Below are positions 1 to 64,000 of a stretch of DNA of 64,000 bases, one piece after another; positions within the stretch are counted from its first letter, which is position 1, and every line of letters starts with the position of its first letter. The position numbers were made by a program, and so were the translations under genes. The DNA comes from Janthinobacterium sp. GW456P (GTDB lineage: Bacteria; Pseudomonadota; Gammaproteobacteria; Burkholderiales; Burkholderiaceae_D). Where the stretch lies: NCBI RefSeq assembly GCF_002127655.1, contig NZ_NEHB01000024.1, positions 1-64,000 on the forward strand, in the 5' to 3' direction. The notes beneath the pieces were generated by a model that worked only from the letters and a program-made list of their open reading frames with translations, did not search any database and was not told the origin of the DNA.

Positions 1-1
1 C

Positions 2-526
2 ACGGGCGCCTACACGCTGGTGCTGGCCTGGCTGCCGCCGTTTTATACGGAACTGGGCTGGAGCGCGGCCGACAGCGGCTTGCTGCTCGGTGGCCTGACC
101 CTGGTGGAAGTGCTGGCGGGACTGGCGATTTCCAGCGTCATTCACCGCTTCCCCGACCGCCGCATTCTGCTGCTGTCCGTCTTGTTGTCCGTGCTGGCCG
201 GCCTGGCTTGCCTGATCGTGGCGCCCGCGCAACTGGCCATTCCCGCCGTGATATTGCTCGGCTGCGGCATCGGCGCCCTGTTTCCCCTGTCGCTGATCGT
301 CAGCATGGACCACGTGCGTGACCCGGCCGGCGCCGGCGCCTTGCTCGGCTTCGTGCAGGGCGGCGGCTACATCATCGCCAGCAGCATGCCCTTCATTGCC
401 GGGCTGATCCGCCAGCATTCGTCCAGCCTGGCCCAGGCGTGGATGGTGATGGCGGGCGGCGTGCTGCTGTTGCTGCTGATCGCCGTGCGCTTCGCGCCGG
501 GCGCGCGGCTGGCCGCTGCGCGCTAG
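2..526 (+). CDS. MFS transporter, CynX/NimT-like (C-terminal part)
   Basis: The reading frame is open from the left window edge, so the N-terminal half lies outside the window. The visible 174 residues are almost entirely hydrophobic and form about five membrane helices with short loops. The loop after the second visible helix carries a basic HRFPDRR stretch typical of the cytoplasmic MFS loops. The pattern (TLVLAWLPPFY, a glycine-rich FVQGGGYIIAS segment) resembles CynX/NimT-type MFS permeases for cyanate or nitroimidazole-like substrates. Substrate cannot be inferred. It ends 40 bases before the next gene. Confidence 0.75.
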   Translation, partial: TGAYTLVLAWLPPFYTELGWSAADSGLLLGGLTLVEVLAGLAISSVIHRFPDRRILLLSVLLSVLAGLACLIVAPAQLAIPAVILLGCGIGALFPLSLIVSMDHVRDPAGAGALLGFVQGGGYIIASSMPFIAGLIRQHSSSLAQAWMVMAGGVLLLLLIAVRFAPGARLAAAR

Positions 527-566
527 CGTGCGCCTGGCGGGTGCGGCCAGCTGATATATTTCGGCC

Positions 567-1160
567 ATGAACATCGTCGACCATTATTTAGCCGGCTTGC
601 GTCAGGCCATGCCGCCGGAGCCGCTGGCGGAGCTGGCGCTGGCCAGCGGTGCCAGCGCGGCGCAACTGGCCAGCCTGCGCCAAACCTATCCGCTGTGCCC
701 GGACAGCCTGCTGTATTTGCTGGGCAAGTACAACGGCACCTATTACCAGGAGTATGCGGGCGGCATGGTGCTGGTGTACATGCTGGGCTCGGACGTGTTC
801 GAGTATCCGTATTACCTGAGTTCCGTCGAACAAATCCTGGAGGACGCGCAAGCGAACCAGCGCAGCATCGCCGACATCTATGGCCATTACCTGGAAGACG
901 ACCCCGGCATTGTCGACGCGCGCATCGACGCGGCCATCCGGCAGGGCCGGCGCCTGTGCTTTTCGCATTGCATGAACAATGGCGGCTCGTCGCGGCTGTA
1001 TGTCGATTTCACGCCCACGGCATCGGGCAAGGTGGGACAGATCGTGCGCTTCCTGCACGACCCCGACAACTACCAGGTCATCGCCGACAGTTTCGACGCC
1101 TACCTGCAAATGCTGATCGATGACGATTACGGCTTCCTGATCGAGGACAATTTTGAATAG
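567..1160 (+). CDS. SMI1/KNR4 (SUKH) family protein
   Basis: A soluble 197-residue protein with no signal peptide. The central part (LRQTYPLCPDSLLYLLGKYNGTYYQEYAGGMVL) has the SUKH layout: a helix, a P-x-S/D turn, LGKYNG, then beta strands. The acidic C-terminus (DDDYGFLIEDN) is also usual. SUKH proteins are known mostly as immunity proteins of contact-dependent or polymorphic toxins. No toxin gene is adjacent here, so it is an orphan, or it has a housekeeping role. The family call is by eye. It overlaps the start of the next gene by eight bases, which suggests translational coupling. Confidence 0.6.
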   Translation: MNIVDHYLAGLRQAMPPEPLAELALASGASAAQLASLRQTYPLCPDSLLYLLGKYNGTYYQEYAGGMVLVYMLGSDVFEYPYYLSSVEQILEDAQANQRSIADIYGHYLEDDPGIVDARIDAAIRQGRRLCFSHCMNNGGSSRLYVDFTPTASGKVGQIVRFLHDPDNYQVIADSFDAYLQMLIDDDYGFLIEDNFE

Positions 1161-1512
1161 TCCGGCCGCGCCGCCGTTCCTGCTGCCGGCCAACCGCCGC
1201 ATCGTGCTGTCCGGCGAGGATGCGCTGCGCATCCTGCGCGAGATCGAATTCCTGATGCAGTCGCTGCACCGCATTGGCCGCCATTACTATCCCGACGGCG
1301 ACGATGGCGGCGCCGACGTCCAGCGCCGTGCGCGGTATTGCGCGGAAACGACGCGCTTCATCGACGCAGAGCAAGCGACGACGCGCCTGGCGCTGATGCG
1401 CCGCATCCTGTCCGCCCCATTCGACACTACCTTGGGCGACGACGACATGGACGATCTCGAGCGCGCCGTCGCCGCGCTGCCGCTGTGGCGCGCCCCCGGC
1501 GAGTCATCATGA
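1153..1512 (+). CDS. Hypothetical protein, coupled to the SUKH gene
   Basis: This 119-residue protein is not recognised. It starts at a TTG that overlaps the stop region of the upstream SUKH-type gene, so it is probably translated by coupling. It is soluble and mainly helical (EDALRILREIEFLMQSLHRIGRHYY, then TTRLALMRRIL), with an acidic DDDMDDLE patch near the C-terminus and no cysteine motif. The two-gene cassette sits alone between a transporter and maeB. A regulatory or partner role to the SUKH protein is conceivable but unsupported. Confidence 0.6.
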   Translation: MNSPAAPPFLLPANRRIVLSGEDALRILREIEFLMQSLHRIGRHYYPDGDDGGADVQRRARYCAETTRFIDAEQATTRLALMRRILSAPFDTTLGDDDMDDLERAVAALPLWRAPGESS

Positions 1513-1704
1513 AAACCAATTGAAATATACAATTCGATAGTTTTTCCTGTTCAGGACGTTTGTGCCGCCGGACGGCCTTACAATGCTAGGTTATGCGTTT
1601 TCGTGATATCAGACTGTGGCTAGCGGAAAATACCTAGCTAATTGAAAGAATCGGTCTGATAAAATCCGGAACACCCGATCGACCAAACAGGAAGGCAGCA
1701 CAGC

Positions 1705-4023
1705 ATGGATTCGTCATCTGATAAAAAAGAAGAATTGCGTCAACAATTGCGCTTGGCCGCACTCGAGTATCACGAGTGCCCGCGCCCCGGCAAAATCAGC
1801 GTGACGCCGACCAAACAACTGACCAACCAGCGCGACCTGGCGCTGGCCTACTCGCCAGGCGTGGCCGCTCCCTGTGAAGAAATCGTCATCGATCCGGCCA
1901 ATGCCTATAAATATACGGCGCGCGGCAATCTGGTGGCCGTCATCACCAACGGCACGGCCGTGCTGGGACTGGGCAATATCGGCCCGCTGGCCGCCAAGCC
2001 GGTGATGGAAGGCAAGGGCGTGCTGTTCAAGAAATTCGCCGGCATCGACGTCTTCGACATCGAAATCAACGAATCGGACCCCGATAAACTGGTCGACATC
2101 ATCGCTTCGCTGGAACCGACCTTCGGCGGCGTGAACCTGGAAGACATCAAGGCGCCCGAGTGCTTCTACATCGAGCGCCAGCTGCGCGACCGCATGAAGA
2201 TTCCCGTCTTCCATGACGACCAGCACGGCACCGCCATCATCGTCGGCGCGGCTATCCTGAACGGCCTGAAGGCCGTCGGCAAGGAAATCGCGGCCTGCAA
2301 GCTGGTCGTCTCGGGCGCGGGTGCGGCGGCGCTGGCCTGCCTGGACCTGATCGTCGACCTGGGCTTCCCCCTCAAAAACATCTACGTCACCGACCTGGCC
2401 GGCGTGGTCTACAAGGGCCGCGCGGAACTGATGGACCCGGACAAGGAACGCTTCGCGCAAGACACGCCGCTGCGCACCCTGGGCGAAGTCATCCCGGACG
2501 CCGACATCTTCCTCGGCGTTTCCGCCGCCGGCGTGCTGAAACAGGACATGGTGCGCAAGATGGCGCCGAACCCGCTGATCCTGGCGCTGGCCAACCCGAA
2601 TCCGGAAATCCTGCCGGAAGAAGTCAAGGCCGTGCGCAGCGACGCTATCATCGCCACCGGCCGTTCGGACTATCCGAACCAGGTCAACAACGTGCTGTGC
2701 TTCCCCTACATCTTCCGCGGCGCCCTCGATTGCGGCGCCACCACCATCACGCGCGAGATGGAAATCGCCGTGGTGCACGCGATCGCCGACCTGGCGCATG
2801 CCGAGCAGTCCGATATCGTCGCCACCACCTACGGCATCAGCAACCTGTCGTTCGGTCCTGAATACCTGATCCCGATGCCGTTCGATCCGCGTTTGCTGAT
2901 CAAGATCGCGCCAGCGGTCGCCAAGGCGGCCGAGGATTCGGGCGTCGCCACGCGTCCGATCAAGGACTTGCAGGCGTACGCGGACAACCTGCAGCAGTTC
3001 GTCTACCGCAGCGGCACCTTCATGAAGCCGCTGTTCCTGATGGCCAAGTCCACGCCGGCCGAACTCAAACGCATCGTCTACGCCGAAGGCGAAGAAGAGC
3101 GCGTGCTGCGCGCCGTGCAAGTGGTGGTCGATGAAAAACTGGCGCGTCCCATCCTGGTGGGCCGTCCGCCCGTGCTTGAAGCGCGCATCCAGAAGTTCGG
3201 CCTGCGCCTGAAGCAAGGCGTCGATTTCGACGTCATCAACCCGGACTTCGACGAGCGCTATCGCGATTACTGGAATACGTACTACGCGATGACCAGCCGC
3301 AAGGGCGTCACCGAGGAATACGCGAAACTGGAAATGCGCCGCCGCCACACCCTGATCGGTTCGATGATGATCCACAAGGGCGACGCCGACGGCATGATCT
3401 GCGGCACCTTCGGCACCACCCAGCTGCACCTGAAATACATCGACCAGGTGCTGGGCAAGCGCGCCGGCAGCAATGTGTATGCCGCCATGAACGTCTTGAT
3501 CATGCCGGAGCGCCAGCTGGTGATGGTCGATACGCACGTCAACGAGAACCCGGACGCCGGGCAGCTGGCCGAGATCACCATCATGGCCGCCGAAGAGATG
3601 ACCCGTTTCGGCCTGTCGCCGCGCGCGGCCCTGCTGTCGCACTCGAACTTCGGTTCCAGCGACAGCGCCTCGGCGCAAAAGATGCGCGCCGCCCTGGCCA
3701 TCATCAAGGAACGCGCGCCGGAGCTGGAAATCGACGGCGAAATGCACGGCGATACGGCGCTCGACAGCAAGCTGCGCCACAAGCTGATGCCGAACTCGGA
3801 CCTGAAGCATGATGCCAACCTGCTCGTCATGCCGAACATCGAATCGGCCAACATCGCCTACAACCTGGTGAAGACGGCGGCCGGCAACGGCATCGCCGTG
3901 GGTCCGATCCTGCTCGGCTGCGCCAAGCCCGTGCACATTCTGACGCCATCGGCCACCGTGCGCCGCATCGTCAACATGACGGCCCTGTGCGTGGTCGATG
4001 CAGTCGCCCAGCGGAAAGTCTAA
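1705..4023 (+). CDS. maeB: NADP-dependent malic enzyme with phosphotransacetylase-like domain
   Basis: A cytoplasmic enzyme that oxidatively decarboxylates malate to pyruvate and makes NADPH. At 772 residues it has the usual MaeB length. Residues 1 to about 430 are the malic enzyme domain, with [11 protein letters not shown] near 48-56, the metal-site stretch FHDDQHGTA at 169-177 and the nucleotide fold GAGAAA near 204-209. Residues from about 430 onward form the phosphate acetyl/butyryltransferase-like domain that in MaeB serves allosteric control by acetyl-CoA. The ATG follows an AGGAAGG Shine-Dalgarno. It is monocistronic, with its own promoter region (1513-1704) and a strong terminator. 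Confidence 0.96.
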
Positions 4024-4043
4024 GCGTTAGCTGCACATGAAAA

Positions 4044-4076
4044 GCCGCCCCGTCCGCAAGGAGGGGCGGTTTTTTT
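4044..4076 (+). terminator. Rho-independent terminator of maeB
   Basis: A 7-bp perfect stem (CCGCCCC at 4045-4051 pairing with GGGGCGG at 4063-4069) is followed by seven T residues. The TAA of the convergent membrane-protein gene (4075-4077) lies inside this T tract, so the terminator DNA is part of the 3' end of that gene. Confidence 0.9.
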
Positions 4077-4944
4077 ACGTCGGCGCCACGGGCAAAGCCG
4101 TGGCGGCCGCCTGGCGGCGCAGGTAATAGTGGCGGTACAGCATGATCTCGCCCCACACCAGCAGCAGCGCCGCCAGCACGAACAGGCCCAGCGTGATCTT
4201 GAGCGAATTGAAATAGGCGCCCGCCTGGCGCTTGATGGCGTCGATGAAAATCATCGGCACTGATTTGTCGAGTTTGCTGAAGTCGGCCTGGCGCGCCACA
4301 TCGGTGGTCAGGCGCACGGCCAGATCGGTGCCCAGGCTGGCCAGTTCGCCCGTCGCCTGGCCACGGAAGTTGGCGCCCTTGAGCGCTTCGCCCAGCACCT
4401 CGACCCTGGCGATCAGCTGTTCCTGCAGCACTTGCGTCAGCAGCACGCTGCCGCGGCGCAGAATGAATTCATTGATCCAGCGCGCCTTGCTGCGTTCCCA
4501 GTAGCTGCTGGACGTGGGCTGGTAATACATGCCTTGCACGAACGGTTCGAGCAGGCTGCGCATGCTGATGGGCTGGCCCGGGGCGATCAGCTTGACCTGC
4601 TGTTCCAGGTAGACGCGCAGCGCCGGCATCTGTGCCTCGACCACCGGTTGCAGATCGCGCTCGAGGGCCTGGTTGACCACGCGGTGCGCGCTGTGCACGG
4701 CGCCAAACCCGGCACCGAGGAGGGGCAGCGCGAGCAGGATCAGCACATAGCTGAGCTTGGCGGCCACATGCCAGGCGCGTGGACGGCGCACCAGCAGGCA
4801 TTTTCTGGCCAGCTGGTAGCAGATGCCGAGCGCCAGCACAAAGCCGAGCACGCCATACAGCAGCATCCACGGCAGGACGGTCCACAGCAGCTCGCTGCCG
4901 AACGGCGCCAGGGCGCTGCCCCAATTGATCAGTTGTTGTTTCAT
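4075..4944 (-). CDS. Conserved membrane protein, function unknown
   Basis: A 289-residue protein with three hydrophobic segments: about residues 18-43 (LLWTVLPWMLLYGVLGFVLALGI), 64-85 (YVLILLALPLLGAGFGAV) and 248-270 (LGLFVLAALLLVWGEIML). Between segments two and three lies a soluble domain of about 160 residues, rich in Q/E/R, probably periplasmic. I do not recognise the family. It lies 69 bases downstream of the universal stress protein gene on the same strand and may be co-transcribed with it, placing it under the same FNR-type control. Its stop codon lies in the maeB terminator. Confidence 0.7.
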   Translation of the reverse strand: MKQQLINWGSALAPFGSELLWTVLPWMLLYGVLGFVLALGICYQLARKCLLVRRPRAWHVAAKLSYVLILLALPLLGAGFGAVHSAHRVVNQALERDLQPVVEAQMPALRVYLEQQVKLIAPGQPISMRSLLEPFVQGMYYQPTSSSYWERSKARWINEFILRRGSVLLTQVLQEQLIARVEVLGEALKGANFRGQATGELASLGTDLAVRLTTDVARQADFSKLDKSVPMIFIDAIKRQAGAYFNSLKITLGLFVLAALLLVWGEIMLYRHYYLRRQAAATALPVAPT

Positions 4945-5013
4945 CTACATTGCCTTGATATGGAAAATCAGGCAAGTATAGCCATTGTGCAACAGAACGT
5001 GGCGCGCGGGACC

Positions 5014-5850
5014 TCAGTGCGCCATCAGCACGGGCAAGGTCATCTGGCGCAGCACGGTTTCCGTGACGCCGCCCAGCAGGATTTCGCGGAAGCGCGCGTG
5101 GCCGTAGCCGCCCATCACCAGCAGGTCCGCATGCACTTCGGCGGCCATGGCCAGCAGCGCCGCGCCGATGTCGCCCGTAGTGATGGCCGCACGCACTTCG
5201 ACGGGCACGCCATGGCGGCTCAGGTAGGCGGCGATGTCGGCGCCCGGGTGGCGTGCCGGCTGCGCATGACCGGCCGGCGGGTGCAGCAGGGCCAGCACCA
5301 CCAGGCGCGCCGCGCGCAACAGGGGCAGGGCGTGGCCGATGGCGCGCGTCGCTTCCATGCTGCCATCCCAGGCCACCACCACAGTGTTGTCCATGTGCGC
5401 GAACTGGCCGCTGTGCGGCACGATCAGCACGGGGCGGGCCGCGTTCAGCATCACGTACGGCACCAGGTCGCTCATGGCGCCGGGCAGCGCTTCGCTGGCG
5501 TCGTGCTGGCTCAGCACGGTCAGGTCGCTGTAGCGGGCGCTGACGGCCATGCCGCCATCTTCGTCGTCTTCGATCAGGCGCCGCTCCAGCGAGACGGCGC
5601 CGGCCTGGCGCGCCAGCGTTTCAAACTGGTCCAGCGCCTGTTCCGCCTGCCCGTGCAGGGCGTTGATCTGTGCCGCCACGGCGGCGCCGCGCATGCCGCG
5701 GTTGTTTTCCAGGGTAAAGCGCGACATGCCGGTCATGGCGGCGCCGATCAGGTGCGCCTGGTGCGCGTGCGCCAGCCGTGCCGCGATGGCGATGCGCTGC
5801 GGCGCATGGCGCGACAGGTCGGCGTGGACGAGGATGGATTTATAGGCCAT
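5014..5850 (-). CDS. Tandem-domain universal stress protein
   Basis: A cytoplasmic protein of 278 residues with two UspA folds (about 1-145 and 155-278). The N-terminus YKSILVHADLS is the first strand of domain one. Domain two contains VVVAWDGSMEATRA and ends with the nucleotide-binding pattern GGYGHARFREILLGG...T, so it probably binds ATP. Two-domain Usps of this type in beta- and gammaproteobacteria are often induced by low oxygen. Two perfect FNR/ANR boxes lie upstream (5947-5960, 6015-6028), which supports that. ATG start with a weak ribosome site. Confidence 0.88.
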   Translation of the reverse strand: MAYKSILVHADLSRHAPQRIAIAARLAHAHQAHLIGAAMTGMSRFTLENNRGMRGAAVAAQINALHGQAEQALDQFETLARQAGAVSLERRLIEDDEDGGMAVSARYSDLTVLSQHDASEALPGAMSDLVPYVMLNAARPVLIVPHSGQFAHMDNTVVVAWDGSMEATRAIGHALPLLRAARLVVLALLHPPAGHAQPARHPGADIAAYLSRHGVPVEVRAAITTGDIGAALLAMAAEVHADLLVMGGYGHARFREILLGGVTETVLRQMTLPVLMAH

Positions 5851-5946
5851 GGTGTCATTCGCTAGTCAGGATGGCAACAAGGCTAGAACGGCAACACGGG
5901 CAAGTCCAGCATTGCCGTGCTGGCCTGGGCTTTTCTTTTGCTGAGC

Positions 5947-5960
5947 TTGATGTGGATCAA
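5947..5960. promoter_or_regulatory. FNR/ANR box, proximal
   Basis: Exact match to the FNR consensus, TTGAT-GTGG-ATCAA. Its centre is about 103 bases upstream of the usp start codon on the minus strand. A transcription start about 41 bases downstream of the centre would give a leader of about 60 bases. I see no strong -10 element there. Confidence 0.75.
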
Positions 5961-6014
5961 GAAAATACGGCCCATGGCCATCTGCAAGCCCGCAATCGGA
6001 AAATCGCGGGCTAT

Positions 6015-6028
6015 TTGATGTGCATCAA
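6015..6028. promoter_or_regulatory. FNR/ANR box, distal
   Basis: A second exact match, TTGAT-GTGC-ATCAA, 68 bases from the proximal box. It is symmetric and could act on usp (minus strand) or, less likely because of the 230-base distance, on the methyltransferase gene on the plus strand. The rest of the 403-base gap 5851-6253 shows no gene. A possible extended -10 (TGCTACATT near 6216) precedes the methyltransferase. Confidence 0.7.
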
Positions 6029-6253
6029 AATGCCTGCCCCCGCGCCAGCCATAATGGCGGTGAACTCCTTGCCCTTCCAGTGGTCTGCATTGGCGCCGGC
6101 GCCATCTGTCCGGCACTTTCTTGTGTGACGCAACAACACTGGCCGTGGCGGGAGTTCACTTCCCCGCCTGCCGCCGGCTTCGCCTGGCTCGGTGTGGCCG
6201 TTCTGCCTTGTGCCATGCTACATTCGCATCCTGTTTTTTCTGAAAGGATGACG

Positions 6254-7054
6254 ATGCCCGTAGCCAGCAACTTCTTGCAGCATAATCAGCATGCCTGGGA
6301 TGCCCAGGCGGCCCGGAACAGCCCGTGGTCGCAGCCCGTCGACAGCGCCACCATCGCCGCAGCGCGCGCCGGGCAGTGGCAAATCCATCTGACGCCCGGT
6401 CCCTTGCCGGCCGGCTGGCTGGGTGAGGTACGCGGCAAGCGCATCCTGTGCCTGGCCGGTGCCGGCGGGCAGCAGGCGCCCGTGCTGGCCGCCGCCGGCG
6501 CGCACGTCACCGTCTTCGATCTGTCTGAACAGCAACTGGCGCAAGACCGCATGGTGGCCGAACGCGACGGCTTGCAACTGGCCACCGTCCAGGGCGATAT
6601 GCGCGACCTGGCCTGCTTTGCCGACGCCAGCTTCGATGTCATCATCCACCCCGTGTCGAACCAGTACGTGCCCGAAATCGCCCCCGTGTGGCGCGAATGC
6701 GCGCGCGTGCTGGCCGATGGCGGCGTGCTGCTGAGCAGTTTCTTCAACCCGGCCGTGTTCATCGGCGACCGCGATCCGCAATGGGCACAGCAGGGCTTGA
6801 TACGGCCCCGTTTCGTGCTGCCGTATTCGGATGTGGAGGATATGGAAGCGGACGCGCTGGCGGCGCGCATGGAGAAGGGCGAGGCGCTGATCTTCGGCCA
6901 CGGCCTGGACAGCCAGATTGGCGGCCAGCTGACGGCGGGCTTCGTGCTGGCGGGTTACCACGAGGAAATGCATCCCCACCCGCGCTTTGAAATTGAAAAA
7001 TTCCTGCCCAGCTTTATTGCCACGCGGGCCGTCAGGCTGGCGCGCGCGGTATAG
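6254..7054 (+). CDS. Class I SAM-dependent methyltransferase
   Basis: A cytoplasmic methyltransferase of 266 residues with unknown substrate. Motif I is ILCLAGAGGQ (about 64-73), followed by an acidic strand end VTVFDLS (85-91) and motif II QGDMRDLACFADASFDVI. I set the start at 6254 because AAAGG (6243-6247) lies six bases upstream. The in-frame ATG at 6248 would abut the ribosome site, and the frame extends to 6020 only as non-coding leader. The convergent gene ends six bases downstream. Confidence 0.85.
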   Translation: MPVASNFLQHNQHAWDAQAARNSPWSQPVDSATIAAARAGQWQIHLTPGPLPAGWLGEVRGKRILCLAGAGGQQAPVLAAAGAHVTVFDLSEQQLAQDRMVAERDGLQLATVQGDMRDLACFADASFDVIIHPVSNQYVPEIAPVWRECARVLADGGVLLSSFFNPAVFIGDRDPQWAQQGLIRPRFVLPYSDVEDMEADALAARMEKGEALIFGHGLDSQIGGQLTAGFVLAGYHEEMHPHPRFEIEKFLPSFIATRAVRLARAV

Positions 7055-7060
7055 CGATCA

Positions 7061-7561
7061 TTAGTTGTACGGCTGCAAGTCCAGCCAGACGGCATACGCC
7101 AGGCGCTTGCCGTTCCACAGGCCGCCGCCGCGGATGACGGCGTCGCACGAGGTCAGCTGGCCTACCAGGTCCATGCGGCCCAGGTTGCGGCGCAGGCGCA
7201 GGGCGTCGTTGTGCGACAGGTAGCCCACCAGCTGGCCGTCGATGAAGACGGCGATGGCCTTGTCCTGGAACGGGTTGGCATCGTCGCAGACGAGCAGGGC
7301 CAGGCATTTTTCTTCCGCATTGCCGGGACCGTGTTCGCCTGCCAGCTTGGCGATGGCGGGTTGGTACATCGCTTCGTTTTCCACTTCCGACGCAAAGCGC
7401 CCCTCGTCGCTCCAATGGTGCGCCGGTGCGCCCGCAGGGATCGCCGGCACATACTGGCGCACGGAGACGAGCGGCTTGTGCAGCGGTTTGACGGGCGTGC
7501 GGCCGCTGAAGACGTAGTACAGCAGGGCGATGACGATCACGATGGCAAGCAGGTAAAGCAT
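7061..7561 (-). CDS. Membrane-anchored HIRAN-like protein
   Basis: A 166-residue protein. Residues 1-19 (MLYLLAIVIVIALLYYVFS) form a single N-terminal anchor. The C-terminal half, CLALLVCDDANPFQDKAI and AVFIDGQLVGYLSHNDA, matches the HIRAN pattern of a NP-x-D-x-A-I-x-V strand followed by a G-x-x-VGYL turn. HIRAN domains bind damaged or stalled DNA ends in eukaryotes, and in bacteria they often stand alone. A membrane-tethered HIRAN is odd, and its ligand is unknown. ATG start, no operon partner. Confidence 0.6.
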   Translation of the reverse strand: MLYLLAIVIVIALLYYVFSGRTPVKPLHKPLVSVRQYVPAIPAGAPAHHWSDEGRFASEVENEAMYQPAIAKLAGEHGPGNAEEKCLALLVCDDANPFQDKAIAVFIDGQLVGYLSHNDALRLRRNLGRMDLVGQLTSCDAVIRGGGLWNGKRLAYAVWLDLQPYN

Positions 7562-7625
7562 GGTATCTCTCTGATTTCGAAGGTGGGAGCCGGGATCGCG
7601 GGCGTGCCGCGCGGCGTTGCCGCTA

Positions 7626-8372
7626 CTATAGCAAGTTCGCTGCCCGGTCCCGGGTAAATCTGGCCATCAGATGGCGTCGCCGGCGCAGTGCGCGCGGGTC
7701 GTTCAGCACGATGGGCGAGGCGCCCGTCAGTCCCGAATAATACTGGCCGTGCCGGCGCAGGACGAAGGCATAGTCGCGCAGCGCGTGGCCGTGCGCCAGC
7801 ATGCGCGCATCGCAATCGACCTCGATGGCAAAGCGCAGCCGGTGCAGCTGCCACCACAGGGGCAGGTTCCACGGCATGATCACGATCAAGGCGTAGGCCA
7901 GGGCCAGCAACTGCGGATCGCGCGCGGCCAGCCGGCATTGTGCGTGCGCCAGCAGCAGCGCCTGTTGCGGGGGAGGAATCAGTCGCAGCCAGACGGGCAT
8001 CACGATGCGCGGCCGCAGCAGCCCCGCCACACAGGGACCGATACCGCCGCTCAGGAAAACGCGCGTGCCCAGCAGCGATGCTTTCTGCCAGCGCCGCTGG
8101 TGCGACAGCAGCCAGAGGCTGCGCAGCGCCAACATCAACAGCATGCCGCTCGATAAGACAAACCAGCCCAGTTTCAGCTGCGCCTGCTCCGCCGGCATGG
8201 CCGCCAGCACGCCGGGCAGCGACGCCAGGGGCAAGATGACGGACGCGGCGATGACCGCCAGCCACAGCCAGCGTGTCGTGCGCCCGCGCCCTTGCCGCGC
8301 GCGCTCGGCGCGCCAGGCGGCAGCGCTCAACAGCAGCGCCAGCGCCATGCTGCACAGTAGCCAGACCGGCAT
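7626..8372 (-). CDS. BlaR1/M56-like membrane protein lacking the zinc motif
   Basis: A 248-residue protein with helices at about 3-20, 36-57 and 69-90, then a soluble part (TRVFLSGGIGPCVAGLLRPRIVMP) that matches the M56/BlaR1 peptidase module (normally G-x-x-P...G-x-x-P-x-I-x-x-P). Where M56 proteins have HExxH followed by a few residues and RRD, this one reads LAHAQCRLAARD, so both the glutamate and the second histidine are lost. The downstream E-x-x-CDARML remains. It is probably a non-catalytic relative. The usual BlaI-type repressor is not adjacent. A GNAT gene ends seven bases upstream. Confidence 0.6.
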   Translation of the reverse strand: MPVWLLCSMALALLLSAAAWRAERARQGRGRTTRWLWLAVIAASVILPLASLPGVLAAMPAEQAQLKLGWFVLSSGMLLMLALRSLWLLSHQRRWQKASLLGTRVFLSGGIGPCVAGLLRPRIVMPVWLRLIPPPQQALLLAHAQCRLAARDPQLLALAYALIVIMPWNLPLWWQLHRLRFAIEVDCDARMLAHGHALRDYAFVLRRHGQYYSGLTGASPIVLNDPRALRRRRHLMARFTRDRAANLL

Positions 8373-8379
8373 CGGGCGC

Positions 8380-8796
8380 CTAGCGCTTCAGCGCCATGCC
8401 GACGGAAGCGGGCGCCGTGTGCCTGAAACCGAATTGCGCGTACAGATCTTGCGCCTGACCATCGGCGATCAGGCTGACATACGCGCTTTCCGGCACGTCG
8501 CTGTCGATGAACTGGCGGATTTCGCGCATGATCAGCTTGCCCAAGCCCTTGCCCTGGTGGGCCGGCAGCACGGCGATATCGACCATCTGGAAGAAGCAGC
8601 CGCCATCGCCGATGACCCTGCCCATGCCCACCACGGCGTCGCCATGCAGCACTTGCACGGCAAACAGGGAATGCGGCAAGCCCTTGGCCGCCGCCTCCGC
8701 GGTTTTCGCGCTCAACCCGGCGGCGACGCGCAGCTGCTGGTAGGTGGCGATGGAGGGGATGGCCAGACGGGTGGTATAAGGTGATGCGGCGGTCAA
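8380..8796 (-). CDS. GNAT family N-acetyltransferase
   Basis: An acetyl-CoA-dependent acyltransferase of about 138 residues. The acetyl-CoA loop is VDIAVLPAHQGKGLGKLIM (R/Q-x-x-G-x-G/A type) and the C-terminal strand YAQFGF is usual for the fold. Substrate unknown. I chose a TTG start at 8796 because AGGAG lies six bases upstream (8803-8807). The open frame extends further to 8862, but only through the leader. It lies seven bases upstream of the M56-like gene on the same strand. Confidence 0.85.
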   Translation of the reverse strand: MTAASPYTTRLAIPSIATYQQLRVAAGLSAKTAEAAAKGLPHSLFAVQVLHGDAVVGMGRVIGDGGCFFQMVDIAVLPAHQGKGLGKLIMREIRQFIDSDVPESAYVSLIADGQAQDLYAQFGFRHTAPASVGMALKR

Positions 8797-8943
8797 GACG
8801 GTCTCCTGTGCAATATGGATGGAATGGCCATTATAGGCGGCGAGCGCGGCCGGGGGCGGCACGCTTTATTCACCGCGCCCTATCTCGTGCGCGGCGCTTT
8901 TGCGCTATGGTGGCGTCATTCATTTATTTGTTGAAAGCATGCC

Positions 8944-9336
8944 ATGTCCGCAGGATTTACCGCCACCGAGTTGTCCGTTATTCATGAAGACGACGCCCTG
9001 ATCACCACCCTGGCCGCGCCAGCGGGCAAAGGCGAGCCCGTCTACCTGATGCTGCAGCGCGCCGATGAATACGACGAGCAGGACGTGGCCACGGGCATGG
9101 ACGAACCGTATATTGAATATGGCGGCCAGGAATTTGCCTGGTATGGCCACATGCACGCCGTGATCCTGCATCCGAACCGCTTGTCCGTGCAGATGGATGC
9201 CGAGGCCGCCATGCAGATGGATGACGACGGCCAGATCGACGTGCGTTTCAACCTGACGCCCGAGCGCTACGCCCAGTTGCAGCAGGCGCTGCGCACCACG
9301 TTCGAGGGCTGCGACTACTATCGCGAAGAACGTTGA
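8944..9336 (+). CDS. Imm10-like immunity family protein
   Basis: A soluble acidic 130-residue protein. The run VYLMLQRADEYDEQDVATGM followed by YIEYGGQEFAWYGHMHAVILHPNRLSV looks like the Imm10 family of polymorphic-toxin immunity proteins. That family has LMLQRA..DEQD..LGMD and a final RF-x-L-x-x-ERY-x-x-L segment, seen here as VRFNLTPERYAQL. The match is from memory of the family pattern. No toxin or secretion gene is adjacent, so it would be an orphan immunity or co-opted protein. Confidence 0.5.
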   Translation: MSAGFTATELSVIHEDDALITTLAAPAGKGEPVYLMLQRADEYDEQDVATGMDEPYIEYGGQEFAWYGHMHAVILHPNRLSVQMDAEAAMQMDDDGQIDVRFNLTPERYAQLQQALRTTFEGCDYYREER

Positions 9337-9405
9337 TCTGTGCGGACGGCACGGGCCATGGTGTCGCGTATGCTCGATAGCGGGTATTGACTGGGGGAGA
9401 AGACG

Positions 9406-9984
9406 ATGACGGTGCTGATACTCGGTTTGCTGCTGTTCCTGGGCTTGCATTCGGTGCGCATCGTCGCCGAAGGCTGGCGCAGCGCCCAGCTGGCGCGCCT
9501 CGGCGAAAAACGCTGGAAGGGCCTGTATTCGCTCGTGGCGTTTGCCGGCCTGGGCCTGATCATCTGGGGCTACGCCCTGGCGCGCCAGCAGCCGCAGGCA
9601 CTGTGGACGCCGCCCATGGGCTTGCGCCATGCCAGCGGCCTGCTGATGCTGTTCTCGCTGATCTTACTGGCGGCGGCGAATGTGCCGCGCAACCGCATCA
9701 AGACCCTGGTGCACCATCCCATGCTGCTGGGCACGCAACTCTGGGCCGTCGCGCACCTGCTGGCCAACGGCAACGTGGCCGACGTGCTGCTGTTCGGCGG
9801 CTTCCTCGCCTGGTCATCGGTGGATCTGGTTTCCGCCGTGCAGCGCGACCGCGCGGCCGGCGTCGCCTGCCAGGGCGGCACCGTCCAAGGCACCCTGATC
9901 GCCATCGTCGCGGGCTGTGCGCTGTGGCTGCTGCTGGCGTTCTGGCTGCACGGCGTGCTGTTTGGCGTGCGGCCGTTTGGATAG
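9406..9984 (+). CDS. NnrU family membrane protein
   Basis: An integral membrane protein of 192 residues with about five helices. The N-terminal LGLHSVRI, the central VHHPMLLGTQLWAVAHLLANG and the following FGGFLAWSSVDL are the hallmark stretches of NnrU-type proteins, with conserved histidines in the HHP and AHL motifs. The family was named from denitrifiers, but most members sit outside nitrogen clusters, as here, and the reaction is not established. ATG preceded by GGGGGAG. Confidence 0.8.
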   Translation: MTVLILGLLLFLGLHSVRIVAEGWRSAQLARLGEKRWKGLYSLVAFAGLGLIIWGYALARQQPQALWTPPMGLRHASGLLMLFSLILLAAANVPRNRIKTLVHHPMLLGTQLWAVAHLLANGNVADVLLFGGFLAWSSVDLVSAVQRDRAAGVACQGGTVQGTLIAIVAGCALWLLLAFWLHGVLFGVRPFG

Positions 9985-10046
9985 CGGGATCGAGCAAGCG
10001 AGGCAGATCAGCTTGCGCGTGCCATGGCGTTGACATAAAAAAGCAT

Positions 10047-10081
10047 AAAAAAACCCGCAGCATCTGGCGATGGGCGGGTTT
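10047..10081 (-). terminator. Terminator downstream of tRNA-Leu
   Basis: An 8-bp stem (AAACCCGC at 10051-10058 with GCGGGTTT at 10074-10081) is followed, on the minus strand, by a continuous U run encoded by the A residues at 10047-10053. It lies about 25 bases past the tRNA 3' end. The A/T arms could also let it act for the NnrU gene. Confidence 0.7.
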
Positions 10082-10106
10082 GATCAGGTACGACGAAAGT
10101 GTTCTG

Positions 10107-10193
10107 TGGTGCCGGGAGCCGGAATCGAACCGGCACGCTGTTTCCAGCGCGGGATTTTGAGTCCCGTGCGTCTACCTATTCCGCCATCCCGGC
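10107..10193 (-). tRNA. tRNA-Leu (anticodon CAA)
   Basis: Read on the minus strand: acceptor GCCGGGA pairs with TCCCGGC, the D-arm contains AATAGGTAGAC, the anticodon arm is CGGGA-CTCAAAA-TCCCG giving CAA (reads UUG), there is a long class II variable arm, and the T-loop is GGTTCGATTCC. Discriminator A and an encoded CCA occupy 10107-10110. Eighty-seven bases including CCA. Its 3' end is not interrupted and no integrase is near. Confidence 0.97.
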
Positions 10194-10366
10194 AACGCGA
10201 GACGCATTATCACTGATTTGTCACAATCTGGCAAGTTTTATGCTTGGCGTGCGTTTGGCACAAGCCTGGAGAATCGTTGACGGTGCTGATTCCAGCGCAA
10301 GAAGCGGAGTGCCGCGCCAGGCTTGCCGGCCTATCTTTTCCCTTTTAACCACTGAAGGGGAAGCAA

Positions 10367-11131
10367 ATGTTGCAACTGGAAAATAAGGTCGCCATCATCA
10401 CGGGCGCCAGCTCGGGCATCGGCCATGCGGCGGCGCGGCTGTTTGCGCGCCATGGCGCGCGGCTGGTGCTGGTGGCGCGGCGGCGCAAGGAGCTCGATGC
10501 GCTGGTGGCGCAACTGTCAGACGGCGGCGCGCAAGCCGTGGCCTGCGTGGGCGACGTGGTCGACTCTGCGTGCGCGCAAGGGGCCGTGGCGCTGGCGTTG
10601 CAACGCTTTGGCGGCCTCGATATCGCCTTCAATAATGCGGGCGCCCTGGGTCCCATGGGCCCCACGCCGGAGGTTTCCATGGAAGACTGGCGGGCGGCGG
10701 TCGACACTAATCTCACCAGCGCCTTCCTGGCGGCCAAGTACCAGCTGCCTGCCATGGCGGCGCGCGGCGGCGGTTCGCTGATTTTTACCTCGACCTTTGT
10801 CGGTCATACGCTGGGCATGTCCGGCATGGCCGCGTATGCGGCCAGCAAGGCGGGCGTGATCGGTTTGACGAAGGCCCTGGCGGCCGAGTATGGCGCGGCG
10901 GGCATCCGCGTGAATGCCCTGCTGCCGGGCGGCACCGATACGCCGATGGGGCGCGCAGTGGCGAATACGCCCGAAGCGCTGGCCTTCGTGGCGGGCTTGC
11001 ATGCGTTAAAACGTCTGGCTACGCCGGACGAGATCGCCCGCTCGGCGCTGTACCTGGCGTCCGATGCATCGAGCTTCACCACCGGCACGGCGTTGCTGGC
11101 CGATGGCGGCGTGTCGATCGTGCGCGCATAA
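10367..11131 (+). CDS. SDR family oxidoreductase
   Basis: A 254-residue classical short-chain dehydrogenase/reductase. The cofactor loop ITGASSGIG is at about 12-20, an RR pair after the second strand (LVLVARRRKEL) suggests NADP preference, NNAG is near 87-90, and the catalytic set is S (TSTFVGHT), Y-AASK (YAASKAGVIGLTK) near 155-159. The C-terminus ends in FTTGTALLADGG, as in 3-oxoacyl-ACP-reductase-like members. Substrate unknown. ATG preceded by GAAGGGGA. Confidence 0.92.
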   Translation: MLQLENKVAIITGASSGIGHAAARLFARHGARLVLVARRRKELDALVAQLSDGGAQAVACVGDVVDSACAQGAVALALQRFGGLDIAFNNAGALGPMGPTPEVSMEDWRAAVDTNLTSAFLAAKYQLPAMAARGGGSLIFTSTFVGHTLGMSGMAAYAASKAGVIGLTKALAAEYGAAGIRVNALLPGGTDTPMGRAVANTPEALAFVAGLHALKRLATPDEIARSALYLASDASSFTTGTALLADGGVSIVRA

Positions 11132-11147
11132 AGCATGCGCAGAAACG

Positions 11148-11178
11148 CCGACGGCCCGGGGATGAGCCGGGCCGTCGG
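11148..11178. other. Strong GC hairpin between convergent genes
   Basis: A perfect 12-bp inverted repeat (11148-11159 with 11167-11178, core CGGCCCGG/CCGGGCCG) and a seven-base loop, in the gap between the convergent SDR gene and the FabMG-like gene. No T tract follows on either strand, so it is either a weak bidirectional terminator or an mRNA 3'-end stabiliser. Confidence 0.6.
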
Positions 11179-11199
11179 TGCTGTGCTGCTACATCAAGC

Positions 11200-12516
11200 T
11201 CAGTTGTGAACCGAGTTCAGCTGGCGCGCGATGATGTCGTGGTTGAGCCAGACGACGGGCGCTGGCGGTTCCGACATGGTGTGGAACATCAGCGGGCCCG
11301 TGCCTTCCAGCACCAGCGAGCTCAGGTGGTCGGTGATCAGTTCCTTGCGGTCCTTGTGCAGCTTGGTGATGTCGTCCGAGGTGCCGATCATGACGTCGGC
11401 CAGCTCAGGGGTGTTGTCCATCGGCCAGGCGGCGAAGTTACGGAACTGCACGCTGGTGGCGTCGCCATTGTAGGCGGCGATACGGTCGAGCAAGTCTTGC
11501 AGCGACACGCCGTCTTCCAGCAAGCCCTGGCAGATTTTCCATTGCTCTTCGGCCCAGGCAGCGCCGCCTTCTTTTTTCAGCGCGTCGAGCAGGGGGAACA
11601 GCGACAGTTCCACGCCGACGAAAATGTCGGACGAATTCGTGCGGATTTCCGGGCAGTTGAAGACGGTCGCCTTGATGCCTTTTTCCCACGCAGCCTTGGC
11701 CACGTTTTCCAGGCGCATCTTGGCCAGGCCCTGTGTGTAGTTGCTGTAGGTTTGCCACTGGTATTTGCCGTCGATCAAGATCTCGGTGCCGTGGTAGCCG
11801 TAGGCGCTGTAGCGCACCTGGCCGCCCGTTTGCTCGATGCGGGCGCGGATGGCGGCGCTGCCGTCGATCAGGTGCCGCAGGGTGTTGGCCGTGACTTCGT
11901 CGAAGTTCATCAGGATCAATTTACCCAGGTCGCTGTCGAGCAGGGCGCGCGAGGACATGAAGCGCTCGCCGCGGCCTTTGTAGATGCGGTTGGCGATGGC
12001 CAGGAAGACTTTGACTTTCGGAATGCCGCCCGCCATGGTGTGGGCGAAATACACATTGCTGCCATCAGGAATCAGGCTGTCCAGTTCGGCCATGGCTTTT
12101 GCCACGGAAGCGCTGAAGCGGGCGATGCCGGCTTCGCGGCAGCGTTCGATCTGCGCCCAGTCCAGCTTGTCTTCCTGCCAGCTTTTCAGGGTCATGTCGG
12201 CCAGCAGGGCCGTCGGCGTCGGTTCGCCGGCTGGCGCGTCGAGGTCGAAACCGGCCATCAGCGGCACATTGATGATGCGGCCGCCCAGATTGGCTTCGGC
12301 TTCGGCCAGCTCTTCCGCGTTCAGCGGGCGCAGCGCCATGTTTTCATCGCGGCGGCCGACCGTCATGCCGACGATATGCATGCCCGCCTTGCGCGCTTCG
12401 TCCAGCAAGCCATTCACATAGCCGCGGCCGAACAGCTCGCCGAACAGCACAAAGGTGTCGCCCTTGCGGAAGATATTTTTTTGCGGGATGTCTCTCAGGG
12501 ACGTGATCTCGGTCAT
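11200..12516 (-). CDS. FabMG-like conserved protein (possible enoyl-ACP reductase)
   Basis: A 438-residue soluble protein. The N-terminus FVLFGELFGRGYVNGLLDEARKAG followed by VGMTVGRRD looks like a Rossmann-type strand/glycine-loop/helix and an NADP-type arginine pair. Other conserved-looking stretches are YFAHTMAGGIPK, RYSAYGYHGTEILIDG and VFNCPEIRTNSSDIF. I associate this pattern with proteins annotated as FabMG-type enoyl-ACP reductases (named after a soil-metagenome enzyme), but that is from memory and the reaction here is unproven. Monocistronic; ATG start. Confidence 0.55.
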   Translation of the reverse strand: MTEITSLRDIPQKNIFRKGDTFVLFGELFGRGYVNGLLDEARKAGMHIVGMTVGRRDENMALRPLNAEELAEAEANLGGRIINVPLMAGFDLDAPAGEPTPTALLADMTLKSWQEDKLDWAQIERCREAGIARFSASVAKAMAELDSLIPDGSNVYFAHTMAGGIPKVKVFLAIANRIYKGRGERFMSSRALLDSDLGKLILMNFDEVTANTLRHLIDGSAAIRARIEQTGGQVRYSAYGYHGTEILIDGKYQWQTYSNYTQGLAKMRLENVAKAAWEKGIKATVFNCPEIRTNSSDIFVGVELSLFPLLDALKKEGGAAWAEEQWKICQGLLEDGVSLQDLLDRIAAYNGDATSVQFRNFAAWPMDNTPELADVMIGTSDDITKLHKDRKELITDHLSSLVLEGTGPLMFHTMSEPPAPVVWLNHDIIARQLNSVHN

Positions 12517-12779
12517 GGTGTCAATTCATTCAAAAATTAGCAGGGCAGACGGCTGGTGCTGCCGCCCGCTGGTTCAACATAGTGTGAAATTATGCGCCAT
12601 TTCAGCGGGGAAAATCGTCTTGCGAACGATTCTCGTCTGGAATGGCATCTTCTTCTGCATGCAGCTCTTATTCTTTCGCCAAGGCGTATTTTACGCTGCC
12701 CCGGCGCACAGCGCCCGCGGACTGGCCCGGCAGGCGCCGATATTACCTCAGCTTGGCCGCACAGGTCAGTAAAATTGAT

Positions 12780-15143
12780 CTAAAACAAATCCTGCTGCCC
12801 CGAGACCAGGCGCGAAAAATCGTCGCCCAGGAAGGGCAATATGGCGTCCGCCACCGGCTGCAGCTGGCGGGTCAGATAGTGCTGGTAGTCGATGGGCGAG
12901 CGCCGCGTTTCCAGCGGTTCCGGTCCCGCCACCGTGATGACATAGCTGATCCAGCCGCCGTTCTGGTATTGCAGCGGCCGTCCCTGCGCCAGGTTGTAGG
13001 CGTCGGCCGTGCGCGCCGCGCGCACGTGGGGCGGCACGTTGCGCTGGTAATCGTCGAGCGGGCGGCGCAAGCGCTTGCGGTAGACCAATAAGGCGTCGAA
13101 TTCGCCGCGCACGGTGCGCGCCACGTAGTCGCGCACATAGTCCTGGTAGGCGGCGCGCTGGAAGATACGTCGGTACAAATCCTGCTGGAATTGCTGCGCC
13201 AGCGGCGTCCAGTCGCTGCGCACCGTTTCCAGTCCCTTGTAGACCATCTGTTCGCTGCCGTCGGGCTTGCCCACCAGGCCCGCGTAGCGCTTCTTGCTGC
13301 CTTCTTCCGAGCCGCGGATGGTGGGCATCAGGAAACGCCGGTAATGCGTCTCGAATTCCAGTTCCAGCGCGTTCTCCAGGCCGAATTCCTCGCGTAAATG
13401 GGTATCCCACCAGGCGTTCACGTGCGCCACCAGGGCGCGGCCGATCTTGCCCGCTTCTTCATCCGTATGCGCCGTTTTCAGCCACACAAACGTGGAGTCC
13501 GTGTCGCCATAGATCACTTGGTAACCTTGCTCCGTGATCAGTTCGCGCGTGCGGTGCATGATGTCGTGGCCGCGCAAGGTGATCGACGAGGCCAGGCGCG
13601 GATCAAAAAAGCGGCAGCCGCTCGAACCCAGCACACCATAAAACGCGTTCATGATGATTTTCAATGCCTGCGACAGCGGCGCGTTGCGTTCGCGCTTGGC
13701 CGTCTCGCGCCCTTGCCACACCTGCTTGACGATGGCGGGCAGGCAATGTTTTACGCGTGAAAACTGCGCGCCCCGGTAGCCGGGCACGGTATCGGCTTCC
13801 TCGCCACCCGTGCCCACCACCAGGCCCACGGGGTCGATCAGGAAAGTGCGGATGATGGACGGGTACAGGCTTTTATAGTCGAGCACCAGCACGGAGTCGT
13901 ACAGGCCCGACTGGGAATCCATGACGAAGCCGCCGGGGCTGTTTTCGCCCGAGACATCGCCCAGGTTCGGCGCCACGTAACCCTGCCGGTGCATCAGCGG
14001 CAAATACAAATGTTCGAAAGCGGCCACGGAGCCGCCGCTGCGGTCGGCCGCCAGGCCCGTCACGCTGGCCCGTTCCAGCAGGAAGGTCAGCAACTCGGTC
14101 TTGGCGAAGATGCGCGTGACCAGTTCGCAATCCTTGAGGTTGTAGCGCGCCAGCGCGGGCTTGTCTTCGCGGAAACGCCGGTCGATCTCGGCCATGCGCT
14201 GGTAGGGATTGTCGATAGACTTGCCTTCGCCCAGCAGGGTCTGCGCCACGTTTTCCAGGCTGAACGAGGAAAAATTCCATGTCGCCGAGCGCAGGGCCTC
14301 GATGCCGTCGATGATCAGGCGGCCGGCCGCGGCGGCAAAATAGTGTTCCTGCTTGCCACCATGCTCGCGCCATTCCATCACGGCGCCGCCGCGTCCCAGT
14401 TTCAACGGTACCTGGTAGCGCTCGGCATGTTCGCGCAGCACGCGCAAGTCGAACTGCACCAGGTTCCAGCCGATGATGGCGTCCGGATCGTGCCGCTCCA
14501 TCCAGCTGTTCAGGCGTTCGAGGATCTGTGCGCGGCTGTCGCAGTAGTCGAGGTCGAAATCGAGCGGCTCGCCGTCGCCGTTTGGCGGCCCCAGCATGTA
14601 GACCTGGCGCTGGCCGCAGCCTTCCAGGGCCAGCGAATACAATTCGCCGTGCGCCGTCGTCTCGATATCGAGCGAGGCCAGTTTCAGGCTTGGCCGGTAG
14701 CCGGGCGCCGGTTTGAAATGCACGTCCTGTCCTGTTTCCCCGCTGACGCTGACCGGCGCCGTGATGAAACGCTCCATCAGGTAACGTTCGGGCGGGCGGA
14801 TGTCGGCTTCGTACACGTCGATGCCGTGCGTGCGCAGCTGCTTTTCCAGCTTCAGCAAATGCCGGTATTGCTTGCAGTACAGGCCCAGCACGGGACGGTG
14901 GTGAAAATCGCACAGCGACAGGGGACGCAGCTCGGCATGGCGCTCGCCGCGCAGCAGCTGTTGCGCTTGCTCCTGCTGCTCCATGGGAAGGAAGGCGACG
15001 GCCGTCTGCACGGGCAGGCGCACGTGGCGGGGCCCGGCATCCGTTGCCAGCCAGAAATCGACCTCCGTGCCGGCGGGCGTGTCGCGCCAGTGGCGGGTCA
15101 GAATAAAGCCCTGTTCGGGCGGGTGCTCGGTGTTGCCTGTCAT
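12780..15143 (-). CDS. polB: DNA polymerase II (family B)
   Basis: A damage-tolerant family B DNA polymerase with 3'-5' proofreading, 787 residues, the usual PolB length. Exonuclease motif I is SLDIETT (about 158-163). Polymerase motif A is [10 protein letters not shown], motif B is [15 protein letters not shown] and motif C is YGDTDSTFV; the catalytic aspartates are all present. I set the ATG at 15143 (MTGNTEH), since the longer frame to 15278 runs through the divergent promoter. It is divergent from the acyl-CoA ligase gene with 133 bases between. No LexA box was evident by eye. Confidence 0.93.
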
Positions 15144-15276
15144 GGTACCGTGAGTATCTGGTGTGCTGGCCTGCACATTACAGCAAGCTGACGCAGGGCG
15201 GGGGCGGTTGCGGCTATAATTTTCTGCATCGAAGACGATAACAAGAGCGCGCCGCGCCACCCACCCCGGAGACAGC

Positions 15277-16956
15277 ATGCAAGCAATGAGTTATGTACAC
15301 GGCGCCCACGAGACGCCGTTGATCGGCGAAACAATAGGCGCCTACCTGGACGGCATCGCCGAGCGCTACGGTCAGCACGACGCCCTGATCGTGGCGCACC
15401 AGAACGTGCGCTGGACGTATCTTGAGTTCCAGCAGCGCGTGCATCGGCTGGCCGCCGGCCTGTTGAAACTGGGCTTGCAGCCGGGCGACCGGGTCGGCAT
15501 CTGGTCGCAGAATTGCGCCGAATGGGTGCTGACGCAGTTTGCCACGGCGAAAGCCGGTTTGATCATGGTCAACATCAACCCCGCCTACCGCCGCTCCGAA
15601 CTCGAATACGTGCTCGACAAGGTGCAATGCAGCGCGCTGATCCTGTCGCCCAGCTTCAAGTCCAGCGACTACCTGGCCATCGTGCAAGACGTGGTGCCGG
15701 AAATCGCCCGCAGTCGCGCCGGCGCCCTGCAGTCGCCGCGCCTGCCGCAATTGCGCCACGTCATCCGCCTGGGCGCGGCCGCCACCCCGGGCATGCACAA
15801 CTTCGACGCGGTGATGGACGGCATCACGGACGCCGACCTGGCGCGCCTGGAAGAAGTGAGCGCGACCTTGCAGTTTGACGACGCCGTCAACATTCAGTTC
15901 ACGTCCGGCACCACGGGCGCGCCAAAGGGCGCCACCTTGACGCACCACAATATCCTGAACAATGGCTTTTTCATCGGCGAAGCCATGCGCCTGACCGAAC
16001 GGGACCGTTTATGCATCCCCGTGCCCCTGTACCACTGCTTCGGCATGGTGCTGGGCAACCTGGCCTGCGTCACGCACGGCGCGGCCATGGTGTTTCCCGG
16101 CGAAGGCTTCGATCCGAAAGCCGTGCTGGACACCGTGCAGGCCGAGCGCTGCACGGGCTTGCATGGCGTGCCCACCATGTTCATCGCCATCCTCGACCAT
16201 CCTGATTTTAAACAATACGATCTGTCGAACTTGCGCACCGGCATCATGGCCGGCTCGCCTTGCCCGATGGAAGTCATGACGCGGGTCATCGAATTGATGC
16301 ACATGGCGGAAATCACGATTGCGTATGGCATGACGGAAACGTCGCCCGTCAGCTTCCAGACGGCGATCGAAGACCCGCGCGAGATGCGCGTGTCGTCGAT
16401 TGGCAGGGTCCACCCGCACCTGGAAGTGAAAATCATCGATGCGGAAGGGCGCATCGTGCCGCGCGGCGACAAGGGCGAATTGCTCACGCGCGGCTATTCC
16501 GTGATGCAGGGCTACTGGGGCGACCCTGAAAAAACAGCCGAGGCCATCGACGCGGCGCGCTGGATGCACACGGGCGACCTGGCCGTCATCGACGCCAACG
16601 GCTTTTGCAGCATCGTCGGCCGTTCGAAGGATATGGTGATACGCGGCGGCGAAAACATCTACCCGCGCGAAGTCGAGGAATTCCTGTACCGCCACCCGAG
16701 CGTGCTCGACGTGCAATGCGTGGGCGTGCCGGACGCCAAGTATGGCGAGGAACTGTGCGCCTGCATCATCCTGCGGCCGGGCACGCAGGCCACCAGCGAG
16801 GACATCCGCGCCTTTTGCGATGGGCAGATCGCCTATTACAAGATTCCCCGCTATGTGCGCTTCGTCGAGGAATTTCCCATGACGGTGACGGGCAAGATCC
16901 AGAAATATCTGTTGCGCCAGCAGGTGGCGACGGACCTGGGCTTGAGTACCGAATAA
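15277..16956 (+). CDS. AMP-binding acyl-CoA synthetase
   Basis: A 559-residue ANL-superfamily ligase that activates a carboxylic acid through an acyl-adenylate to the CoA thioester. The P-loop is [18 protein letters not shown] (about 208-225), A5 is [11 protein letters not shown]7 is [11 protein letters not shown]8 is [16 protein letters not shown] and the catalytic lysine lies in TGKIQK near the C-terminus. The layout resembles the ACSF2/medium-chain type rather than FadD. The start is fixed by CGGAG eight bases upstream. Monocistronic with a following terminator. Confidence 0.92.
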
Positions 16957-16974
16957 GTTTTTCGCCAGCCCATA

Positions 16975-17013
16975 AAAAAAACACCGGGACGCTCGCGCGG
17001 CCCGGTGTTTTTT
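16975..17013. terminator. Bidirectional rho-independent terminator
   Basis: A-rich left arm plus ACACCGGG (to 16987) pairs with CCCGGTGT plus a T run (17001-17013). U tracts arise on both strands, so it can serve both the acyl-CoA ligase and the convergent PEP-CTERM gene. Confidence 0.88.
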
Positions 17014-17031
17014 ATTGATGCAGCGTAAAGC

Positions 17032-18012
17032 TTAGGCCACCGCGACTTGCGGTGCGCGCGCTGGCGTGCGGCGGCGCAGGAAGGCCAGCAAGCCCAGGCC
17101 GGCCAGCAGCATGGCGTAGGTGCCTGGTTCCGGTACGGCCGACACGTTGACCGTGTTGAAGCCGGAACCGTTCATCGCGACGTGGCCATAATTGATCGAG
17201 CTGACCGAATTGGCGATCAGGGTGCCGTTCATGTCGCCCGAACCCGAGAACGCGCTGTGCGGCGCCAGGATGCTGCCATTGATGCCGACGTTCTGCAGGC
17301 TGGTGGTGGTGGCGTTGGCGAAGTTGAACAGCGTGCGGTTGGCGAAACTGGCGAAATTGTCGAAGCCGCCGCTCATGGTGATGTTGGTGGCCGTGCCGTT
17401 GATGATGATGCTGGCCGTGCTTTTCAGCGAGGACAAGTCCAGGGTCAGGTTATGCAGGTTCGACGCATCGATGTTGAAAATATTCACGTCGGCGTTGACA
17501 TTGCCGACCAGGGTCATGTTGCCGTACTGCGAGATCACGGTGCCGTTCGATTGCAGCTTGGCCACGTCGCCCGACAGGGTCGTCAGTTGCTGCTTGGCGC
17601 CCGCGAAGTCCAGGGTGGAGGCGTTGCCTTTGCTGATGTTGTCTTTTGGAAACCACTGTGGCGCCGTCAGGGTGGCGTTAGGGTTGCTGACGCCGTACAC
17701 GGCCGAACCGCTGAGCGTGCCCCAGCCCGTGTTCAGGTTGCCGCCGGCAACGACCGAATTGACGGCGCTGCCTGGCTTTTTATTCGTGCCGACGTTGTAG
17801 TTGTCGAGGTAGATATTGCCGCCAGCGGCAATGCTGCCGCCGACGCTGGTAAAGCCGCTGGCGCCGCTGCTGCCGATGTTGCCGAAGATGAAGGCCGAGT
17901 AGCCATTGGCGACGCCGAGGTCGACCACGGTGGCTTGCGCCGAAGCGCTGAAGGAAAAGGCGAACAGAGCGGCGCTGATGAGCGGCAAGGTGCGGGTAGC
18001 AAATAATTTCAT
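17032..18012 (-). CDS. Choice-of-anchor A family PEP-CTERM protein
   Basis: A secreted surface or matrix protein of 326 residues. The signal peptide is residues 1 to about 26 (LPLISAALFAFSFSASAQA). The body (DLGVANGYSAFIFGNIG, GGSIAAGGNIYLDNYNVG, GSILAPHSAFSGSGDMNG) is the choice-of-anchor A domain: a Ser/Gly/Asn-rich beta-helix-like repeat structure. The C-terminus has VPEPGTYAMLLAGLGLLAFLRRR, a complete PEP-CTERM sorting signal for exosortase. No exosortase gene is in the window. I took MKLFATR as the start; an in-frame ATG lies six codons upstream. Confidence 0.85.
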   Translation of the reverse strand: MKLFATRTLPLISAALFAFSFSASAQATVVDLGVANGYSAFIFGNIGSSGASGFTSVGGSIAAGGNIYLDNYNVGTNKKPGSAVNSVVAGGNLNTGWGTLSGSAVYGVSNPNATLTAPQWFPKDNISKGNASTLDFAGAKQQLTTLSGDVAKLQSNGTVISQYGNMTLVGNVNADVNIFNIDASNLHNLTLDLSSLKSTASIIINGTATNITMSGGFDNFASFANRTLFNFANATTTSLQNVGINGSILAPHSAFSGSGDMNGTLIANSVSSINYGHVAMNGSGFNTVNVSAVPEPGTYAMLLAGLGLLAFLRRRTPARAPQVAVA

Positions 18013-18082
18013 GGACAATCTCATAGTCAATTAGGGGACGATTCGGGCGGGAAAGCAACACACCGCCATCGCGCAGACGGCT

Positions 18083-18112
18083 ATTATAATATAAAAAACA
18101 ATGTTAGTTCAA
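18083..18112 (-). promoter_or_regulatory. Sigma-70 promoter of the PEP-CTERM gene
   Basis: On the minus strand TTGAAC (18112-18107), an 18-base spacer and a perfect TATAAT (18088-18083), in a markedly AT-rich stretch (18080-18150). The predicted transcript starts near 18076, giving a leader of about 64 bases. Confidence 0.65.
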
Positions 18113-18177
18113 TTTAGGTAATTAACTATATTTTAAAGCAACACTTTTCCTATAGTTAGCAATTGTCTGGCGGATAT

Positions 18178-18205
18178 AAAAAAACCGGGGCTGGCCCGGT
18201 TTTTT
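18178..18205 (-). terminator. Terminator of the glycosyltransferase gene
   Basis: Stem CCGGG/CCCGG flanked by A-run and T-run arms around a five-base loop. On the minus strand it follows the glycosyltransferase stop by a few bases and ends in seven U. Confidence 0.85.
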
Positions 18206-18210
18206 GCTGC

Positions 18211-19935
18211 TTATCTGACGCGCTGGTACAGGCGGAAGCGTTCCACGTCATCCGTGGGGCGACGTCCTTCCCACAGCTTGATCCAGTCCGCACCGTGGTG
18301 TTCCGGCAGCTTTTCCTTGTTATCCGGAACTTTAATGCTGTCTTGCAACAAGAACACATCGCAATGCTGCTGGCCCACATTGGCAAACGGCAGGTGGCCG
18401 TAGTAGGCAAACGAGGCGCGCTGGGCGGCGCCGACATTGCTGTTGATGCAAGTCGTGCCCGGCGGCAGGTGGACGGAAATCTGGTGCGCGACGCTGGCGT
18501 AGCTCTTGCTGTAGTTCAGCGGCGGCAGGAACAGGGTCATGATCAGCACCCAGATCAGGATCAGGCCGCCGGATGACAGCACCACGGCGCGCCACAGCAC
18601 GGCTGGCTGGCGCGAAATGCGCCAGTGCACCAGCGCCACCCAGCCCGCGCTGGCGCAGGCGGCGACGAAGAAGGCCAGCAAGTCCAGCTCGGGCTTGAAG
18701 CCTGGCATGAGTTTCAGGGCGTTATGCGACAGTTTCGGCGGCCAGCCCGTCAGGATGGCGAACCAGAACAGCCACAGCGCGAGGGCGCAGATGGTCAGCA
18801 CCATCACGGAGAACCAGTCGATGGCGTTGATGGCGCCCCGTTTCATGGTCAGCAAGCCGAACGCGGCCATCACGGCCAGCGGCGGCAGCAGCGGCAGCAG
18901 CTGGCTCGGGTCGGGATCGGGATGGCACAGGCCCAGGATGGCCAGCATGGCGACAAAGGTCAGCGGCACGACGATGTGCAGCACGTGGTGCTGGCGGCGC
19001 CAGGCATACACGGCCCAGGCGGCGAAAGGCCAGGCGGGCCAAAAGAACCAGATGCCGACACGCCAGAAGTATTGCAGGCTTTTCAGGCTGGGGGCACTGA
19101 ACTGGCGGTAATTCCATTCCATCCACGCTTGCAGCGGTGAATGGCCGTATGGCTGCAGCCATTCGCCCGGCAACAGCCAGACCAGGGTCAGCGCGATGCC
19201 GATCAGGATGGCCAGCGCCAGGTGGCGCACGCTGCGCAGCAGCGGCAGGCGCAGGAAGACGGTGCACAGCAGCAAGGCGATGCTCAGCGCCGCCGGCGTG
19301 ATCCAGCCGCGCGCCAGGGTCAGGCCGCCCAGCGCCAGGCCCAGCAGGGCCGCATTGCGCACGGACGGGCCTTCCACGTAGCGCACGGCGCGGTATAGCA
19401 AATAGGCCATCAGGGACACGTACAGCGCTTCGGCCGTGATGTCGTGGCTGTGCTGCAGCAGGCCCAGGCAGCCCAGGTAGATGAGCACGGCGGCATCGGC
19501 CAGGGTGCGGCCGAAATCGTCCGGCTCGGGCTGGCCGCCGAAGGCCAGGCGCAGCGGCTGGGCGTCGTTGCGCCGGCCCAGGTTGAAGGCGGTGTACCAG
19601 ACGGACAGGGTGCTGACGACGAAGATGCCGATGGTCGACATGCGCGCGCCGAAGACGTCGCCGTCGATCCAGCCGAACAGCTTGATGAAGATGGCGCCCA
19701 GCCAGAAGGCCAGCGGGCCTTCATCGGGCAGCGACAGGCCGGCGATGTTGGGCGACAGCCAGTCGTTCAGGCCGCCATGCGCCATGGTCCACATGATGCC
19801 GAAACTGGCGGCATCATCGTTCTTCCACGGTTCGCGGCCGATCAGGCCAGGCAGGATGTACAGCAGGCCGAGCGCAAACAAGGCCCATCGTGGCAGCGCG
19901 AGTGTGGCGGCGGCGGGAAGGCGGACTGGCTTCAT
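18211..19935 (-). CDS. ArnT-like glycosyltransferase (GT-C, family 39/83)
   Basis: A polytopic inner-membrane glycosyltransferase of 574 residues that should use a polyprenyl-phosphate sugar. About eleven to twelve helices are visible. The acidic motif after the first helix (REPWKNDDAAS) is the GT-C active-site loop, and HSHDITAEALY-type text follows in the second periplasmic loop (LLQHSHDITAEAL). The soluble C-terminus (HQISVHLPPGTTCINSN) is periplasmic. In this family the acceptor can be lipid A or protein. No arn genes are adjacent, so the acceptor is open. Confidence 0.82.
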   Translation of the reverse strand: MKPVRLPAAATLALPRWALFALGLLYILPGLIGREPWKNDDAASFGIMWTMAHGGLNDWLSPNIAGLSLPDEGPLAFWLGAIFIKLFGWIDGDVFGARMSTIGIFVVSTLSVWYTAFNLGRRNDAQPLRLAFGGQPEPDDFGRTLADAAVLIYLGCLGLLQHSHDITAEALYVSLMAYLLYRAVRYVEGPSVRNAALLGLALGGLTLARGWITPAALSIALLLCTVFLRLPLLRSVRHLALAILIGIALTLVWLLPGEWLQPYGHSPLQAWMEWNYRQFSAPSLKSLQYFWRVGIWFFWPAWPFAAWAVYAWRRQHHVLHIVVPLTFVAMLAILGLCHPDPDPSQLLPLLPPLAVMAAFGLLTMKRGAINAIDWFSVMVLTICALALWLFWFAILTGWPPKLSHNALKLMPGFKPELDLLAFFVAACASAGWVALVHWRISRQPAVLWRAVVLSSGGLILIWVLIMTLFLPPLNYSKSYASVAHQISVHLPPGTTCINSNVGAAQRASFAYYGHLPFANVGQQHCDVFLLQDSIKVPDNKEKLPEHHGADWIKLWEGRRPTDDVERFRLYQRVR

Positions 19936-20016
19936 CGATAATCGGTATCAGAATAGTGGCAAGACGCGACGAATGGCGTCGGGTATGCGCGAGTATAAAG
20001 TAAAGCGGCCAAAGAC

Positions 20017-20043
20017 AAAAAAGGCAGCCGTGGCTGCCTTTTC
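20017..20043. terminator. Bidirectional terminator between glycosyltransferase promoter region and rpmE2
   Basis: GGCAGCC (20023-20029) pairs with GGCTGCC (20032-20038) across a two-base gap, flanked by A-run and T-run arms. It lies 45 bases past the rpmE2 stop on the minus strand. Confidence 0.7.
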
Positions 20044-20087
20044 TCTGGCAGCCGAAGCTGCCCTGTTTTGCCGCAAAGCGGCAAAAA

Positions 20088-20357
20088 TCAGCCTGCTGCG
20101 ACTGCGGTTTTCGAACCAACCGAACCGAACTTCTGACGGAACTTCTCGACGCGACCGGCGGTATCGACGATTTTGTGCTTGCCCGTGAAGAATGGGTGCG
20201 ATTCAGCCGAAACCTCGATCTTCACCAGTGGGTAGTCTTTACCTTCGTGGTTGATCGTTTCGCGGGTTTGGATGGTCGAGCGGGTAACGAATTTGAAATC
20301 GCACGACAGATCGTGGAAAACAACTTCGCGGTATTCTGGATGGGTATCGACTTTCAT
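20088..20357 (-). CDS. rpmE2: 50S ribosomal protein L31 type B
   Basis: Large-subunit ribosomal protein, 89 residues. [29 protein letters not shown] and [21 protein letters not shown] are the canonical L31 blocks. It lacks the CxxC zinc ribbon of type A, so it is the zinc-independent form, often used when zinc is scarce. I see no Zur box by eye. It lies downstream of rho but has its own promoter, 100 bases upstream. The start MKVDTHP is preceded by AGAGAAG. Confidence 0.95.
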
Positions 20358-20459
20358 GGTCTTCTCTCTAGTTTGGTAGCCAAACAGCACTTCGTCGGTC
20401 GTCTTGCTTCTTGACCCGATTGCCGATCACTTGCCAGGGTTAAAATAATGCAACCGTCG

Positions 20460-20488
20460 ATTATATAGCGCTTTCGGGCCACAGGCAA
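20460..20488 (-). promoter_or_regulatory. Sigma-70 promoter of rpmE2
   Basis: On the minus strand TTGCCT (20488-20483), a 17-base spacer, then a perfect TATAAT (20465-20460). The predicted leader is about 95 bases long. Confidence 0.6.
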
Positions 20489-20514
20489 TAAAAAGCAGCG
20501 TGAGGAGCGGCGGC

Positions 20515-20544
20515 GTCGGATTACGGCCTGCGGCCTAATCCGAC
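20515..20544. repeat. REP-like palindrome
   Basis: GTCGGATTA (20515-20523) and TAATCCGAC (20536-20544) flank GGCC-TGC-GGCC with one unpaired C. This intergenic palindrome looks like a dispersed REP-type element. Only one copy is in the window. It is one of several non-coding elements in the 364-base rpmE2-rho gap (20358-20721). Confidence 0.5.
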
Positions 20545-20561
20545 CTACACCTGGCGGCAAT

Positions 20562-20586
20562 AAAAAAGCCGCTCAATGAGCGGCTT
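20562..20586 (-). terminator. Rho-independent terminator downstream of rho
   Basis: Nine-base stem (AAGCCGCTC at 20566-20574 with GAGCGGCTT at 20578-20586), three-base loop and, on the minus strand, a U run encoded by A residues 20562-20567. It lies about 135 bases past the rho stop, after an intergenic repeat. Confidence 0.75.
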
Positions 20587-20626
20587 ATGCCTTGGCGCAT
20601 GCAGATGACTCCACCGGGGGGAGGGA

Positions 20627-20720
20627 AACCGTCGCGAGCAGGCCCGATATACGGCCGAGTAGCGCAGCTGTACGAAGGTACAGCGAGCAACACAGGCCGT
20701 AGAGCGGGCCGCGCAGCAGG
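20627..20720 (-). repeat. Dispersed intergenic repeat, long copy, downstream of rho
   Basis: This block begins directly after the rho stop on the minus strand. Its two ends (AAACCGTCGCGAGC at 20627 and GCAGCAGGTTT near 20715) and an internal ACACAGGCCG match the block downstream of hutC at 26976-27033. The long copy carries an extra internal hairpin, GCTGTAC-GAAG-GTACAGC (20669-20686). Confidence 0.5.
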
Positions 20721-20721
20721 T

Positions 20722-21984
20722 TTACCCCCCCCGGCGCATCATGTCGAAGAATTCGGCGTTGTTTTTGGTCGCCTTCATCTTGTCCAGAATGAACTCCATC
20801 GCCTCGATCTCGTCCATCGAGTACAGCAACTTGCGCAGGATCCAGATTTTTTGCAGCTCGTTCGGCTTGATCAGCAGTTCTTCGCGGCGGGTACCCGATT
20901 TGTTCAGGTTGATGGCCGGGTAGACGCGTTTTTCGGCCAGACGGCGCTCCAGATGCACTTCCATGTTGCCGGTGCCCTTGAATTCTTCAAAGATCACGTC
21001 ATCCATGCGCGAACCCGTTTCGATCAGCGCCGTGGCGATGATGGTCAGCGAGCCGCCTTCTTCGATATTGCGCGCGGCGCCGAAGAAGCGTTTCGGGCGT
21101 TGCAGCGCGTTCGCGTCGACACCGCCGGTCAGGACCTTGCCCGAGGCCGGGATGACGGTGTTGTAGGCGCGCGCCAGGCGGGTGATCGAGTCGAGCAGGA
21201 TCACCACGTCTTTTTTCATTTCGACCAGGCGCTTGGCTTTTTCCAGCACCATCTCGGCCACTTGCACGTGGCGCGTGGCCGGCTCGTCGAAGGTCGAGGC
21301 GACGACTTCGCCGCGTACCGAACGTTGCATTTCGGTCACTTCTTCCGGACGTTCGTCGATCAGCAGCACGATCAGCGTGATGTCCGGGTGATTTGCCGTG
21401 ATCGCATGCGCGATGTGCTGCAGGATCACGGATTTGCCGGATTTCGGCGACGCCACCAGCAAGCCGCGCTGGCCTTTGCCGATCGGCGCGATCAGGTCGA
21501 TGATGCGGCCGGTGATGTTTTCCTGGCCATTCATTTCACGTTCCAGGCGCAGCGGCTCGTTCGGGTGCAGCGGCGTCAGGTTTTCAAACAGGATGCGGTG
21601 TTTCGACATCTCCGGCGATTCGCCGTTGACCTTGTCGACTTTGACCAGTGCGAAATAGCGTTCGCCATCTTTCGGGGTCCGTACCTCGCCTTCGATCGAA
21701 TCGCCGGTGTGCAGGTTGAAGCGGCGGATTTGCGAAGGGGAGATGTAAATATCGTCGGTGGACGCCATGTAGCTGGCGTCAGGCGAGCGCAGGAAGCCGA
21801 AGCCGTCAGGCAGCACTTCCAGGGCGCCGTCGCCAAAAATCTGTTCGCCGGACTTGGCGCGTTTTTTCAGGATAGCGAACATCAGCTCCTGTTTGCGCAA
21901 GCGGGCTGCGTTGTCAATGTCAAGACCGATCGCCATCTCAAGCAGGGCGGATACGTGTAGGGCCTTTAGTTCGGATAAATGCAT
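20722..21984 (-). CDS. rho: Transcription termination factor Rho
   Basis: A hexameric RNA helicase that ends transcription, 420 residues, full length. The N-terminus [18 protein letters not shown] is the Rho N-domain. The cold-shock-like RNA-binding domain spans about 50-125 ([15 protein letters not shown] is in it). The P-loop is ASPKSGKS (about 176-183), Walker B is [15 protein letters not shown], and the Q/R-loop segments are present. It lies downstream of trxA on the same strand, the common trxA-rho arrangement. Here rho has a 156-base leader, long enough for autoregulation by Rho itself. Confidence 0.97.
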
Positions 21985-22140
21985 ATGTGTTGAGTGTCCC
22001 GAGACGGGATGTAAAGGTAGGGGAGGGGACTGCGTGGCGTTGATTAATTATTGGGGAAGGCTGTGCACGAATGATGGCAAAGCCCCTTCCCGGTCGTTCC
22101 AGTCAGGCGGCGCTGCGGGCGCAGCGCTGCCCATCATACA

Positions 22141-22467
22141 TTAAATGTTGCTGTCGACGAAAGCGGTCAACTGGCCCTTGGCCATGGCGCCCACTTTTTG
22201 AGCTGCTGCAACACCATCCTTGAACAGGATCAGGGTCGGGATGCCGCGGATGCCGAACTTGGCAGGCACTGCCTGGTTGGCGTCCACGTCCATCTTGGCG
22301 ATCACGATGCGGCCGGCGTATTCCTTGGCCACTTCTTCCAGGATCGGGGCGATGGCCTTGCAGGGACCGCACCATTCTGCCCAGAAGTCGACCAGTACTG
22401 GCAACTCGGATTTCAGGACGTCTGCTTCAAAAGATGCATCGCTAATGTGTTTGATATTTTCGCTCAT
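22141..22467 (-). CDS. trxA: Thioredoxin
   Basis: A cytoplasmic disulfide reductase of 108 residues. The active site is WAEWCGPCK (Cys 32 and 35 by this numbering region). The buried aspartate is in VDFWA, and the cis-proline loop is GIRGIPTLILF. I set the start at MSENIKHIS, preceded by a ribosome site (GAGGAAAAT) upstream of the ATG; the longer frame to 22581 is leader. It is the first gene of the trxA-rho cluster. Confidence 0.96.
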   Translation of the reverse strand: MSENIKHISDASFEADVLKSELPVLVDFWAEWCGPCKAIAPILEEVAKEYAGRIVIAKMDVDANQAVPAKFGIRGIPTLILFKDGVAAAQKVGAMAKGQLTAFVDSNI

Positions 22468-22781
22468 ATTTTCCTCAAATGAGGGTGGGATCAATAATGC
22501 CTGGAATTCACCATACGCTGGTTCGCCATCCATGCTTCCTGGAATGCAGTGAGAAGATGGGGGCAATGGGCACAAATTCAATGTTCTTGGAAGGTGCGAC
22601 CAGAGGTATGCAGGCGGGGATGGCTGAAATAATAACCCATTTTTTCAAAGCGTGGCGATTATTGCAGAAAAACTTGAGGCATATCGCCAGCATATCGCTC
22701 CCGCGCGTGCCGCCAGGGCGGCAAAGCCGCATGCCTGCTGGCTTGCGGCGCCGTGTGCCGCCTCCCGGCCTGGCTCCGCGC
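22468..22781. other. Intergenic region without a gene
   Basis: 314 bases between the trxA start and the response-regulator stop. Its left part should hold the trxA promoter. Its right part, just past the response-regulator stop on the minus strand, has two adjacent GC hairpins (GCCGCA/TGCGGC around 22726-22749 and GCCGCC/GGCGGC around 22709-22724) without a T tract. I see no open frame with a plausible start. Confidence 0.5.
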
Positions 22782-23240
22782 TCAGGCTTGCGTGCCGGCC
22801 TGACGCGCCGTGTGCTGCAATTGCAAGTTCACCATGAGCTGCAATTCCGCGCTTTCCATCGGCTTGCGGAAGGTGCCTAATATATGCAGGCCGTTGGCCA
22901 TGGCCAGGCGTTCGGCCGCCAGGCGCACGGCCGAATGCAGGCCCGACAGCAGGACTACGCCGCCGCGAAAGCCGTTTTCAGCCGCCATGCGCAAAAATTC
23001 GATGCCGTCGATGTCGGGCATGGACAGGTCGCAGATCAGCAGATCGGGCTGGTGCTGCTTCAGGGTCGACAGCGCCTGTTCGCTATGCGACTCGCAGCGG
23101 ATGTCGAACGGGCCCATCTGCTCGAGCATGTCGCTGAGCACGTCGAGCATGAACACGTCGTCGTCCAGCAGCAGCACGCGCAATGGCGCCAGGCCTGCTT
23201 CGCTGTGTTCCCGGCTTGCTTGGTTTGATACAGTAGTCAT
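22782..23240 (-). CDS. Response regulator, receiver domain only
   Basis: A single-domain receiver protein of 152 residues. Acidic residues LLLDDDVFM form the metal site, the phospho-acceptor aspartate is in LLICDLSMPDIDG (about residue 69-70), and a switch serine (VVLLSG) and lysine (FRKPME) are present. There is no output domain, so it probably relays to another protein or acts by protein contact. It starts at MTTVSNQ with AGGA upstream. It lies 69 bases downstream of the hybrid kinase on the same strand and is probably its partner. Confidence 0.9.
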   Translation of the reverse strand: MTTVSNQASREHSEAGLAPLRVLLLDDDVFMLDVLSDMLEQMGPFDIRCESHSEQALSTLKQHQPDLLICDLSMPDIDGIEFLRMAAENGFRGGVVLLSGLHSAVRLAAERLAMANGLHILGTFRKPMESAELQLMVNLQLQHTARQAGTQA

Positions 23241-23309
23241 CGTCCTGTCTTTCAGTTGATATGCATCGCTGTCGATGCCGATACCTTGCCCGCAACGCAC
23301 TGGCGGTGG

Positions 23310-26300
23310 CTAATCGTCATTGGCAAAGCTGGTGTTATTCATGATTTGTTCGGTAATCTGTTCCAGCAGCGGCCACAGGCGCGCGACGATCTGCTGGGCC
23401 CGCTCTGCCTCGTCGGCCGCTTCGCCCGGCGCCAGCGTTTCCAGGTTGTGGCACAGTTCGGCCAGCCCCAGGGCGCCCACGGTGCGCGCCGACGACTTGA
23501 TGCGGTGCCCCAGTTCGCGCACCTGGTGCACGTCGCCGCGCGCCAGGGCCGCATCGATGTCGCCAAAGCCATCCTGCGTCGTCTGCAGGAACTTGAAGGC
23601 GAATTTGCGCACCTTTTCCGGGTTGTAACCGAGCAACTTGGCCAGGATCGACAGGTCGATTACCTGCGGGTCGCCCGCCAGCGTCGTCTTGAAGGCGGGC
23701 GCGGCGCGCGTGCGCGCCGGTGGCGGCGGCGTGTCGCGCGCCGGCAGCCAGCTGGCGATGGTCTGGTACATCATGGCCGGCTGGATGGGCTTGGAAATGA
23801 AATCGTCCATGCCCGCGTCCAGGCAGCGCACGCGGTCTTCGCTGGTGGCCGTGGCCGTCATGGCCAGCACGCGCAGGTGTGCCAACTGCGGGTCGGCGCG
23901 GATGTGGCGCGTCGCCTGCAAGCCATCCATCAGCGGCATCTGCACGTCCATCAGCACGCAGTCGAACTGGGTCTGGCGCAGCAGGTCGAGCGCCTCCTCG
24001 CCATTGTTGGCCAGGCAGACGGAGGCGCCCGCTTCTTCCAGCAATTCCAGCGCCACTTGCTGATTAAACGTGTTGTCCTCCACCAGCAGGATGCGCGCAT
24101 GCTTGAGCGTGCGCATCACCAGGGCCGCGTCGGCGCTGGCGCGCATGGCCGCCGCCGTCTGCACCATGCTGTCGAGCATGGCGGGCGCCGCCTGGTCGGA
24201 AATGCCCAGGTTGGCCGTGAACCAGAAGGTGCTGCCGGCGCCGGGACGGCTGTCGACGCCCACGTCGCCGCCCATCAGCTGCGCCAGCTGCTTGCAGATG
24301 GCCAGGCCCAGGCCCGTGCCGCCATATTCGCGCGTGGTCGAGGTGTCGGCCTGCTGGAAGGACTGGAACAGCTTGCTCATCTCGTCCTGCGACAGGCCGA
24401 TGCCGTGGTCGCACACTTCAAAGCGCACCAGGCAGTGCTTGGCGTCCGCCACGACCTTGCGCACTTTCACGGTAATGCTGCCCTGTTCGCTGAACTTGAT
24501 GGCGTTATTGGCGTAGTTGATCAGCACCTGCCCCAGGCGCAACGGGTCGCCCACGAGCACGGCCGGCAATTGCGGGTCGATCTCGAACAGCAGTTCCAGG
24601 TTCTTGCCGGCGGCGCGCGGCGCCACCACCGTCATCAAGGTTTGCACCACGTGGTCGAAACTGAAGTTGACGCGCTCGATCTCCAGCTTGCCCGCCTCGA
24701 TTTTCGAGATGTCGAGGATGTCGTCGATGATGCCCAGCAAGTGTTCGCCGGCAAAGCGGATTTTTTCCAGGTAATCGCGCTGGCGCGGTTCCAGGTCCGT
24801 TTTCAAGGCCAGATACGCCATGCCGATCACGCCATTCATCGGCGTGCGGATTTCATGGCTCATGTTGGCCAGGAATTGCCCCTTCGCCAGGCTCGCTTCC
24901 TCTGCCACCTGCTTGGCCTGGTCCAGCTGCTCGGTGCGCTGCGCCACGCGCTCTTCCAGATGTTCATTCAGTTCGCGCAAGGCGCTCTCGCTGCGCTTGT
25001 GATACGTGATGTCCGTCAGACTGGCCACCACCATGCCCACCTTGCCGTATTCATCGCGGATGGCCTCGGTATTTACGGACAGCCACGACAGGCTGCCGTC
25101 GGGCTGCTGCACGCCCATCAGCACGTCGCGCATGGCCTCGCCCGTCGACAGGGTGATGTGCACGGGATGGCTGCGCTGGTCGAAGGCGGAACCGTCTTCG
25201 CGGATGGCTTGCCACAGGCTGTTGCCGGCCGGACTGGCCGCCAGCATGCGCTCGGCGGCGGCGTTGCTTTCCAGGATGTGGCCATGGCTGTCCTGCACCA
25301 CCAGGCCGTTCGTCACGGCGCCGAAGACGGACGCCATGCGCTGGCTCGAGTTCGACAGGGCGATCGACGCCTGGCGCCGTTCCGTGATGTCGGTGATCAT
25401 CGCCAGGGTGCCGCCCGGTTCGCCATTGTCCGACTGGATGCTGGTGCTCGACAGCAAGCCCCACAGGCTGGACTGATCCTTGCGGAAGAAACGGAAATCG
25501 ACCTGGTCCGGCTGGCTGGCGGCACTGCCGTGGCTGGCCAGGCGGCGCTGCATCAGCAGCTGGCTGTCGCGGTCCATGAAGTCGAGCAAGGGGCGGCCCA
25601 GCATTTCCTGCACCGTGTAGCCCAGCATGTGCGCCATCTTCGGGTTGACGAAGGTGGTCTTGCCGTCCGCATCCGTCATCCAGATGCCTTCGGCGGCCGT
25701 CTGCACGATCAGGCGGTAGCGTTCCGAACTGGCGTGCAGGGCTTCCTCGGCGCGTTGCCGCTGCGTCATGTCGCGCAGCGAGACGATGGAAAACACTTGC
25801 CCGGCCATGCGCAGCGGCGACAGGCTGACCTTGGCGGGGAAGTGCGTGCCGTCGCGGCGGCGCGCCATCATCACCCGGCCTGGCAGACTGTGCCGCGCTT
25901 GCGGGTCGCCGACGGAGTGGCTTGCCGTGCTTTCCGGCACCAGTTGTTCCAGCGACATGCCCGTCAATTCGGCCAGCGGATAGCCGAAGCAGCGCGCGCC
26001 GATCTGGTTGGCGTAGTGCACCTTGCCTTCGACGTCGGCCACCAGCATGGCTTCGGGCGCCGCTTCCAGCATCGAGCGCATGCGCGATTGCTCATCCTGT
26101 TTGCGCTCGCTGATATCGCAGACGATGCCGCTGGCCTGCGTGGCGGCGCCATCCGAGGCGCGTGTCAGCACGGCGCCGCGCGCCAGCAGCCAGCGCCAGT
26201 GGCCGTCGCTGTGGCGCAAGCGGAATTCGCAATTGAAGGTGCCGGGCGCCTGGCCATCCAGATGCTGGCGAAAGGCCAGGCTCAGGCGCGCGCGGTCGTC

Positions 26301-26768
26301 GCGGTGCACTTCGGCCAGCCACTCGTCCAGTGCATGGTCGAGCCTGGCGCTTTTGTCGCCCAGCACGTCCTGGTACTGGGGCGCGAACTGTAGCCGGTCG
26401 GCCTGTCGCCGCCAGGTCCAGCCAGCCATGGCCGCACCGCGCAAGGCTTGCCCGGCGTCCTGTTCGGCCAGGGCATGCGCGGGCAGTAGCAGGCGGCGCA
26501 ACTGTTGCCGCAGCCGCCAGGCTTGCCAGCAAGCCACTCCCGCCAGGGCGGTGGCGCTGGCGGCAGCGTAAGGCCACAGCAGTGTTGGCGCCATGCCGTG
26601 TACCGCCGCCTGCGCCGGCAACGAAAGCGTCATGCCTGCCGCCAGCATCGTATGCGCGAGCCGAAGCAGCGCAGGGCGCCGTCGGCGTGATGCGCTGAAA
26701 CTCGTGTGGCTGCAATACGACAAATGCATCCCTTTCTGGGGCATGATGGAACTGGGCTGACAGTGCAT
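23310..26768 (-). CDS. Hybrid sensor histidine kinase (multi-PAS, HisKA, HATPase, REC, Hpt)
   Basis: A membrane-associated phosphorelay kinase of up to 1152 residues. Two N-terminal hydrophobic segments (about 36-55 and 60-80) are followed by four PAS domains with DIS/DMT/DIT-E-R linkers (about 95-610) and a coiled coil (LEERVAQRTEQLDQAKQ). The HisKA H is in NMSHEIRTPMNG (about 638), and the ATPase has NAIKF, CDHGIGL and GGTGLGL. The receiver has its acceptor in VLMDVQMPLMDG (about 938), and the C-terminal Hpt has LGHRIKSSA (about 1087). Several in-frame ATGs (26768, 26744, 26729) are possible starts and none has a good ribosome site. Signal unknown. Confidence 0.9.
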   Translation of the reverse strand: MHCQPSSIMPQKGMHLSYCSHTSFSASRRRRPALLRLAHTMLAAGMTLSLPAQAAVHGMAPTLLWPYAAASATALAGVACWQAWRLRQQLRRLLLPAHALAEQDAGQALRGAAMAGWTWRRQADRLQFAPQYQDVLGDKSARLDHALDEWLAEVHRDDRARLSLAFRQHLDGQAPGTFNCEFRLRHSDGHWRWLLARGAVLTRASDGAATQASGIVCDISERKQDEQSRMRSMLEAAPEAMLVADVEGKVHYANQIGARCFGYPLAELTGMSLEQLVPESTASHSVGDPQARHSLPGRVMMARRRDGTHFPAKVSLSPLRMAGQVFSIVSLRDMTQRQRAEEALHASSERYRLIVQTAAEGIWMTDADGKTTFVNPKMAHMLGYTVQEMLGRPLLDFMDRDSQLLMQRRLASHGSAASQPDQVDFRFFRKDQSSLWGLLSSTSIQSDNGEPGGTLAMITDITERRQASIALSNSSQRMASVFGAVTNGLVVQDSHGHILESNAAAERMLAASPAGNSLWQAIREDGSAFDQRSHPVHITLSTGEAMRDVLMGVQQPDGSLSWLSVNTEAIRDEYGKVGMVVASLTDITYHKRSESALRELNEHLEERVAQRTEQLDQAKQVAEEASLAKGQFLANMSHEIRTPMNGVIGMAYLALKTDLEPRQRDYLEKIRFAGEHLLGIIDDILDISKIEAGKLEIERVNFSFDHVVQTLMTVVAPRAAGKNLELLFEIDPQLPAVLVGDPLRLGQVLINYANNAIKFSEQGSITVKVRKVVADAKHCLVRFEVCDHGIGLSQDEMSKLFQSFQQADTSTTREYGGTGLGLAICKQLAQLMGGDVGVDSRPGAGSTFWFTANLGISDQAAPAMLDSMVQTAAAMRASADAALVMRTLKHARILLVEDNTFNQQVALELLEEAGASVCLANNGEEALDLLRQTQFDCVLMDVQMPLMDGLQATRHIRADPQLAHLRVLAMTATATSEDRVRCLDAGMDDFISKPIQPAMMYQTIASWLPARDTPPPPARTRAAPAFKTTLAGDPQVIDLSILAKLLGYNPEKVRKFAFKFLQTTQDGFGDIDAALARGDVHQVRELGHRIKSSARTVGALGLAELCHNLETLAPGEAADEAERAQQIVARLWPLLEQITEQIMNNTSFANDD

Positions 26769-26975
26769 GATGCGCGCTTAAATAAACGCCTGCGGCGCTT
26801 TCTGGCGGCAACTATAGCATCGAATATTTGCTCGGGGTATTTAAGTTCTGAAACAGCCAAAATGGGGTTTTTTTCGTCCCGGAATGGCCATTTTTTTCGC
26901 GGTTTGGTGAGAATTTGTGAGAAAGTTTGCGTGAAATCGTGCTACGGAATCAGCGATCTGTAGAGCACCTGATCA

Positions 26976-27033
26976 AACCGTCGCGAGCCGGTGAGCATCA
27001 CAGGCCGCAAAGCGCGACGCGCGGCAGGTTCTT
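26976..27033 (-). repeat. Dispersed intergenic repeat, short copy, downstream of hutC
   Basis: A shortened relative of the block at 20627-20720. It has the same ends (AAACCGTCGCGAGC and GCGGCAGGTT) and the same internal CACAGGCCG. It lies just past the hutC stop on the minus strand, the same position as the long copy relative to rho. The rest of the gap 26769-27043 holds only AT-rich DNA, presumably the kinase promoter. Confidence 0.5.
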
Positions 27034-27043
27034 CCAGGTGTTC

Positions 27044-27763
27044 TTAGGCGAAACTTCCGGCGAATTGATAGCGGTGCCCGGGATGCCACATGGTGGCGAT
27101 CGAGGCGATCTTGCCGCCCGAGCGCGTCTGGCGGCGCAGCACCAGGCAGGCCTGTTTCGTGTCGATGGCCAGCATTTCGGCGATGTCGCGCGGCGCCGAC
27201 AGCGCTTCGATGCTGTAGGTGGCCCCTTGCAGGGGCGCGGCCGCCATCAGGTATTCGTTCGGCGTGATGCTGGAAAAGTCCTGCGTCATATAGTCGGGCG
27301 CGCACTCGGGATTGACCCAGCGGTCTTCCACCTGGATCGGCACGCCGTTTTCAAAATGCACGATCAGCGAGTGGAACAGCGGGTGTTCCGGCGGCAGGCC
27401 GAATTGCTTGGCCAGCAAATCCGAGGCTTTCGTACGTTCCAGCAATTGCAGGCTGCTGCGGTGGATATGTCCGCGCGCCCGCACTTCATCGGCGATACTC
27501 TTGATTTCCAACAAGGTCGCCTGGTATTTTTGCTGCGCCACATACGTGCCGGAACCCTGGCGCCGCGTCAGCACCTGTTCGCTGGTCAGTTCGCGCACGG
27601 CGCGGTTGACCGTCATGCGCGAGACGCCGAATTGCTTCACCAGCGCTTGCTCGGATGGAATCACGTCGCCTTCCTTCCAGCGTCCGGCGGCGATGCCGGC
27701 CAGCAGAAAATCCTTGATGCGCTGGAAAATGGGCGTATTTTCTTGTGTATTGTGATCGTCCAA
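27044..27763 (-). CDS. hutC: Histidine utilization repressor, GntR/HutC family
   Basis: A transcription factor of 239 residues. The N-terminal GntR winged helix-turn-helix contains PIFQRIKDFL, IPSEQALVKQFGVSRMTVNRAVRELTSE and the wing RRQGSGTYVA. The C-terminal UTRA effector domain (ADEVRARGHIHRS to the end) binds urocanate in HutC. The ending SGGKIASIATMWHPGHRYQFAG is close to the HutC type. I chose a TTG start at 27763 because GGAG sits eight bases upstream. It is 8.9 kb from hutU; an operator matching HutC lies in the hutU promoter. Confidence 0.85.
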   Translation of the reverse strand: MDDHNTQENTPIFQRIKDFLLAGIAAGRWKEGDVIPSEQALVKQFGVSRMTVNRAVRELTSEQVLTRRQGSGTYVAQQKYQATLLEIKSIADEVRARGHIHRSSLQLLERTKASDLLAKQFGLPPEHPLFHSLIVHFENGVPIQVEDRWVNPECAPDYMTQDFSSITPNEYLMAAAPLQGATYSIEALSAPRDIAEMLAIDTKQACLVLRRQTRSGGKIASIATMWHPGHRYQFAGSFA

Positions 27764-27944
27764 TGCGGTTTCTCCGGGGCGCGGGCAGGGCGCGCCGCCG
27801 GCTGGAGGCGCGATGGCCGATTTTAGCACCGAGCACGCCGCCTGCCGCCAGCCTTTTTTCGAATTCAAAAGCAAGCGCCGGAGTGTGGCGTGCACCGGTG
27901 CCGGCTATGCTGGCTACTTGTTATTGACCTGCACGGAGTTCGCC

Positions 27945-29000
27945 ATGGAACACGCTTACCTGACTGACGATGAACGCTGGGACGCCCTGCAGCGGCGCGC
28001 GCCCGACGCCGACGGCGCCTTTTATTACTCGGTGCGCACGACGGGCGTATATTGCCGTCCGTCCTGCGCCGCGCGTCCCGCCTTGCGCCGCAACGTGGCC
28101 TTCCACGCCACGTGCGAGCAGGCGGAGGCGGCCGGTTTCCGCCCTTGCCTGCGCTGCAAACCGAACTTGCCGCCCCTGGCCCAGCGCCAGGCGGCCATCG
28201 TGGCCGACATCTGCCGTTTGATCGACGCCAGCGACGAGCTGCCCGACCTGGATGCGCTGGCGCAGGCGGCCGGCATGAGCCGCTTTCACTTCCATCGCGT
28301 CTTCAAGGCGCACACGGGCATCACGCCGAAAGCCTATGCGGCGGCGCGGCGCGGCGAGCGCCTGAAGGCCGGCTTGCAGGGCGCGGCGAACGTCACGCAA
28401 ACCTTGTATGCGGCCGGCTTCAATTCCAGCGGCCGCCTGTACGCCGCCACGCCTGGCTTGCTGGGCATGACGCCGGGCGCATTCCGTGCCGGCGGCAGTG
28501 GCGCCGTGATCCGCTTCGCCATCGCGCAGTGTTCGCTGGGCGCCCTCCTCGTAGCCAGTACGGAGAAGGGCATCTGCGCGATCTTGATCGACGACGACCC
28601 GGAAGTGCTGCTGCGCGACTTGCAGGACCGCTTTCCGCAAGCCGAGCTGCGCGGTGCCGAGCCCGACTATGAACAGACGGTGGCGCAGGTGGTGGGACTG
28701 GTCGAGGCGCCGGGCCTGGGCCTGGACTTGCCGCTCGACGTGCGCGGCACGGTGTTCCAGCAGCGCGTATGGCAAGCCTTGCGCGAGATTCCCGCCGGCA
28801 GCACCGTCAGCTATGCCGAGCTGGCCCGCCGCATCGGCGCGCCGAAAGGCGCGCGCGCCGTGGCGGGCGCCTGCGCCGCCAATGCGCTGGCCGTCGCCAT
28901 CCCCTGCCACCGGGTCGTGCGCAACGATGGCGCGCTGTCCGGCTACCGCTGGGGCGTGGAACGCAAGCAGGCGCTGCTGGAACGCGAGGGCGAGCGGTGA
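27945..29000 (+). CDS. ada: Ada: methylphosphotriester sensor and O6-methylguanine-DNA methyltransferase
   Basis: A bifunctional alkylation-repair enzyme and activator, 351 residues. Zinc/acceptor cysteines lie in GVYCRPSC and FRPCLRCKP (about 28-70). An AraC-type helix-turn-helix follows (LDALAQAAGMSRFHFHRVFKAHTGITPKAY). The C-terminal methyltransferase has the PCHRVV active site near 321-326 and GYRWG after it. Start at 27945, with CGGAG upstream. The 2OG-oxygenase gene overlaps its stop codon. I found no clear Ada box upstream. Confidence 0.95.
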   Translation: MEHAYLTDDERWDALQRRAPDADGAFYYSVRTTGVYCRPSCAARPALRRNVAFHATCEQAEAAGFRPCLRCKPNLPPLAQRQAAIVADICRLIDASDELPDLDALAQAAGMSRFHFHRVFKAHTGITPKAYAAARRGERLKAGLQGAANVTQTLYAAGFNSSGRLYAATPGLLGMTPGAFRAGGSGAVIRFAIAQCSLGALLVASTEKGICAILIDDDPEVLLRDLQDRFPQAELRGAEPDYEQTVAQVVGLVEAPGLGLDLPLDVRGTVFQQRVWQALREIPAGSTVSYAELARRIGAPKGARAVAGACAANALAVAIPCHRVVRNDGALSGYRWGVERKQALLEREGER

Positions 29001-29686
29001 GGGCGCTCGACTGGCGGCAGCTCGAGGAGGAGCTGAACCGGTACGGCTGCGCCGTCGTGCCGCGCTTGCTCAATCCCGCGCAGTGCGCGGCGCTGACGGC
29101 GCAGTATGGCGATGCGTCGCGTTTTCGCAGCAGGGTGGTGATGCAGCGCCATGGCTTCGGCCAGGGCGAGTACCAGTACTGGGCGCATCCGCTGCCGGAC
29201 CTGGTGGCCGCCTTGCGCGAACAGTTCTATGGGCCGCTGGCGACGATTGCCAACCGCTGGCACGCCAGCATGGGCCTGGACGCGCGCTTTCCGTCCAGCC
29301 ACGCCGATTTTCTCGCGCGCTGCCATGCGGCGGGGCAGACGCGGCCCACGCCCTTGCTCTTGCGCTATCGCGAGGGCGATTACAACTGCCTGCACCAGGA
29401 CCTGTATGGCGAGCACGTGTTTCCGCTGCAGCTGGCCGTTCTGCTGTCGCGCCCGCAAGACGATTTCACGGGCGGCGAGTTCGTGCTGACGGAGCAGCGC
29501 CCGCGCATGCAGTCGCGCGCCGAAGTCGTGCCCCTGGCGCAGGGTGACGCCGTGATCTTTCCCGTGGCGCTGCGCCCCGTCAACGGCACGCGGGGCAGTT
29601 ACCGCGTCAACATGCGCTATGGCGTGTCGCGCCTGCGCTCGGGCACGCGCCACACCCTGGGCATCATTTTTCATGATGCGAGCTGA
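28997..29686 (+). CDS. 2OG-Fe(II) oxygenase-like protein, coupled to ada
   Basis: A 229-residue protein whose GTG start overlaps the ada TGA (GTGA). The first metal pair is seen in CLHQDLYG (His133, Asp135) in a jelly-roll context (PLLLRYREGDYN before it, LQLAVLLS after it). The 2OG-binding arginine fits R218 in RSGTRHTLGIIFH. The position ten residues before it, where prolyl-hydroxylase-type enzymes have the second iron histidine, is Tyr208 (NMRYGVSR). Coupling to ada suggests a role in alkylation damage. Activity is uncertain because of the missing histidine. Confidence 0.75.
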   Translation: MRALDWRQLEEELNRYGCAVVPRLLNPAQCAALTAQYGDASRFRSRVVMQRHGFGQGEYQYWAHPLPDLVAALREQFYGPLATIANRWHASMGLDARFPSSHADFLARCHAAGQTRPTPLLLRYREGDYNCLHQDLYGEHVFPLQLAVLLSRPQDDFTGGEFVLTEQRPRMQSRAEVVPLAQGDAVIFPVALRPVNGTRGSYRVNMRYGVSRLRSGTRHTLGIIFHDAS

Positions 29687-29760
29687 ACGGTAGGTGCGGC
29701 GCTTGAGTTTCCGCAATTACATGGCATGATGGCTCACCTTGTCACTCTTTCATTTCTGCC

Positions 29761-31440
29761 ATGTCCGCGTTGCTCCGCCTGTTGTGCCTGTTGACGATCT
29801 TTCTGCTGCCCGCAGCCCACGCGGACGAGGGCGCATCCTCGCTCGTTGCGGAAGCCGCGACCGCCATCGCGCCGTCGCAGGCTGCCATCGTCAAGACGGC
29901 GCCGCTGATGTTTGCCAACCGCAAGGTCTTCGTCTTCCGCGCCGCGCTGGCCGGCTATCCGCCCGATGAACGGGCCATCGGCGCGCAGCGCCGCCTGGAA
30001 AGCGTGCTGGCGAAAAACGGTCCCTTGCAGGCGAGCACGCGGATCATTCCCGAAGGCACGCAAGTGCTGCTCGATGGCGTGCAACTGTTCGTCGTCGTGC
30101 CTGGCGACGTCAACTTGCTGGCCGGCGACACGACGGAAAGCGTGGCGAAAACGGCGGCCGGCGAGTTGAGCAAGGCCGTGGCTGACTATCGCGAACAGGG
30201 CAGCTGGCGCTACCTGGCGATCGCCGCCGCCGTGTGCGCGGCCGCCACCCTCGTGTTCTGGCTGGTGTGGATGGGTCTGACGCGCTTTTACCGCTGGGCC
30301 AAGCGCCGCAGCGGCATCCTGCTGGCCTCGCGCCTGCGCGACGTGCGCCTGAAGAATGTGCGCGTGCTCGACGCCGAACACTACATCGCCTTCGCGTATC
30401 AACTGCTGAGCGCCGTGCTGTGGGGCTTGCGCCTGATGGCCACCTATCTGTGGGCCGCCTTCGTGCTGGGCCGCCTGCCCTACACGCGCTCCTGGGGCGA
30501 AAGCCTGAGCGGCTATCTGTTCGACGTGGCTGCCGATGTTTTCCACGCCATCATCGGCGCCTTGCCGGGGCTGGTGCTGGTATGCGTGATCTTCGCCATC
30601 GCGCGCCTGATCGCCGCCACGGCCGCCTCGCTGTTCAAGCGCGTGGAAAGCGGCGAATTGCAGATCGGCTGGCTAGACAAGGATACGGCCCTGCCCACGC
30701 GCCGCATCGCCAGCGTGGTGATCTGGCTGTTCGCGCTGGCCATGGCGTATCCGTACCTGCCCGGTTCGCACACGGCCGCCTTCCAGGGACTTTCCGTGCT
30801 GGTCGGCCTGATGGTGTCAATCGGCGCATCGAGCATCGTGGGCCAGGGCGCCAGCGGCCTGATCCTGATGTACACGCGCGCCCTGCGCAAGGGGGAATAT
30901 GTGCGCGTGGGCGACAGCGAAGGCACGGTGGTCGAGCTCGGTATGTTCGAGACGCGTTTGCGCACGGGACTCGGCGAGGAAGTCGCCTTGCCGAACGCCT
31001 GGGTGATGTCGCAAACGACAAAGAATTATTCGCGCGCCCAGCCCGGCGGCGGCTTCGTGCTCGACTCCACCGTCACCATCGGCTACGCCACGCCCTGGCG
31101 GCAAGTGCACGCCATGCTGGAACTGGCCGCCTCGCGCACGCCGGAACTGTCGACCACGCCGAAACCGTACGTGATGCAGCTGGCCTTGCAGGATTACTAC
31201 GTGCAATATCGTCTCGTCGCCTATGCCAGCGCCGAAGTCCCCCGCCAGCGTGCCGAAGTGCTGAACCGCTTGCACCAGAACATCATCGACGTCTTCAACG
31301 AATTCGACGTGCAGATCACCTCGCCGCACTATATCGACGACCCGAAAGAGTCGCACGTGGTGCCGCCCGGTGAATGGTTCCGGGCGCCGGCGAGGCGGGG
31401 GGAGGAAACGATTGAGGTGGTTCCGTCCAAGTCTTCTTGA
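29761..31440 (+). CDS. Mechanosensitive ion channel family protein (MscS-like)
   Basis: An inner-membrane channel protein of 559 residues with an N-terminal signal peptide (about 1-21) and a periplasmic domain to about 150. Four to five helices follow (about 155-180, 210-240, 260-285, 320-340), then the pore helix and beta domain: SIGASSIVGQGASGLILMYTRALRKGEYVRVGDSEGTVVELG. That segment is the MscS signature. The C-terminal alpha/beta region ends with a long basic/acidic tail. It protects against osmotic downshock in the family. Monocistronic; ATG at 29761. Confidence 0.9.
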   Translation: MSALLRLLCLLTIFLLPAAHADEGASSLVAEAATAIAPSQAAIVKTAPLMFANRKVFVFRAALAGYPPDERAIGAQRRLESVLAKNGPLQASTRIIPEGTQVLLDGVQLFVVVPGDVNLLAGDTTESVAKTAAGELSKAVADYREQGSWRYLAIAAAVCAAATLVFWLVWMGLTRFYRWAKRRSGILLASRLRDVRLKNVRVLDAEHYIAFAYQLLSAVLWGLRLMATYLWAAFVLGRLPYTRSWGESLSGYLFDVAADVFHAIIGALPGLVLVCVIFAIARLIAATAASLFKRVESGELQIGWLDKDTALPTRRIASVVIWLFALAMAYPYLPGSHTAAFQGLSVLVGLMVSIGASSIVGQGASGLILMYTRALRKGEYVRVGDSEGTVVELGMFETRLRTGLGEEVALPNAWVMSQTTKNYSRAQPGGGFVLDSTVTIGYATPWRQVHAMLELAASRTPELSTTPKPYVMQLALQDYYVQYRLVAYASAEVPRQRAEVLNRLHQNIIDVFNEFDVQITSPHYIDDPKESHVVPPGEWFRAPARRGEETIEVVPSKSS

Positions 31441-31482
31441 GCGCGAGGAGTGGTCTGTGCGTGACGGATGTCATGGCACGCG

Positions 31483-31986
31483 CTATCTTGGTTTTTCCTC
31501 GGGCGCACAAATATTTTTGCTATTTTTCAGCTGAATCACCTGGAAGCCTCCGGCGGGTGCCGTGAGCAGGCAGAAATCTGCCGAGTAGCGCGAAGTGGGA
31601 TCGGACGCGGATGGCGGCCGTCCCAGGAAGGATACGCCATACACTTTACCCGCAAGCAGCGGCGCGGCATCGCTGCTCTCGGCCCCCTCGGGAGCCTTGC
31701 CGTAGCGCACGCATCCCTTGTTTGGCAGACGATAGCTGGGGTCGCCAAATGAGGCATTGGGAAACATGACCGTCCATACATCTTTCCAGCCATTCGGCCC
31801 AGGTGTGCTGATCGTCAGCATCTTCAGGCTGACAGGCCCCCTTGAACGTTCCTCTTCAGTGGCAATCTTGAAGCAGGGCAGGCCCGCTTCCGTGATGACG
31901 GCGGCGCGGCCCATGCGCGACCATGCCGAGGCATCGATGGCCGTCAGGGTGGCAAGCAGGAATAACAGTGTGTGACGATATGGCAT
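31483..31986 (-). CDS. Secreted Cys-rich paralogue 1 (downstream of zincin)
   Basis: A 167-residue protein with an N-terminal signal peptide (about 1-20, LLFLLATLTAIDASA). Mature text shares a pattern with the next two genes: SRM..A, then PCFKI...EE, CVRYG.AP, L..GKVYGVSFLGRPPSASDPTSRY..DFC and a final C. Four shared cysteine positions suggest two disulfides and periplasmic location. The start has AGGA upstream. Function unknown; position beside a toxin-like zincin suggests immunity. Confidence 0.65.
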   Translation of the reverse strand: MPYRHTLLFLLATLTAIDASAWSRMGRAAVITEAGLPCFKIATEEERSRGPVSLKMLTISTPGPNGWKDVWTVMFPNASFGDPSYRLPNKGCVRYGKAPEGAESSDAAPLLAGKVYGVSFLGRPPSASDPTSRYSADFCLLTAPAGGFQVIQLKNSKNICAPEEKPR

Positions 31987-31999
31987 GGTGATCCTCGCA

Positions 32000-32509
32000 C
32001 TATCTGATGAGCAAATGTTCCGGGCAACTATCCTGTTTCCACGCTGGCGTGTCGCTGCCAATGGCGATGATTTTTCGTTCACCAGTGGCCGTGGCTACTA
32101 TGCAAAACTTTCCCATGTAGCCATAGGTGGGGTCGGAAGGATCATTTGGTCTTCCATTGAGGAAAATGCTGTAGACCCGTCCTGTTTGCAGTTGAGGGGC
32201 GGGCATGCCGTTCGCTCCCTGGGGAAGGTCACCATACCGAAGGCAGCTTTTTGACGAGAGCGGTACTTTTTTTCCACCAGTCATATAAAAACTCCACATA
32301 CCAACGACGGGCTTTTCTGACAGGTCTGAAATGCTGAGTGCTCCCAGGAGTGGCTGGCCGTTACGTTTCTCTTCCGTTTGTGAGATTGTGAAGCAGGGCG
32401 TGCCATTCACTGAATTGATTTCAGCATCGGCGATGCGTGATGTTGCACAGGCATGCAGGCTGAGGAACATGAGGAGTCTGAACAGGGCATTCTGCTGCAA
32501 GGAGATCAT
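32000..32509 (-). CDS. Secreted Cys-rich paralogue 2 (downstream of zincin)
   Basis: A 169-residue homologue of its two neighbours. The signal segment is ALFRLLMFLSLHACATS. It shares SRIADAEI, GTPCFTISQTEEKRNG, CLRYGDLP and LQTGRVYSIFLNGRPNDPSDPTYGYMGKFC. AGGAAAAAC precedes the ATG at 32509. The cysteine in SLHACATS could be a lipobox, but the preceding residues are not ideal. It lies 13 bases upstream of paralogue 1 and seven bases downstream of paralogue 3, so the three form one transcription unit. Lower GC than the window average. Confidence 0.65.
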   Translation of the reverse strand: MISLQQNALFRLLMFLSLHACATSRIADAEINSVNGTPCFTISQTEEKRNGQPLLGALSISDLSEKPVVGMWSFYMTGGKKVPLSSKSCLRYGDLPQGANGMPAPQLQTGRVYSIFLNGRPNDPSDPTYGYMGKFCIVATATGERKIIAIGSDTPAWKQDSCPEHLLIR

Positions 32510-32516
32510 GTTTTTC

Positions 32517-33050
32517 CTATTTCTGAACGGGGCAGATTTCATCTATCCAGGCTTGGCTATCGCTGTCGATAAGAAGAATCTTGCGCTCACCGGAGATACC
32601 TGTCATCAAGCAAAATTTCCCGACGTAACCGCGAGTAGGATCTGAAGGATCGGCTGGCCCACCGTTCAGGAAGACGTCATACATGCGCCCCGTTTTCAGC
32701 GGCGGAGCTTTGGGTGGCTTGACCTCTGCCGTTGCTGGAGCAAGCCCATACAAAAGGCAGGACTTGGCATGCACAGGGATAGTTGCTGTGCCCGGTAAAA
32801 GAAAAGACCATACTTTGACTGCAGGCTTGACGGATACATCTGTCAGTACGACCGCACTAATCTGCGGAACCCCGTTGCGTGCTCCTTCCTTTTCAGAAAT
32901 AGAGAAACAGGGAATGCCGTTTTTTAGCTGTACTTCCGCGTATGCCATGCGGGACATGCCGAAAGCGTCATGGTATGTCAAACAAAGGCTCGTGCTCAGC
33001 ATTACGGCCGGGCAGATTTGCCTTGCTTTTCCTATCTTTGAAAAAATCAT
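32517..33050 (-). CDS. Secreted Cys-rich paralogue 3, overlapping the zincin 3' end
   Basis: A 177-residue homologue. The N-terminus has a basic n-region (FSKIGKARQ) and a hydrophobic segment (ICPAVMLSTSLCL). It shares SRMAYAEVQ, IPCFSISEKEGARNG, CLLYGLAP, LKTGRMYDVFLNGGPADPSDPTRGYVGKFC and a C-terminal C. I set the start at 33050 because AGAGG lies six bases upstream. That start lies inside the zincin gene, an 83-base overlap in another frame, which argues for translational coupling. It is the first candidate partner of the zincin. Confidence 0.65.
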   Translation of the reverse strand: MIFSKIGKARQICPAVMLSTSLCLTYHDAFGMSRMAYAEVQLKNGIPCFSISEKEGARNGVPQISAVVLTDVSVKPAVKVWSFLLPGTATIPVHAKSCLLYGLAPATAEVKPPKAPPLKTGRMYDVFLNGGPADPSDPTRGYVGKFCLMTGISGERKILLIDSDSQAWIDEICPVQK

Positions 33051-34038
33051 GTAATACCTCTTCATAAAGTTGTAGGGAGTGTTGATATTTCGGTTGGCGC
33101 ATTGCGTCTGGATCTTTTAAATACTTCAGTGTGTGATAGTCTGCGAGCAGGTCACCTTGTGCTTCCATGTTGTAATCCGATAATTTTTTCTTCGGTAGTA
33201 GTACATACTTGTAATCCAAACCTAGCCTGACAAGTCCCCGTATCGCCACTGGATAATTCAATTGATGCTGCCAAACATGCACCATTTCATGCATGAACCA
33301 GTTTTTTGGCCTTGGCTTTTCCTTTGAAAAATCTTCTCGAAATTCCGACTCATGAAAGTAAATCTCCCCATCCGGCGTCATGGCCACGTTCTTCGGCTGT
33401 AAACCGAACCACAAATACGGTTCGCCATGCACCTTGACCTTGCCGTAGTCGATCGCGTCCTGGAACAGCATCCACGCCATGTCGATCTCGCCACTGGTCA
33501 GCGGGCGAACCTTGTCCTTGACTTTGACCAGTTTGACGGACGAACCGACGTCCTTGTCGGTCGTCTTGACGCCATCGAGCTGGACGACCTTGACGGCTGG
33601 CGCCGCGTGTTTCGGGGCGTTGGCGCAGCACGGCGATTTGTCCGCGTGGGGCAGGAATTCGGTCTGGGTAATCACTGCTTCCTGCTTGCTGGCCACGCGC
33701 CCCGTGCGTCCCTTCGCATCCGTCGTCCCCGTCCACGTTTCGCCATTGCTCAAGGTGAGCCGGTAGTCGGCGTGCGCAAGCGGCACCTTGTTTTGCGAGA
33801 CGAATTCCAGCTGTTCGTCGTAGCCGCAGCATCAGCATTCGTCGGGCTGGCCGGCCAGGCGGTGCAGTTCGCAGCCGCTTGTCGCGTTGCGCAGGGTGGC
33901 GCCCAGCACGGGCTGGCCATCGGCGCTGAAGGTGACGATCATGCTGTCGAAGCGCGCGCCGAAGCTGTTCTTGTAGTGCGTGACGAGCTTGAAGAACACG
34001 TCGCAGCCGGTGGTGCTGATGACATGGTGCCTGGCCAT
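32968..34038 (-). pseudogene. Zincin metallopeptidase, T6SS-effector-like, interrupted by one in-frame TGA
   Basis: A single frame of 357 codons interrupted by TGA at codon 69 (33834-33832), which lies between two Cys codons. The start at 34038 has GGAG six bases upstream; the second half has no good ribosome site. After the stop comes YDEQLEFVSQNKVPLAHADYRLTLSNG, like the linker domain of type VI effectors. Zinc motif HEMVH (about 250-254) with NMEAQGD (Glu about 292) as third ligand. The text GLQPKNVAMTPDGEIYFH and KKLSDYNMEAQGD matches proteins labelled Vgr-related. It may be a decayed gene, a sequencing error, or a split gene. Confidence 0.7.
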
Positions 34039-34171
34039 GGAGGGCTCCGCGATAAAACGCCAGCGTAGGCCAGCGGCGGCGGGGAGGTATTGACTGGGCG
34101 CAAGGCTTGGGTGCTTGCGTTAAGATGCCGGGCGTCGCAATAAAAAGATACAACGAACAGAAAGAGAACCC

Positions 34172-34786
34172 ATGTCCAGCGCCCCCCATACTGAAGCATC
34201 GCAAGCCGCCCGCAGTCTGGCCGCCGCCCTGATCGGCGACCCGTTTTACCGCGCCGTCACGGTGGCGTGCGGCGAGGACGAGGTGGCGCGGCTGGAAATG
34301 CTGGTGACTTATTTTGCGCTGGCGCTGGCCGAAGGCCGGCAGGCGGGCCGCGTCGACCTGACTGATGACGGGGGCAGTGGCGCCGCCATCTGGACAACGG
34401 ATACGCCGGTAGCCGAGCGCCAGGCCGCGTACGCGCAGCGCGAAGACGCCTTGCGCATGCTACTGGGGGAGCGCGGCTTTGCACACTTTTCGGCCATCGT
34501 CGAAAACATGGAGCACGCGCTGGCATCGCACGACTTGGGCGCGGCCTGGTATTTGTCGATCGCCGGCATCGCCCCGGACGCGCAGGGGCGGGGACTGGGC
34601 GTGTCCGTGCTGGCGCCGGGGCTGGCGGCCGTCGATGCGGCGGGCGCCGCGTGCTTCCTGGAGACCTACAACGAACGCAGCCTGCCGTTTTATGCCCGGA
34701 TGGGCTTCGCGGTGGCGGGGCGTTACGCGGAAGCCGTCACGGGTTGCGATTACTGGCTGATGCTGCGGCAACCCACTGCTGCCTGA
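34172..34786 (+). CDS. GNAT family N-acetyltransferase
   Basis: A cytoplasmic acetyl-CoA-dependent acyltransferase of 204 residues. The cofactor region is AWYLSIAGIAPDAQGRGLGVSVLAPGL (Q-G-R-G-x-G), followed by CFLETYNERSLPFYARMGFAVAG, the usual substrate/cofactor strand and helix. Acceptor unknown. It lies divergent from the zincin module with its own leader; a ribosome site (AAAGAG) precedes the ATG. Confidence 0.85.
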   Translation: MSSAPHTEASQAARSLAAALIGDPFYRAVTVACGEDEVARLEMLVTYFALALAEGRQAGRVDLTDDGGSGAAIWTTDTPVAERQAAYAQREDALRMLLGERGFAHFSAIVENMEHALASHDLGAAWYLSIAGIAPDAQGRGLGVSVLAPGLAAVDAAGAACFLETYNERSLPFYARMGFAVAGRYAEAVTGCDYWLMLRQPTAA

Positions 34787-34857
34787 TTGACCATTTTGCC
34801 AATTTCTATACACTCGTCTTTTCGCTCATTGACTGAATAAAAGACCTGGAGATGGAA

Positions 34858-36537
34858 ATGCCGATACTGCCACTGCGCCGCACCCTGCTCACGCTCGCCT
34901 GCCTGGGCGCCCTCGCGCTGCCCCATGCCCACGCCGATACCATCATCCACAATGCCAACGGCTACACGCTCGACGCAGCCGGCAAGGTGCTGCGCTTCAC
35001 GGCGCTGGCGTTTGACGATACGGGCAAGCTGCTGGCCGTCGGCAGCGCCGCGCAGGTGAAGCGCAAGGCGGCCAAGGGCGCCACCCACGTCGACGTGCAG
35101 GGCAAGACCGTGCTGCCTGGGCTGATCGACGCGCACGGCCACGTGTTCGGCCTGGGGACGATCGCCAGCGGCGTGATGCTGTACGGTTCGTCGTCGCTGC
35201 AGGCCGCCGTGCAGGCCGTGGGCGACTTCGCCCGCGCGCATCCCGAGCGCAGCTGGGTCGTCGGCAATGGCTGGAACCAGGAAATCTGGAAGCTGGGGCG
35301 CTTTCCCACGGCCGCGGAACTCGATGCGGCGGAAAGCGCGCGGCCCGTATGGCTGCGCCGGGTCGATGGCCACGCGGGCTGGGCCAACAGCCGTGCGCTG
35401 GCGCTGGCCGGTATCACGCGCGCCACGCCGGATCCGGCCGGCGGCAAGATCGAACGCGATGCGGATGGCAATGCCACCGGCGTGCTGGTCGATAATGCCA
35501 TGGACTTGATGGATGCCGTGCTGCCCAAGCCGGGCGACGTGGAAAACCGCGCCGCCCTCGATGGCGCGCTGGCGCAGCTGTCGCAGGCGGGCCTGACCAG
35601 CGTGCACGATGCGGGCATCGGCCAGATGCAGGACCGGCTGTTCCGCGATTACGCGGATCACGGCAAGCTGACGGTGCGCGTGTACGGCATGATTGCCGAC
35701 ACGACGGAAGACTTCGACGCATTGTCGAAAAGCGGCCCATTAAAAAGCTATGCGCGCGACATGTACGCCTTGCGCGCCGTGAAACTGCTGTCCGACGGCG
35801 CCCTGGGCAGCCGCGGCGCCGCCCTGCTGGCGCCCTACAGCGACGATCCGACCACCAGCGGCCTGCTGTTCTACAAGGACGCCGCCATGCGCGCGAAGAT
35901 GGAAAAAGCCATGCGCGCCGGCTACCAGGTGAACGTGCACGCCATCGGCGACGCGGGCAACCATCAGATTCTCGACGGCTACCAGACCTTGATGGCGCAA
36001 TACCATAGCGCGGGCCTGCGCCACCGCATGGAGCACGCGCAAGTAGTGCAGTTGTCCGATATCCCCCGTTTCAAGACTCTGGGGATCGTGCCGTCGATGC
36101 AGCCCACGCACGCCACGTCCGACCAGAACATGGCGGAGCAGCGCGTGGGCCACGAGCGCATCCAGGGCGCGTATGCGTGGCGCACCTTCCTTGCGCAAGG
36201 CTCGCGCATCGCCTGCGGATCGGACTTTCCCATCGAGTCGCCGAACCCGTTCGAGGGCATCCACGCGGCCGTCACGCGGCAAAACAGCGAGGGGTTCCCG
36301 GCCGGCGGCTGGTATCCGCGGCAAGCCATGACGGTGACCGAAGCGCTGCGCTGCTTCACGCTGGACGCGGCCTGGGCGGCGCACCAGGACAAGGTCATCG
36401 GCACCCTGCAAGCGGGCAAATGGGCCGACTTCGTCGTCGTCGACCAAGACCTGTTCAAGGTGGCGCCGGCCGCGATTGGCAAGACGCAGGTGCTGCAGAC
36501 GTGGGTGGCGGGCAAGCGCGTGTTCGAGAAAAAATAG
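34858..36537 (+). CDS. Secreted amidohydrolase, YtcJ-like
   Basis: A metal-dependent hydrolase of 559 residues with a signal peptide (about 1-23, TLLTLACLGALALPHAHA). The metal histidines are in GLIDAHGHVFG; a later set is VNVHAIGDAGNH and MEHAQ; the aspartate is in ACGSDFPIESPNPF. This is the YtcJ type of amidohydrolase with broad imide/amide substrates. I set the start at the second ATG (34858), because GGAG abuts the first (34852). It directly precedes the hutU promoter on the same strand, but no link to histidine breakdown is shown. Confidence 0.87.
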   Translation: MPILPLRRTLLTLACLGALALPHAHADTIIHNANGYTLDAAGKVLRFTALAFDDTGKLLAVGSAAQVKRKAAKGATHVDVQGKTVLPGLIDAHGHVFGLGTIASGVMLYGSSSLQAAVQAVGDFARAHPERSWVVGNGWNQEIWKLGRFPTAAELDAAESARPVWLRRVDGHAGWANSRALALAGITRATPDPAGGKIERDADGNATGVLVDNAMDLMDAVLPKPGDVENRAALDGALAQLSQAGLTSVHDAGIGQMQDRLFRDYADHGKLTVRVYGMIADTTEDFDALSKSGPLKSYARDMYALRAVKLLSDGALGSRGAALLAPYSDDPTTSGLLFYKDAAMRAKMEKAMRAGYQVNVHAIGDAGNHQILDGYQTLMAQYHSAGLRHRMEHAQVVQLSDIPRFKTLGIVPSMQPTHATSDQNMAEQRVGHERIQGAYAWRTFLAQGSRIACGSDFPIESPNPFEGIHAAVTRQNSEGFPAGGWYPRQAMTVTEALRCFTLDAAWAAHQDKVIGTLQAGKWADFVVVDQDLFKVAPAAIGKTQVLQTWVAGKRVFEKK

Positions 36538-36561
36538 GCGCTGGCCGCTGGCAAAAATCTG

Positions 36562-36590
36562 TTGACTTGGTTGTATAGACAACCTATGCT
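36562..36590 (+). promoter_or_regulatory. hutU promoter with HutC-type operator in the spacer
   Basis: TTGACT (36562-36567), a 17-base spacer, TATGCT (36585-36590). The spacer is largely filled by GGTTGTATAGACAACC (36569-36584), a near-perfect palindrome that fits the HutC operator pattern (TTGTATAgACAA). Bound repressor would block RNA polymerase directly. The predicted start is near 36597, with a leader of about 47 bases before hutU. Confidence 0.75.
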
Positions 36591-36643
36591 GGGAGTACCA
36601 GGGCGGACCACGCATGTCCGCTCGCACCCTACGAGGAGACAGC

Positions 36644-38347
<1,704 letters not shown>

Positions 38348-38360
38348 GATTGATACGCGA

Positions 38361-39926
38361 ATGACTATGACACAGCATGCCAAAAGTTGGACCCTGAAAC
38401 CGGGCGCGATGACCCTGGGCGACCTGCGCACCGTCTGGGCCGCGCCTGCGAAACTGATCCTCGCCGCCGAGGCCTATCCCGTCATCGAGGCGTCGGCCGC
38501 CGCCGTGCAAGCCATTGTCGCCAAGGGCGACGCGGCCTACGGCATCAACACGGGCTTCGGCCTGCTGGCCAAGACGCGCATCCCCGACGAGAAGCTTGAG
38601 CAATTGCAGCGCAACCTGATCCTGTCGCATTCCGTCGGCACGGGCGAACTGCTGTCGGACGCCGTCGTGCGTCTGATCATGCTGATGAAGATCGGCAGCC
38701 TGGCGCGCGGCTTTTCCGGCGTGCGCCCGCTGATCGTCGACACCCTGATCGCCCTGTACAACGCGGGTATCATGCCGGCCATTCCCGCCAAGGGTTCCGT
38801 CGGCGCCTCGGGCGACCTGGCGCCGCTGTCGCACATGACCCTGGCCATGCTGGGCGTGGGCGAGGTGCGCGTCAACGGCGAATTGATGGCGGCGCCCGAG
38901 GCGCTGGCGCAGGCGGGCATCGCGCCCGTGGTGCTGGCGGCGAAGGAGGGCCTGGCCCTGATCAACGGCACGCAGGTGTCGAACGCGCTGGCGCTGCATG
39001 GCCTGTTCATGGCCGAGCGCCTGCTGGAAGCGGCCATGGTCACGGGCGCGCTGTCGCTGGACGCGGCCAAGGGCAGCGATGCGCCATTCGACGCGCGCGT
39101 GCACGCCGTGCGGGGACAGCCGGGGCAGATCCTGGCCGCGCAGATGTACCGCCAGCTGGTGGCGCACAGCGCGATCCGTGCCTCGCACCTGGAAGGCGAC
39201 GAGCGCGTGCAGGACCCGTACAGCCTGCGCTGCCAGCCGCAAGTCATGGGCGCCTGCCTGGATCTGATCGGCAATGCGGGCCGCACCCTGCTGATCGAAG
39301 CCAATGCCGTCACGGACAATCCGCTGATTTTCCAGGATGGTCCCAACGGGCACGCGGAGATCGTCTCGGGCGGCAATTTCCATGCCGAACCGGTGGCCTT
39401 TGCCGCCGACACGCTGGCGCTGGCGATTTCTGAGATCGGCGCGCTGGCCGAGCGCCGCATCGCCCTGCTGATCGACGCCACGCTCTCCGGCCTGCCGCCC
39501 TTCCTCGTGCGCGATCCGGGCGTCAATTCCGGCTTCATGATCGCCCATGTGACGGCGGCCGCGCTGGCGTCCGAAAACAAGTCGCTGGCGCACCCGGCCA
39601 GCGTTGACAGCCTGCCGACTTCCGCCAACCAGGAAGACCACGTGAGCATGGCCACGTTCGCCGGGCGTCGCCTGGACGACATGGCGCACAACACGGCCGT
39701 CATCGTCGGCATCGAGCTGCTGGCCGCCGCGCAGGGCATCGATTTCCACCGTCCGCTGAAAACCTCGCCGCACCTGGAGCACGTGCACCATCAGCTGCGC
39801 CAGAAAGTGCCGTTCTTCGACGCCGACCGCTTCTTCGCGCCCGACATCGAAGCGGCCAAGCAGATGGTGCTGCACGGTGAATTGAGCGGCACCTGCAAGA
39901 ATTTGTTCGCCCCGCTTTACGCTTAA
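38361..39926 (+). CDS. hutH: Histidine ammonia-lyase
   Basis: First step of histidine breakdown: histidine to urocanate plus ammonia. 521 residues. The triad ASG that cyclises to the MIO prosthetic group is at about 149-151 ([15 protein letters not shown]). The active-site region also includes YGINTGFG and [11 protein letters not shown]. It follows hutU by 13 bases in the same operon. The start is [10 protein letters not shown] at 38361, without a strong Shine-Dalgarno but consistent with coupling. Confidence 0.97.
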
Positions 39927-39946
39927 GCGGGCGCAAGGAGACAAGC

Positions 39947-40750
39947 ATGGATTTCCGCTTCAACGAAGGCAGCATCCCGCTGCTCGTGTCGATGCCCCAC
40001 GTGGGCACCGACTTACCGGACGATATCGCCGCGCGCATGACGCCGCAGGCCCTCGTCAAGGCCGACACGGACTGGCATTTGCGCGAGCTGTATGGCTTCC
40101 TGCAGGAGATGGATGCGTCGGTGCTGTCGGCGCGCTGGTCGCGCTACGCCATCGACTTGAACCGCCCGCAGGAAGACACGAATCTGTACCCGGGCCAGGA
40201 TACGACGGGCTTGCTGCCCAACGATACCTTCCATCGCGAACCGCTGTACCTGGCCGGCAAGGAACCCGATGCGGCCGACGTGCAGCGCCGATTGCAGCGC
40301 TACTGGGCGCCGTATCATGCGCAGCTGCGCGCGGAACTGGACCGCCTGCTGCGCGTGCATGGCGCCGTGGTGCTGTGGGATGCCCATTCCATCGCCTCGC
40401 ATGTGCCGCGCTTCTTCGACGGCAAGCTGCCCGACCTGAACTTCGGCACGGCCGATGGCGCCAGCTGCGATGCGGGCCTGACGTCCGCCGTGGTCGATAT
40501 CGCGCGCGCGCAGGATACATTTACCGTGGCCTTGAACGGCCGCTTCAAGGGCGGCCATATCACGCGCCATTACGGCCAGCCGGACAAGCGCGTGCAGGCG
40601 ATCCAGCTCGAGATGTGCCAGTGCCTGTACATGAATGAACCTGGCATGGACGAGGCGGAGCCGTTCGGCTACCGGCCCGACCTGGCCGCGCAAGTGCAGC
40701 CGCTGCTGCGCCGGATGATGGAAGCGGCCGTGGCATTGGTGGCGCGTTGA
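39947..40750 (+). CDS. hutG: N-formylglutamate deformylase
   Basis: Final step of the HutF/HutG route: N-formylglutamate to glutamate plus formate. 267 residues. The zinc-site region is LLVSMPHVGTDLPD and later VVLWDAHSIASH and ALNGRFKGGHITRHYG, as in HutG. AAGGAG precedes the ATG by six bases. Its last codons overlap the hutF start (TTGA), so translation is probably coupled. Confidence 0.95.
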   Translation: MDFRFNEGSIPLLVSMPHVGTDLPDDIAARMTPQALVKADTDWHLRELYGFLQEMDASVLSARWSRYAIDLNRPQEDTNLYPGQDTTGLLPNDTFHREPLYLAGKEPDAADVQRRLQRYWAPYHAQLRAELDRLLRVHGAVVLWDAHSIASHVPRFFDGKLPDLNFGTADGASCDAGLTSAVVDIARAQDTFTVALNGRFKGGHITRHYGQPDKRVQAIQLEMCQCLYMNEPGMDEAEPFGYRPDLAAQVQPLLRRMMEAAVALVAR

Positions 40751-42111
40751 ACGGCTGTTTGTTCGCGCGCCATGCGCTGCTGCCGCAAGGCTGGCGCCGC
40801 GATGTGCTGCTGGAATGGGATGCGGCCGGCGACTTGACGGCGGTGACGGAGGGCGCCACCGTGTCGTCAGGCGTGGAAGTGGCCGAATATGTCTTGCCCG
40901 GCATGGTCAACCTGCATTCGCATGCGTTCCAGCGGGCGCTGGGCGGCATGACGGAAGTCGCCGGAGACGGCCCCGATAGCTTCTGGACCTGGCGCGAGCT
41001 GATGTACCGCTTTGCGCGCCACATCACGCCGGAGCAGGTGGAGGCCATCGCCGCGCAGCTGTTTGCCGAATGCCTGCGCCATGGCTACACGTCCGTGTGC
41101 GAATTTCACTACCTGCAGCGCGATGCGGCCGGCGCGCTGTATGCGCGTCCCGCCGAAACGGCCGAACGGGTGCTGGCGGCGGCGCGCCTCAGCGGCATCG
41201 GCATGACCATGCTGCCTGTGCTGTACAGCCATGCGGGCTTTGGCGCACAGCCCCTCAAGCCCGAGCAGGCGCGCTTCCGCACGGACGCGGATGACGTGCT
41301 GCGCATCATCGAGGCGCTGGCGCCGCAGCGCGGCGGGCAGGTGGAAGTGGGTTTCGCGCCGCATTCGCTGCGCGCGGCCGGCGTGGCGCAGATCCGCGAA
41401 GTGGCGCAAGCGCTGCCCGCGGATCGCCCGATCCACATCCACATCGCCGAGCAGCAGGGTGAGGTGCGCCAGTGCCTCGACTACAGCGGCCGGCGCCCGG
41501 TGCAGTATTTGTACGAGCAGCTCGACGTCGATGCGCGCTGGTGCCTCGTGCATGCCACGCATGTGCAGCCCGACGAGGTGGCGTTGATTGCCGCCAGCGG
41601 CGCTGTCGCGGGCCTGTGCCCGACGACGGAAGCGAACCTGGGCGACGGCCTGTTCCCGCTGGCCGAATTCATCGCCGCTGGCGGATCGTTTGGCGTCGGC
41701 AGCGACAGCCACGTGTCGCAGTCGCCGGTGGAGGAATTGCGCTGGCTCGAATACGGCCAACGCCTGCAGCGCCAGCAGCGCAATGTCGCCGCCACGCCCG
41801 AGCGGCGGCATGTGGGCGACTATCTGTGGCAGGCAGCCCTGCGGGGGGGCGCGCAGGCGTCCGGGCGCAGGCTAGGTGCCCTGGCGCCGGGCTGCCGCGC
41901 CGATGTGCTGGTGCTCGACGACGCGCATGTGAACCTGTGCGGCGTGGCCATCGCCGACGTACTGGGCAGTTTTATCTTCTGCGGCAACGACAAGCTGGTG
42001 CGCGACGTGCTGTGCGGCGGCCAGTGGCAGGTGCGCGATGGGCGCCACGTGGCGCAGGACGCGATCGCCACCGCCTACAAGCGCGCCCTGGTGCAGCTGA
42101 GGGCACTCTGA
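40747..42111 (+). CDS. hutF: Formimidoylglutamate deiminase
   Basis: Converts N-formimino-glutamate to N-formyl-glutamate plus ammonia. 454 residues, amidohydrolase superfamily. The start is a TTG overlapping the hutG TGA. The metal motif is MVNLHSHAFQR, followed later by FAPHSLRA, HIHIAEQ, HATHV and GSDSHVS. The presence of hutF with hutG fixes the five-step route. Its TGA overlaps the hutD ATG. Confidence 0.95.
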   Translation: MNGCLFARHALLPQGWRRDVLLEWDAAGDLTAVTEGATVSSGVEVAEYVLPGMVNLHSHAFQRALGGMTEVAGDGPDSFWTWRELMYRFARHITPEQVEAIAAQLFAECLRHGYTSVCEFHYLQRDAAGALYARPAETAERVLAAARLSGIGMTMLPVLYSHAGFGAQPLKPEQARFRTDADDVLRIIEALAPQRGGQVEVGFAPHSLRAAGVAQIREVAQALPADRPIHIHIAEQQGEVRQCLDYSGRRPVQYLYEQLDVDARWCLVHATHVQPDEVALIAASGAVAGLCPTTEANLGDGLFPLAEFIAAGGSFGVGSDSHVSQSPVEELRWLEYGQRLQRQQRNVAATPERRHVGDYLWQAALRGGAQASGRRLGALAPGCRADVLVLDDAHVNLCGVAIADVLGSFIFCGNDKLVRDVLCGGQWQVRDGRHVAQDAIATAYKRALVQLRAL

Positions 42112-42686
42112 TGGCGACCTTCATCCCACAGGAATACCTGTGCGCCGCGCCGTGGAAAAATGGCGGCGGAAGTACGACGGAAATTGCCATTTCTCCCCCG
42201 GACGCCGGCTTCGACGATTTTGACTGGCGTATCAGCCTGGCGACGATCACGGCCAGCGGGCCGTTTTCCAGCTTTCCCGGCATCGACCGCAGCCTGATGC
42301 TGGTCGATGGCGACAGCGTGCAGCTGACGCTCGACGGCACGCGCAAGGTGACCTTGAACGCGGCGCAGCCGATGCTGTGGTTTCCCGGCGAAGCGGCCGT
42401 GGTTGCGCAGGTCAAGGGGCCGACGACGGATTTCAATGTAATGACGCGGCGCGACCGCTGCCGCCATCAGCTGGAAAAAATCACGGCGCCGGTCAAGCTG
42501 GCGCGGCGCAGCGGGGCGACCCTGCTGTTCGTCGCCGGCGAAGGCCACGTGCTGGCGCGCGGTGGCGAGCAGCAGTTCGCGCTGGCCCGTCATGACGCGC
42601 TGCTGCTGGACGCCGACGACGCGCCGGACTGGCGGCTCGAGGCCTTGCAGCGCACGGCCGTGTTCCGCGTCGACCTGTTCATCTAG
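42111..42686 (+). CDS. hutD: HutD/Ves family protein
   Basis: A cupin-fold protein of 191 residues. The N-terminus PWKNGGGSTTEIA and FDWRISLATITASGPFSSFPGIDR are the HutD/Ves signature; a C-terminal cupin half follows. In Pseudomonas HutD is thought to limit hut operon expression when histidine is in excess; the mechanism is not settled. Its ATG overlaps the hutF stop. It lies 12 bases before hutI. Confidence 0.9.
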   Translation: MATFIPQEYLCAAPWKNGGGSTTEIAISPPDAGFDDFDWRISLATITASGPFSSFPGIDRSLMLVDGDSVQLTLDGTRKVTLNAAQPMLWFPGEAAVVAQVKGPTTDFNVMTRRDRCRHQLEKITAPVKLARRSGATLLFVAGEGHVLARGGEQQFALARHDALLLDADDAPDWRLEALQRTAVFRVDLFI

Positions 42687-42698
42687 GAGAGAAAAGCC

Positions 42699-43925
42699 AT
42701 GCAAGACTGGGATATGGTCATCCACAACGTCCACCTGGCCACCATGGAGCATGGCTACGGCGAGCTGCTCGACGCGGCCATCGCCGTGAAGGATGGCCGC
42801 ATCGCCTGGTACGGACCCGGCGACGAGCTGCCGGCCAGCGGCGCGGTGCTGCATGACGGCCAGGGCTGCTGGCTGACGCCCGGCCTGATCGACTGCCATA
42901 CGCATGTCGTCCACGCGGGCAACCGCAGCGACGAATTCGAGGCGCGCCTGAACGGCGCCAGCTATGAAGACATCAGCCGCGCCGGCGGCGGCATCATGTC
43001 CACCATGCGCGCGACGCGCGCGGCCAGCGACGATGAATTGCTGCGGCAAAGCCTGCCCCGCGTGCTGGCGCTGTTGGCCGAGGGCGTGACGACCCTGGAA
43101 ATCAAGTCCGGCTACGGTCTCGATGCGGACAGCGAGGCGAAGATGCTGCGCGTGGCGCGCAGGATAGGCCAACAGCTACCGGTGTCCGTGCGCACCACCT
43201 TCCTCGGCGCGCATGCGCTGCCGCCCGAATACGCGGGACAGCCCGACGCTTATGTCGAGCTGCTGTGCGCGCAGATGCTGCCCCGGCTGGCCGGCGATGG
43301 CCTGGTCGATGCCGTCGACGCCTTTTGCGAGCGCATCGGCTTTACGCCAGCGCAAACCGAAAGGGTGTTCGAGGCGGCGCAGGCGTTGGGCCTGCCCGTC
43401 AAACTGCATGCGGAGCAGCTGTCGGACCTGGGCGGCGCGGCGCTGGTGGCCCGCTACGGCGGCCTGTCGGCCGACCACCTGGAATTCCTGTCGGACGAAG
43501 GCATCGCCGCCATGGCGCAGCATGGCACGGTGGCCGTGCTGCTGCCGGGCGCCTATTATTTTTTGCGCGAGACGCAGCCGCCGCCTGTTGCGGCATTGCG
43601 CGCGGCCGGCGTGCCGATGGCCGTGTCCACCGATTGCAATCCGGGCACGTCGCCGATGACGTCATTGCTGCTGGCGATGAACATGGCGTGCACGCTGTGG
43701 CGCTTGACGCCGCAGGAAGCGCTGGCCGGTGTTACGTGCCATGCGGCGCGCGCGCTGGGCTTGCAGCAGGAAACGGGCAGCCTGGCAGTGGGCAAGCGCG
43801 CCGATTTCGCCCTGTGGCGCATCGCGCGCCCGGCCGACCTGGCGTATGCGCTGGGCTTGAACCCGTGCGCGGGCGTGGTGCACGGCGGTGTCTGGCGCGC
43901 GCCGGTGGTAAGCTTGCCGGATTGA
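42699..43925 (+). CDS. hutI: Imidazolonepropionase
   Basis: Third step: opens the imidazolone ring to N-formiminoglutamate. 408 residues, zinc amidohydrolase. The metal motif is [12 protein letters not shown], the substrate region is EIKSGYGLD, later histidines are in KLHAEQLSD and SADHLEF, and the metal aspartate is in [15 protein letters not shown] upstream of the ATG. Last enzyme gene of the operon; a transport gene follows after 21 bases. Confidence 0.97.
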
Positions 43926-43946
43926 TCATCCGTCCTGGAGCGCCGC

Positions 43947-45440
43947 GTGCGTCTTGCTTACTTGCTGTTGTTACTTGTCTTCGCCGCCGCGCCCATGTCC
44001 TCCCTTGCCATGGATGGCGGCACCCTGAAGGTGGGTTCGAAGCGCTTTACGGAATCGTACATCCTCGGCGAAATCGTCAAGCAGAGCGCCGCGCCGCACG
44101 TCAGGGCGGAACACCGCCAGGGTCTGGGTAACACGGCCATCGTGCTCGCCGCGCTGCAGGCGGGCAGCATCGACTTATATGCCGAATACATGGGCACCAT
44201 CGCCAGCGAAATCCTCAAGCACGACAAAGCCATCGACCTGGCACAGATGCGGCGTGAGCTGGCGGCGCTGGGACTGGGCGTGGCCGTGCCGCTGGGCTTT
44301 AACAATACGTATGCGCTGGCCATGCGCGGCGATGAAACCTCCATCGCCAGCCTGGCGCAGCTGGCGCAGCACCCGGCCTTGAAGTTTGGCCTGTCGCATG
44401 AATTCATCGGCCGCGTCGATGGCTGGCCTGGCCTGGCCGCGCGCTATGGCTTGCCGCAGCGCCCGCGCGGACTCGATCACGGCATTGCGTATGAAGCGCT
44501 GGCGCAGCGCCAGGTGGATGTGATCGACATCTATTCGACGGACGCGAAGATCCGCCAGTACGGCTTGCGCGTGCTGGCTGACACGCAGCAGTATTTTCCC
44601 CGCTACGACGCCATGCTCCTGTATCGGCTCGACCTGCCGCAGCGCTTTCCTGCCGCCTGGCAATCCTTGCAAGGATTGCAGGGGCGCATCAGCGAGGGCG
44701 ACATGATCGCCATGAATGCGGCCGTGGAAATCGACGGCAAGAGCTTTGCCGGCGTGGCGCGGCAGTGGCTGGCATCGGGCACGCGGGCCAACAAACCGGC
44801 CGCCGCGCGCGGCAAGCTGCTCGATAAAATCATCGGCGACGATCTGTGGACCCTGACGCGCCAGCACCTGACGCTGGTGCTGCTGTCGGTGGCCCTGGCG
44901 TGCCTGATCGGCATTCCGCTGGGCGTGCTGGCGGCGTTTTCGGCGCCGCTGCGGCAAACCGTGCTGGCTTTCGTCGGCGTGCTGCAGACGGTGCCGTCGC
45001 TGGCCCTGCTGGCGATATTGATTCCCGTGCTGGGCATGATCGGATTGGTGCCGGCGCTGGTGGCGCTATTCGTGTACGCCTTGCTGCCCATCGTGCGCAA
45101 CACGTGCACGGGCATCTTGCAGGTGCCGCAAGGCTTGCGCATGGCGGCGCTGGCGCTGGGCTTGAGCCGGCGCGACCGCCTGCTGCACGTGGACTTGCCG
45201 CTGGCCTTGCCCGTGATGCTGGCGGGCGTGAAAACGGCCGCCGTGATGAGCGTGGGCACAGCCACCATCGCCGCCTTCATCGGCGCGGGCGGCTATGGCG
45301 AACGCATCACCATCGGCCTGGCGCTGAATGACAACGACATGCTGCTGGCCGGCGCGATCCCCGCAGCCGTGCTGGCCCTGCTGACGCAAGGCCTGTTCGA
45401 ACTGGTGGAGCGTTGGGCCGTGGCCGGCCGGCAGCGCTGA
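43947..45440 (+). CDS. ABC transporter fused substrate-binding protein and permease (QAT/OpuC type)
   Basis: A 497-residue fusion. A signal peptide (about 1-21) precedes a periplasmic quaternary-amine/osmolyte-type binding domain (LKVGSKRFTESYILGEI, YAEYMGTI, about 25-280). The C-terminal permease has five to six helices and the EAA-like loop ALALGLSRRDRLLHVDLPLALPVMLAGVK. The QAT family includes HutXWV histidine importers, so a histidine or histidine-derivative substrate is a reasonable inference from operon position. No ATPase gene follows. GTG start with GGAG upstream. Confidence 0.85.
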   Translation: MRLAYLLLLLVFAAAPMSSLAMDGGTLKVGSKRFTESYILGEIVKQSAAPHVRAEHRQGLGNTAIVLAALQAGSIDLYAEYMGTIASEILKHDKAIDLAQMRRELAALGLGVAVPLGFNNTYALAMRGDETSIASLAQLAQHPALKFGLSHEFIGRVDGWPGLAARYGLPQRPRGLDHGIAYEALAQRQVDVIDIYSTDAKIRQYGLRVLADTQQYFPRYDAMLLYRLDLPQRFPAAWQSLQGLQGRISEGDMIAMNAAVEIDGKSFAGVARQWLASGTRANKPAAARGKLLDKIIGDDLWTLTRQHLTLVLLSVALACLIGIPLGVLAAFSAPLRQTVLAFVGVLQTVPSLALLAILIPVLGMIGLVPALVALFVYALLPIVRNTCTGILQVPQGLRMAALALGLSRRDRLLHVDLPLALPVMLAGVKTAAVMSVGTATIAAFIGAGGYGERITIGLALNDNDMLLAGAIPAAVLALLTQGLFELVERWAVAGRQR

Positions 45441-45451
45441 CGGCATCACGG

Positions 45452-45631
45452 TTACAGCGAGTGCAGTTTGGAGCGCACCGAGACGACGGCCTGGTGCAGG
45501 ATGCGTTCGGCCTGGAAGTCGTTTTCGCGCTGTTCGGCGATGGCTTGCAAGTCGCGCGTGTAGCGTTCCAGGCGGGAACGCAGGTAGGCGCGGTAGATCT
45601 TCATGACGAGCGGTTTGGCAGAGACATTCAT
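45452..45631 (-). CDS. Small basic helical protein, 59 residues
   Basis: A short gene on the strand opposite hut. Its text, from the ATG at 45631, begins MNVSAKPLVMKIYRAYLRSR and continues in basic/acidic heptad-like form (LERYTRDLQAIAEQREND) to the end LHSL. It is predicted as an amphipathic helix pair. The ribosome site is weak (GAGCC). It lies convergent to the ABC fusion gene with 11 bases between stops. Function unknown; coding support is codon-like third-position GC and a clean start/stop. Confidence 0.5.
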   Translation of the reverse strand: MNVSAKPLVMKIYRAYLRSRLERYTRDLQAIAEQRENDFQAERILHQAVVSVRSKLHSL

Positions 45632-45846
45632 GATGTGGCTCCCGGATGCGAAATGATGCGTTCATTTTGTGTGAGCGGAATGCCGCCACTTTGCGTCATA
45701 TCAAACGCCATGACCCCGTCGAATTGGCGCGTTTGACATTGCGCAATGCCCCCAACGTCGCAGATGCCACACTGAATCTTCCCTGCTCGCCTGGACATCA
45801 TCAGCCGCGAGCCCTGATCCCATCAAGCATACTCAAGGAGCGTCGC

Positions 45847-45984
45847 ATGGTCATTTTTGCCGTGGTTGCTGGCTGCATCGCCTGCCTGACAGTGTACCAA
45901 ATCTATAAAAATGCGCAGGGGGGCAGTGGGGTTGCGCAACAACATATCGGCTTGCACGGCACATTGATTGAACCACGGAAATAA
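45847..45984 (+). CDS. Small membrane protein, 45 residues
   Basis: Single N-terminal helix (MVIFAVVAGCIACLTVYQIY) followed by a short polar tail ending in LHGTLIEPRK. AAGGAG lies six bases upstream of the ATG, a very good ribosome site, which is why I regard it as real. The frame runs further left but only as leader. Function unknown. Confidence 0.6.
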   Translation: MVIFAVVAGCIACLTVYQIYKNAQGGSGVAQQHIGLHGTLIEPRK

Positions 45985-46034
45985 TCAGTGTCATCCGAGC
46001 GACACTTGGTGACACTTGGTTAGCAGATTTAAGT

Positions 46035-46063
46035 CAAATGTAAGGCCCGGTAAGCAAATGTAA
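46035..46063 (+). promoter_or_regulatory. Direct repeats, possible activator site
   Basis: CAAATGTAA occurs twice (46035-46043, 46055-46063), spaced 20 bases start to start, two helical turns. It lies upstream of a TATATT (46093-46098) that lacks a good -35. That layout would suit an activator-dependent promoter for the unit ending at the 46146 terminator. Confidence 0.35.
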
Positions 46064-46099
46064 AGGTCTGCGCCATCGCAAGCGGCTGCGTTTATATTG

Positions 46100-46179
46100 A
46101 TAACCGTTGATTGCATTCTCCCCCTCCCACTTGACAATGGGTTCACCCCGCGGTGCCGCTAGCCCGCGGGGATTTTTTT
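46100..46179 (+). ncRNA. Possible small RNA with C-rich stretch and terminator
   Basis: Within the 314-base gap 45985-46298 there is a -10-like TATATT (46093) and, about 80 bases on, a strong terminator (46146-46179). The stretch between has no coding frame with a ribosome site and carries TCTCCCCCTCCC (46117-46128), a C-rich segment that could pair with Shine-Dalgarno sequences. It could instead be the 3' tail of the 45-residue gene upstream. Tentative. Confidence 0.3.
46146..46179 (+). terminator. Rho-independent terminator in the 46 kb gap
   Basis: CCCCGCG (46146-46152) pairs with CGCGGGG (46165-46171) around a loop, followed by A and seven T. No gene on the plus strand ends nearby except the 45-residue membrane protein 160 bases upstream. 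Confidence 0.85.
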
Positions 46180-46298
46180 GGGAACTTACTGCGCGGCGCG
46201 CCTTGCGGCCTGCGATGCTCACTGCCTCGGCGGCCCCGTACCTGCGTACAGTTCCGCTTCTCGGCCACAAATCGCATCCGCTCGCTACAGTTCCCCCA

Positions 46299-46805
46299 TC
46301 AGGCCGATGTCGGCGTTCCTGTCGACAATTGCGTCAAGGCATCGCCGGCGACCCGGCAGATACGCCAGTCCGGCATTACGTCCGCGCCCATGCCCTTGTA
46401 GAAGTTGATCGCGTTTTCATTCCAGTCCAGCACCGACCATTCGAAGCGGCCGCAATCGCGTTCGACTGCCAGTTGCGCCAGCGCCACGAGCATCTGCTTG
46501 CCATAGCCCTTGCCGCGCACCGATTGCTTCACATACAGGTCTTCCAAGTACAGCCCCTTGCGGCACAGGAAGGTGGAAAAGTTGTGGAAGAACAGGGCGA
46601 ACGTCACTACTTCACCATGTTCCTCGCCCACCAGCGCTTCGCACGCGGGGTGCTTGCCGAACAGGCTGTCGTGCAGCATGGATTCCTTGGCGATCATCAT
46701 GTGCTCGAGTTTTTCAAACACGGCCAGTTCATGGATCATGCCGAAGATGGCGGTCACGTCGGATGCGGTCGCGGGACGGATGGCGAGGGAGGAGGAGGTG
46801 CTCAT
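46299..46805 (-). CDS. GNAT family N-acetyltransferase, SSAT-like
   Basis: A 168-residue acetyltransferase. The cofactor region is YLEDLYVKQSVRGKGYGKQML (R-G-K-G-Y-G), and the WSVLDWNENAINFYKGMGADVM segment resembles diamine N-acetyltransferases (SSAT type), so polyamine-like acceptors are possible. I set the start at 46805 (MSTSSSLAIR), preceded by AAAGGCAAC. This ATG overlaps the stop of the DMT exporter gene (ATGA), so the pair is coupled. Confidence 0.88.
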   Translation of the reverse strand: MSTSSSLAIRPATASDVTAIFGMIHELAVFEKLEHMMIAKESMLHDSLFGKHPACEALVGEEHGEVVTFALFFHNFSTFLCRKGLYLEDLYVKQSVRGKGYGKQMLVALAQLAVERDCGRFEWSVLDWNENAINFYKGMGADVMPDWRICRVAGDALTQLSTGTPTSA

Positions 46806-47746
46806 GTTGCCTTTGTTGATGGAGTGGTGGAAAGGGAAGCGATGCTGCTCGTCTTGCGCGCGCCCGACGTCAGGGCCCAGGCTACGCTGGACAAGCACAG
46901 CACCATGCCCGCCCATTCGATGGGGGCGGGCCGGTAGTGTTCGAACTGCACCGACAGCAGCACGGAAATGACGGGCGTGACGACGCCGATATACACGGTC
47001 TTTTGAGTGCCGATGCGCGCGATCAGGGTGAAATACGCGCTGAAGGCGATCACCGAGCCGAAGATGGCCAGGTACAGCAATCCCATCCAGTAACTGGGGC
47101 GCGTGGGCAATTGCCAGGACTGGCCCGTGGCGATGGCCCAGCAGGCCACCATCAAGGTGCCCCACAGCATGGTCCAGGCCATGGTCAGCATCACATTGCC
47201 GGACTGTTCGCGCACTTTCATGACGAGGGCATTGCCCACCGTGCTAGACACGGTGGCCACCAGCGCCAGGATAAAGCCGAGCAGAAAATGGCCGTTGCCG
47301 CCGCCCAGGATATCTTTGAGCGCCGCGCCGATGGACTGGTAAAACAGCAGCACGATGCCGCAGATGGCGACAAACGCCGCGCAGCAGGTGCTCCAGGTGA
47401 TCGGCGTGCCGAAGGCAATGCGGTTGAGCAAGGGCGTCCAGAACACCATCAACGCGAACAGCACGCTGACGAGGGCCGACACCAGGTATTGCTCCGAGCT
47501 GTAAGTGCACACATAGCTGAGGGCAAACGAGGCCAGGCCCTGCAGCAGCATCCATTTTTGCGCGCGCCAGGGCAGGCGCAGGCGGTTGCCGCGCACGGCG
47601 CACCAAGCAAACAGGGTGGCGGAGGCGAGGCCGAAGCGGTAGACCACGGAAACGGCGGGAGCGACATCGCCCAGCTGCAAGGTGATGGCCCAGAAGGTGG
47701 AGCCCCAGATCAGGCAGGCAATGATGAACAGGAGAGGAGAGGACAT
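46802..47746 (-). CDS. DMT family transporter (EamA)
   Basis: An inner-membrane exporter of 314 residues with ten helices in two EamA repeats (about 1-140 and 155-300). Typical text is ACLIWGSTFWAITLQLGDVAPAVSVVYRF at the N-terminus and LYLAIFGSVIAFSAYFTLIARIGTQKTVYIGVVTPVISVLLS in repeat two. Substrates of such exporters are often metabolites or amino acids. It starts at MSSPLLF. The downstream GNAT gene overlaps its stop, suggesting a shared substrate (acetylation and export). Confidence 0.9.
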   Translation of the reverse strand: MSSPLLFIIACLIWGSTFWAITLQLGDVAPAVSVVYRFGLASATLFAWCAVRGNRLRLPWRAQKWMLLQGLASFALSYVCTYSSEQYLVSALVSVLFALMVFWTPLLNRIAFGTPITWSTCCAAFVAICGIVLLFYQSIGAALKDILGGGNGHFLLGFILALVATVSSTVGNALVMKVREQSGNVMLTMAWTMLWGTLMVACWAIATGQSWQLPTRPSYWMGLLYLAIFGSVIAFSAYFTLIARIGTQKTVYIGVVTPVISVLLSVQFEHYRPAPIEWAGMVLCLSSVAWALTSGARKTSSIASLSTTPSTKAT

Positions 47747-47926
47747 CGCGCAAGTATACGGGCATCGCGCAGCGATGGCGAGTGCGGTCGAGCTTGCTCG
47801 ATGTGTTGCCAAGAAACACCAGGCATTGAGCCAGCGCAGTGCTTCTGGAAAATATTGAATTTATGAAAATATTTACATTAATATCAAGTAGCTATTTTCC
47901 GAATTGCATCTTTGAAGGGGACCGCC

Positions 47927-48043
47927 ATGCCAGCCTCACTGCACATCAAAGTATGGAGCGTGCTTGTGTATGTCGTCGTGACTGCTGTGATTGCCATTTG
48001 GCTGCACCCTTCTGCCTTGCTCGCTGCCGGCGCATTCGGCTGA
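47927..48043 (+). CDS. Small membrane protein, 38 residues
   Basis: A single helix (VWSVLVYVVVTAVIAIWLHP) with a short ALLAAGAFG tail. AAGGGG lies six bases upstream of the ATG. It is the only frame with a ribosome site in the gap between the exporter and the glycine-zipper lipoprotein. Function unknown. Confidence 0.5.
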   Translation: MPASLHIKVWSVLVYVVVTAVIAIWLHPSALLAAGAFG

Positions 48044-48064
48044 GCGCATGCGCCGGCAAGCAGA

Positions 48065-48514
48065 TCAGTGGGTGACGCGGGTCTTGCGGCCGTCCGACAG
48101 CAGGCGCACGCGCTCGCCCGGACGGAACAGTTCGTCCGCGTCTTGCACGATGGCGCGCATGTCGCCATTGTCCAGGCGCACGGTGATTTCCAGGCCGGGT
48201 TTGTTGGACGCGTTCGCTTCGATGCTCTTGCCGGCCATGCCGCCGGCAACGGCGCCGAGGATGCTGGCCGCAATGGCGCCCTTGCCGCCCCCGACTGTCG
48301 AGCCGGCCACGCCGCCCAGCGCCGCGCCAGCCAGCACGCCCGTGCCCGTTTCGCCCTTGTCGATGGTTACCTGGCGCACGGATTCAACCGTGCCCATGCG
48401 AACCGATTGTTCATTCTGCGCCTGGCGCGCGTTGTAGACATTTGCCGAGTTCGGTTGTACGGCGCAGCCGGCTAGGGTGGCGAGCAATGCCACGGCAATA
48501 ATTGGTGCTTTCAT
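48065..48514 (-). CDS. Glycine-zipper outer-membrane lipoprotein, SlyB-like
   Basis: A 149-residue lipoprotein: the signal peptide ends in the lipobox LAGC (Cys17), then an alpha-helical glycine zipper GVLAGAALGGVAGSTVGGGKG (about 59-80) and GAVAGGMAGK. The C-terminal part (GLEITVRLDNGDMRAIVQDADELFRPGERVRLL) is the usual small beta domain. SlyB-type proteins stabilise the outer membrane. ATG with AGGGAG upstream. Confidence 0.88.
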   Translation of the reverse strand: MKAPIIAVALLATLAGCAVQPNSANVYNARQAQNEQSVRMGTVESVRQVTIDKGETGTGVLAGAALGGVAGSTVGGGKGAIAASILGAVAGGMAGKSIEANASNKPGLEITVRLDNGDMRAIVQDADELFRPGERVRLLSDGRKTRVTH

Positions 48515-48667
48515 GTAGGACTCCCTTGGACAAAAGTTGGTTGCCGATTGCGTCGACCGGCAGAGGATGACTTATCATAAGGACACTTGTCGCAGATAAC
48601 TAGTTGCGAATAGTAAAAATCTGTTACCGGCCCCGCGTGACCGAGTAGCCCCGTGACCGTCTGCCGC

Positions 48668-49096
48668 TCAATACGCCAGCCGCAGGCGCCGGTATAAAAA
48701 TCCCAGCACGAACAGCGGACCCACCAGCAAAAAGCGCAAGTCGTCGAGAAATGACGGTTTCTTGCCTTCGATTTGGTGGCCGATGAACTGGCCTATCCAG
48801 GCCAGCACGAACAGCGCCAGTGACGCGGGCAAAATGGTCAGCGGCGGCATGAGCAGCAGCAGGCCCAGCATGGCGGCCAGCATCGCCAACATGCCCGCCG
48901 CAAACGGGCGCGACAGCTTATAGTAATAGTATAAGGCCAGGATACTGCCGAGCAGCGCCACGCTGGGATGCACGCTCCACAGCAGCCCCAGCAGGCTGAA
49001 AACGATCAGCGGCACGCACACGATGTGCACCCATTCATTGACGTGGTTGCGGTGGCTTTCGCCATACTGGGCCAGCAGGGTGTCGATGGTGCGCAT
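48668..49096 (-). CDS. DUF962/Mpo1-like membrane protein
   Basis: A 142-residue protein with about four helices. The N-terminus LLAQYGESHRNHVNEWVHIVCVPLIVFS is the family signature (H-x-x-x-N-x-x-x-H-x-x-G/C-x-P). The C-terminal Q-x-I-G-H-x-x-EGKKPSFLDDLRFLLVGP follows the family as well. The yeast homologue Mpo1 is an iron-dependent dioxygenase of 2-hydroxy fatty acids; bacterial members are less studied. I set the start at 49096. It is divergent from the glycosylase. Confidence 0.85.
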   Translation of the reverse strand: MRTIDTLLAQYGESHRNHVNEWVHIVCVPLIVFSLLGLLWSVHPSVALLGSILALYYYYKLSRPFAAGMLAMLAAMLGLLLLMPPLTILPASLALFVLAWIGQFIGHQIEGKKPSFLDDLRFLLVGPLFVLGFLYRRLRLAY

Positions 49097-49191
49097 GGGT
49101 GTCTCTTGTCGAGGGGAGGGTGGTGCGGGAATTCTACACCGTCGCGTGGCCGGGTAAAATGCGCGTTCGTCTTCCCTTCCGGATATCCGAT

Positions 49192-49722
49192 TTGAATCGC
49201 CCTGCCTTCCCGCCAGTCCACGCTGCCGACCCTGCCCACACCCGCAAGCGCTGTTTCGCCCCCGTCGTCGATGCCGGCACGCGCTTGCTGATACTGGGCA
49301 GCCTGCCCGGCGAAAAATCGCTGGCGCACAGCCAGTACTATGCGCACCCGCAAAACAAGTTCTGGATGCTGCTGGGCGAAGTGCTGGGCGTGGATTTGAA
49401 AAGCCTGCCCTATGAAGAGCGTCTGGCATGCTTGCTGGCGCATGGCGTGGGCCTGTGGGACGTGGTGGCGCAGGCGCAGCGCACGGGCAGCCTGGACAGC
49501 AATATCCGCGCCCGCGACGACAACGACCTGGTGGCCCTGGCCGCCAGCCTGCCGCAATTGCACACGATCGCTTTCAATGGCGGCACGGCCGCCAAGCTGG
49601 GCCTCAAGGTGCTGGGTGAGCACGCGCAGCGCTACCGCATCGTCAGCTTGCCGTCGAGCAGCCCGGCGTACACTTTGGCATATGCACAAAAACTAGTGGC
49701 ATGGAAATCATTATCAGAATAA
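49192..49722 (+). CDS. DNA-deoxyinosine glycosylase (UDG superfamily)
   Basis: Removes hypoxanthine (deaminated adenine) from DNA in this family. 176 residues. Catalytic-loop text LLILGSLPGEKSLAHSQYYAHPQNKFW and VGLWDVVAQAQRTGSLDSNI match the family, as does the SLPSSSPAYTLAY end, a leucine/serine loop as in UDG family 6. The start is uncertain: a TTG at 49192 or the ATG at 49159. A TAAAAT (49155-49160) is better read as the -10 box, favouring the TTG. Confidence 0.88.
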   Translation: MNRPAFPPVHAADPAHTRKRCFAPVVDAGTRLLILGSLPGEKSLAHSQYYAHPQNKFWMLLGEVLGVDLKSLPYEERLACLLAHGVGLWDVVAQAQRTGSLDSNIRARDDNDLVALAASLPQLHTIAFNGGTAAKLGLKVLGEHAQRYRIVSLPSSSPAYTLAYAQKLVAWKSLSE

Positions 49723-49813
49723 ATTATCTGCAGTATCTGACTGGTGTTTTTTTTTGCGAATTAAGAGATTATAATAAATTTACATTAAATTATTTTCATG
49801 CGAGGAATATTTC

Positions 49814-50578
49814 ATGTCGGAAAACGAATCGGCTACTAGTCGACGAGCCGAACAGGCTATAACATTGTTAGACCGGGTGGTGCAATATAGATGGGCTTTG
49901 CTTATTGTCTCTGTTGTGTTGGCAATTGATGATGCCTTGGTGATTTTTTTTAATAACGGAATTGCTAATTTTGATTTGCATCTGTCCAATGTTGCTGAGG
50001 GGGGCAAATTAATCCCTACTGGTGCTTATATAGTTTTTTTGGGCTGTTATGTATTTTTTATGGGTGCCATTTCACCAGTATTCCAAAATATTCTGGAATG
50101 GTTCATGAATCTGATTCGCTACTCAGATGTTTGGTATAAAATATTTGGTCATTCTGGTTCATATAGAGATTACCGTGAAAAGCTAAATTCTGGTTATGTT
50201 ACTTTGTATGATGCGAAAAAGGAAGCTCTGAAGGAAAAAGATAGCTTTTGGATTGGAAGAGTTGAGGCAAGGAAGGATGAGAAAAGAAAGAGCGATAGTG
50301 AAGGGAAGATGCTGTCACAATTGTCGTTCTCATGCACATTTCTATTGTTGGTGAACTTACTGGCAGGGGATAATTCTTTTTCGAGCTTATTGTTAGAGTG
50401 GAATGTAATACAATCAATTATCTGGCATTGGATTGTTGATATTGTTTTTCTGCTGTCTGTTGGTGTTTTGATTTCGCCATGGCTTATATATTTCATGAGA
50501 AACGATGAATATTTTGATTGGATAGAGCATCCAGAAATGGCGGAAAAAAAATTGCGGGAAATGAAAAAGAAGGACTAG
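49814..50578 (+). CDS. AT-rich orphan membrane protein
   Basis: A 254-residue protein of much lower GC than its neighbours (roughly 35-40% by eye), with AT-ending codons throughout. Four hydrophobic segments: about 28-46, 68-88, 166-185 and 205-230. A basic/acidic soluble loop of about 75 residues (YRDYREKLNSG, KDEKRKSD) lies between the second and third. I do not recognise it. The start is 5' of a purine-rich ribosome site (GAGG) ten bases upstream. The base composition points to recent horizontal transfer. It is flanked on the right by a 12-bp inverted repeat. Confidence 0.75.
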   Translation: MSENESATSRRAEQAITLLDRVVQYRWALLIVSVVLAIDDALVIFFNNGIANFDLHLSNVAEGGKLIPTGAYIVFLGCYVFFMGAISPVFQNILEWFMNLIRYSDVWYKIFGHSGSYRDYREKLNSGYVTLYDAKKEALKEKDSFWIGRVEARKDEKRKSDSEGKMLSQLSFSCTFLLLVNLLAGDNSFSSLLLEWNVIQSIIWHWIVDIVFLLSVGVLISPWLIYFMRNDEYFDWIEHPEMAEKKLREMKKKD

Positions 50579-50659
50579 CAGGCATATTTAGAGTGCCTGC
50601 GAATACTGTTTTTTGTGATAAGTGAAGCTCAGAAGTGAGGTCGAAGTTTACATGCTTGC

Positions 50660-50694
50660 TGATCAACCTGCAGCCTTATGTCGCAGGTTGATCA
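50660..50694. repeat. Perfect 12-bp inverted repeat
   Basis: TGATCAACCTGC (50660-50671) and GCAGGTTGATCA (50683-50694) with an 11-base loop, at the right edge of the AT-rich segment. No T tract follows, so a terminator role is doubtful. Confidence 0.7.
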
Positions 50695-50743
50695 CTACGA
50701 AATCTCTAAATCGTAGCTTACTTTGTATGAGGGAAAATCTGTT

Positions 50744-51952
50744 CTAGCTGTGCGCGTAAATTTGTGTTTCCACCGGCTGCCCCTTGGCATCGAATTTCAG
50801 CGCCACGGACAGTTGCGTCACGCCGATGGTGGCCAGCGCGTCGCAGATGTCGTCGACTTCGTCCTGCAGGTCGGCGGCCAGGTCCAGCGGCTTGTCGGCG
50901 TTGTGCAGCAGCTGGCCGCCCGCCGTGCTGACGTTCACGCGCAGCAGCATTTCACCGTGTTCATCGGCCGGGCCGACGACCACCGAGACGTCACCGGCGT
51001 CCACCTTGTTTTCCGCCAGTGCATGGTTGATGCCGGACATCATCTGCAGCATCGCATATTCGCTCATGCCTTGTTCCTTGCCGCCGTGGAACAGGTCCTG
51101 GTAGAGGAAGCTCACTTCCAGCGCGCTGCCGGCTGGCGCCAGGCAGCGTTTCACCAGGTCGCCCACTTCCGTCGTCCACTGCTGGTAGCGGGCCATGCGC
51201 GCGTCGAACCAGGCGTCGAGCGCCGCTTCGTCCTGCGGTTCCGCATAGAAGGGGTCGTCCACGCGCTTCAAGGCAAAGCCCAGCAGGAAGCGCAGTTCGA
51301 CGGCCGTGTCCTGCGGGCCGAAAGCCGTCGCGTTCCAGCCGACGATGCTGCTTTCCAGGCCTGGCGTGGCGACGATCTTCTTGTCCGTCATCGAAGCGTA
51401 CGCGTCGCGCACCATGTCATGCAAATGGCTATACGTGATGCGGTCAATTTCATCGAGGTCGTAGGCATGGCTGATCAGGACCACCTTGGCCTTGGCGCTT
51501 TCCAGTTCTGCTTGCTGGAAACTTTTCACCAGCGCTTCGAACGCGTCCTGGTCCTGGAAGCTGTCCGCTTCCTTCAGGCCGCCCGTGCTTTGCACCAGCA
51601 GGGGCACGACGAAGGCGTTGATTTCCATGGCCGGGGCATTCTCGCGGCGGATCACGGAAATGGACGCCGCTTCCTCGATATGGCTGCGCAAATACTGGTA
51701 GGCGCCCACGTCTTCGTACTTGGCGCGCTCGATGGCGTCGTACAGGATTTCATCCTTTTTCTGGTTCAAGGCCTTGCGGATCAGGCGGCCGAATTCGACG
51801 GCTTGCTCGGCCAGCACCGTGCCCTGCGATTCGCTGTCTTCCTGCTCCGCCAGGTTCAGGGCCATCGTGCACAGCATGCGTGTGACGGCTTCATCCTTGT
51901 CTTCAGGCGTGTTGGCGGATTTACGGGGGACAGGGCGCTTATTTTTGGGCAT
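50744..51952 (-). CDS. DUF2863 family protein
   Basis: A cytoplasmic protein of 402 residues, found mainly in Burkholderiales. The N-terminus is basic (MPKNKRPVPRKS), then an acidic helical region (LNLAEQEDSESQG), a long alpha/beta body with the motif NAFVVPLLVQSTGGL, and a C-terminal GPADEHGEMLLRVNVS segment. The function of the family is unknown. I set the start at MPKNKRP (51952). No operon partner. Confidence 0.8.
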   Translation of the reverse strand: MPKNKRPVPRKSANTPEDKDEAVTRMLCTMALNLAEQEDSESQGTVLAEQAVEFGRLIRKALNQKKDEILYDAIERAKYEDVGAYQYLRSHIEEAASISVIRRENAPAMEINAFVVPLLVQSTGGLKEADSFQDQDAFEALVKSFQQAELESAKAKVVLISHAYDLDEIDRITYSHLHDMVRDAYASMTDKKIVATPGLESSIVGWNATAFGPQDTAVELRFLLGFALKRVDDPFYAEPQDEAALDAWFDARMARYQQWTTEVGDLVKRCLAPAGSALEVSFLYQDLFHGGKEQGMSEYAMLQMMSGINHALAENKVDAGDVSVVVGPADEHGEMLLRVNVSTAGGQLLHNADKPLDLAADLQDEVDDICDALATIGVTQLSVALKFDAKGQPVETQIYAHS

Positions 51953-52058
51953 GGCGATCAACAGGTTAAGAAATACGGTTCAGGCAAACGGAAACGGGCG
52001 CCAGGGCTTTGCCGGGCGCCGGGACGGATCATACAGGCGGACGCTACCGCCTGATACC

Positions 52059-52928
52059 TCAATGGTCGGTATCGAACATCTCGTGCAGTTCGTCGAGCAG
52101 GTCGGCGGCTTCTTCCTGCGACAGGCCAAGATGCTGGCAGGCAAGTTCGCCGCCCTTGTCCCACTCGAGCGAGGTACTGTTGCCATGGTAGCGCTGAATG
52201 CCCTTTTCGGCCAGCAGCGACAGGGCGACGAGCGAGCGGATGGCGTCGTCCGTGGACGGGTCCGCCAGCACCGTGTAGTCGTGGTGGTGCAAAATCGCCC
52301 ACGAGACATCGGAGGACAGGCCCCAGTTGCGTGCCAGCAAGCAGCCGATGGCCGCGTGGTTGGTCTGGTGGCGCGCGTCTTCCAGTGCTGTAAAGCAATT
52401 ATGTGCATCGTTGGCCGCCGCCGCGTACGTGTTGACATAGTCGGGGAAGCGGTTCATCAAGAGGGGCACGCCGATATCGCAGAACAGGCCGAAGGTGTGG
52501 GCGATGTCGGGCGGGGCGATGCGCAGCTTGCGCGAGGTAAATACCAGCGCGCGCGCGCGCTTGGCCGACACGTCCCAGAAGTGGGTCAGTTCCACGCCTT
52601 CCGCTTCCAGCGCCTGGCGCGCCAGCAAGCCCGTCATCATGGCGCTGCACTGGTTGATGCCGAGAAAGTTGATGCCTTGCTCGACGGACTTGGCCTTGCG
52701 CGCGGCGCCATAGAACGGCGAATTCGCCAGTTTCAGCAGGGCGCCCGACATGCCGACGTCGTCGGCGATGATGCGCGCGATGCGGCGCGGCGACGGGTCT
52801 TGTTCGGCCAGTTCGCGCTGCAAGTCGACCAGCAGGCTGGGACGCGGCGGGATACGGATGGAACGCATCAGGGCGTCAACCGGATCTTCCTGCACTACCT
52901 GCTTTTGCGCTGCCGCTCTCATCATCAC
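52059..52928 (-). CDS. HDOD domain protein
   Basis: A cytoplasmic protein of 289 residues. The HDOD region begins with PPRPSLLVDLQRELAEQDPSPRRIARIIADDVGMSGALLKLANSPFYG (about 27-74) and continues through SVEQGINFLGINQC. HDOD domains are HD-like and non-catalytic, and are used in signalling or surface motility. No extra output domain is present. Three in-frame ATGs lie at the start. It follows DUF2863's promoter side on the same strand with 106 bases between. Confidence 0.87.
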   Translation of the reverse strand: MMMRAAAQKQVVQEDPVDALMRSIRIPPRPSLLVDLQRELAEQDPSPRRIARIIADDVGMSGALLKLANSPFYGAARKAKSVEQGINFLGINQCSAMMTGLLARQALEAEGVELTHFWDVSAKRARALVFTSRKLRIAPPDIAHTFGLFCDIGVPLLMNRFPDYVNTYAAAANDAHNCFTALEDARHQTNHAAIGCLLARNWGLSSDVSWAILHHHDYTVLADPSTDDAIRSLVALSLLAEKGIQRYHGNSTSLEWDKGGELACQHLGLSQEEAADLLDELHEMFDTDH

Positions 52929-53135
52929 GCTTTCATCATCATTTTTGTGCCCGGTGCTTATTCTGTGCGCGCTGCCGCTGCCCGCTTCATGAGCGTCTGG
53001 CGCAGTGCCCGACGATTATCGCTGTTTATGGGCAGCAATAGTTCACATCTGCAATATATTGTCGCAAAAATCCCTGTTTTGGCCTGCTCCCGTTGCCATT
53101 TCCGTCATGTCATGACACTGTTCACTCAGGAATCC

Positions 53136-53168
53136 ATGATGAAAAAATTAAGTTTTATTTGTTTTTAA
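53136..53168 (+). other. Ten-residue mini-frame, possible gene remnant
   Basis: A ribosome-site-like CAGGA precedes an ATG ATG followed by KKLSFICF and a TAA, like the start of a signal peptide cut short. It lies in the 255-base gap before the alkyladenine glycosylase. It is either a leader peptide or debris. Confidence 0.25.
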
Positions 53169-53215
53169 GGCGGGAGTGAGGCGTGCGGCGAACAGTGCGG
53201 CGATACAATTGCTGG

Positions 53216-53806
53216 ATGAAAAAAATCCTCGCGGGTATCGATTTTGCGGACGATTCCAGCAGCGTGGCGCGCCAGCTGATCGGCGTGACCGTGCTGGTGG
53301 ACGGCGTGGGCGGGCGCATCGTGGAAACGGAAGCATATGACCGGCTGGACCCGGCCTCGCACACGTATGGCGGCATGACGCCGCGCAATGCGGCCATGTT
53401 CGGCCCGCCCGCGCACGCCTATGTCTACCGCTCGTACGGCATTCACTGGTGCTTGAACTTTGTGTGCCGCGAAGCGGGCCATGGCGCGGGCGTGCTGATC
53501 CGCGCCATCGAACCGCTGGCGGGACTCGATACCATGCGCGAACGGCGCGGCGTCGAGGATGTCCGGCTGCTGTGTTCGGGGCCGGGCAAGGTGTGCCAGG
53601 CGCTCGGTGTGAGCCATCTGCAGAACCGGCTGGCGCTCGATGCGCCGCCGTTCATGCTGCTTGCCCGCGAGGACGAGCTTGCCGTACAGGCGGGGCCGCG
53701 TATCGGCATTTCCAGGGCGATGGAGACGCCGTGGCGTTTCGTGCTGGCAGGCTCGCGTTACCTGAGCAAGCCGATGCGCGCACCTGTCATTGCGTCAGCT
53801 CGCTAG
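53216..53806 (+). CDS. 3-methyladenine DNA glycosylase (AAG/MPG type)
   Basis: Excises alkylated purines from DNA. 196 residues. The AAG-fold text is [26 protein letters not shown] (the catalytic glutamate is in the VETEAY stretch), followed by [34 protein letters not shown] and [12 protein letters not shown] -10-like TACAAT lies just upstream. I chose 53216 because upstream codons are leader. Its stop overlaps that of the convergent chemoreceptor. Confidence 0.92.
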
Positions 53807-55500
53807 CCGCGCCGGCGCCGGGGCGCATCCTTGGCCTTACGCATGCCGGCCATGCCGCGCAGCGGACTATGCAGTGCGCGCCGGTCCTGGGCCGGCGTCC
53901 TGGCGGGGTCTTGAAAGGCGTCGTCGTCCAGGCCGGCGGGCGTGGCCGGCGCGGCTGGATCCAGGGTAAAGACGCTGACCGCCGCCGACAGTTTGACGGC
54001 CTGGTCCTGCAAACTGGCCGCCGCTGCCGCTGCCTGCTCCACCAGGGCCGCATTTTGCTGCGTGACGTCATCCATTTGCGCGACGGCCTGGTTCACTTCC
54101 GTGATGCCCGACGCCTGCTCGGCGCTGGCCTCTTTCACGCGCTGGATGATCTCGTTGACTTGCTGCACCGAGGCCACGATGGCGCCCATGCTGTCGCCCG
54201 CCTGCTGCACGGCCACGCTGCCGCCATCGATGGTGGTGACGGAGGTGGCGATCAGGGTCTTGATTTCCTTGGCCGCCTGCGCCGAGCGCTGCGCCAGGGT
54301 GCGCACTTCCGACGCCACGACGGCAAAGCCCCGGCCTTGTTCGCCCGCGCGCGCCGCCTCCACCGCCGCATTCAGCGCGAGGATATTGGTCTGGAAGGAA
54401 ATACCATCGATCACGCCGATAATATCCACGATCTGGCGCGAATTGGCGCGTATCGTCGCCATCGTCGCCACCGCTTGCTGCATCGATGCTCCCCCTTGCA
54501 CGGCCAGGGTCGACGCTTGTCCCGCCAGCTCGCAAGCCAGCTGGGCATTGTCCGCATTGTGGTTGACGGCTGCCGTCAAGGTTTCCATGGCGCTCGATGT
54601 TTCTTCCAGCGAACTGGCCTGCATTTCCGTGCGCGCCGACAGGTCCAGGTTGCCGGTGGCAATTTCGCGCGAGGCCGTGTCGATCGATTGCACGGCGCCC
54701 ATGATGGTGCGCAAGGTCTGGTTCAGGTGGGCGATGGTCTGGTCCAGCACGCGCGACGTGGCGGCGATTTCATCATTGCCCGGCTTGGAGGCGCCGGCCA
54801 TCAGCTTGCCCGCCGCCAGGTCTTGCACGGCGTCGGCAATGCCGCGGATTTCCACCAGCATGGCACGGCGCACCAGCATGGTCACCACGATGGAGACGAG
54901 GATGGACAGCAGGACCGTCAGCAGCAAGCTCCAGCCCAGGCTGCGGAACTCGGCGCTGGCCGTCGCGTGGGCCTGGCTGCTGAGCGTTGTTTCCAGGGCA
55001 GACAGTTGCGCCAGCTGCGTATTGAACTGGACGAATTGGGTTTCCGCCTTGAGCATGGAGTTGGTGGCGATCGACTGGTCCATCTGCGCCATTTCCATGG
55101 TTTCCAGCACCGCCTTGCGATAGCCGGCCAGGGCCGTGATGGCCGCATCGACCAGTGTGCGCTCGGCGCCCGTGGCCGTGGAACGCAGCGTGCCCAGCTG
55201 GGCGCCGATGGCCGCGTGGCGCGCCTTGATCTGTTGCTCCAGCGCGTCGAGGCGGGCCTTGGCGAAGCTCCCATTCGTCCACGACAGCAACTGGTACATA
55301 TTGCCATGTACGTGCTTGGCCTCGCCTAGTACGTCCGCGGCCGCCTTCAAATGCGTAATGCGCACCCGCACCATGTTTTCCAGCGAGGCATTTTGCCGCA
55401 CCATGCCATACCAGGCACCGGTCGAGCTGAGTATCAGCAACAGCAAGACCAGGGTGGGTGCCAGCAATAATTTTGGTCCGATGCGTAATTGATTGAGCAT
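53803..55500 (-). CDS. Methyl-accepting chemotaxis protein
   Basis: A membrane chemoreceptor of 565 residues. TM1 is about 11-31 ([16 protein letters not shown]), the periplasmic four-helix bundle runs to about 180, TM2 is about 195-215, then a HAMP domain (about 217-265) and a signalling domain with the hairpin tip [47 protein letters not shown] basic tail ([11 protein letters not shown]) ends it instead of an NWETF pentapeptide. The secreted Cache-domain gene lies 68 bases upstream on the same strand. Confidence 0.94.
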
Positions 55501-55568
55501 GCTTGACTCCCGGCGATGGCTGTTCAAACCGCAGGCGGCGCGCGGCGTGCATGCGCGCCGCCCCTGCC

Positions 55569-56027
55569 TTATTTTTTGTAGATGCCCGCTTCCAGCACCA
55601 CATCGTTGACGCGCAGGATGTACGTGGTCTTCGGCTCGATCTTGCCGCTGGTGGGATTCTTGTACTGGTAATCGACCCAGCCCTTGCCCTGTTTCTGCGC
55701 CAGCTCGATGATTTCACGCCGATATTTCTTGCCATTTGCATCCGGCACATCCGTCAAATCCTTGCCCACGATGGAAGGATTGATCGGGTGGGCCAGCACG
55801 ATGCCCGTCTTGATGTCGCGCATGTCCACATACAGCGATCCCTGCACGAAGTCCGGGTCTTTCGCCGTGATTTTCTTCATCATTTCTTCCTTGCCATGCG
55901 CCTTCATGAAGGCGGCGCCCCGTTCGGCCATGGCGATGGCGTCTTTTTCCGTTGGTTCGACCGCGGCACTGACGCTGCCGCCGGCAAATGCCAGGAACAG
56001 CAGGCTACCCGTGAATAAGCGTTTCAT
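55569..56027 (-). CDS. Secreted single Cache domain protein
   Basis: A 152-residue protein with a signal peptide (about 1-22). The mature part ([72 protein letters not shown]) follows the sCache pattern, with [20 protein letters not shown] near the end. Such proteins bind small ligands in the periplasm. Next to a chemoreceptor on the same strand, it may present its ligand to it. The start is MKRLF (56027). Confidence 0.85.
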
Positions 56028-56309
56028 GAAAGCTCCTTGTGATATCGGGGGATGTGTTGCCAAGCCGTAATTTACGTCGCCGACAGTCCCATCAAATTGC
56101 GGTGGAACAAACTTAGGTGTTGCTTGTAGGCAGCATGCAACGTATCGACCGCTTGTTGATATGTAGCAATTTGGTTCCTATAGGCAAGAATTATGATGAC
56201 TTTCGCAGCATGCCGAGCTGGACTGGCATGGAGCGGGGAAAACTGGAATTGGCCGATATACGGCCGATTTCCATGAAAGTTATCGCCATTTACAGGCAAG
56301 GAGCTGATC

Positions 56310-57680
56310 GTGTCCGCACTCATTACCGAGCCGTTTACACCCAAGTTCAAGCCGTACACGCGGCAAACCATTCAACAGGCGCGGCAGTGGAAATGGCTGC
56401 CGGAAGAGCAGCGCGAAGCCGTGCAAGTGGTCTCGCATGTCTTGCCATTTCGCACCAATGCATATGTGCTTGATCACTTGATCGACTGGAACAACATCCC
56501 TGACGACCCCATCTACCGCCTCGTCTTCCCCCACCGCGACATGCTGCCGCCCGAGCAGTACGCGCATCTGCGCGACCTGGTGCTGGTGCCGCGGGATAAG
56601 GACAAGGCCGCCATCGATGCCTATGTGCACAGCTTGCGCCTGGGCATGAATCCCCATCCGGCCGGCCAGATGACGCATAACGTGCCGCGGGTCAACGATG
56701 CGCCCGTGCGCGGCCTGCAGCATAAATATGCGCAGACGGTGCTGTTTTTTCCCAGCGCGGGCCAGACCTGCCATGCGTATTGCACTTTCTGTTTTCGCTG
56801 GCCCCAGTTCGTCGGCATGGACGACATGAAGTTCGATGCGCGCGAGTCGAACGAGCTGGCCGCCTACCTGAAACTGCATCCGGAAGTGACGGATGTGCTG
56901 ATCACGGGCGGCGACCCGATGATCATGAACACGCGGCAACTGGCGGCCTACCTGGAGCCGTTGCTGGCGCCGGGCCTGGAACACATCCAGAACATCCGCA
57001 TCGGCACCAAGGCGGTGGCGTATTGGCCGCAGCGCTTTGTCTCGGACCGCGATGCGGATGATTTGCTGCGCCTGTTCGAGCGCATCGTGAAGGCGGGCAA
57101 GAACCTGGCCGTGATGGGCCATTACAGTCATGCCGTCGAGTTGCGCCAGGATATCGCGCAGCAAGCCGTCAAACGCATCGTGTCCACGGGGGCCACCTTG
57201 CGTATGCAGGGGCCGCTGATCCGCCACATCAACGAAGACCCGGCGAGCTGGGCCGAGCTGTGGCAGACGGGGACGCGCCTGGGGGCGATTCCGTATTACA
57301 TGTTTGTGGAGCGGGACACGGGTCCGCGCGGCTATTTCGAGTTGCCGCTGGCGAAGGCGCACGAAATTTTCCAGGCCGCCTACCAGATGGTGTCGGGTCT
57401 GTCGCGCACGGTGCGGGGGCCGTCCATGAGCGCCTTTCCCGGCAAGATCGTCATCGACGGCATCGTCACTATTAATGGGGAAAAACTATTTGTCCTGCAA
57501 TTCTTGCAGGCACGCAACCCGGACTGGGTGCGCCGGCCGTTCTTTGCGAAATTCGACGCGGAAGCGACGTGGATGGACGATTTGAAACCCGCGTTCGGCC
57601 ACGATAAATTCTTCTTCGAGACGGATGAACCTGTGCCGCAGCTGCCGCATAAAATCATCCGCCTGGCACAGGCTGCCTGA
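56310..57680 (+). CDS. KamA-like radical SAM protein (lysine 2,3-aminomutase family)
   Basis: A 456-residue radical SAM enzyme. The cluster motif is CHAYCTFC (Cys154, 158, 161). The fold is KamA-like, with VLITGGDPMIMN for SAM binding and SAFPGKIVIDG near the C-terminus, where KamA has its PLP lysine. The N-terminus (LPFRTNAYVLDHLIDWNNIPDDP) also follows KamA. Substrate not known; in KamA-like proteins it can be lysine or glutamate derivatives or a translation-factor lysine (EpmB). Size and the MFS gene two bases downstream argue against EpmB. GTG start. Confidence 0.85.
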   Translation: MSALITEPFTPKFKPYTRQTIQQARQWKWLPEEQREAVQVVSHVLPFRTNAYVLDHLIDWNNIPDDPIYRLVFPHRDMLPPEQYAHLRDLVLVPRDKDKAAIDAYVHSLRLGMNPHPAGQMTHNVPRVNDAPVRGLQHKYAQTVLFFPSAGQTCHAYCTFCFRWPQFVGMDDMKFDARESNELAAYLKLHPEVTDVLITGGDPMIMNTRQLAAYLEPLLAPGLEHIQNIRIGTKAVAYWPQRFVSDRDADDLLRLFERIVKAGKNLAVMGHYSHAVELRQDIAQQAVKRIVSTGATLRMQGPLIRHINEDPASWAELWQTGTRLGAIPYYMFVERDTGPRGYFELPLAKAHEIFQAAYQMVSGLSRTVRGPSMSAFPGKIVIDGIVTINGEKLFVLQFLQARNPDWVRRPFFAKFDAEATWMDDLKPAFGHDKFFFETDEPVPQLPHKIIRLAQAA

Positions 57681-57682
57681 GC

Positions 57683-59032
57683 ATGCACGCGGCCGGTGCG
57701 CCCGCCCGCTCCGGCGTGGCCGTGTTTTGCCTGGTGTTCCTGCCATTCGCGCTCGGGCATTACCTGTCGTGCCTGCTGCGCGGCGTCAATGCCGTGCTGA
57801 CGGCGGAATTGCTGGGCGCCATTGCGCTGACGCCAGCGCAGCTGGGCCTGCTGACCAGCGCCTTTTTTCTCGCTTTTGCGCTGGTGCAATTACCAGTCGG
57901 CATGGCGCTGGACCGCTACGGCCCCCGCACGGTGCAACTGTGGCTGCTGGCGCTGGCGGCCCTGGGCGTGTGGCTGTTCAGCCGGGGCCACAGCTTTGCC
58001 GATCTTGTGTGGGCGCGCGCCCTGATGGGGGCGGGGCTGGGCGGCTGTTTCATGGCTGCCGTGAAAGCGATCTCGTGCGCCATCGCGCCGTCGCGCCTGC
58101 CTTCCGTGCATGGCTATCTGATCGCCGTGGGCGGCCTGGGCGCGGCCACGGCCACCATGCCCGTCAAGCTGGCCCTGCACTACACGGATTGGCGCGGCGT
58201 CTTCCTGGGCCTGGCGCTGGCGGCGCTGGCCGTCGGCTTGCTGATCCGCTTGCTGTCGCCGGCCATGCCCGCGCCTGCCGCAGGCATGAACAAGGTGAGC
58301 AAGGTCGGCGTCTGGAGCGTGTACCGCGATCCCGGCTTTCGCCGTACCATCGCACTGATCCTGTTGCCGCACACGGTGTTCTTTGGCGTGCAGGGATTGT
58401 GGGTGGGGCGCTGGCTGGCCGACGTGGGCGGCTTGTCCGATGACAGCGTGGCGTATTTGCTGTACCTCGGCATGGCGGCCGTCATCTTCGGCGCCATCGG
58501 CATGGGCATGCTGACGGAATGGGCTGGGCGGCGCGGCATTGCCCCTATGCAAGTGGCGGCCGCCGGCATCGTCCTGTTTGTTTGCGTGCAAGTGGCGATG
58601 GCGTGCAATGTGGTGCCCAGCCTGCCGTTGCTGTCCGTGCTGTTTACCTTGCTGGGCACGGTGACGGGCCTCGACTATGCGATCGTCGCGCAAAGCATGC
58701 CCGCCAGCCTGACGGGCAGGGCGGCCACCTGTTTGAATTTGCTTATTTTCACGGGCGCCTTCCTGGTGCAGGCGGGCTTTGGCCTGATCCTCGGCTGCTG
58801 GCCCCTGAACAGCCAGCAGCAGTACCCGCCGCAGGCGTACCAGGCGGCGTTTGGCGTGCTGGCGGCCTTGCAACTGCCGGGACTTGCGATGTTTTTCATC
58901 AACCGCTACAGGCGTGCCGGGCCATCCGGTAAAATGGCAGCCTGCACAGCGGCAATGATCAACTCCAAGGAAGACTATGAAACTCGTTCGTTATGGACGT
59001 CCAGGCAAGGAAAAACCGGGCCTGATCGATGA
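57683..59032 (+). CDS. MFS transporter, coupled to the KamA-like gene
   Basis: A polytopic inner-membrane transporter of 449 residues with twelve helices. The cytoplasmic loop after helix two is MALDRYGPRTVQ (the family G-x-x-x-D-R-x-G-x-R loop). It starts two bases after the KamA-like stop, so the pair is one unit. Its last 19 codons run over the start of the FAH gene in another frame, an unusual 56-base overlap. Confidence 0.88.
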   Translation: MHAAGAPARSGVAVFCLVFLPFALGHYLSCLLRGVNAVLTAELLGAIALTPAQLGLLTSAFFLAFALVQLPVGMALDRYGPRTVQLWLLALAALGVWLFSRGHSFADLVWARALMGAGLGGCFMAAVKAISCAIAPSRLPSVHGYLIAVGGLGAATATMPVKLALHYTDWRGVFLGLALAALAVGLLIRLLSPAMPAPAAGMNKVSKVGVWSVYRDPGFRRTIALILLPHTVFFGVQGLWVGRWLADVGGLSDDSVAYLLYLGMAAVIFGAIGMGMLTEWAGRRGIAPMQVAAAGIVLFVCVQVAMACNVVPSLPLLSVLFTLLGTVTGLDYAIVAQSMPASLTGRAATCLNLLIFTGAFLVQAGFGLILGCWPLNSQQQYPPQAYQAAFGVLAALQLPGLAMFFINRYRRAGPSGKMAACTAAMINSKEDYETRSLWTSRQGKTGPDR

Positions 59033-59825
59033 AGAAGGCAAACTGCGCGACCTGTCCGGCGTGATTGCCGATATTGACGGCGCACAACTGTCCGACAAGG
59101 CCTTGCGCAAGCTGGCCAAGCTCGACGAAAAGACCTTGCCCCTGGTGCGCGGCAACCCACGTTTCGGCGTGCCGCTGGCGAAAGTTGGCAAGTTCATCGG
59201 CATCGGCCTGAACTACGCGGATCACGCGGCCGAATCGGGCATGCCGATCCCGGCCGAACCTATCGTCTTCATGAAGGCGATCACTTGCCTGAACGGCCCG
59301 GACGACAATGTCGTGCTGCCGAAAGGCTCGAAAAAGACGGACTGGGAAGTGGAGCTGGGCGTCGTCATCGGCACGCGCGCGCAGTACGTGAGCGAAGAGG
59401 ATGCCCTGAAATACGTGGCCGGCTATTGCGTCGTCAACGATATTTCCGAGCGCGCGTTCCAGCTGGAGCGGGGCGGCCAGTGGGATAAAGGCAAGGGCTG
59501 CGACACCTTCGGCCCCGTCGGCCCGTGGCTGGTGACGCGCGATGAAGTTATCGACGAGCAAGACCTGGACCTGTACCTGGAAGTCAACGGCAAGCGCATG
59601 CAGACTGGCAATACGCAAACCATGATCTTCACGGTGGCGCAGATCGTCAGCTACCTCTCGCAATTCATGACCCTGGAACCGGGCGACATCATCGCCACTG
59701 GCACGCCGCCGGGCGTAGGCCAGGGCCGCAAGCCGCAGCGCTTCCTCAAAAAAGGCGACAGCCTGCGCCTGGGCATCGCCGGCCTGGGCGAGCAGCAGCA
59801 GGACGTCGTCGCCTGGACTGCCTGA
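58977..59825 (+). CDS. Fumarylacetoacetate hydrolase family protein
   Basis: A 282-residue metal-dependent hydrolase/lyase. Metal-site acids lie in KKTDWEVELGVVIG (the E-x-E) and the family's NYADHAAESGMPIPAEPIVFMK block is present. C-terminal IIATGTPPGVGQGRKP is typical. Close to ureidoglycolate-lyase-like or 2-keto-acid hydrolase members; reaction uncertain. AAGGAAG precedes the ATG. TAAAAT upstream may be its own -10, inside the MFS 3' end. The CMD gene overlaps its stop. Confidence 0.9.
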   Translation: MKLVRYGRPGKEKPGLIDEEGKLRDLSGVIADIDGAQLSDKALRKLAKLDEKTLPLVRGNPRFGVPLAKVGKFIGIGLNYADHAAESGMPIPAEPIVFMKAITCLNGPDDNVVLPKGSKKTDWEVELGVVIGTRAQYVSEEDALKYVAGYCVVNDISERAFQLERGGQWDKGKGCDTFGPVGPWLVTRDEVIDEQDLDLYLEVNGKRMQTGNTQTMIFTVAQIVSYLSQFMTLEPGDIIATGTPPGVGQGRKPQRFLKKGDSLRLGIAGLGEQQQDVVAWTA

Positions 59826-60391
59826 TGGCCGGTAGCGATATCGACCGCTTGCCCGCGCTGCCGCTGGACCGGCTCGACCCGCAGCAGCGCGCCGCCGCGC
59901 AAGCCATCATCGATGGTCCGCGCGGTGCCCTGTACGGCCCCTTCGTGCCGCTGATCCGCAGCCCCGAGCTGATGGAAACGGCGCAGCGCATGGGCGAGTA
60001 TTTGCGCTACCGCAGCGCCATCGGCACGCGGCTGTCGGAGCTGGCGATCCTGGTGACGGCGCGCCAGTGGGACCAGCAAGTCGAGTGGGCCATCCACGCG
60101 CCGCTGGCCGTGCAGAACGGCATCGCGCAAGCAGCCGTGGACGCCATCGCCGCACGCCGCGCGCCGCCGGCCCTGAAGGAAGATGAGCAAGCCGTGCACG
60201 ACTTTTGTATCGAGCTGCAGCAGAACAAGCGCGTCAGCGATGCCACGTATGCGCAGGCGCTGGCGCTGTTTGGCGAGCACGGCGTGGTCGACTTGATGGG
60301 CATCAATGGCTATTACACCTTCCTGGCCATGGTGATGAATGGCGCGCAGACGGCGGTGCCGGCCTTGGGCGTGCCGCCCATGCCCGCCTGA
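59825..60391 (+). CDS. Carboxymuconolactone decarboxylase family protein
   Basis: An all-helical 188-residue CMD/AhpD-fold protein. RSPELMETAQRMGEYLRYRSAIGTRLSELAILVTARQWDQQVEWAIHAPLA is the family core; the C-x-x-C peroxidase motif of AhpD is absent. TGATGG joins it to the FAH gene, so they are one operon. In catabolic operons such proteins act on lactone or hydroperoxide intermediates. Here the pathway is unknown. Confidence 0.88.
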   Translation: MAGSDIDRLPALPLDRLDPQQRAAAQAIIDGPRGALYGPFVPLIRSPELMETAQRMGEYLRYRSAIGTRLSELAILVTARQWDQQVEWAIHAPLAVQNGIAQAAVDAIAARRAPPALKEDEQAVHDFCIELQQNKRVSDATYAQALALFGEHGVVDLMGINGYYTFLAMVMNGAQTAVPALGVPPMPA

Positions 60392-60486
60392 TTAGAGGAG
60401 TTCTTCGGGCAAAGATGGACAAAGTGTAATGAAGTTGCAATTATTCAATATATAATTTTGCTTCCCTTCCATTGCCAATTAGCTCA

Positions 60487-62046
60487 ATGAAAACTCGTCC
60501 GTGCTTCACCCTGATGGGCCGCGCCTTCCTGGCGCTGGCCCTTTCTTTTTCCCCCTTGATGTCGCTGCGCGCGCTGGCCGCCGAGACCGCCGCTACGGCT
60601 GGCGCCAGCGCTTCCGCGCTGGAAAATTCCGTCGTCAAGGTGTTTTCCACCTTGCGCGGGCCGGACCCGTATAAACCCTGGAGCAAGGCCGCGCCGCAAG
60701 AGGTGACGGGTTCCGGCGTCGTCATCGAGGGCCGCCGCATCCTCACCAATGCGCACGTGGTCGGCTATGCCAGCCAGGTGCAGATCCAGGCCAATGGCGC
60801 GGGCGACAAGATACCGGCGACCGTGCTGGCCATTTCGCGCGGCATGGACCTGGCCTTGCTGAAGATCGACGACGACAGCTTTTTCGCCAGCCATAAGGCG
60901 GTGCCGCGCGCGAGCGTCTTGCCGGACGTGCGCGATGCCGTGCTGGCCTACGGCTATCCGACGGGCGGCACCTCGCTGTCGATCACCAAGGGCATCGTCT
61001 CGCGCATCGAGTTCGTGCGCTATAACTTCCCTGTTTCCGGCCTGCGCATCCAGATCGATGCGGCCATCAATCCGGGCAATAGCGGCGGCCCCGTGATTGC
61101 CGGCGACAAGATGATCGGCCTGGCCTTTGCCGGCATGCTCAATGCGCAAAACATCGGCTACATCATCCCCAACGAGGAAATCGAGCTGTTCCTGCGCGAC
61201 CAGGAAAGTGGTGCGCCCAAGGGCAAGCCGGTCATGCGCGACGTCACGCAAACCCTGGAAAATCCCGCGTTGCGCACGTATTTGAAACTGGCCAAGGGCG
61301 TCGAGGGCGCCGTCGTGATGACGCCGGCCAGCAAGGATGCGGCCTACCCGCTCAAGGAGTGGGATGTCATCACGCATATCGGCGATTTTCCCATCGATAA
61401 CCAGGGCATGGTCAAGCTGAATGCCAACAGCCGCGTGCGCTTTCAGTACCGGGTGCAGCAGCTGGCGAAAGACGGCGAATTGCCGTTGACGGTGGTGCGC
61501 CAGGGCGCGCCCCTGAAAATCAAGGTGCCTGTCTCGGCCGCGCACCCGATGCTCATTGCCAGCTTGCAGGGCAACTACCCATCCTATTTCATCTTCGGCC
61601 CGATGGTGTTTTCGCGCGCCACCACGGAATTCATGGCGGCGCCGAACAGCAATCCGGCGACGCTGTTGGGTATGAGTTTTGCCGGCAATCCGCTGATGAC
61701 GCGGCGCGGCGACGCGCCCGATGCCGAGCGCGAGGAACTGGTGGTGATCGCCGCGCCGTTCTTCCCGCACAAGCTGATGAACGGCTACAGCACGCGTTTC
61801 TTCTCGGTCGTCGATTCCGTCAATGGCGTGCGCGTGCGCAGCCTGGCGCACCTGGTGGCCTTGCTGCGCGACCAGACCGATGAGTTGCTGACCTTCCGCT
61901 TCCAGCAGCGCGATGCGGAAATGCTCGTCGTGCCCCGCAAGGACATGCTGGCGGCGACGGAATCGGTGTTGACGGACAATGGCATCCGTTCGGAAGCGTC
62001 GCCCGACATGCTGAAGATCTGGAATGCAAAAACGCCGGCGAACTGA
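60487..62046 (+). CDS. Secreted trypsin-like serine protease (DegP-related)
   Basis: A 519-residue protein. Signal peptide about 1-31. The catalytic triad is His90 (ILTNAHVV), Asp121 (MDLALLKI) and Ser199 (NPGNSGGPV). Two PDZ-like regions may follow (about 240-330 and from 410). No propeptide is apparent. The 519-residue size with a long C-terminal half resembles the plant-type Deg9/10 architecture rather than DegP. Likely periplasmic quality control. I set the start at 60487. Confidence 0.9.
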   Translation: MKTRPCFTLMGRAFLALALSFSPLMSLRALAAETAATAGASASALENSVVKVFSTLRGPDPYKPWSKAAPQEVTGSGVVIEGRRILTNAHVVGYASQVQIQANGAGDKIPATVLAISRGMDLALLKIDDDSFFASHKAVPRASVLPDVRDAVLAYGYPTGGTSLSITKGIVSRIEFVRYNFPVSGLRIQIDAAINPGNSGGPVIAGDKMIGLAFAGMLNAQNIGYIIPNEEIELFLRDQESGAPKGKPVMRDVTQTLENPALRTYLKLAKGVEGAVVMTPASKDAAYPLKEWDVITHIGDFPIDNQGMVKLNANSRVRFQYRVQQLAKDGELPLTVVRQGAPLKIKVPVSAAHPMLIASLQGNYPSYFIFGPMVFSRATTEFMAAPNSNPATLLGMSFAGNPLMTRRGDAPDAEREELVVIAAPFFPHKLMNGYSTRFFSVVDSVNGVRVRSLAHLVALLRDQTDELLTFRFQQRDAEMLVVPRKDMLAATESVLTDNGIRSEASPDMLKIWNAKTPAN

Positions 62047-62070
62047 GCGTTCCCGGCGTTCCGTATGACC

Positions 62071-62105
62071 ACAGGCGCGGCGCATACCGCGCCTGTCTTA
62101 TTTTA
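62071..62105. terminator. Terminator between convergent protease and esterase genes
   Basis: Perfect 10-bp stem (ACAGGCGCGG at 62071-62080 with CCGCGCCTGT at 62087-62096), six-base loop, then CTTATTTTA on the plus strand. The T tract is imperfect. Confidence 0.7.
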
Positions 62106-62771
62106 TGCCAGCACTTTTTTCAGCCACGCGCCAATGGCGTCGATCTCTTCCTGGCACAGCGAGTGCTGCATCATGTATTCGTGCCATTCCACCTTGTAGC
62201 CCATGCCGGTGAGCAAGTCGCGCGACTGCTGCGCGCGGCCGATCGGCACCACGGGGTCGGCCGTGCCGTGTGCCATGAAGATCGGCGTCTGCAGGCTCGC
62301 TGGCGTGCGCTCGGCCGCCGTCTTGTCGGCCAGCGGCAGATAGCCGGACAAACACATCAGGCCGGCCAGCGGTTCCGCGTGGCGCAAGCCCGTTTGCAGG
62401 GTCATGGCGCAGCCTTGCGAGAAGCCGGCCAGGATGATGCGGCTGGCAGGGATGCCGCGCGCCTTTTCGCGCGCGATCAGCGCTTCGATCTGTGCCTGCG
62501 AGGCGCGCAGGCCGCCCTCATCTTCGCGGCGCACGAGGTCGTTCACGAGGATGTCGTACCAGGCGCGCATCACATAGCCGTTGTTGATGGTGACGGGCAT
62601 GGTGCCGGCGCTGGGGAAAATGAAGCGGATGGCGGGGCAGCCGCGCAGGTCGAGTTCCTTGACCAGGGGCACGAAGTCGTTGCCGTCGGCGCCCAGGCCG
62701 TGCATCCAGATGATGGAGACGGTGGGGTTCGGTGCACTGTCGAGTTCTATGGTTTCCAGCAAGGTGCTCAT
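62103..62771 (-). CDS. Alpha/beta hydrolase, carboxylesterase/lysophospholipase type
   Basis: A cytoplasmic hydrolase of 222 residues, acyl-protein-thioesterase-like. Nucleophile Ser118 in GFSQG, Asp172 in GTADPVVP and His203 in YMMQHSLC form the triad. Oxyanion region WMHGLGADGNDF. Family substrates are short-chain esters or lysophospholipids. Its ATG overlaps the stop of mog (ATGA). Confidence 0.92.
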   Translation of the reverse strand: MSTLLETIELDSAPNPTVSIIWMHGLGADGNDFVPLVKELDLRGCPAIRFIFPSAGTMPVTINNGYVMRAWYDILVNDLVRREDEGGLRASQAQIEALIAREKARGIPASRIILAGFSQGCAMTLQTGLRHAEPLAGLMCLSGYLPLADKTAAERTPASLQTPIFMAHGTADPVVPIGRAQQSRDLLTGMGYKVEWHEYMMQHSLCQEEIDAIGAWLKKVLA

Positions 62772-63400
62772 GTATTTTCCTCTGGTAGTGGTTGCGCCGG
62801 ACGCAGCGCCGATTTGGGACGGAAGGCCTTGCAGATGGCCGGGTCGGTTTCCATATAGGGACCTTTGATCAGGTCGATGCAATATGGCACGGCGGCAAAG
62901 ATGCCGTTCACCAGTTGCACGCCGTCGGCGTCTTTCAAGCCTTCCAGCGTTTCCTTGATGGCTTTCGGCTGGCCCGGCAAGTTCATGATCAGGCAAGCGC
63001 GCTCGGGCGTCTCGCGGATCACGGCCACCTGGCGCGACAGGATGGCCGTCGGCACGAATTGCAGGCTGATCTGGCGCATCTGTTCGCCGAAACCGGGCAT
63101 TTCCTTGGTGCCCACGCTGAGCGTGGCGTCCGGCGTCACGTCGCGCCGCGCCGGACCCGTGCCGCCCGTCGTCAGGATCAGATGGCAGTGGTTGAGGTCG
63201 ACCATGTCGATCAGGGTGTTTTCAATTTGCGAGCGCTCGTCCGGGATCAGGCGTTTTTCCAGGCGGAACGGCGTGCGGATGGCGGCGGAGAGCCAGCTTT
63301 CCAGGGCGGGGATGCCCAGGTCTTCATACACGCCGCCGCTGGCGCGGTCGGAGATCGACACGAGGCCGATAATCAATTCGTCTTCGAGAGTGGTGGACAT
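62768..63400 (-). CDS. mog: Molybdopterin adenylyltransferase
   Basis: Adenylylates molybdopterin before molybdenum insertion. 210 residues. MoaB/Mog text: IGLVSISDRASGGVYEDLGIPAL at the N-terminus, the MPT-binding loop LILTTGGTGPARRDVTPDAT and NLPGQPKAIKETL near the C-terminus. First gene of a pair with the esterase. Confidence 0.93.
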   Translation of the reverse strand: MSTTLEDELIIGLVSISDRASGGVYEDLGIPALESWLSAAIRTPFRLEKRLIPDERSQIENTLIDMVDLNHCHLILTTGGTGPARRDVTPDATLSVGTKEMPGFGEQMRQISLQFVPTAILSRQVAVIRETPERACLIMNLPGQPKAIKETLEGLKDADGVQLVNGIFAAVPYCIDLIKGPYMETDPAICKAFRPKSALRPAQPLPEENT

Positions 63401-63434
63401 CGGTCACCTATAAAGTCTGGAGTGGCATAAAAAC

Positions 63435-63462
63435 AATAAAACCGGGATTGTCCCGGTTTTTT
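63435..63462. terminator. Terminator between mog promoter region and darP
   Basis: AAAACCGGGA (63438-63447), three-base loop, TCCCGGTTTT (63451-63460) with U runs possible on both strands. On the minus strand it lies 30 bases past the darP stop. Confidence 0.85.
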
Positions 63463-63489
63463 GTCCATCCTTATGTTTCGGACGGCGAA

Positions 63490-64000
63490 TTACTCGTCGT
63501 CTTCCGCTTCTGCGCCATCTTCATCGGCATCTTTCTTGCCGCTGTTGTTCTTCTTGGCGATCTCTTTCAAGATCTGGAAGATTTCGCGGTAGGCTTTCGG
63601 CGGCTTGTTCTCGGCTTGCTCCTTGCGGGCATTGCGGATCAGGGTGCGCAGGTGCTGCACGTCCAGTTCCGGGTTTTCCGACAGCAAGACGGTCAATGCC
63701 TTGTCGTCCGTCAACAGCTTGTCGCGGCGGCGTTCCATCGCGTGCATATTGGCCGTGTCGGCTTTCGACAAGCCTTTCCAGCTATCGATGGTGCGTTGGA
63801 TGGCGGCAACTTCTTCTTCATCCAGGGTACGCATCTTCTTGCCCACGTATTGCAGCTGGCGGCGGCGGCCTTCGTGATCCTTGATGTTCTGGCATTCGAG
63901 AATGGCGTCGCGCACGTCTTCCGGCATCGGGACGCGCTTGACGCGGTCGCGTGCTTCATTGACGAGTTCTTCGCCCAGCTTTTGCAGGACGGTCATCTGG
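63490..64000 (-). CDS. darP: Ribosome biogenesis factor DarP/YjgA (N-terminus outside window)
   Basis: A 50S assembly factor, at least 169 residues visible. The text LQKLGEELVNEA, MPEDVRDAILECQNIKDHEGRRRQLQYVGKKMRTLD and LRTLIRNARKEQAENKPPKAYREIFQILKEI matches YjgA/DarP. The C-terminus is acidic (DADEDGAEAEDDE). An in-frame ATG lies at 63996, but the family normally has about 25 more residues before this, so the true start is probably beyond the window. Confidence 0.93.
   Translation of the reverse strand, partial: QMTVLQKLGEELVNEARDRVKRVPMPEDVRDAILECQNIKDHEGRRRQLQYVGKKMRTLDEEEVAAIQRTIDSWKGLSKADTANMHAMERRRDKLLTDDKALTVLLSENPELDVQHLRTLIRNARKEQAENKPPKAYREIFQILKEIAKKNNSGKKDADEDGAEAEDDE

What the first reader, a model, noticed from the sequence alone, without database searches (positions are those of the whole stretch)
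31483..34038. Zincin with three tandem secreted Cys-rich paralogues: candidate type VI effector/immunity module
The minus-strand unit encodes a protein with HEMVH plus NMEAQGD zinc ligands and a linker domain like those of type VI effectors, followed by three paralogous signal-peptide proteins that share cysteine spacing and the motif (F-x-x-G-R/G-P)...DPT-x-x-Y. The first paralogue starts inside the zincin gene. Lower GC than the flanks and isolation from any secretion genes suggest an acquired orphan island. Three immunity-like copies for one toxin would be unusual and might cover several variants.
Basis: partly seen in the sequence, partly recalled or inferred. Interest (0 to 1): 0.75.

Follow-up and report, generated by a model that had tools for sequence, protein, structure and literature searches.

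The report
Toxin gene with archive of antidotes
In Janthinobacterium bacteria a predicted bacteria-killing enzyme is followed by one to six antidote genes; the first fits the strain's own toxin version, half of the later ones closely resemble the antidotes of other strains' versions, and in this strain the toxin gene is broken while its antidote genes stay intact.

Summary
Window 31483-34038 (minus strand; Janthinobacterium) encodes a zinc metallopeptidase of the VgrG2b C-terminal/Tpe1 type (PDB 6h56, E 7.9e-26, both zinc motifs aligned) and three tandem paralogues with leader-like N-termini and four cysteines. One in-frame TGA (33834-33832) interrupts the toxin frame, so this copy is probably inactive; 17 of 20 full-length loci are uninterrupted. 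I read the site in 31 of 40 genomes of the genus: 23 of 25 loci lie beside mscS and/or an amidohydrolase gene; 21 of 25 hold 1-6 complete immunity genes; six further sites are empty or scarred. The toxin catalytic domain covaries with the first immunity (Mantel r 0.94, unchanged given mscS) but not with the next or last copy (0.11, 0.10). Twenty of 40 later copies are at least 80% identical to another strain's toxin-adjacent copy, one of 40 to its own; the other half have no such match. One array keeps a 33-residue fossil of a displaced toxin. Later copies show low dN/dS. This fits sequential displacement of toxin tips leaving an immunity archive, as described in Vibrio cholerae, here in the VgrG2b family. 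Type VI delivery, toxicity and neutralisation are inferred, not tested.

The parts
33832..34038 (-). N-terminal piece of the toxin gene (68 aa, ends at an in-frame TGA at 33834-33832); a domain of unknown family, 71-93% identical in the other 19 full-length loci (84% or more in 16), in the place where 26 of 120 listed relatives have a PAAR domain
32968..33786 (-). C-terminal piece of the toxin gene, longest downstream ORF (GTG start): transthyretin-like linker then VgrG2bC-ter/Tpe1-type zinc metallopeptidase
   Evidence: 6h56, E 7.9e-26; for an intact relative
33277..33291 (-). HEMVH zinc-binding and catalytic motif
33151..33171 (-). NMEAQGD; aligns with a NxExQGD stretch of VgrG2b; taken to hold the third zinc ligand (a glutamate in VgrG2b)
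32517..33050 (-). Immunity 1 (type A, inferred cognate of this toxin version); its start overlaps the toxin 3' end by 83 bp
32000..32509 (-). Immunity 2 (type B, archived): 93% identical in the mature part to the toxin-adjacent immunity of a strain (L049) with another toxin version
31483..31986 (-). Immunity 3 (type C, archived, most divergent; the last complete copy in 8 of 8 loci that have it)
29761..31440 (+). Flank: MscS-type mechanosensitive channel, downstream boundary of the locus
34172..34786 (+). Flank: GNAT acetyltransferase, divergent from the toxin; not found in some loci
34852..36537 (+). Flank: amidohydrolase-like gene (name recalled from sequence, not searched), conserved flank

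Best explanation
This is a polymorphic effector-immunity locus of the VgrG2bC-ter/Tpe1 metallopeptidase family. A conserved N-terminal domain and transthyretin-like linker carry an exchangeable catalytic tip, inferred to be delivered by a T6SS encoded elsewhere and to act in the prey periplasm. The first downstream gene makes the cognate periplasmic immunity protein. When recombination brings in a new tip together with its immunity gene, the old tip is lost but the old immunity gene is pushed downstream, where it continues with a different, shorter leader peptide. Repeated events leave a row of immunities, part of which match toxin versions still present in other strains of the genus. In this strain the toxin frame is interrupted while all three immunities are intact, so it is probably protected against at least two toxin versions (A, B) without firing its own.
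For: Family: 6h56 E 7.9e-26 with both zinc motifs; fold match E 3.4e-9 for an intact relative. Cassette exchange: catalytic domain vs mature immunity 1 Mantel r 0.94 (p 0.0002; partial given mscS 0.94), vs next complete copy 0.11 (p 0.13) and last copy 0.10 (p 0.12); linker vs immunity 1 0.74; N domain vs mscS 0.89 but vs catalytic domain 0.17 (19 loci, 17 for later copies). Same first-immunity type: catalytic-domain identity 84.9-100% (45 pairs); different type: 55.9-79.7% (126 pairs). Archive: 20 of 40 later copies are >=80% identical to another strain's toxin-adjacent copy, 1 of 40 to their own; the tree needs 10 label changes, at least 8 forced by starred branches. Direct fossil: in L040 the fourth copy is overlapped by the last 33 codons of a toxin most like that of L041 (70%, E 1e-12), whose first immunity is the same type as that copy. 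Re-heading: same type (A, B, X, Z), first vs later position, leaders 19-27% but mature parts 83-93% identical. Not recent duplication: 2 of 57 copies in multi-copy arrays have their nearest relative in the same genome. Selection: median pairwise dN/dS of later copies 0.15-0.26 by type, first copies 0.10-0.18. T6SS TssF in 39 of 40 genomes of the genus. Precedent: Kirchberger 2017.
Against: No experiment. 20 of the 40 later copies (eight C, six Y, two X, four in L040) have no toxin-adjacent counterpart >=80% identical; type C (window immunity 3) is at most 36% identical to any first copy, so its target is unknown. Only 1 of 25 loci shows a toxin fossil. 14 of 75 immunity copies are fragments and 5 loci are toxin remnants, so archives also decay. 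The immunity family reaches the NCBI T6SS-immunity models only below their cut-offs (best E 4.4e-4, 18 of 47 members), and PA0261 was not compared directly. PMC6560169 (passages) reports that PA0261 also neutralises the lipase Tle3, so one immunity need not mean one toxin. The N domain has no recognised family. T6SS presence is nearly universal in the genus and so does not discriminate.
Confidence: 0.83

Rival explanations
1. The three genes are local tandem duplicates of one immunity gene that diverged in place (dosage or neofunctionalisation), not leftovers of displaced toxins.
For: All copies are homologous and tandem with short spacers (13 bp in 21 of 38); L040 copies 2 and 5 are each other's nearest relatives.
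Against: Only 2 of 57 copies in multi-copy arrays have their nearest relative in the same genome; types recur across genomes at first and later positions; a toxin fossil precedes one later copy.
Confidence: 0.07
2. The paralogues act as broad periplasmic metallopeptidase inhibitors or have some other envelope role, so copy number reflects dosage rather than specificity.
For: The 47 aligned copies share 21 invariant residues and 58 of 61 have four mature Cys; PA0261 is reported to neutralise two different toxins (PMC6560169, passages).
Against: The first copy tracks the toxin version while the next copy, close behind it, does not; in the genus no complete copy was found away from a toxin or toxin remnant.
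Confidence: 0.06
3. The later immunities are neutral debris on the way to loss; the array has no present protective value.
For: 14 of 75 copies are fragments; toxin remnants in 5 loci, scars at 2 and empty sites at 4 of 6 further sites; copy number varies widely.
Against: Later copies show median dN/dS 0.15-0.26, close to first copies, and 40 complete later copies survive.
Confidence: 0.12
4. The metallopeptidase is not a T6SS effector in this genus (another route, or not secreted).
For: No T6SS gene adjoins the locus among the ORFs read; the N domain matches no known delivery domain; a short zincin relative without linker sits in a pilus-like region of the same genome.
Against: Same linker and catalytic domain are fused to PAAR in 26 of the 120 listed relatives; family members are T6SS effectors (PMC6899460); TssF in 39 of 40 genomes.
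Confidence: 0.12

Closest known systems
VgrG2bC-ter - PA0261 (Pseudomonas aeruginosa) and Tpe1-Tpi1 (Acinetobacter baylyi) metallopeptidase effector-immunity pairs (PMC6899460: outline, sections 9, 10, 12 and found passages read)
   Same: Catalytic domain with HEXXH plus distal Glu, transthyretin-like linker (as in VgrG2b), small downstream envelope-targeted immunity gene with conserved Cys
   Different: N domain is neither VgrG nor PAAR by Pfam; up to six immunity paralogues instead of one small downstream ORF; toxin frame broken in the window
Immunity gene arrays of Vibrio cholerae T6SS clusters by sequential effector displacement (PMC5361080: abstract, section 13 and found passages read)
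   Same: One effector followed by orphan immunities similar to those paired with effectors of other strains; effector 3' end left behind in one array; duplication argued against by phylogeny
   Different: There in T6SS clusters with different effector types; here one metallopeptidase family at a site without neighbouring T6SS genes, with statistical separation of cognate from archived copies and a leader switch between the two positions
esaG, tsaI and tipC strings of T7SS loci in firmicutes (PMC9484751: abstract and found passages read)
   Same: Strings of homologous immunity genes behind a polymorphic toxin; recombination between tandem paralogues changes number and sequence (esaG, tipC)
   Different: Gram-positive T7SS; toxins of other families; here exchange of the toxin tip together with the first immunity is the main signal

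Membership tests
VgrG2bC-ter/Tpe1 metallopeptidase effectors | Sequence and fold homology to the VgrG2b effector domain | tested here: met
   Window C piece vs 6h56 E 7.9e-26; intact relative's model vs 6h56 E 3.4e-9, TM 0.66 by target
VgrG2bC-ter/Tpe1 metallopeptidase effectors | HEXXH and distal Glu zinc ligand | tested here: met
   Both stretches aligned; ligands named in PMC6899460 section 9
VgrG2bC-ter/Tpe1 metallopeptidase effectors | Complete reading frame in this strain | tested here: not met
   In-frame TGA after 68 aa; 17 of 20 full-length loci are uninterrupted. This speaks against a working toxin here, not against family membership of the locus
VgrG2bC-ter/Tpe1 metallopeptidase effectors | T6SS-dependent delivery and periplasmic toxicity | not testable with these tools
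   Only TssF presence was tested: 2 in the own genome, 39 of 40 in the genus
PA0261/Tpi1 immunity family | Small gene directly downstream of the toxin | tested here: met
   Start 83 or 119 bp inside the toxin gene in all 17 intact loci; 37 of 50 matches outside the genus within 500 bp
PA0261/Tpi1 immunity family | Conserved cysteines | tested here: met
   Four mature Cys in 58 of 61 copies
PA0261/Tpi1 immunity family | Sequence homology to known members | tested here: inconclusive
   NF045617 and NF045616 matched below cut-off by 18 and 14 of 47; PA0261 itself not compared
PA0261/Tpi1 immunity family | Envelope targeting | tested here: inconclusive
   Hydrophobic leaders seen and an N-terminal helix in the model; no signal-peptide predictor was run
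PA0261/Tpi1 immunity family | Neutralises the toxin | not testable with these tools
   Needs co-expression
Immunity arrays by sequential displacement | Later immunities match the cognate immunities of other strains | tested here: met
   20 of 40 at >=80%; 20 of 40 not
Immunity arrays by sequential displacement | Copies within a genome do not cluster together | tested here: met
   55 of 57 have their nearest copy in another genome
Immunity arrays by sequential displacement | Remnant of displaced toxin beside an archived immunity | tested here: met
   One of 25 loci, L040; none found in the other 24

The most novel reading that the evidence does not exclude
The array is a selected, genus-wide immune memory: each displaced immunity gene is re-headed with a compact leader when its toxin-overlapping start is lost, is kept under purifying selection because its toxin version still circulates in related strains, and is stacked roughly oldest-last. 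Some strains, like this one, then lose the toxin and live as defenders only.
Probability: 0.45. Interest if true: 0.7.

Novelty: new variant of a known kind. Interest (0 to 1): 0.55.

Why it matters
It gives a clean natural system for asking whether orphan immunities are functional memory or debris: one toxin family, one chromosomal site in 23 of 25 loci, six immunity types with five or more copies, four of them (A, B, X, Z) seen both as toxin-adjacent and as archived copy in different strains. The prediction (first copy protects against own version, later copies against named versions of other strains) can be tested with laboratory E. coli and harmless isolates. The leader switch at the signal/mature boundary points to where recombination acts.

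Tried and rejected

Caveats on counts: one search uses 19 loci, of which the window, L042 and L052 have broken toxins (L042 and L052 aligned over part of the C piece only); L041 was dropped there because its flanks were not found. 'Next copy' is the next complete copy. Pairs are not independent; p values are from permutation of loci. dN/dS is a simple pairwise method; toxins of L042 and L052 were left out there. Types come from a 30% distance cut. Leaders depend on start codons chosen by script. In one search the 392 genomes include the 40 of the genus. In one search, 8 of 15 genomes held the flank gene and I fetched 6; the sites of the other 9 genomes of the genus were not read.

Full report
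WHAT IS THERE. On the minus strand, window 34038-31483 holds a toxin reading frame and three small genes. The toxin frame starts at 34038 and meets an in-frame TGA after 68 aa (33834-33832); the rest stays open to 32968, with the first downstream start giving a 272-aa piece. Homologues in the genus are uninterrupted and 355-357 aa long in 17 of the 20 full-length loci; the exceptions are the window, L042 (3' end out of frame) and L052 (no normal end). The three small genes have N-terminal hydrophobic leaders (judged by eye) and four cysteines in the mature part. The first begins 83 bp inside the toxin gene. The second and third follow after 7 bp and 13 bp. GC is 66% in the N piece, 65% in the linker and 46% in the catalytic part; over all loci immunity types A and B average 52% and type C 60%.

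WHAT THE TOXIN IS. The 272-aa piece matches one solved structure, the effector domain of Pseudomonas aeruginosa VgrG2b (6h56, E 7.9e-26), over linker and catalytic domain, with HEMVH and the NMEAQGD stretch aligned; in VgrG2b the ligands are the two histidines and a distal glutamate (PMC6899460 section 9). A model of an intact relative (P0005, mean pLDDT 84) finds the same structure (E 3.4e-9); weaker matches to transthyretin-like folds fit the linker. Of the 120 relatives listed (of 1083 found), 26 carry a PAAR domain. VgrG2bC-ter is a periplasmic antibacterial toxin neutralised by the downstream PA0261, which needs the disulfide-forming DsbA for full protection (PMC6899460, sections 10 and 12 and passages). 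A second group reports that PA0261 also neutralises the lipase Tle3 (PMC6560169, passages), which leaves room for an immunity serving more than one toxin. VgrG2b has also been linked to uptake into eukaryotic cells; nothing here bears on that.

THE LOCUS ACROSS THE GENUS. Of 40 Janthinobacterium genomes, 33 have some zincin match, the short paralogue included, and 26 an immunity match. I fetched 24 loci besides the window. Of these 25, 23 have mscS and/or the amidohydrolase gene beside them; L041 and L057 show no recognised flank. They hold 61 complete and 14 fragmentary immunity copies: 21 loci have at least one complete copy, 17 at least two, the most six. Five loci (L053-L057) hold only toxin remnants. 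In six further genomes I read the site: in four, mscS adjoins the acetyltransferase with no trace of the island; in two a scar remains (28 residues of immunity 3; 39 residues of the N domain). The sites of the other nine genomes were not read. Outside the genus, 48 of 352 genomes of the family have immunity matches, 45 of them a single match; all 48 also have a zincin, and 37 of 50 matches lie within 500 bp downstream of one, 8 within 5 kb, 5 elsewhere. So the multi-copy arrays are, in this sample, a Janthinobacterium feature.

THE FIRST COPY FOLLOWS THE TOXIN, THE OTHERS DO NOT. Over 19 loci the distance between catalytic domains correlates with the distance between mature first immunities (Mantel r 0.94, p 0.0002) and stays at 0.94 after removing the mscS distance. 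The linker follows less closely (0.74). For the next complete copy and the last copy r is 0.11 and 0.10 (17 loci, p 0.13 and 0.12). The N domain follows mscS (0.89) but hardly the catalytic domain (0.17); mscS itself correlates weakly with the first immunity (0.21, p 0.02). Toxins with the same first-immunity type are 84.9-100% identical in the catalytic domain, others 55.9-79.7%. The mature part of the immunity does not overlap the toxin gene, so the shared 83 bp does not produce this.

THE LATER COPIES MATCH OTHER STRAINS' FIRST COPIES, IN HALF OF THE CASES. Of 40 later copies, 20 are at least 80% identical to the toxin-adjacent copy of another genome and only one to its own; the other 20 are eight of type C, six of Y, two of X and four in L040. 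The window's second copy is 93% identical to the first copy of L049, whose toxin C piece is 65% identical to the window's. Conversely window-type first copies occur as later copies in five loci. The tree requires 10 changes between first and later position, at least 8 forced by well supported branches. Only 2 of 57 copies have their nearest relative in the same genome. For types A, B, X and Z, first-position and later-position copies share 83-93% of the mature part but only 19-27% of the last 20 leader residues. A direct fossil exists: in L040 the fourth copy is overlapped by the last 33 codons of a toxin whose best match among the uninterrupted toxins (70%, E 1e-12) is that of L041, the locus whose first immunity is of the same type as that copy. 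No such fossil was found in the other 24 loci.

WHAT DOES NOT FIT OR REMAINS OPEN. Type C (the window's third copy) is the last complete copy in 8 of 8 loci, never an intact toxin-adjacent copy, and at most 36% identical to any first copy, so the toxin version it answers, if any, is unknown; in the remnant locus L053 a broken type C copy directly follows the toxin fragment. Type Y is likewise never first. The higher GC of type C would suit long residence, but that is inference. Fragments and remnants show that the locus also decays. Membership of the immunity family in PA0261/Tpi is supported by place, size and cysteines, but by sequence only weakly.

HOW IT MOST LIKELY WORKS. Shown by comparison: tip and first immunity move together, at one site in most loci; later copies are conserved (median dN/dS 0.15-0.26) and half resemble other strains' cognate immunities; one displaced-toxin fossil. 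Inferred: delivery by a T6SS encoded elsewhere (TssF in 39 of 40 genomes), periplasmic action, neutralisation, and protection by later copies. In this strain the toxin is probably dead. Against its two nearest relatives the C piece still shows dN/dS 0.07, whereas the N piece shows about 0.7 on very few changes (68 codons, dS 0.07-0.08; median over all loci 0.29); so the interruption is recent, or the C piece is still used, or the TGA is a sequencing error.

COMPARED WITH WHAT IS KNOWN. Sequential displacement leaving immunity arrays was proposed for Vibrio cholerae (PMC5361080, section 13 read), including an array with a left-behind effector 3' end; recombination among tandem immunity paralogues was reported for T7SS loci (PMC9484751, passages). 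The effector family is that of PMC6899460, where family members in T6SS loci are described with one small downstream ORF. New here, as far as the listings show, are arrays of this family, their matching to toxin versions within one genus, and the leader switch. I therefore call it a new variant of a known kind.

Noticed in passing
G000:C32:9477-9941 (L058 6433-6954, minus): A second, short zincin relative (173 aa, 48% identical over the catalytic part, no linker) lies in a region with pilus-assembly-like genes beside a KDPG-aldolase-like gene (names recalled from sequence); no immunity match lies near it. By my count a comparable short match occurs in 33 of 40 genomes of the genus; the context was read in the own genome only.
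   Followed up: partly
L040 (G033): The most complex array: six complete immunities of five types plus the toxin 3'-end fossil.
   Followed up: yes
P0047 (protein from a public collection): A 208-aa toxin relative that keeps the N domain and a C-terminal stretch identical to the window's but lacks the middle with HEXXH: another inactivated copy.
   Followed up: no
L106 (G017) 2657-3968: At the island site an N-domain remnant is followed by two minus-strand ORFs (234 and 155 aa) that I did not identify.
   Followed up: partly
L038, L045 vs other type C copies: Type C carries the leader of type Z in these two loci and that of type X in six others, suggesting deletion by recombination at the leader/mature boundary between tandem copies.
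   Followed up: partly
window 50001-51000: The lowest GC of the window (44.6%) lies here, outside the finding.
   Followed up: no
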